Source: a virus. Taken from it: a stretch of 20,070 nucleotides of DNA. Location of the stretch: IMG/VR virus record IMGVR_UViG_3300031658_000200, positions 1 to 20,070 of that record; one strand, 5' to 3'. A model generated the notes under the pieces. That model made no database searches. It saw only the letters and a list, made by a program, of their open reading frames with translations, and had not been told where the DNA came from. The translations under genes and the position numbers were made by a program. Positions within the stretch are counted from its first letter, which is position 1. Each line of letters opens with the position of its first letter. Positions 1 to 20,070 of this stretch are shown here, in pieces.

Positions 1-2
1 TT

Positions 3-1241
3 GGTGGTGATAAATCTAACCTATTGTCATTTTTAAGTAGTGCGTTATGGGAAGAACTTCAAACATCAAGAGCGTGGGTACAAATAGATTATCCAACTGT
101 TGATCTTGATAGTTTAAGCCCAGAAGATAGACGTGAGGTTAAGCCTTATCCTGTTTTACATACTGCTGAAAATATTATTAATTGGTCTACTGGAACTGAC
201 TTTAAAGGTCAAGTTAAATTAGATCAACTTATAACTAGATACTTTACATTAGCTTATGATGCTAATAGCCCTTATCATTCTAAATATGTTGATACTGTGC
301 AAGTTCATAAGTTAAATGAACAAGGTTTATATGTTATAGAAAACTTTATTAGAAACACATCGGATACTCCTTCATATATTGATGGTAGTATAGATTATAA
401 TTTTGATCAATTAACAGATGTATGGATCTCTCAAGGTACTAACGAGAATTTATTTAAGAATGGTGAAAGAATGGATTTTATTCCTTTCTTCCCACTTAAT
501 GGATCCGTTGATACAGTAGATCCTATGATGACTCCTATTGTAAATAGAGAAGTAGCCTTATATAATAAAATAAGTAGAAGAAACCATTTATTATATTTAT
601 CTGCTACTTATACTCCAGTGGTTAAGTCTGATTCATTAACAGAAAATGAAAAGAACCAACTTGTTAAGCAAGGTCTTGGTACTTGGATGTTTGTTAATAA
701 AGATGATACTGTCGAAACTTTACAAACACCTACTGATGCTTTAAAAGATATGGAAGAAGCAATTAAGAATGGATATGATGAATTAACTAGAATTGGTGTC
801 AAGATGTTGAGCCTAGAGCCCAATAACTCAGACCAATCTGGTGTAGCTCTATCTTTACGTAATGCTTCTCAAAATGCTGCATTAAGTACATTAAATGCAA
901 AGATATCTGAATCAATGAAAAAGATAATTAAACATTTGATCAATTGGCGTTATGATGTTGATATTAAAGAAACTGATATAAGATTTAATTTATCAGCTGA
1001 CTTTAATGCTACACCTCGTGGAGCTGATTGGATGAGATTAATTACTGAATGGTATCAAAATGGATTGATTCCAAGAACTACTTTCTTAGAAGTTGCTAAA
1101 AATAATGATGCAATTCCTACAGATTATGATGATATTAAAGGTGAGGATGAAATATCAAATGATAATAGGATTATAAGTCCAAGAGAGCAATTCAACCAAG
1201 AACTTTCTTCATTAGAACAAAACACTGATGAAGTTAATTAA
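3..1241 (+). CDS. Phage portal protein, DUF4055-like (5' end outside window)
   Basis: This is the dodecameric portal through which DNA enters the prohead and to which the tail attaches. The frame is open from base 3 (reads GGDKSNLLSFLSS...), so the true start lies upstream. The TTG at 24 is an internal Leu codon, not a convincing start. About 412 residues are visible. The body resembles DUF4055 portals: an N-terminal segment ending in LQTSRAWVQIDYP, a central RRNHLLYLSATYTPVV helix region, GTWMFVN, and the late helix SGVALSLRNASQNAALSTL leading to the crown-like C-terminus. The position before a gp7-like minor head protein, scaffold and capsid supports the call, although an RNR island separates it from them. 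The large terminase gene is expected upstream of the window. The family assignment comes from recalled sequence character, not a search. Confidence 0.85.
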   Translation, partial: GGDKSNLLSFLSSALWEELQTSRAWVQIDYPTVDLDSLSPEDRREVKPYPVLHTAENIINWSTGTDFKGQVKLDQLITRYFTLAYDANSPYHSKYVDTVQVHKLNEQGLYVIENFIRNTSDTPSYIDGSIDYNFDQLTDVWISQGTNENLFKNGERMDFIPFFPLNGSVDTVDPMMTPIVNREVALYNKISRRNHLLYLSATYTPVVKSDSLTENEKNQLVKQGLGTWMFVNKDDTVETLQTPTDALKDMEEAIKNGYDELTRIGVKMLSLEPNNSDQSGVALSLRNASQNAALSTLNAKISESMKKIIKHLINWRYDVDIKETDIRFNLSADFNATPRGADWMRLITEWYQNGLIPRTTFLEVAKNNDAIPTDYDDIKGEDEISNDNRIISPREQFNQELSSLEQNTDEVN

Positions 1242-1344
1242 ATACTCAATTTATGGTGCACTAGTTATATACTTGTGCACTATAACGTCTTTGGCAGCTA
1301 CTAAATTAGAGAAAGATAAGAACAAAATTTTAAAAACAACTTAA
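1228..1344 (+). CDS. Small signal-peptide-like or membrane protein, 38 aa
   Basis: A short ORF starts at ATG 1228, overlaps the last 14 bases of the portal gene, and ends 10 bases before nrdA. The product begins MKLIKYSIYGALVIYLC. It has a basic n-region (K2, K5), a hydrophobic core to about residue 22, an S-L-A/A possible signal peptidase site near residue 23, then a short Lys-rich tail (TKLEKDKNKILKTT). It is therefore either a tiny exported peptide or a single-pass membrane peptide. No lipobox is convincing around C17. There is no clear Shine-Dalgarno before the ATG, so translation would depend on coupling to the portal gene. The same DNA holds an inverted repeat (1257-1279), so the stretch might be regulatory instead. 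No function is recognised. Confidence 0.45.
   Translation: MKLIKYSIYGALVIYLCTITSLAATKLEKDKNKILKTT
1257..1279. repeat. 23-bp imperfect inverted repeat upstream of nrdA
   Basis: The arms TGCACTAGT (1257-1265) and ACTTGTGCA (1271-1279) are complementary at 8 of 9 positions around a TATAT spacer. The octamer GTGCACTA also occurs twice in the same orientation (1258-1263 region and 1275-1282), because GTGCAC is itself palindromic. It lies about 75 to 100 bases before the nrdA start and inside the 38-residue ORF. It could be an operator for the RNR genes or an RNA hairpin. It does not match the usual NrdR box spacing. The function is inference. Confidence 0.4.
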
Positions 1345-1354
1345 AAGGAATAAA

Positions 1355-3109
1355 ATGATAGATAAAGAAAGAGATAATCTTTTGACTGACTTTGGAAAGA
1401 CAACTTTAAAAGATAGGTACTTATTACCGGAGGAAGATAGTCCACAAGAAGCATTTATGAGAGCAGCAAAAGCCTATTCAGATAATGATGAAATGGCACA
1501 AAGAATTTACGATTATTCAAGCAAATTATGGTTCATGTACTCTACACCAATATTAAGTAATGGTGGTACAAAAAGAGGTATGCCTATATCTTGCTTTTTA
1601 AATTATGTAGGCGATTCAAGAGAAGGATTAACTGGACACTATACTGAAAATGCTTGGTTAACAAGTATTGGTGGTGGTATTGGTGGTTACTGGGGTGATG
1701 TAAGATCTGATGGTACTGTAACATCTGGAGGATCTCAATCTTCTGGAACTATTCCATTTTTACATGTAGTAGACAGTGAAATCATGGCCTTCAGTCAAGG
1801 TAAAACTAGAAGAGGTAGTTATGCAGCCTATATGGATGTATCTCACCCTGAAATACTAGAATTTTTAGATATAAGAAAGCCATCTGGTGGAGATATACAT
1901 AGAAAATGTTTAAATCTACATCATGGTATTAATATGTCAAATGAGTTTATGCAATTAATAGAAAAATGTATAGCTGAACCTACTTATGATGATACTTGGA
2001 ACTTAATTGATCCACATACTAAGGAAACAATTAGAACTGTATCAGCAAGAGATTTGTGGCTTAAGATATTAGAAAATAGAGTAGCTACTGGTGAGCCTTA
2101 CATGTGTTTTATTGATCATATTAATGATGCATTACCTGAAACACAAAAAGCCTTAGGATTAAAAGTACATCATTCAAATTTATGTACAGAAATTACTTTA
2201 CCTACAGCCGAAGATAGAACAGCAGTCTGTTGTTTGTCTTCAGTTAATTTAGAAACTTACGATGAATGGAAAAATGATAAATTATTTATTTCAGACATTG
2301 TTAGGTTCTTAGATAATGTATTAACTAACTTTATTGAAAATGCTCCAGAGCATGTATTTAGAGCAAAGTTTTCTGCTACACAAGAAAGATCTATTGGTTT
2401 AGGTGCTATGGGGTTTCATGCTTATTTACAAAAGTGTGGTATACCATTTGAATCTGCTTTGGCTAAAGCTAAAAATTTAAGTATATTTAAATATATTAAA
2501 TCTGAAGCTATAGCTGAGTCTAAAAGATTAGCAGTTAAACGTGGTGAAGCTCCTGATATGGAAGGTACTGGAATGCGTAATGCTCATTTATTAGCAATTG
2601 CACCCAATGCTTCAAGTTCAATTATTTGTGGTACTACATCACCTTCAATTGAGCCTTATAGAGCTAATGCCTATGTACAAAAGACTATGAGTGGTTCATT
2701 CTTAGTTAAAAACAAACATTTAGAAAAATTATTAGAAACAAAAGGAATAAACAATGATAAAACGTGGACTTCAATCCTTGCTAACAGGGGTTCGGTATTG
2801 CATATCAAAGATCTGTCAGATTACGAAAAAGATATATTTAAAACTTCGATCGAAATAAATCAACAATGGATAATTGAGCATGCAGCCGATAGACAAGAGT
2901 TTATTTGCCAAGGCCAATCATTAAATGTTTTTGTACCAGCTGATGTTAATATTAAAGAATTACACGATATTCACATGTTAGCCTGGAAGAAAAAATTAAA
3001 GACATTATACTATTGTAGAAGTGAAGCTATTAAAAGAGCTGAACTTGTATCGTTAAAAGTTGAAAGAACAATAATACCTGAAGCTGATTGTTTAGCTTGT
3101 GAAGGTTAA
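1355..3109 (+). CDS. nrdA: Class I ribonucleoside-diphosphate reductase, large (alpha) subunit
   Basis: NrdA reduces ribonucleoside diphosphates to deoxyribonucleoside diphosphates in the cytoplasm, supplying phage DNA synthesis. At 584 residues it is much shorter than E. coli NrdA and lacks the N-terminal ATP-cone. It begins directly in the region leading to the catalytic barrel, so dATP activity inhibition is probably absent. Key residues are visible: substrate-reducing Cys80 (PISC), the NLHHG segment at 187-191, active-site N275-C277-E279 (NLCTE), Cys292 as the partner redox Cys (VCCLSSVNL), the radical-transfer pair Y552-Y553, and the C-terminal redox pair C579/C582 (CLAC). The start has an AAAGGAATAAA ribosome binding site. 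nrdB follows 17 bases downstream, fixing the enzyme as class I. No thioredoxin or glutaredoxin gene is seen nearby, so host reductants are presumably used. Confidence 0.96.
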   Translation: MIDKERDNLLTDFGKTTLKDRYLLPEEDSPQEAFMRAAKAYSDNDEMAQRIYDYSSKLWFMYSTPILSNGGTKRGMPISCFLNYVGDSREGLTGHYTENAWLTSIGGGIGGYWGDVRSDGTVTSGGSQSSGTIPFLHVVDSEIMAFSQGKTRRGSYAAYMDVSHPEILEFLDIRKPSGGDIHRKCLNLHHGINMSNEFMQLIEKCIAEPTYDDTWNLIDPHTKETIRTVSARDLWLKILENRVATGEPYMCFIDHINDALPETQKALGLKVHHSNLCTEITLPTAEDRTAVCCLSSVNLETYDEWKNDKLFISDIVRFLDNVLTNFIENAPEHVFRAKFSATQERSIGLGAMGFHAYLQKCGIPFESALAKAKNLSIFKYIKSEAIAESKRLAVKRGEAPDMEGTGMRNAHLLAIAPNASSSIICGTTSPSIEPYRANAYVQKTMSGSFLVKNKHLEKLLETKGINNDKTWTSILANRGSVLHIKDLSDYEKDIFKTSIEINQQWIIEHAADRQEFICQGQSLNVFVPADVNIKELHDIHMLAWKKKLKTLYYCRSEAIKRAELVSLKVERTIIPEADCLACEG

Positions 3110-3126
3110 TAAAGGAATAAAAGAAT

Positions 3127-4080
3127 ATGAGTCTATTTAAGGCACGAACACATTATAAACCATTTGAATATGAATGGGCGTTTGAAGCTTATGATACCAT
3201 GCAAAAAATGCACTGGTTGCCAAGTGAAGTACCATTGCATGAAGATGTAAGGGATTGGAATGAAAGATTAACCGAAGAAGAAAAGAATCTTATTAGTAGT
3301 ATACTTAAATTCTTTACTCAAGGTGATGTTGACATTGCACAAGCTTACTTGGATAGATATATTCCTAAATTTAAATCTCCTGAAGTTAGAATGATGTTAA
3401 GTTCATTTGCTAACTCTGAAGCCAATCATGCTCATAGTTATTCATTATTAAATGATACTATTGGTGAAACGGCATTGACTGATTATAAGGCATTTCAAGA
3501 ATATAAAGAAATGGCTGATAAACATGCTTATTTATTTAAATCTAAAGGTACTGGTACAGAAGGTCTTATAAGAGATATTGCTTGCTTTAGTGCTTTTGGT
3601 GAAGGCTTACAATTATTTGCATCATTTGTTATGCTACTAAACTTTCAAAGGTTTGGTAGAATGAAAGGTATGTGTCAAATTGTAACTTGGTCTATAAGAG
3701 ATGAAACACACCATGTTGAGTCAATGATTAAATTATTTCATACATTAATAAAAGAAAACCCTGAAGTATGGACAGAAAAGTTTAAAGCTGAAATATATCA
3801 AACTGCTAGAGATATGGTAGACCTAGAAGATAAGTTTATAGATCTTGCATTTGCTAGTGGTGGTATAAGAGGTTTAAAAGCTGAAGAAGTTAAACAGTAT
3901 ATAAGATATATTGCTGATAGAAGATTATTACAATTATCATTAAAACCGAATTATAAAGTTAAAGAAAATCCTTTAAGCTGGCTTGATTGGGTTATTAATG
4001 GTGTTGAGCATGCTAACTTCTTTGAAAGTAGAGCAACTGAATATAATAAGGGTACTATAACAGGAAGTTTATGGGGATAA
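3127..4080 (+). CDS. nrdB: Class I ribonucleoside-diphosphate reductase, small (beta) subunit
   Basis: NrdB holds the metal-radical cofactor that starts catalysis in NrdA. At 317 residues it is of near-normal length. The ferritin-like metal ligands are all recognisable by alignment to E. coli NrdB: D67 (TQGD), E98 and H101 (SEANH), E159 (FGEG), and E193 and H196 (RDETHH). The expected radical tyrosine is Y105, seven residues after E98, so this is a tyrosyl-radical type enzyme rather than the Phe-containing class Ic. The C-terminus keeps a tyrosine (Y306, SRATEYNKG) suited to the radical-transfer chain. It has its own AAAGGAATAAAAG ribosome binding site and clearly forms an operon with nrdA. 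All catalytic residues being intact argues that the pair is functional. Confidence 0.96.
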   Translation: MSLFKARTHYKPFEYEWAFEAYDTMQKMHWLPSEVPLHEDVRDWNERLTEEEKNLISSILKFFTQGDVDIAQAYLDRYIPKFKSPEVRMMLSSFANSEANHAHSYSLLNDTIGETALTDYKAFQEYKEMADKHAYLFKSKGTGTEGLIRDIACFSAFGEGLQLFASFVMLLNFQRFGRMKGMCQIVTWSIRDETHHVESMIKLFHTLIKENPEVWTEKFKAEIYQTARDMVDLEDKFIDLAFASGGIRGLKAEEVKQYIRYIADRRLLQLSLKPNYKVKENPLSWLDWVINGVEHANFFESRATEYNKGTITGSLWG

Positions 4081-4081
4081 T

Positions 4082-4297
4082 ATGCAATATGTTTTAATAA
4101 TGGGATTATGTTTTGGTATAAACAATACATGTATGGATCCTATTCAACCTGAACTAGTATTTAAAGACTATTATTCTTGTATAACATATGGTTATAAATT
4201 TTCTGATCAAATGATACAAAGAATGGAAAAAGAAGAAGTTAATACAAATAAAACTTATTTTAAGTTTACATGTATTGACCCTACACAAGGAGTTTAA
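4082..4297 (+). CDS. Small Cys-containing hypothetical protein, 71 aa
   Basis: The gene starts one base after the nrdB stop, so it is probably translationally coupled to the RNR pair. The product starts MQYVLIMGLCFGINNTC and contains four cysteines (C10, C17, C33, C64) in a short body with YYSCITYGYKFSDQMI and a final FKFTC. The first 10 residues are hydrophobic, but there is no classic basic n-region for a signal peptide. The spacing of Cys with aromatic residues recalls small uncharacterised proteins common in marine phages. No function is known to me. The even number of Cys and the position after nrdB make a redox or secreted disulfide-bonded role conceivable, but that is speculation. Its last codons (CAA GGA GTT) supply the ribosome binding site for the next gene. 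Confidence 0.7.
   Translation: MQYVLIMGLCFGINNTCMDPIQPELVFKDYYSCITYGYKFSDQMIQRMEKEEVNTNKTYFKFTCIDPTQGV
4287..4292 (+). promoter_or_regulatory. Ideal Shine-Dalgarno for the Lys-rich peptide gene
   Basis: AAGGAG lies in the last sense codons of the preceding gene, with 7 bases between it and the ATG at 4300. This is close to the optimum and is the main evidence that the following 22-codon ORF is translated rather than being a random purine tract. Confidence 0.65.
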
Positions 4298-4299
4298 TT

Positions 4300-4368
4300 A
4301 TGGCGTATAAGAAGAAAAAAGAAGAAAAGAAAAAGAAGAAAAAGAAAAAAACATATAAAAGGAAATAA
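4300..4368 (+). CDS. Very small Lys-rich peptide, 22 aa
   Basis: The ORF starts MAYKKKKEEKK, continues as an almost unbroken lysine run and ends TYKRK; about 15 of 22 residues are Lys or Arg. It has no fold of its own and would be strongly nucleic-acid or membrane binding. The start is two bases after the previous stop and is served by AAGGAG at 4287-4292. The final codons AAA AGG AAA with the stop also form the Shine-Dalgarno (AAAAGGAAA) of the next gene at 4371, so the three genes are tightly linked. The location before head-assembly genes makes a DNA- or capsid-associated role possible, but this is inference. The alternative is a purely purine-rich leader with no useful product. Confidence 0.6.
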   Translation: MAYKKKKEEKKKKKKKKTYKRK

Positions 4369-4370
4369 TA

Positions 4371-4595
4371 ATGAGTAATAATGGAAAAGTTGAAGATAAA
4401 ATCATAACTATTGATGACAAGAAATATAAAGAAAGTGATCTATCACCTGCAGTTAAACAAAATTTAGCTATATTAGGTGATTGTAATAACAAAAAGATAT
4501 TAGCTACGTTAGATGTTAATAAAAATGATATCTTAATTGCTGAATACTCTAAAAGAATTAATGCAGAATTAGATATCCTTAATAAGAAAAAATAA
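4371..4595 (+). CDS. Small protein, DUF6447-like
   Basis: A 74-residue cytosolic protein. Its pattern is K-[I/V]-TIDDKKY...DLSPAVKQNLAIL near residues 10-35, followed by a helical, charged C-terminal half (ILIAEYSKRINAELDIL). This resembles the DUF6447 type of phage proteins (a T-I-D-G-K-x-Y strand, a D-L-S-x-x-x-K helix, then a coiled-coil). That family has no assigned function that I know of. It is often found near structural genes in marine phages. It lies between the Lys-rich peptide and the minor head protein, with AAAAGGAAATAAT before its ATG. It could be a small virion or assembly factor. The family match is by eye only. Confidence 0.65.
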   Translation: MSNNGKVEDKIITIDDKKYKESDLSPAVKQNLAILGDCNNKKILATLDVNKNDILIAEYSKRINAELDILNKKK

Positions 4596-4604
4596 AGGAA
4601 ATAA

Positions 4605-5627
4605 ATGAGTATAAATGATGATGTATATTCAAGAATGCTGAAACACCGTGCATTATTGACTCTTTACGAAAAGAGATTGGATACTGAAATTACTAAAATT
4701 TTAGCTTCACACAAAATAAGGTTACAACGAATTGTTGCAATGTCTGGTACTGTAAATATAAATGCTTTAACTAGAGCTTTGAACAGAGAAATTCGTTTAA
4801 CTTATAAGAAAATATATAAAGATGGTTTAGATGAATTAAATAAATTAGCTGGCGTGAGCGCTAGATTTTATAAAAATTTATTTGATAAATCACTATCTAA
4901 CATATATAAAGCAAGAGGTGTTAAAGATACTTTAAAAGTTAATGACTTGATTATTAAATCCAATGGAACATTTAGTCAACAATTAACTTCTATAAGTATG
5001 TTACAACAAAGAAAAATAAAAGGTATAGTCAAACTTGGTATGACTCAAAATAAAGCTATGATCAATATAGCCCAAGATTTAGGTAGAAGTGGTTTAATTA
5101 CTTCTGCTGTACAATTAAAAACGTTAACTAGAACTGCTATAACTGAAACATCTAATTTTGTATCTAATGCAACTTATAAATTAAATGATGATGTTGTAAA
5201 TGGTTACCAATATGTAGCTACTTTAGATTTAAGAACTAGTTTAATTTGTGGTAGATTAGATGGTAAGGTTTATTCATTAGATAATAAATTTGCACCTCAA
5301 CCGCCTCAACATTTTAATTGTAGATCAACAACTATACCTGTTATAAAAAGTACTGATCAATTATTAAATACTAAAAATAATAGATTACAAAAACGAAAAA
5401 TTGCTGGATTATCTGATAGCCGCCGTGCCTCTATCAATGGTCAAGTACCAGGAAAAACAACTTATCCTGAATGGTTATCAAGTCAATCTAACGATGTTAA
5501 ATTGGCAATATTAGGAAATAAAAAAAGAGTTAGTTTATTTAACTCTGGGGATATTAAATTTTCTCAATTTTCTAATAAAACTGGTAAACTGATTTCGTTA
5601 AAACAACTAGAAAAATTATCGAATTAA
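4605..5627 (+). CDS. Minor head protein, SPP1 gp7 / Mu F family head morphogenesis
   Basis: Proteins of this family bind the portal, are packaged inside the prohead in a few copies and influence DNA ejection. The 340-residue product has an N-terminal helical region (about 1-165) and the conserved gp7/F core at about 170-247: TRTAITETSNF, then DLRTSLICGRLDGKVY (D208, R210, C215, G220) and PPQHFNCRSTTIPV with H236, C239 and R240. These match the family signature D-x-R-T...C...H-x-x-C-R. A further ~90-residue basic C-terminal tail follows. Normally this gene sits directly after the portal gene; here about 3.3 kb of accessory genes lies between them. The start has AAAGGAAATAA. Confidence 0.92.
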   Translation: MSINDDVYSRMLKHRALLTLYEKRLDTEITKILASHKIRLQRIVAMSGTVNINALTRALNREIRLTYKKIYKDGLDELNKLAGVSARFYKNLFDKSLSNIYKARGVKDTLKVNDLIIKSNGTFSQQLTSISMLQQRKIKGIVKLGMTQNKAMINIAQDLGRSGLITSAVQLKTLTRTAITETSNFVSNATYKLNDDVVNGYQYVATLDLRTSLICGRLDGKVYSLDNKFAPQPPQHFNCRSTTIPVIKSTDQLLNTKNNRLQKRKIAGLSDSRRASINGQVPGKTTYPEWLSSQSNDVKLAILGNKKRVSLFNSGDIKFSQFSNKTGKLISLKQLEKLSN

Positions 5628-5678
5628 TCTTTTGTTTTAAATTTAAATATAACTAAGGCCGTGTCCAAAGGAAAAATA

Positions 5679-6329
5679 ATGACTGAAAACATAGTAAACA
5701 CTCAAGAAATAACTAAAAAAACTGAAACAACACAACCAGATATAAAACAAATGGTTGATGATGAAGTTTCAAAAGCTATATCTAATATTAAAGTAAATTT
5801 AGATAATGCATATAAAGAACGGGATGAAGCAATTGTTAAAGTTGAAGAGCTAAAAGATAATGCAAGAAAAGCAGAAATTAATAGTCTTGAACAACAAGGT
5901 AAACATTCTGAAGTTATGCAAATGAAGCTTACTGAAATGAATAGTAAACTTGAGTCATACGAACAAAAGAACACTGAATTAAGTAGAGATAACGCTGTGC
6001 GTTCTCAGCTTAACTCTTTAAATTTCAAATCTGAAAAAGCCGCTAATATGGCCTATCAAGATATAGTAGGAGATTTAAAGAAAGATGCTACTGGAAATTG
6101 GATACATGAAAACGGATTAAGTATTAATGATGCTGTGTCATCATATTCTAAAGACGATAATAATGCTTTTTTATTTTCAGTTAAAGCTAATGTAGGCTCT
6201 GGTGTTTCACCAGCTAAACCTGCATCAGGAAACAATCCTGTCAAATCTATAAAAGAGATGTCAACTGAAGAACTACTTGCCAATATCGAAAAAGGTAATG
6301 TTAAAGTTGACGGAGACTGGGCCGAATAA
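5679..6329 (+). CDS. Prohead scaffolding protein
   Basis: The product is 216 residues if translation starts at ATG 5679, which follows an ideal AAAGGAAAAATA ribosome binding site. An in-frame GTG at 5661 would place that site inside the gene and is rejected. The sequence is highly charged and predicted mostly helical: about residues 20-110 form a long coiled-coil region (VEELKDNARKAEINSL, VMQMKLTEMNSKLESYEQ). It has no cysteine and no enzymatic motif. The C-terminus carries a small acidic/hydrophobic segment (SIKEMSTEELLANIEKGNV), as capsid-binding tails of scaffolds often do. Its place immediately before the major capsid gene is the standard scaffold position. No serine protease motif is seen, so a separate head protease is not evident in this window. 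Confidence 0.85.
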   Translation: MTENIVNTQEITKKTETTQPDIKQMVDDEVSKAISNIKVNLDNAYKERDEAIVKVEELKDNARKAEINSLEQQGKHSEVMQMKLTEMNSKLESYEQKNTELSRDNAVRSQLNSLNFKSEKAANMAYQDIVGDLKKDATGNWIHENGLSINDAVSSYSKDDNNAFLFSVKANVGSGVSPAKPASGNNPVKSIKEMSTEELLANIEKGNVKVDGDWAE

Positions 6330-6334
6330 GCCCA
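6318..6334 (+). terminator. Weak terminator-like hairpin at the end of the scaffold gene
   Basis: TGGGC (6318-6322) pairs with GCCCA (6330-6334) across a 7-base loop that includes the scaffold stop codon, followed by ATCTTTTATAAT. The stem is short and the T tract is interrupted. It may attenuate transcription or be coincidental. Confidence 0.3.
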
Positions 6335-6353
6335 ATCTTTTATAATAATAACC

Positions 6354-6369
6354 GAAGCAATTATGCTTC
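6354..6369 (+). other. Hairpin in the leader of the major capsid gene
   Basis: GAAGCA and TGCTTC form a 6-bp perfect stem with an ATTA loop, ending 23 bases before the capsid ATG and upstream of its AAAAGGA ribosome binding site. There is no T tract after it, so it is not a terminator. It could stabilise or mark the 5' end of a processed capsid mRNA. The role is inference. Confidence 0.4.
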
Positions 6370-6392
6370 AATAATAATAAAAGGAAAAATAA

Positions 6393-7454
6393 ATGACTGT
6401 AACAAGTTCAAATTTTAATAATATTGCTAAAGCAATTGCAGCTTACGCACAAGCTGAAAGAGTAGAAGCAGCATTATTAACTTCAACTGCACTAGTTGGT
6501 TCTGACGCTAGAATCACTGATGCTGGTGAAAATTATACTGGTACACTAAGATGGTTAGATTTTGCTGATCCATCAACTTCATACAAACAATCAGAAACTA
6601 TTGCTGATACAAACATTAACTTAATGTCTGCTTCAAACAAATCTGCTGTGTATGTTAAAAATATCGATCACGTTGGTGCACAAGAAGCATCAATCCAAAA
6701 ACTAATCTCTAAAGTAGATGGTCTTTCTTACTTAGGTAGCCAATTTGCTGCTGTAAGAGCAAGAAAAGAAGATCTACAATTAAGATCAATCTTAAACGGT
6801 GTTTCTGATAAAATTTGGGATGCTACTACTATTGGTGCTTCTGATTCAGAAGGCCTTGTTAATACTTTCGGGTATTACACTGGTTCTGATTCAAGTTCTG
6901 CTCCTGTAGCGTTATTTGCAAATGAAACAAATGCTAATAAAAGATCTGCGTTCTTTGACACACTATTTGATGCATTAACTGCTATCAAAGGTGAATATGA
7001 AGAAGCTTTTTACTACCTAGTTGTTGATACTGGTACTTATAATACAATGAGAAAACAAAACGTTCTTGACGTTGCTCCTGTTGTAGACGGTAACTTTAAT
7101 TTCTCAACAGTTATGGGTGGAAAAATTAGATTAGTTATTAACAATCAAGTACTAACTGCTAACATGCCTGCTAATTTAAAAGTATCTTACTTAGCTAAAC
7201 CTGCTGCATTCCATTACAGTGAAATCGGACAAGTAAACCCAACAGCGGTTGAAAGAAACGAATTAGCTGGAAATGGTGGCGGAGCGGTTACTATTTTATC
7301 AAGATGGGGAAATATCATGCATCCTAAAGGATTCTCATGGGCTGGAAGTGCAACTGCATATCCTGCAAATATAGACCTAGCTGATAAAGCTTCTTGGACT
7401 GTTCATGCAACTAACGTTAACCAAGTAGGAATCTTTCCTATATTCCACGGTTAA
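6393..7454 (+). CDS. Major capsid protein (HK97-fold type)
   Basis: The 353-residue product forms the capsid shell. It directly follows the scaffold gene and precedes the connector genes, and has the expected length for a scaffold-assisted HK97-fold coat without a long delta domain. Visible elements include the N-arm (MTVTSSNFNNIAKAIAAYAQAERVE...), a region with WLDFADPSTSYKQSETI that may be the E-loop, a spine-like helix (RSAFFDTLFDALTAIKGEY) and late A-domain strands with VERNELAGNGGG and GFSWAG near 285-320. Codon use is distinctive: C-ending codons (aac, gac, atc, ttc, tac) are much more frequent than in neighbouring genes, as expected for the most abundant protein. The AAAAGGAAAAATAA ribosome binding site supports the ATG. 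No catalytic motif is present. Confidence 0.9.
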   Translation: MTVTSSNFNNIAKAIAAYAQAERVEAALLTSTALVGSDARITDAGENYTGTLRWLDFADPSTSYKQSETIADTNINLMSASNKSAVYVKNIDHVGAQEASIQKLISKVDGLSYLGSQFAAVRARKEDLQLRSILNGVSDKIWDATTIGASDSEGLVNTFGYYTGSDSSSAPVALFANETNANKRSAFFDTLFDALTAIKGEYEEAFYYLVVDTGTYNTMRKQNVLDVAPVVDGNFNFSTVMGGKIRLVINNQVLTANMPANLKVSYLAKPAAFHYSEIGQVNPTAVERNELAGNGGGAVTILSRWGNIMHPKGFSWAGSATAYPANIDLADKASWTVHATNVNQVGIFPIFHG

Positions 7455-7485
7455 TTATTATAACTATTAGATACGGAGAAATATA

Positions 7486-8028
7486 ATGGCTTTACAAAAA
7501 GGAACTAATTCATTTGTTAGTATATCAGAATCTGACATCTATTTTGAAGATAGATTAAATTCAGAAAAATGGTTTACAAACGATGCTTTAGTAGAACAAG
7601 CTTTAGTAACAGCCACTGGAATTCTTGATGACATGGATTGGGGTGGAACGGCTACGCCTACTACCTCATACCCGTTATCTTGGCCTAGAGATATTACATA
7701 TTATGATAATAAATCTGGCTACTTTATAGATATAGAAGACGATCGGTCTGCTACATCTGATGGTACAATTCCAGGAGATATCAAAAAGGCGACGTTTGAG
7801 TTAGCATTTCATTTGCTAAATAATATGAAGACACAAGAAAGTAATGCTTCAGGTGAAAATAAAGTTAAAGACTTAACTGTTGGAGCGGTCAGATTAATAT
7901 TTGATCTAAACAGTGGAGTTAAAAACTTTAAAGAGTTACCTGATAGTATTGTTAATTTGTGTAATAAATATTTAAATGAAACATCTACTACTCAAACTCG
8001 TGGTGTCAAAGTTAGTGGAGGTGCTTAA
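7486..8028 (+). CDS. Head-tail adaptor, DnaT_2/gp6-like connector
   Basis: A 180-residue protein expected to form the first connector ring under the portal. The region SYPLSWPRDI (61-70) followed by TIPGDIKKATFELAFHLLNN (94-113) is typical of phage adaptor proteins annotated as DnaT-like: LxWPR, then IPxxIKxAxxELA. The rest is helical, with a flexible T/S/G-rich C-terminus. It follows the capsid gene by about 30 bases with GGAG upstream of the ATG, and overlaps the next gene by one base (TAATG). The DnaT label in databases is a family name and does not imply DNA replication. The position in the order capsid, adaptor, closure, terminator supports the role. Confidence 0.75.
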   Translation: MALQKGTNSFVSISESDIYFEDRLNSEKWFTNDALVEQALVTATGILDDMDWGGTATPTTSYPLSWPRDITYYDNKSGYFIDIEDDRSATSDGTIPGDIKKATFELAFHLLNNMKTQESNASGENKVKDLTVGAVRLIFDLNSGVKNFKELPDSIVNLCNKYLNETSTTQTRGVKVSGGA

Positions 8029-8387
8029 TGAGTTTTAAAACACTTATAAATAGTAACGTTACTAACGCATTTGCTTTGGTCGGAGATTTAGCTACGAATG
8101 TACAGTTTACAAATGTAACCGTTACTGGTTATGATTTTGCTAATCAAACTGTAGATTCAACTGCTGCTTCACCTATTACTATCAAAGGTATTATAACAAA
8201 CAGTTATAAAACTAATGATACTGATAAACCAAGAACAAATGCTGATATAATATTAAAGTCTTCTGATATTGATTCAAAAGTATTAGACAATTATGATTCT
8301 GTCATATTTGGTGGTAATACTTATGCAATTAATAAATATGAAGATAATGGTTTTATAATAAACATTCAAGTAGGGAGGGATTCTTAA
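8028..8387 (+). CDS. Putative head closure / connector protein
   Basis: A 119-residue beta-rich protein that overlaps the adaptor gene by one base, with GGAGG in the preceding codons as its ribosome binding site. The sequence is mostly strands (VTVTGYDFANQTVDST, ITIKGIITNSYKTND, KVLDNYDSVIFGGNTYAINKYEDN) and lacks recognisable motifs. Small beta-barrel stopper or head-closure proteins in this gene slot have similar size and a final NTYxI-K-x-E-x-NG-type hairpin. The assignment rests on gene order and strand-rich character and is not certain. It could also be a tail completion protein. Confidence 0.6.
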   Translation: MSFKTLINSNVTNAFALVGDLATNVQFTNVTVTGYDFANQTVDSTAASPITIKGIITNSYKTNDTDKPRTNADIILKSSDIDSKVLDNYDSVIFGGNTYAINKYEDNGFIINIQVGRDS

Positions 8388-8785
8388 TGGCTACAATAAC
8401 ACAATTATTGACATCTGTTGAGAGTTTATTTGCTACTACTGAATGGACATCACATAATATAAAAGCATTTCCCGCAAACTACCAAGGCGATTTAAAAGCT
8501 GATGAGTGGGTTCGGGTTAGTGTATTGCCTTTTTCTTCTGAGTTAATCTTTAACCAAGATGTATCTGTTAACGGTCAAGTAGTATGTCAAGTTTTTGTAC
8601 CTTCTGGTGCAGGAATGAAACGTGCTTATGAGATCTGTGATATATTAAAAGGTTTACTCGATCAGAAAGTAATTTCTGGGTATCTGCAAACAACTAATAG
8701 CTTTATAACAACAGTTGGAGTTGACGTTAAGGATTCATCATTATTTAATGTGAATTATACTGTCAATTTCATTTCAATTAACTAA
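8387..8785 (+). CDS. Putative tail terminator / minor tail protein (DUF4128-like)
   Basis: A 132-residue protein starting within the stop codon of the previous gene (TAATG), with GGAGGG as ribosome binding site. The profile fits tail terminators that cap the tail tube: an N-terminal helix (ITQLLTSVESLFATTEW), a PANYQG turn with DEWVRVSVLPF strand (about residues 28-50), a VNGQVVCQVFVPSGAG segment, a helix (MKRAYEICDILKGLL), and a final pair of strands ending VNYTVNFISIN. The order before the major tail protein is the canonical terminator position. The match to a DUF4128-like family is by eye. An alternative is a tail completion protein. Confidence 0.65.
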   Translation: MATITQLLTSVESLFATTEWTSHNIKAFPANYQGDLKADEWVRVSVLPFSSELIFNQDVSVNGQVVCQVFVPSGAGMKRAYEICDILKGLLDQKVISGYLQTTNSFITTVGVDVKDSSLFNVNYTVNFISIN

Positions 8786-8805
8786 TAATATAAGGAAAAA
8801 ATACA

Positions 8806-9306
8806 ATGGCTCTAATATCAAATATAGGTGCTGGGATTTTTACAAGCTTGAAATTCAAAGCTGATAGTTCTTATTCTTTACCTACTTCAAACTCTGCTCA
8901 CCAAACCTTCATCGGTGCTGGTACAGGAGATTTTGATGGTAGTACAGAAGTAACTTCAATCAGAGAATTTCCATCTTTTGGAAAACCCGCTAATATCGTT
9001 AACGTACCCCAGTACGGACAATCTGTAAGTTCTCAAATTCAAGGACAAGCTGATGCTCCTACTATGGAATTTACTGTTAATTATGTACCAAGTGTACATG
9101 GTGCTATTCAGGATTTAGTTCAAGATGGTTTGACTTACGTCTTCCAAATTGATGTGAAAAATGCTGAAACTGGCGATAACGGTGCATTCTATGTAAAAGG
9201 TTCTTTTGCTTCATTTGAAGTAACTCCTAGTTTAACTGATTCAAATCAGGCTACTATAACTATGAGTACTGCAGGTGATTACAAAGGTCCTTTCACAGAC
9301 GCATAA
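8806..9306 (+). CDS. Major tail (tube) protein
   Basis: This 166-residue, beta-rich protein is expected to polymerise into the tail tube. Support comes from size, content of strands (PTMEFTVNYVPSVHGAIQDL, TYVFQIDVKNAETG, AFYVKGSFASFEVTPSLTD) and the position just before the tail chaperone genes and tape measure. The region after residue 85 (MEFTVNYVP, then a helix and AFYVKGSFASFEV, ending ATITMSTAGDYKGPF) recalls the fold common to gpV/gp5-type tube proteins. Codon use includes more C-ending codons than neighbouring genes, suggesting high expression. AAGGAAAAAATAC provides the ribosome binding site, and a stable hairpin follows the stop codon. Confidence 0.85.
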   Translation: MALISNIGAGIFTSLKFKADSSYSLPTSNSAHQTFIGAGTGDFDGSTEVTSIREFPSFGKPANIVNVPQYGQSVSSQIQGQADAPTMEFTVNYVPSVHGAIQDLVQDGLTYVFQIDVKNAETGDNGAFYVKGSFASFEVTPSLTDSNQATITMSTAGDYKGPFTDA

Positions 9307-9318
9307 TAAATAATTTTG

Positions 9319-9349
9319 TGTAGTGGGGATTTATTTCCCCATTACTACA
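9319..9349 (+). terminator. Stable bulged hairpin after the major tail gene
   Basis: TGTAG (9319-9323) pairs with CTACA (9345-9349), and TGGGGA (9324-9329) pairs with TCCCCA (9336-9341), across a TTTATT loop with a TTA bulge at 9342-9344. This gives 11 base pairs in a strongly A+T-rich setting. It is not followed by a T tract, so it is more likely a 3' mRNA stabiliser, pause or processing site than a Rho-independent terminator on this strand. Confidence 0.5.
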
Positions 9350-9366
9350 ATAGTATAGGATAAATA

Positions 9367-9639
9367 ATGGATAATAATAATAAACCTTTTAATAAGTTTT
9401 ATGTTCTAAGAATAACATCATTACATATTAAAAAGGCAATAGATACTTCTATTCGTAAAACATACGATAGAATGAAAGATGTTGAGAATAAAGCTGAAGT
9501 TTTTGAAACACTTGATGTACTACACAAGGTACGTAAGTTAATGGAAGACTTTGAAACAAATAATAAACATTTATATAAAAAACCTGAAGATAATAAGGTT
9601 GAAGTAAAGGAAGAAAATGAAACACATAAAGATAGTTGA
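9367..9639 (+). CDS. Small charged hypothetical protein, 90 aa
   Basis: The gene begins after the post-tail-gene hairpin with AGGATAAATA as ribosome binding site and overlaps the next gene by 23 bases. The product is hydrophilic and Lys/Glu-rich, predicted helical (LHIKKAIDTSIRKTYDRM, VFETLDVLHKVRKLMEDF), with an acidic C-terminal tail. No family is recognised. Its slot, directly before the gpG-like chaperone and coupled to it, suggests a tail-assembly role, perhaps an additional chaperone, but this is inference from position only. Confidence 0.6.
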   Translation: MDNNNKPFNKFYVLRITSLHIKKAIDTSIRKTYDRMKDVENKAEVFETLDVLHKVRKLMEDFETNNKHLYKKPEDNKVEVKEENETHKDS

Positions 9640-9931
9640 TATCATTAAAAAGGTTCCATTTTTGGAACAAGAAGTAGAAATTAAGCAATTAACAGTTAAA
9701 GGTGTAAAGGATTTACAATTAACTTTAGATAAAGCTAAAGGTGATATATCCGGCCTATCAACACTAAGTGCAATTTTTAAAGCAACTGTAATTGGTGCTG
9801 ATGGAATGAAAGATAAAGACTTTGAAAACTTTCCTATTCAAGCATTAACAGAATTAAGTAATGAAATTCTAATTTACAATGGCTTAGGTGCTAAAGATGA
9901 CAAAGGTGATAAGTTGGGGAAGACGAGTTAG
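9617..9931 (+). CDS. Tail assembly chaperone, gpG-like
   Basis: A 104-residue product whose role by analogy to lambda gpG is to coat the tape measure and recruit tail tube subunits. The sequence has VEIKQLTVKGVKDLQLTL near residues 20-37, as in tail chaperones that begin with a small strand-helix module, then a helical segment (ALTELSNEILIYNGLG) and a charged end (DDKGDKLGKTS). It starts within the previous gene with AAAGGAAGAAA before its ATG. Near its end at 9916-9922 lies GGGGAAG, and reading frame -1 continues open to 10215. It thus forms the short product of a G/GT pair. The position between the tail tube gene and tape measure agrees. Confidence 0.8.
   Translation: MKHIKIVDIIKKVPFLEQEVEIKQLTVKGVKDLQLTLDKAKGDISGLSTLSAIFKATVIGADGMKDKDFENFPIQALTELSNEILIYNGLGAKDDKGDKLGKTS
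9916..9922 (+). other. Probable -1 programmed ribosomal frameshift site (GGGGAAG)
   Basis: In the gpG-like frame the codons are TTG GGG AAG. A -1 slip of the tRNA on GGG keeps perfect pairing, and the next codon becomes GAA. The -1 frame is open only from 9913 (stop TAA at 9910), and the zero frame ends at TAG 9929, so the slip must lie in this short overlap. AAGGTG (9903-9908), a Shine-Dalgarno-like motif, sits 7 bases upstream of the heptamer and could stimulate it. Lambda uses GGGAAAG at the same gene junction. This site is related but not identical. Confidence 0.75.
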
Positions 9932-10215
9932 CAGAATATGAAATGGCCTATCAATTAGGTTTAACTTTAGATGAAATACATGGTATGTCATTTAATGAAT
10001 ATGATGGTTGGAATAAATATTTTCAAGAAAGACCTTATGGTTGGCGAGATGATCATAGATCTGCTATAATAGCCCAAACTACGTATCAAGGTACTAAACC
10101 TTTAAATGTACAAGACTTATTTCCTTCTTTAAAATTATTACAAAACAGTGATGCTGTAAAAGCTAATAAAAATAAAGCAGGCTTCGATACTTTGAAGTCT
10201 ATGGTAAAAAAATAA
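9919..10215 (+). CDS. Tail assembly chaperone, T domain made as GT fusion by -1 frameshift
   Basis: This frame has an ATG at 9943, but no ribosome binding site precedes it, and the codons before it (EDELAEYEMAYQLGLTLDEI) read as continuous T-domain sequence. It is therefore best read as the C-terminal part of a GT fusion of about 199 residues (101 from gpG, 98 from here), made by slippage at GGGGAAG. The T domain shows a helix with GLTLDEIHGMSFNEYDGW, followed by YFQERPYGWRDDHRSAIIAQT, which matches the pattern of lambda gpT (a helix, then P-x-G-x-x-R-x-D-x-R-x-A-x-I-A). In lambda, GT binds the tape measure and tube subunits at a low ratio to G. The alternative, an independent 90-residue protein from 9943, is less likely. 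Confidence 0.8.
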   Translation, partial: EDELAEYEMAYQLGLTLDEIHGMSFNEYDGWNKYFQERPYGWRDDHRSAIIAQTTYQGTKPLNVQDLFPSLKLLQNSDAVKANKNKAGFDTLKSMVKK

Positions 10216-10231
10216 ATCTAATAATACATAT

Positions 10232-10261
10232 AGATATGGCGGATAAAACCGCCTATCTTTT
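10232..10261 (+). terminator. Rho-independent terminator-like hairpin
   Basis: AGATA-T-GGCGG (10232-10242) pairs with CCGCC-TATCT (10249-10258), giving ten pairs with a one-base bulge and an ATAAAA loop, followed by four Ts. This is the most terminator-like structure in the window. It sits between the chaperone genes and the next small gene and would partly terminate or pause transcripts before the tape measure. Confidence 0.65.
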
Positions 10262-10267
10262 AGGAGG
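10262..10267 (+). promoter_or_regulatory. Consensus Shine-Dalgarno AGGAGG
   Basis: AGGAGG lies five bases before the ATG at 10273, immediately after the terminator-like hairpin. It is the strongest ribosome binding site in the window and identifies the 53-residue ORF as a real gene. Confidence 0.7.
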
Positions 10268-10272
10268 TATTT

Positions 10273-10434
10273 ATGAGAGACAATAAAAAACTTGAAGCTT
10301 ATATAAAAGAGCTACATAAAAGTTTAAAACAAAAAGAATTATTTAAGGATCTTAAAAAGGAAGTAAACACTGGTGCTAATGGCACACAAGGTTATAAGAT
10401 CAAAAAAGGTATTAATAAAGGTAAAGTAATATGA
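10273..10434 (+). CDS. Small basic hypothetical protein, 53 aa
   Basis: The ORF is preceded by AGGAGG and overlaps the next gene by ATGA (10431-10434), so translation is probably coupled. The product is lysine-rich and helical at first (MRDNKKLEAYIKELHKSL, KELFKDLKKEVN), followed by a Gly/Lys-rich tail (TQGYKIKKGINKGKVI). No family is recognised. Its neighbours, tail chaperones and a gp10-like tail protein, make a virion-assembly role likely but unproven. Confidence 0.7.
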   Translation: MRDNKKLEAYIKELHKSLKQKELFKDLKKEVNTGANGTQGYKIKKGINKGKVI

Positions 10435-10814
10435 CAATAACTGTAATTAATTTAAAATCATCTATGGATGAGCTTAAAAATGACATTGACAAAGCAGTAG
10501 AAAAAGAATTAAGATCTAGAGCATTAAAAGCTTTTGCTGATGTTAAATTAATGACACCTGTTGACTCAGGACAAGCAAGAAATTCTTGGTATATTGGTTA
10601 TACAGAAAGATATATTGGTGGACATGAAGAAACATCATCAAATATAACTATACTTACACCTAAAAATAAACCACAAGAAATTATAGTTACTAATGGTGTA
10701 ACTTATATTCAATTTCTTAATAATGGGCACTCTCAACAAGCGCCTATAAAATTTATAGAAAGTGCTTTTAAAAAGTACTTTGACTCTGTTGATGTTCAAG
10801 TAACCAACGGATAA
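10431..10814 (+). CDS. Tail completion / neck protein, HK97 gp10-like
   Basis: A 127-residue protein with the signature of the HK97 gp10 family: an N-terminal helix with KAFADVKLMTPVDSGQARNS (MTPVDSGxxRxSW) around residues 35-53 and VTNGVTYIQFLNNGHSQQAP (86-105), ending in an amphipathic helix. Such proteins join or complete the tail at the head-proximal end. The usual place is between head closure and tail terminator genes, but here it lies between the chaperones and the tape measure, 2 kb further on. It overlaps the preceding small gene by ATGA. The short unused gap after it (10815-10868) contains nothing I can support beyond the next ribosome binding site. Confidence 0.85.
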   Translation: MTITVINLKSSMDELKNDIDKAVEKELRSRALKAFADVKLMTPVDSGQARNSWYIGYTERYIGGHEETSSNITILTPKNKPQEIIVTNGVTYIQFLNNGHSQQAPIKFIESAFKKYFDSVDVQVTNG

Positions 10815-10868
10815 ACAAATTAACCGAAAATGATACACTATTATTGTGTTTAATAAATAGGATTTCAA

Positions 10869-13064
10869 ATGGCTGTAAAGCTAAATGTACAAGCAAATGT
10901 TACTGGCCAGGGACAGTTAACTAAATTAAATGTTGGACTAAAGGCTTTAGGAACTCAAGCTTTAATAGCTAAAAAGAAATTATTAATGTTAGAGGCAGGA
11001 GCAGCTAGGTCAAGAGCAACCTTTGCAGCGTTAGGTACTACACTTAAAGTGGGTGTTGGTCTTGGATTAGCAGCTGTATCATTAGGTATTGGTAAATTTG
11101 TTAAAGATACATTTGCAGCTGGTAAACTAACTGAATCACTACAAGTAAGATTTAAACTATTGTTTGGAACAGTTGAAGAAGGTTCAAAAGCATTTAGAGT
11201 AATGAATGACTTTGCTTCTAAAGTACCTTTCTCACTTGAAGCTATTGCTGCAGGTTCTGGTAACCTAGCCGTTATATCTAAAGATGCTGATCAATTAAAT
11301 AAAATATTAGAAGTAACTGGTAACGTTGCTGCAGCCACAGGCCTAGATTTTAGACAAACTGCTGAACAAATACAAAGATCATTTGCTGGTGGTATTGCTT
11401 CTGCTGATGTATTTAGAGAACGTGGTGTTAGAGCAATGCTAGGTTTTGGAGTTGGTGTTAAAGTATCTATTGAAGATACTAAGAAAAGATTTTTTGAAGT
11501 GTTTGCTAATGGTGGAGCATTTTCTAAAGCAACAATTGAATTTGAACAAACATTAGAAGCTCAGGTTTCATTTGTACAAGATGCTTATTTCAGATTTAGA
11601 CAAGCAGCTGCAGTACCTTTATTTAGTGGTATTAAAGCACAATTAATAGAATTAGTAGGTAACTTTAAAGAAAATGATGAACAATTAAAAATATTAGCTA
11701 AAAGAGTAGGTGAATCACTTGCAAAAGGTTTTGAAAACTTAGGTAAATTAATTAAATTTCTTGTTGAGAATTTTGATAATCTTATTAAGGCTGTTAAAAT
11801 ATTTATAGCTTTAAAAGTAATTGGCTTTGTTGGTGGTATTGTTTCTCAAATGGCATTAATGGTAAGTGCTGTTAGAGCAGGTACAAAATCTTTTGCTGCT
11901 TTAAATATAGCAATAAGAGCTAATCCAATAGGTATATTAGTAACAGTTATACAAGTTGCAGTTATAGCATGGATAGCTTTTGAAGATCAAATAAGATCTG
12001 TTGGTAGATATATTGCTGATAAATTTAATAATACAATAGATTCAGCTACACTTGCAATTAGAAAATTTGGTCAATCTATAGGTTTTGGTAGTGATGAAAA
12101 TATTGAACAAATTAATAGATTAGAAATAGCTGTAAATGGTGTTGCAGCAGGCTACACAAAATTAAATAAATTACAAAGAGATGCTTTTGCTGGTAACCTT
12201 GAAGATCCAAGTGCTAAATCACAAAGAATGAAAGACTTTAAACCAGTTAATATTCATGATGATGGTGGCGTATGGCAAGCTGCAAAAGATGAAAGAGCAA
12301 AAGAATTAATGGCTCTTAATGAAAGAATTATGTTCTCTGAAAAAATGGGAATTAAAATAACTGCTAGAGAAGCAGGTGTTGCACATCAAGCAAGATTAGA
12401 TCAAGTAAAAGAACTTAGAGCAAAACTATCTTTAATTGGTATTGATAGTCAAGCAATTGGTGGAATAATTGGTGATACATGGCTTGAAGGAATAAAAGCA
12501 GGTAACTCATTATTAGATACAACTAAAAACGCATTTAAAAATGTATTAGTAAGTATATCAGATACAATTGTTAAAAGAACTGCTGAAGTATTAGTTGAAA
12601 AATTATTTAACTCATTATTAGATCAAAGAATAATGAAACAAAAAGCTTTAAACTCAGCTACATCTGAACAAGGTAATATTATGAGTACCTTAATATCTAA
12701 AGGTGCATCTTTATTTAGTTCTATGGGTGGCGGTGGTGGTGGCGGCGGAAGTAGCCTAGGTAGTTTATTTTCTATGGGTCGTTCATTCTTAGGGTTTAAT
12801 AAAGGTGGTGTTGTACCTGGTGGTGCTCCATATACTGATAGAGTACCTGCTATGTTAACTCCTGGTGAAGTTGTTGTGCCTAGAAGTAAAGTTGACTCAC
12901 AATCAGGAAGTACAAATATAACTAATATAAATATAAGCGGTAATGTAGATCAAAGATCAATTGATCAAATTAAATCTGTGATATCATCTGCCTCAGCCGA
13001 GGTTGGTGGTGCTAATAAAGCTTATACTAAGAACACTCAAGGTGTAAGAGGGAGAAATATATAA
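10869..13064 (+). CDS. Tape measure protein
   Basis: The 731-residue tail tape measure sets tail length and helps DNA delivery. Taking about 1.5 A per residue, a common rule, gives a tail near 110 nm (inference). The N-terminal part is Ala-rich with a hydrophobic stretch at about 55-78 (TLKVGVGLGLAAVSLGIGKF), followed by helical segments. Further hydrophobic segments lie at about 312-340 and 350-372, likely membrane-insertion parts. Typical TMP features at the C-terminus include a Gly-rich linker (a run of glycines near residue 620) and GGVVPGGAPYTDRVPAMLTPGEVVVPRSK, a motif seen in many tape measures. ATG 10869 has AGGA eight bases upstream, and the stop overlaps the next ATG (TAATG). No lysozyme or peptidase motif is visible. 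Confidence 0.93.
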   Translation: MAVKLNVQANVTGQGQLTKLNVGLKALGTQALIAKKKLLMLEAGAARSRATFAALGTTLKVGVGLGLAAVSLGIGKFVKDTFAAGKLTESLQVRFKLLFGTVEEGSKAFRVMNDFASKVPFSLEAIAAGSGNLAVISKDADQLNKILEVTGNVAAATGLDFRQTAEQIQRSFAGGIASADVFRERGVRAMLGFGVGVKVSIEDTKKRFFEVFANGGAFSKATIEFEQTLEAQVSFVQDAYFRFRQAAAVPLFSGIKAQLIELVGNFKENDEQLKILAKRVGESLAKGFENLGKLIKFLVENFDNLIKAVKIFIALKVIGFVGGIVSQMALMVSAVRAGTKSFAALNIAIRANPIGILVTVIQVAVIAWIAFEDQIRSVGRYIADKFNNTIDSATLAIRKFGQSIGFGSDENIEQINRLEIAVNGVAAGYTKLNKLQRDAFAGNLEDPSAKSQRMKDFKPVNIHDDGGVWQAAKDERAKELMALNERIMFSEKMGIKITAREAGVAHQARLDQVKELRAKLSLIGIDSQAIGGIIGDTWLEGIKAGNSLLDTTKNAFKNVLVSISDTIVKRTAEVLVEKLFNSLLDQRIMKQKALNSATSEQGNIMSTLISKGASLFSSMGGGGGGGGSSLGSLFSMGRSFLGFNKGGVVPGGAPYTDRVPAMLTPGEVVVPRSKVDSQSGSTNITNINISGNVDQRSIDQIKSVISSASAEVGGANKAYTKNTQGVRGRNI

Positions 13065-15136
13065 TGGCTACAAGTGCAATTTTTAAATATGCTAATGACA
13101 TATCAATGAATAGATCCGCTAATTCTGCTAGATCTGTTACAACAGGTGGATATGCCAGAACACATAGATTAGGACCAAGTGTAATGTCATTTGAAGCTGA
13201 CTTACCTTTATTAACTGAGGAACAATTTAGAGAGGTGGAAAACGAATTGTTTGGCATTGATGATGGTATCAAGTTTTTAAATGTAAATATTAGTTCTAAT
13301 AATGGAAATAATATTATGCAATCAACTGCAGTACCTTTAAAGGCTGGAGAAACAAATATTAAATTAATAGCTTATAGTTATTCTACTACAAGAGAAATTA
13401 CATTAACAAATTTATTACCTAATACTACTGATATATTTAAGGTTGGAGATTTTTTACAATTTGCAAACTTTCATAAGTTATATCAAATAGCTAAACCATT
13501 AGGTTCAACTAATTCTATATTTACATCTTCAAGTACAGGAACATGTAAGGTTAGATTATCAACACCTTTATTAAGTAGTGTTGGTTTACCAGTTACATCT
13601 ATTGGATCTACTGATAGATATTATATAGTTACTGGTTCAGCTGATGAATATGAAATAGTATCATATGATTTATACGGTGGCCCTGTAAGAAATAGTGCTA
13701 ATAATAGTGAAGGTATAATAATATTTAAAGATGCTACATCAGGCATTCAATCAACTTATGATGATGGTACAGATATAAAAATAACTATACCACTTGGAAA
13801 ACGATCTAATTATCAAGTCAATGGCTTTATAGGAGATTGTATATCAGGAACATCTAATGATAGTAATATAACTGATGCACAAAATTTACAAAATAATAAA
13901 ATAGGTCAAGTAGTATATAGTAAAGGATACTCAGGTAGTTCTGCTACTGGTGTATTTACATTTAATTTTACTACACCAAATATTAGAGCAGAATTAACAG
14001 ATGTTTCTATGATTGGACAAACATTAACTAATGAAACAGTTGTTAATGCTTTTAATACTGCATATCAAGATGGTGCTATTACTATAAAATTAGCTAATGG
14101 AAATACTGCTTTAGATAGTAATGGTGATCCTTTAGTAATAACTATACCTTCTACACAACATACAGCTGAACAAATTATAACTTATCTTGAAAATTTAATT
14201 GAAGTAGCATCATCTAATAGTATTCTTAAAACTGATGGTGTTATAACAAACTTAACTGTAAAAGCTTTCCCTGAAGATTATGGAGAAACTGTATCTAATC
14301 ATGTTGGTTATTTTGAAATTACATGGGGATTAGATTATGAAGGTTGTTTTTTAGAATATACAACACCTACTGGTACAGAACTTGTAAATCATAATCCTAT
14401 TAATTTAACTGGTGATGTAGTTTCAACTTTAATTACTAATGGTATTACAATTCAAAATACTGCAGTTACATATTCTGCTGGTGATTTTATAAACACATTA
14501 GTTGATGCACCTTTAAGAGCAAATACAAGAAGAATAGAATCTGTTAGTACTGCAGCACTTACAACAACACTTAATTTTGTTACTGTACAAGAAGGTGCAA
14601 TTAATACTGTAGGTACTTTCTCAGCTGCTGATATTGATAGAACAGAAACTATTCATACAGACGTTCCAGGTACAAGTAGTAATACTTTAAGTACTGTTGG
14701 TACATTTGATATAGAAGTAGATTCTTCTGGTGCTATTACTTCAGTTACTACTAACACACCAAGTAAAAATACAAGAGTTGGTGATGTTATAACTATTGAT
14801 GTTGCTGATATGGATAATAATGAAGCTGATGATTTTACATTTGAAGTACTTACTATTACTAATAATGGTATTACATCTTTTGCTTCAACTAATTATGCTG
14901 ATAAAGAAATTTATAAACATTTAAATGATGCATCATCTACAACTAATAAAATTCTATTTGAATTAAATAATATTGCTGCATCAAGTGTTGTTGTTAGTGA
15001 TGTTAATATATTTATGGGACCTGATGTTAATATGAAGTTAATGTTAACTAATAAGCCAGCTGTAACAATTGTACCTAAGGATGAAAATAAGAATTTATAT
15101 AAATATAATACATTTAAATTTGCGGAGGTTTTATAA
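13064..15136 (+). CDS. Distal-tail-like protein with large central insertion
   Basis: The 690-residue product begins within the tape-measure stop codon, with GGGAG as ribosome binding site. The first ~170 residues (TTGGYARTHRLGPSVMSFEADLP; TEEQFREVENELFGID; DIFKVGDFLQFANFHKLYQI) and the last ~50 (VNIFMGPDVNMKLMLTNKPAVT, then NLYKYNTFKFAEVL) resemble a small tail-tip ring protein of about 220 residues. Between them lies about 470 residues (174-641) of Thr/Ser/Asn-rich, strand-forming sequence. Repeated short themes such as GAITSV and NGITSF, and VGDVITIDVADMDN, look like adhesin or receptor-binding domains. It has very few Cys and no catalytic motif. The place after the tape measure is the distal tail slot (lambda M-like). 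The insertion probably projects from the tip; that and the homology are inferences. Confidence 0.7.
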   Translation: MATSAIFKYANDISMNRSANSARSVTTGGYARTHRLGPSVMSFEADLPLLTEEQFREVENELFGIDDGIKFLNVNISSNNGNNIMQSTAVPLKAGETNIKLIAYSYSTTREITLTNLLPNTTDIFKVGDFLQFANFHKLYQIAKPLGSTNSIFTSSSTGTCKVRLSTPLLSSVGLPVTSIGSTDRYYIVTGSADEYEIVSYDLYGGPVRNSANNSEGIIIFKDATSGIQSTYDDGTDIKITIPLGKRSNYQVNGFIGDCISGTSNDSNITDAQNLQNNKIGQVVYSKGYSGSSATGVFTFNFTTPNIRAELTDVSMIGQTLTNETVVNAFNTAYQDGAITIKLANGNTALDSNGDPLVITIPSTQHTAEQIITYLENLIEVASSNSILKTDGVITNLTVKAFPEDYGETVSNHVGYFEITWGLDYEGCFLEYTTPTGTELVNHNPINLTGDVVSTLITNGITIQNTAVTYSAGDFINTLVDAPLRANTRRIESVSTAALTTTLNFVTVQEGAINTVGTFSAADIDRTETIHTDVPGTSSNTLSTVGTFDIEVDSSGAITSVTTNTPSKNTRVGDVITIDVADMDNNEADDFTFEVLTITNNGITSFASTNYADKEIYKHLNDASSTTNKILFELNNIAASSVVVSDVNIFMGPDVNMKLMLTNKPAVTIVPKDENKNLYKYNTFKFAEVL

Positions 15137-15747
15137 TGGTTAGAGCAATTAATAATAATTATCTTAAAGCTGAGGGTGGATATCCTATTCAGTTTGTTGT
15201 TGTACAACCAGATAGTGATGTTAAAAATGCTTTGTTTTTAAATACATCTTCAAGAATAATAACTGAAGATTTACAAGGTTATGGTGAAGTTAAAACATAT
15301 CCTTCAGCGGGTGTTTTAAATTTAACTGCTGTTGAAGAAACTAAAGATGTTAAAACTAATCAAATTACTATTGATCTAAATGGTGTACCAAATACAATTA
15401 TACCACTTTTAAAAAAGTATAATGGTATTGGTGGTATTGTAACTATTTATCAAGGTTGGATAAACGATCAAGATACTTTATTAAGTAAAATGGATACTGA
15501 AGCTACTATTGGCACATACATAAAGTGGAAGGGTGTTATACACTCTCATTCTGTTGATGAAGAAAACCAAGAGTTAGGTAAAGTTAAAATATCATTAGAA
15601 TGTAAAAATATATTATCAACTATTATTGGTAGTACTAATGGTAGATATACATCTGATAGTTCATTTAAAAGATCTTCAGCAGGTGATAGATCAATGGAGT
15701 TTGTAGCTGCTATGGCTACGTTTAACCCTAAGTTTGGTAAAGATTAA
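15136..15747 (+). CDS. Minor tail / hub-region protein (DUF2163-like)
   Basis: This 203-residue protein overlaps the previous stop (TAATG) and is preceded by GGAGG. It reads as strands and turns with QITIDLNGVPNTIIPLLKKY (about 75-94) and WKGVIHSHSVDEENQELGKV (131-150). It ends with NILSTIIGSTNGRYTSDSSF, then GDRSMEFVAAMATFNPKFGK. This layout resembles the C-terminal half of DUF2163-type tail proteins, where a ring strand pattern of I-x-G-V-D precedes GRIDSM-E and a final RRYT segment. The slot before the gpJ-like gene corresponds to lambda L. It is likely a hub or tip adaptor. It shows no cysteine cluster like the iron-sulfur site of lambda gpL. The family match is approximate. Confidence 0.7.
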   Translation: MVRAINNNYLKAEGGYPIQFVVVQPDSDVKNALFLNTSSRIITEDLQGYGEVKTYPSAGVLNLTAVEETKDVKTNQITIDLNGVPNTIIPLLKKYNGIGGIVTIYQGWINDQDTLLSKMDTEATIGTYIKWKGVIHSHSVDEENQELGKVKISLECKNILSTIIGSTNGRYTSDSSFKRSSAGDRSMEFVAAMATFNPKFGKD

Positions 15748-16140
15748 ATGATAGTATTAATAATGGGACTTCCAGGGTCTGGTAAAACAACCTTGGCTAA
15801 TAAATTATCATTATTAATAAATGCAAAAAGGCTTAATGCTGATGAAGTTAGAGAAGAAGCTAATGATTGGGATTTCTCTAACGAAGGAAGAATAAGACAA
15901 GCAAAGAGAATGTTTGATTTTGCTAAAAGAATAAAAGGTAATGTTATAGCAGACTTTGTTTGTCCAACGCCAGAAGCCCGAAGCTTATTCCCTGCAGATT
16001 ATATAGTTTGGATGGATACTATAAAAGAGGGAAGGTTTGCAGATACTAATAAGATGTTTATAAAACCACAAAAATATAATTATAAAGTTACAACTAAAGA
16101 TGCTGAATATTGGGCATCAATAATATTAAAGGATATGTAA
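15748..16140 (+). CDS. P-loop kinase, adenylylsulfate kinase (CysC)-like
   Basis: The 130-residue product begins almost at its Walker A motif, GLPGSGKTT (7-15). It then shows LNADEVR (29-35), which corresponds to the LDGDNVR segment of APS kinases, RIRQAKRMF (48-56), IADFVCPTPEAR (67-78), corresponding to the I-x-S-F-I-S-P-x region, and IVWMDTIKE (86-94) for the FVDTPL segment. It is shorter than typical CysC (about 180-200), and its C-terminal lid is compact. The motif order suggests a kinase of the APS kinase fold. The real substrate in phages of this kind is not established: it might be APS, nucleotides, RNA ends or small molecules. The ATG follows the previous stop with no gap; the ribosome binding site is weak. 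Confidence 0.8.
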   Translation: MIVLIMGLPGSGKTTLANKLSLLINAKRLNADEVREEANDWDFSNEGRIRQAKRMFDFAKRIKGNVIADFVCPTPEARSLFPADYIVWMDTIKEGRFADTNKMFIKPQKYNYKVTTKDAEYWASIILKDM

Positions 16141-16141
16141 T

Positions 16142-16591
16142 ATGAATATAAGAATGGCTAATAAAAATGATACCCAAGATGGTATAAAAGAAATAATACA
16201 AGCAGTTAAAGAATTTCCTGATATGTCTATAAAAGGTTTAATTATAACTGATGAGTATTACAAAAATTTAATTGATTTATGTTTCGAAAAAGGAATGATT
16301 ATTGTTGCAGAAGAAGATAATAAAATTATAGGGTGCATAATAAGTTTATCTAATGCCAATATCTGGACTGCTATGCAAGAACTTGTAACTGTTGTTACTT
16401 GGGTGCATAAAGATAAAAGAAACGGTTCAGCATTTTATAGAATGCATAAATTATACAAAGAAGAATATACAAAATTAAAACAACAAAACAAAATTGACAG
16501 AGTTCTCATGGCTTGCTTACCTGGTAAAACAAATATTAAATTTGAAAAATTAGGTTACAGGCTTATTGAAAAAACTTATGAATGGAGATAA
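16142..16591 (+). CDS. GNAT-family acetyltransferase
   Basis: This 149-residue protein has the GNAT outline: N-terminal strand and helix (IRMANKNDTQDGIKEIIQAV), a strand pair KGMIIVAEEDNKIIGCIISL (50-69), motif A with ELVTVVTWVHKDKRNGSAFYRMHK (80-103), where RNGSA is the acetyl-CoA pyrophosphate loop, and the C-terminal FEKLGYRLIEKTYEW (134-148), the usual motif B ending. It would transfer an acetyl or related acyl group to an unknown amine, perhaps a protein, antibiotic or polyamine. It starts one base after the kinase stop, so the two are co-translated. Its place within the tail operon is unlike that of a structural gene. Confidence 0.85.
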   Translation: MNIRMANKNDTQDGIKEIIQAVKEFPDMSIKGLIITDEYYKNLIDLCFEKGMIIVAEEDNKIIGCIISLSNANIWTAMQELVTVVTWVHKDKRNGSAFYRMHKLYKEEYTKLKQQNKIDRVLMACLPGKTNIKFEKLGYRLIEKTYEWR

Positions 16592-16594
16592 ATT

Positions 16595-19500
16595 ATGGCA
16601 GTAGCCGCACCTATTATTGCAGCAGCAATAGCACCAGGTATTCAAGGAATGATTATAAGGTTTGCATTATCTTTAGCAGTTTCTTATATTACCCAAAAGC
16701 TATTCGGCCCTGAGGCTCCTCCTGGAGCAGCATCGGCTAATGGAGGTTCAGCACCAGATCCTGGGGTTAAGCAAAGAATACCTTCAGATCCTTCAAATAA
16801 ATTACCTGTTGTGTATGGAGAAGATAGAGTACACGGTTCAATTATATATGCTGATATTTCATCTGATAATAAAAAAATGGGTTTTATAATTACTTTATGT
16901 GAAGGACCTATTAAAGCTATAAATGATATTTATTGGGATGACTATAAATTAGTATTTGATACAGAAGATATTTATGGTGGTACTGAAGAGGTAATAGGAA
17001 CTTACCCAGGTAACAATGTTATAGATGGTATACATCCAGATGGATCAAATGATTCTTGGTTAAATGGTAATTTAAAAATTGTTAGATATCCTTATGGTGG
17101 AAGATGCGTAGAGATGGAAGCTTTTAGTACTAAGTGGGCTGCAGATGCAGATACTAGAACTATGCCTGATGTTGCTTATGTTTACTGTGAATTAAATTAT
17201 GATAGAGAAGATGGAGTTACAGGTTTAACAAGTAAGTTAGCTTTTGAAATTGAAGGTAGAATAGTTAGAACACTTAATAGTGATCTTTCTTTAACTGGTA
17301 GATCACCTAAAGATGGTATAACTGATATAGGTTTATTTGATCCTACTCAATTTTCTACAAGTGTATTCTGGCGTGATTATGAGGGAACATCAATTACTGG
17401 TTATGAAGATTATGATGCTTATAATTATAATAACAGTTTTTTATTACCTCAAGCATTAATAGGTACAGGTGGTACATATGAAATTATAGATATTGGTGAT
17501 AATATGTCATACGATATAGATGATTATAAAAATGGAACTATTAGTAATCAAGCATCTTATGATGATGGTGAAGTAGAATTTGATTTTGTACAACCAGGTG
17601 AACAATATAAAGATAATACAACTGGTAATTATATTACATTTCAACCGCCAGTTCCAGATGATGGAAGACGTATTCTTAATGGTTTAAATATTAAAAATAT
17701 GGGAAGAAATTATAGTGAATCTACTGCTGAGAATTCGGCTTATGGAGATGATTATCGTAGAGTTTGGGTAAAATATACTTATCAATATAGTGGATATGAT
17801 AATTATTATTTCTTACCTTTAGTAACACAAGGATTAATAAATCGTTTTTCAATTAATAATACCAATCCTAACGCTGTAAGTGAACATGCTTTTGCTTTAG
17901 ATTTTCATCAATCTATATTACCATATGCTTCATTTTATACAAATAAAGGTATTGAAGACTTTGGTCAAAGAAGACTTAGAAGTTCTACTCATGGTACAGA
18001 TTCAAATGGAGTTGAACCAACATATACATATGAAAGTGGACAACAATATTTAACTGCTACATTACCAATAAGTATCAAAGCATATGCTTGTGGTGACTAT
18101 TCACAAAGTCCACCTGAATGTTTAATAGATTATTTAACACATTATACTTATGGTTGTGGTCAATCTATATATGATAATGATCTTGATTTACAAACATTTT
18201 ATGATCATAAAGTATTCTGTCAAACTTTAGTAACACATAATGATCCTGAAGGTGCATCAGTTAGTAGTAAACAATATCAATCAAATGGTTATGCTAATAC
18301 AGGTGATGATAAAGATTTAAATATTTCAGATTTAGTTAATAATTCACAATCTATGTTTAGTTACACTTTAGGAAAGTTTCAAATGATATCAGATAAAGTT
18401 GATACAGTTAAAAAGATATTTGATCATACTAATATGTATGGTGGTATTACTATACTTAATGATGGTTTTAATTCTACTATAAATGAAATGACTTTAAAGT
18501 TTAAATCTAAAGCTGAGAATTATCAAGATGATCAAGTATTTTTAAATTATGATAATACATATTTTAATGAGCCTGAATTAGCTAAAGATATATCTATAAA
18601 GTTTTTAAATACTAATGTTGAAGCCCAAAGAGTGGGTAGTGTATTAATGAATAAATCTAGAAGTAATAAAATTATTTCTTTTAAAACTGATACAAGAGCA
18701 GCAGAATTACAATTTAATGATGTTATAGAAGTTAATGGAACGTATTATGACTTAAGCCAAAATGGTATTTTAACACATGATTATGTTAATGCACAAAGTT
18801 CTTTACCTTCTACTGCTTCTATTGGTGAATATAAAATGTTTGATAGTGCTCAACATATGGATGTTAGATACTCAGATAATACACCTGCACATTATTTTAT
18901 ACCATATACAATAGTTAAGTTTGATGACCTATTAGTTTATTTTAAAGAATGTATTAATAATCAATTCTTTGATCATTCAGGAACTTTAAGTCAGTATCAA
19001 ATAGATCAAAATAATAAACTAGGTGAAATATTTTCATTAATTACTTTTGTTGATGGATATACTGGTAATGTAAATGGTGGTCAATTTCAGTTTCATATTA
19101 ATTCTATAATATTTGCTGGTGCTGCTGATACTAATATAAGTATTCAAGCAGTAAACAATATTAATAATACAACTTTTATAGGTGTAACAAGTCAATTTCA
19201 AGATTATGATAATGGTACTAGTTTTAGAATTAATAGTATTTCTGAAGTAGAACTTGATGGTGGTTTGCAAGGTTATTATATAACTGCACAAGTATATAAT
19301 GCAGCAGATTATAATGTAGGTTCATTAACTCAAAGGGCTAATGCACCGACTTTAAATGCACAAACTTATGGTACAATTGGTGTTGTAACAAATTTAACTT
19401 TAAATACTAGTAATCCTTTAGCTTCTATACCTAATATAGAAGTAGGTTTTACTACACCTTCTTCAAGTAATATGGAAGGTGTTGAAGTTTATTATTCAGA

Positions 19501-20070
19501 TGGAATAGCAGGTTCTAAAATAATTAATAATGTTATTGCTGCACCTGGAAGTAGTTTTGATGCTAACACTATTCAATCGGTTAGATTAGATAATATACCA
19601 GTTACAACAGATTTATATATTTGGATAAAAGGTTTTAATACTTTTGCAAGAGGTGATTTTTCAACAGGTTTATCTGTTGGTAATTGGAATCCTGCTAATG
19701 CTTCAACTAATGTTGGAAACAATGCAGTAAGCCAAGATTCAATTCAAGATAATTCTGTTGGTACAGATCAAATAGAAGATAATTCTGTAGGTCAAGATCA
19801 ATTATCAGATGTTATAGATTTTTCTGGTAAAGATGTAACCTTACCTGCTGATGCTGTTAAAGCACACACAGGTGTTTGGAGTAATACAATTAAAACTAAT
19901 AATTTTACTGTAACTAATCAAGCTTATTGGCAAGGTTATTTTATAGATACAACAAATAATACAGTAACTGTAACATTACCTGCAACTCCTGATGATGGAG
20001 ATATAGTTAAAATAATAGATGTTGGTGCTAATGCTTCAAATAATAATATTATTATAAACGGTAATACAAA
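16595..20070 (+). CDS. gpJ-like tail tip / central hub and host-specificity protein (3' end outside window)
   Basis: The ORF is open from ATG 16595 (GGAGATAAATT ribosome binding site) to the window edge: 1158 complete codons. The N-terminus is hydrophobic (MAVAAPIIAAAIAPGIQGMI, to about residue 37), then IPSDPSNKLPVVYGEDRVHG (about 61-80) and FIITLCEGPIKAINDIYWDD, both typical of gpJ-like hubs. The J-type segment PPECLIDYLTHYTYGCG appears at about residue 505. Residues about 235-490 lack clear matches and look like an insertion. The C-terminal part is Asn/Thr/Gly-rich strand repeats. A decapeptide-like repeat, QDSIQDNSVG TDQIEDNSVG QDQL, lies at 1047-1070, followed by NTVTVTLPATPDDGDIVKII, similar to tail-fibre shaft domains. 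It would bind the receptor and open the tail tip. The last part is cut off. Confidence 0.88.
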   Translation, partial: MAVAAPIIAAAIAPGIQGMIIRFALSLAVSYITQKLFGPEAPPGAASANGGSAPDPGVKQRIPSDPSNKLPVVYGEDRVHGSIIYADISSDNKKMGFIITLCEGPIKAINDIYWDDYKLVFDTEDIYGGTEEVIGTYPGNNVIDGIHPDGSNDSWLNGNLKIVRYPYGGRCVEMEAFSTKWAADADTRTMPDVAYVYCELNYDREDGVTGLTSKLAFEIEGRIVRTLNSDLSLTGRSPKDGITDIGLFDPTQFSTSVFWRDYEGTSITGYEDYDAYNYNNSFLLPQALIGTGGTYEIIDIGDNMSYDIDDYKNGTISNQASYDDGEVEFDFVQPGEQYKDNTTGNYITFQPPVPDDGRRILNGLNIKNMGRNYSESTAENSAYGDDYRRVWVKYTYQYSGYDNYYFLPLVTQGLINRFSINNTNPNAVSEHAFALDFHQSILPYASFYTNKGIEDFGQRRLRSSTHGTDSNGVEPTYTYESGQQYLTATLPISIKAYACGDYSQSPPECLIDYLTHYTYGCGQSIYDNDLDLQTFYDHKVFCQTLVTHNDPEGASVSSKQYQSNGYANTGDDKDLNISDLVNNSQSMFSYTLGKFQMISDKVDTVKKIFDHTNMYGGITILNDGFNSTINEMTLKFKSKAENYQDDQVFLNYDNTYFNEPELAKDISIKFLNTNVEAQRVGSVLMNKSRSNKIISFKTDTRAAELQFNDVIEVNGTYYDLSQNGILTHDYVNAQSSLPSTASIGEYKMFDSAQHMDVRYSDNTPAHYFIPYTIVKFDDLLVYFKECINNQFFDHSGTLSQYQIDQNNKLGEIFSLITFVDGYTGNVNGGQFQFHINSIIFAGAADTNISIQAVNNINNTTFIGVTSQFQDYDNGTSFRINSISEVELDGGLQGYYITAQVYNAADYNVGSLTQRANAPTLNAQTYGTIGVVTNLTLNTSNPLASIPNIEVGFTTPSSSNMEGVEVYYSDGIAGSKIINNVIAAPGSSFDANTIQSVRLDNIPVTTDLYIWIKGFNTFARGDFSTGLSVGNWNPANASTNVGNNAVSQDSIQDNSVGTDQIEDNSVGQDQLSDVIDFSGKDVTLPADAVKAHTGVWSNTIKTNNFTVTNQAYWQGYFIDTTNNTVTVTLPATPDDGDIVKIIDVGANASNNNIIINGNT
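19733..19804 (+). repeat. Decapeptide-coding repeat in the tail-tip gene
   Basis: Two 30-base units encode QDSIQDNSVG and TDQIEDNSVG, followed by a partial third (QDQL). At DNA level both units contain GATAATTCTGT. Such repeats are common in fibre shafts, where they lengthen a trimeric rod, and in-frame gain or loss of units can change its length. Confidence 0.6.

Follow-up and report, generated by a model that had tools for sequence, protein, structure and literature searches.

The GNAT-type gene between the tail hub and gpJ-like genes of the window (the whole stretch of virus DNA that was analysed, IMG/VR record IMGVR_UViG_3300031658_000200; 20,070 bases) is a constant, little-noticed member of the tail-tip module in marine siphophages of the Kolga type, and the small P-loop kinase gene beside it represents a known phage kinase family in a new location. 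The interpretation we favor treats the two as probably independent: a constant GNAT that would acyl-modify the tail tip, and a passenger kinase for a small metabolite that would later be nucleotidylated. This tells a constant tail-tip enzyme apart from a passenger, and comparing the genes that occupy the slot is the part of the result worth following.

A constant GNAT-type gene in the tail-tip module

The tail module of the window has the gene order of Pelagibacter phage Kolga EXVC016S (tape measure, distal tail, hub, GNAT, J), its hub is 72% identical to Kolga gp13, and the window phage is a siphophage related to Kolga, which was reported to be the first SAR11 siphovirus (PMC8163748). As the original prediction had it, the kinase and GNAT genes lie one base apart between a hub and a gpJ-like gene (Table 1); the kinase start abuts the hub stop (TAA-ATG), and the J protein begins with MAVAAPIIAAAIAP...PVVYGEDRVHG. 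Within the structural operon, the window also carries genes for the large and small subunits of ribonucleotide reductase (1355-4080), flanked by a portal-like gene (3-1241) and a Mu F-like head gene (4605-5627).

Table 1. Features of the tail-tip region of the window
Feature	Position	Strand	Evidence or remark
gpL-like tail hub gene, 203 aa	15136..15747	+	phrog_2048 tail protein, E=1e-17; upstream border of the slot
Compact P-loop kinase, 130 aa	15748..16140	+	optional insert; matches N-terminal domain of phrog_10255
3′ end of kinase ORF with AAAGGAT, RBS-like sequence for GNAT	16116..16141	+	equivalent of the 19-bp empty site ATAATAAAGGATATATAAT of kinase-free relatives (empty-site comparison, sequence)
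Tail-slot GNAT-type protein, 149 aa	16142..16591	+	constant in tail-tip module
gpJ-like central tail protein	16595..20068	+	phrog_31 central tail fiber J, E=2e-20; runs off the window

The GNAT assignment, likewise proposed at the outset, was upheld by a match to the phrog_1249 acetyltransferases (E=9e-11 for the window copy; E=3e-10 and 1.5e-13 for relatives) and by profile-profile comparison (hhalign) with the acetyltransferase of Pectobacterium phage PP1 (94.9% probability). Pfam matches stayed sub-threshold (window copy, E=0.03), searching PDB profiles from the GNAT alignment turned up nothing meaningful, and the AF2 model was poor (pLDDT 52); the fold assignment rests on sequence profiles.

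Scanning IMG/VR with the GNAT and, independently, with the hub yielded 72 records (71 contigs plus Kolga), all 72 of which encode a complete GNAT between hub and J. Among the relatives found through the hub, every contig extending beyond this gene has GNAT sequence in the slot, with four hub contigs without a GNAT match counted as contig ends and one GNAT (L149) frame-broken. This hub-based search, which does not select for the GNAT, thus agrees that the GNAT is constant and the kinase rare. The GNAT is retained in phages whose hubs are as little as 46% identical, and its dN/dS between relatives (0.04–0.17) indicates purifying selection. The same holds for the kinase, with dN/dS of 0.11–0.30 among members of the tail-slot clade and of about 0.38 between the near-identical L009 and L013; as both are under purifying selection between relatives, both are real genes.

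The kinase as an optional insert

A kinase gene accompanies the complete GNAT in 5 of the 72 records, plus the window, and is missing from the other 67; the complete genome of Kolga encodes the GNAT once and no kinase. In kinase-free relatives, the gap between hub and GNAT measures about 12–31 bases, close relatives having a 19-bp empty site, ATAATAAAGGATATATAAT. With the kinase, the gap is 394–410 bases and ends in ATAATATTAAAGGATATGTAAT, nearly identical to the empty site. Comparison of filled and empty sites shows that the kinase is cleanly inserted at one junction and adds about 375–391 bp, and since the end of the filled gap resembles the empty site, the last kinase codons also serve as the ribosome-binding region for the GNAT gene.

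The hub genes of a contig with the kinase (L009) and one without it (L010) are 99% identical (dS 0.015), and the hub tree places the kinase-free L010 and L011 among kinase carriers. Between the window and L009, dS amounts to 0.6 for the kinase, 0.21 for the hub and 0.38 for the GNAT. As the tail-slot kinases form one clade in the kinase tree (SH-aLRT 99), these data together fit one entry of the kinase into the lineage, after which it was lost and exchanged at an unchanging position. The kinase would then be a passenger that a few phages of the lineage acquired between hub and GNAT and that was in some cases lost again or replaced by another allele, and its expression with the late tail operon would be due only to its place of insertion. 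The insert is almost all ORF and contains neither a promoter-like site nor a terminator on the + strand (sigma-70 consensus only); a moron with its own promoter was rejected, there being no promoter-like + strand site. A defence gene was likewise dismissed, with PADLOC returning weak P-loop matches only.

The original prediction had suggested that kinase and GNAT may act as a two-step modification system, a notion with which their adjacency on one strand and the purifying selection on both genes would agree. Yet the GNAT lacks the kinase in 67 of the 72 records, this GNAT is absent from all ~78 non-tail kinase loci examined (from the best 80 of 377 matching stretches), and the usual partner of the kinase is a nucleotidyltransferase (NTase). 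In the co-occurrence check that had been proposed beforehand, the two genes are thus found mostly apart, and we rejected the two-step system, now scarcely credible, on these grounds. That the pair has no expected structural role, also part of that prediction, became doubtful for the GNAT, constant as it is in the tail-tip module at the position of lambda gpK.

A kinase family with a nucleotidyltransferase partner

The kinase itself was correctly recognized as a P-loop kinase with APS-kinase-like motifs. It exceeds the Pfam cut-offs for APS_kinase (31 bits; cut-off 21.1) and AAA_33 (31.2 bits; cut-off 27), and matches the phrog_10255 ‘kinase’ profile (E=6e-30; residues 1–100 on profile positions 2–106). 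Alignment to 2yvu and conservation revealed the P-loop and the N-terminal substrate motifs (D-x-x-R, F-S-x-x-x-R, F-x-x-P). Structure prediction, a check proposed with the original prediction, gave a model of pLDDT 95.5 (AF2) whose top PDB matches are APS kinases (TMq up to 0.85), with gapped Foldseek alignments of 145–175 columns for 130 residues. The top viral fold match is BFVD B2ZYE1, named APS kinase, of Ralstonia phage phiRSL1 (TMq 0.91, 38% identity); this protein is likely a phrog_10255 member.

As also foreseen, the protein is too short for a full APS kinase (130 aa vs. about 170–200): APS-kinase profile matches end near residue 80, and the lid, or C-terminal third, is absent. Because it has the APS-kinase fold without the lid part, we read it as probably a small-metabolite kinase. 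An ordinary APS kinase (cysC) auxiliary gene producing PAPS would account for the Pfam APS_kinase score and for the best PDB and viral fold matches, but is very unlikely: all APS-kinase NCBIfam scores fall far under their cut-offs (24.9 bits vs. 138.7 bits for the TIGR00455 equivalog), an NMNAT-like NTase is the usual partner, and no ATP sulfurylase was present among the neighbour families scanned. A true APS kinase was therefore rejected on the missing lid, the low equivalog scores and the partner genes. In other words, the window kinase shares with CysC the P-loop, the D-x-V-R, F-S-x-x-x-R and F-V-x-P motifs and the core fold, but is missing both the lid and the C-terminal portion, and belongs to a family with a different partner gene.

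That partner emerged from the kinase relatives in IMG/VR (377 stretches, of which the best 80 were retained). Among the informative non-tail loci, an NTase with an HxGH motif is fused C-terminally to the kinase in 32 of 75 and adjacent in 33 of 75, i.e. fused or adjacent in 65 of 75, proportions that are rough since the best 80 of 377 represent the most similar fifth of matches and include near-identical contigs. The NTase is best matched by NMN adenylyltransferase models, and phrog_10255 itself spans kinase and NTase. Kinase relatives occur in five annotated phages; phrog_10255 members with the kinase and the NMNAT-like NTase include Stenotrophomonas phages DLP_6 and Bhz60 and Xanthomonas phage AhaSv. 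Their kinase domain is about 47–66% identical to the window kinase along its length, with equal motifs, whereas the window copy consists of the kinase alone and lies in a tail operon; the window itself contains no NTase. Two further kinases (L037, 10001-10447; L040, 3123-3569) retain only the last NTase residues (ISATDIRAKMREDGKL), as if a fused ancestor had lost its middle by deletion. Marine neighbours of the kinase comprise RecA-like and UvsY-like proteins, a HAD phosphatase, a family 8 glycosyltransferase, an FkbM methyltransferase, radical SAM/SPASM proteins and a carbamoyltransferase.

The kinase belongs to a family whose usual partner is an NMNAT-like NTase, and its most likely role would be to phosphorylate a small metabolite, ribosyl or sugar, as a step before nucleotidylation. 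Against this pathway, the HxGH NTase, C-terminal or adjacent, is absent from 6/6 tail-slot loci and the window, so that another part of the genome, or the host, would have to supply the partner; a search of the window and of longer lineage relatives for the kinase/NTase family elsewhere gave none, with one weak 23-residue P-loop match only.

A more specific version, which we consider unlikely, sees the family as NadR-like nicotinamide riboside kinases whose NTase partner makes NAD, i.e. as a phage NAD salvage route, possibly against NAD-depleting defence. The kinase weakly matches the NadR model, but APS-kinase models outscore it somewhat; the best models of the NTase are NMN adenylyltransferases, but at ~120 aa it is shorter than these. 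In Sanovirus phage Bhz60, the kinase-NTase fusion (L002, 7553-8729) lies directly 3′ of a NADAR gene, as NAD salvage would suggest, while the marine glycosyltransferase, FkbM and radical-SAM neighbours suit a sugar or cofactor pathway equally. As the family scores over the Pfam APS_kinase cut-off, yet has a fold that is incomplete for APS kinase and usually an NTase partner, it may be counted among ‘cysC’ sulfur genes in marine virome surveys.

The tail-tip slot in relation to known systems

Where lambda has gene K, Kolga-like phages carry the GNAT gene, between a gpL-like hub and a gpI/gpJ-like fusion. Across relatives, the J N-terminus displays a conserved hydrophobic stretch followed by LPVVYGE, and it weakly matches lambda gpI residues 128–213 (8iyk_I, E=0.13); in the lambda tail tip, the plug part of gpI comprises residues 135–223, and gpK was not found in the virion (PMC10721106). 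A conference summary reports that gpK cleaves a ubiquitin-like domain off gpI, upon which the tip assembles in order (PMC12908700). In Vibrio phage 1244, the slot gene encodes a DUF6950/NlpC-P60-like protein, and HlyC-type acyltransferase genes (PF02794) fill the same slot in pelagiphages HTVC112P, HTVC026P and HTVC111P. HlyC proteins have a GNAT fold. In these three phages, the toxin-activating lysine acyltransferase gene (L183, 4444-4830; L186, 3986-4399; L188, 3498-3905, respectively) is located directly 5′ of the J-like tail gene; in HTVC103P, a relative sits in the early region. A GNAT of the structural module of T7-like cobaviruses, pc40, was likened to T7 gp13, for which a role in virion morphogenesis is suggested (PMC6775973). 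The available text of the Kolga paper contains no virion proteome and does not mention the acetyltransferase (PMC8163748).

Because of the gpK position, the enzymes in the slot of other phages and the GNATs of structural modules, we take the GNAT to be most likely an enzyme with no structural part in the virion that would acylate a protein of the tail tip (the J/plug N-terminus or the hub), at or before tip assembly; substrate and reaction we infer, whereas position, constancy and homology were observed. The predicted catalysis has to be weighed against the acetyl-CoA pyrophosphate loop, as the canonical R/Q-x-x-G-x-G/A is not present in the window copy and its relatives, which have R-x-S/G-S-x-F instead. 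The weakness of the resemblance between J and gpI also counts against the reading we favor.

These replaced glycines are one reason to consider the main rival, a catalytically dead GNAT-like protein that would act as a scaffold or chaperone in tail-tip assembly. The constancy of the gene in the module and the likening of pc40 to T7 gp13 would suit such a protein, but enzyme families (HlyC, NlpC/P60-like) occupy the slot in other phages, and the loop R-x-S/G-S-x-F-Y-R-M is conserved between phages with about 30% identity, a hint that the site is retained. On balance, we hold a dead GNAT to be possible though rather improbable.

Of similarly low probability, though wider in reach than the acyl-modifying GNAT we favor, is the idea that the gpL–gpI/J slot is a general siphophage place for tail-tip modifying enzymes of unrelated chemistries, namely JAMM/NlpC-P60 cleavage in lambda and HlyC-type lysine acylation and GNAT acetylation in pelagiphages. 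In this joint proposal, the Kolga-like GNAT would acylate the J/gpI-like plug (e.g. its conserved MAAAAP N-terminus) and thereby license tip assembly or membrane insertion. Apart from that proposal, the comparison of slot genes points to the gene K position as a site into which phages infecting abundant ocean bacteria have brought different acyl-transfer enzymes, and so opens tail-tip modification to testing.

Compared with known systems, the GNAT resembles lambda gpK and the NlpC-P60-like (DUF6950) slot protein in its place between gpL and gpI/J, lambda's being a non-virion assembly enzyme, but its fold and chemistry are unrelated (no Pfam match to a JAMM or NlpC/P60 domain in the GNAT), and no ubiquitin-like gpI domain was seen in the window phage. 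With the HlyC-type lysine acyltransferases of HTVC026P, HTVC111P and HTVC112P, it shares the slot before a J-like gene and the nature of an acyltransferase, but these belong to another Pfam family. To the phrog_1249 acetyltransferases of T7-like phages (PP1, 15E36.1) it is linked by its profile match, and the PP1 copy, too, lies just 5′ of virion genes; the window GNAT, however, is very divergent (about 22% identity) and precedes J in a siphophage.
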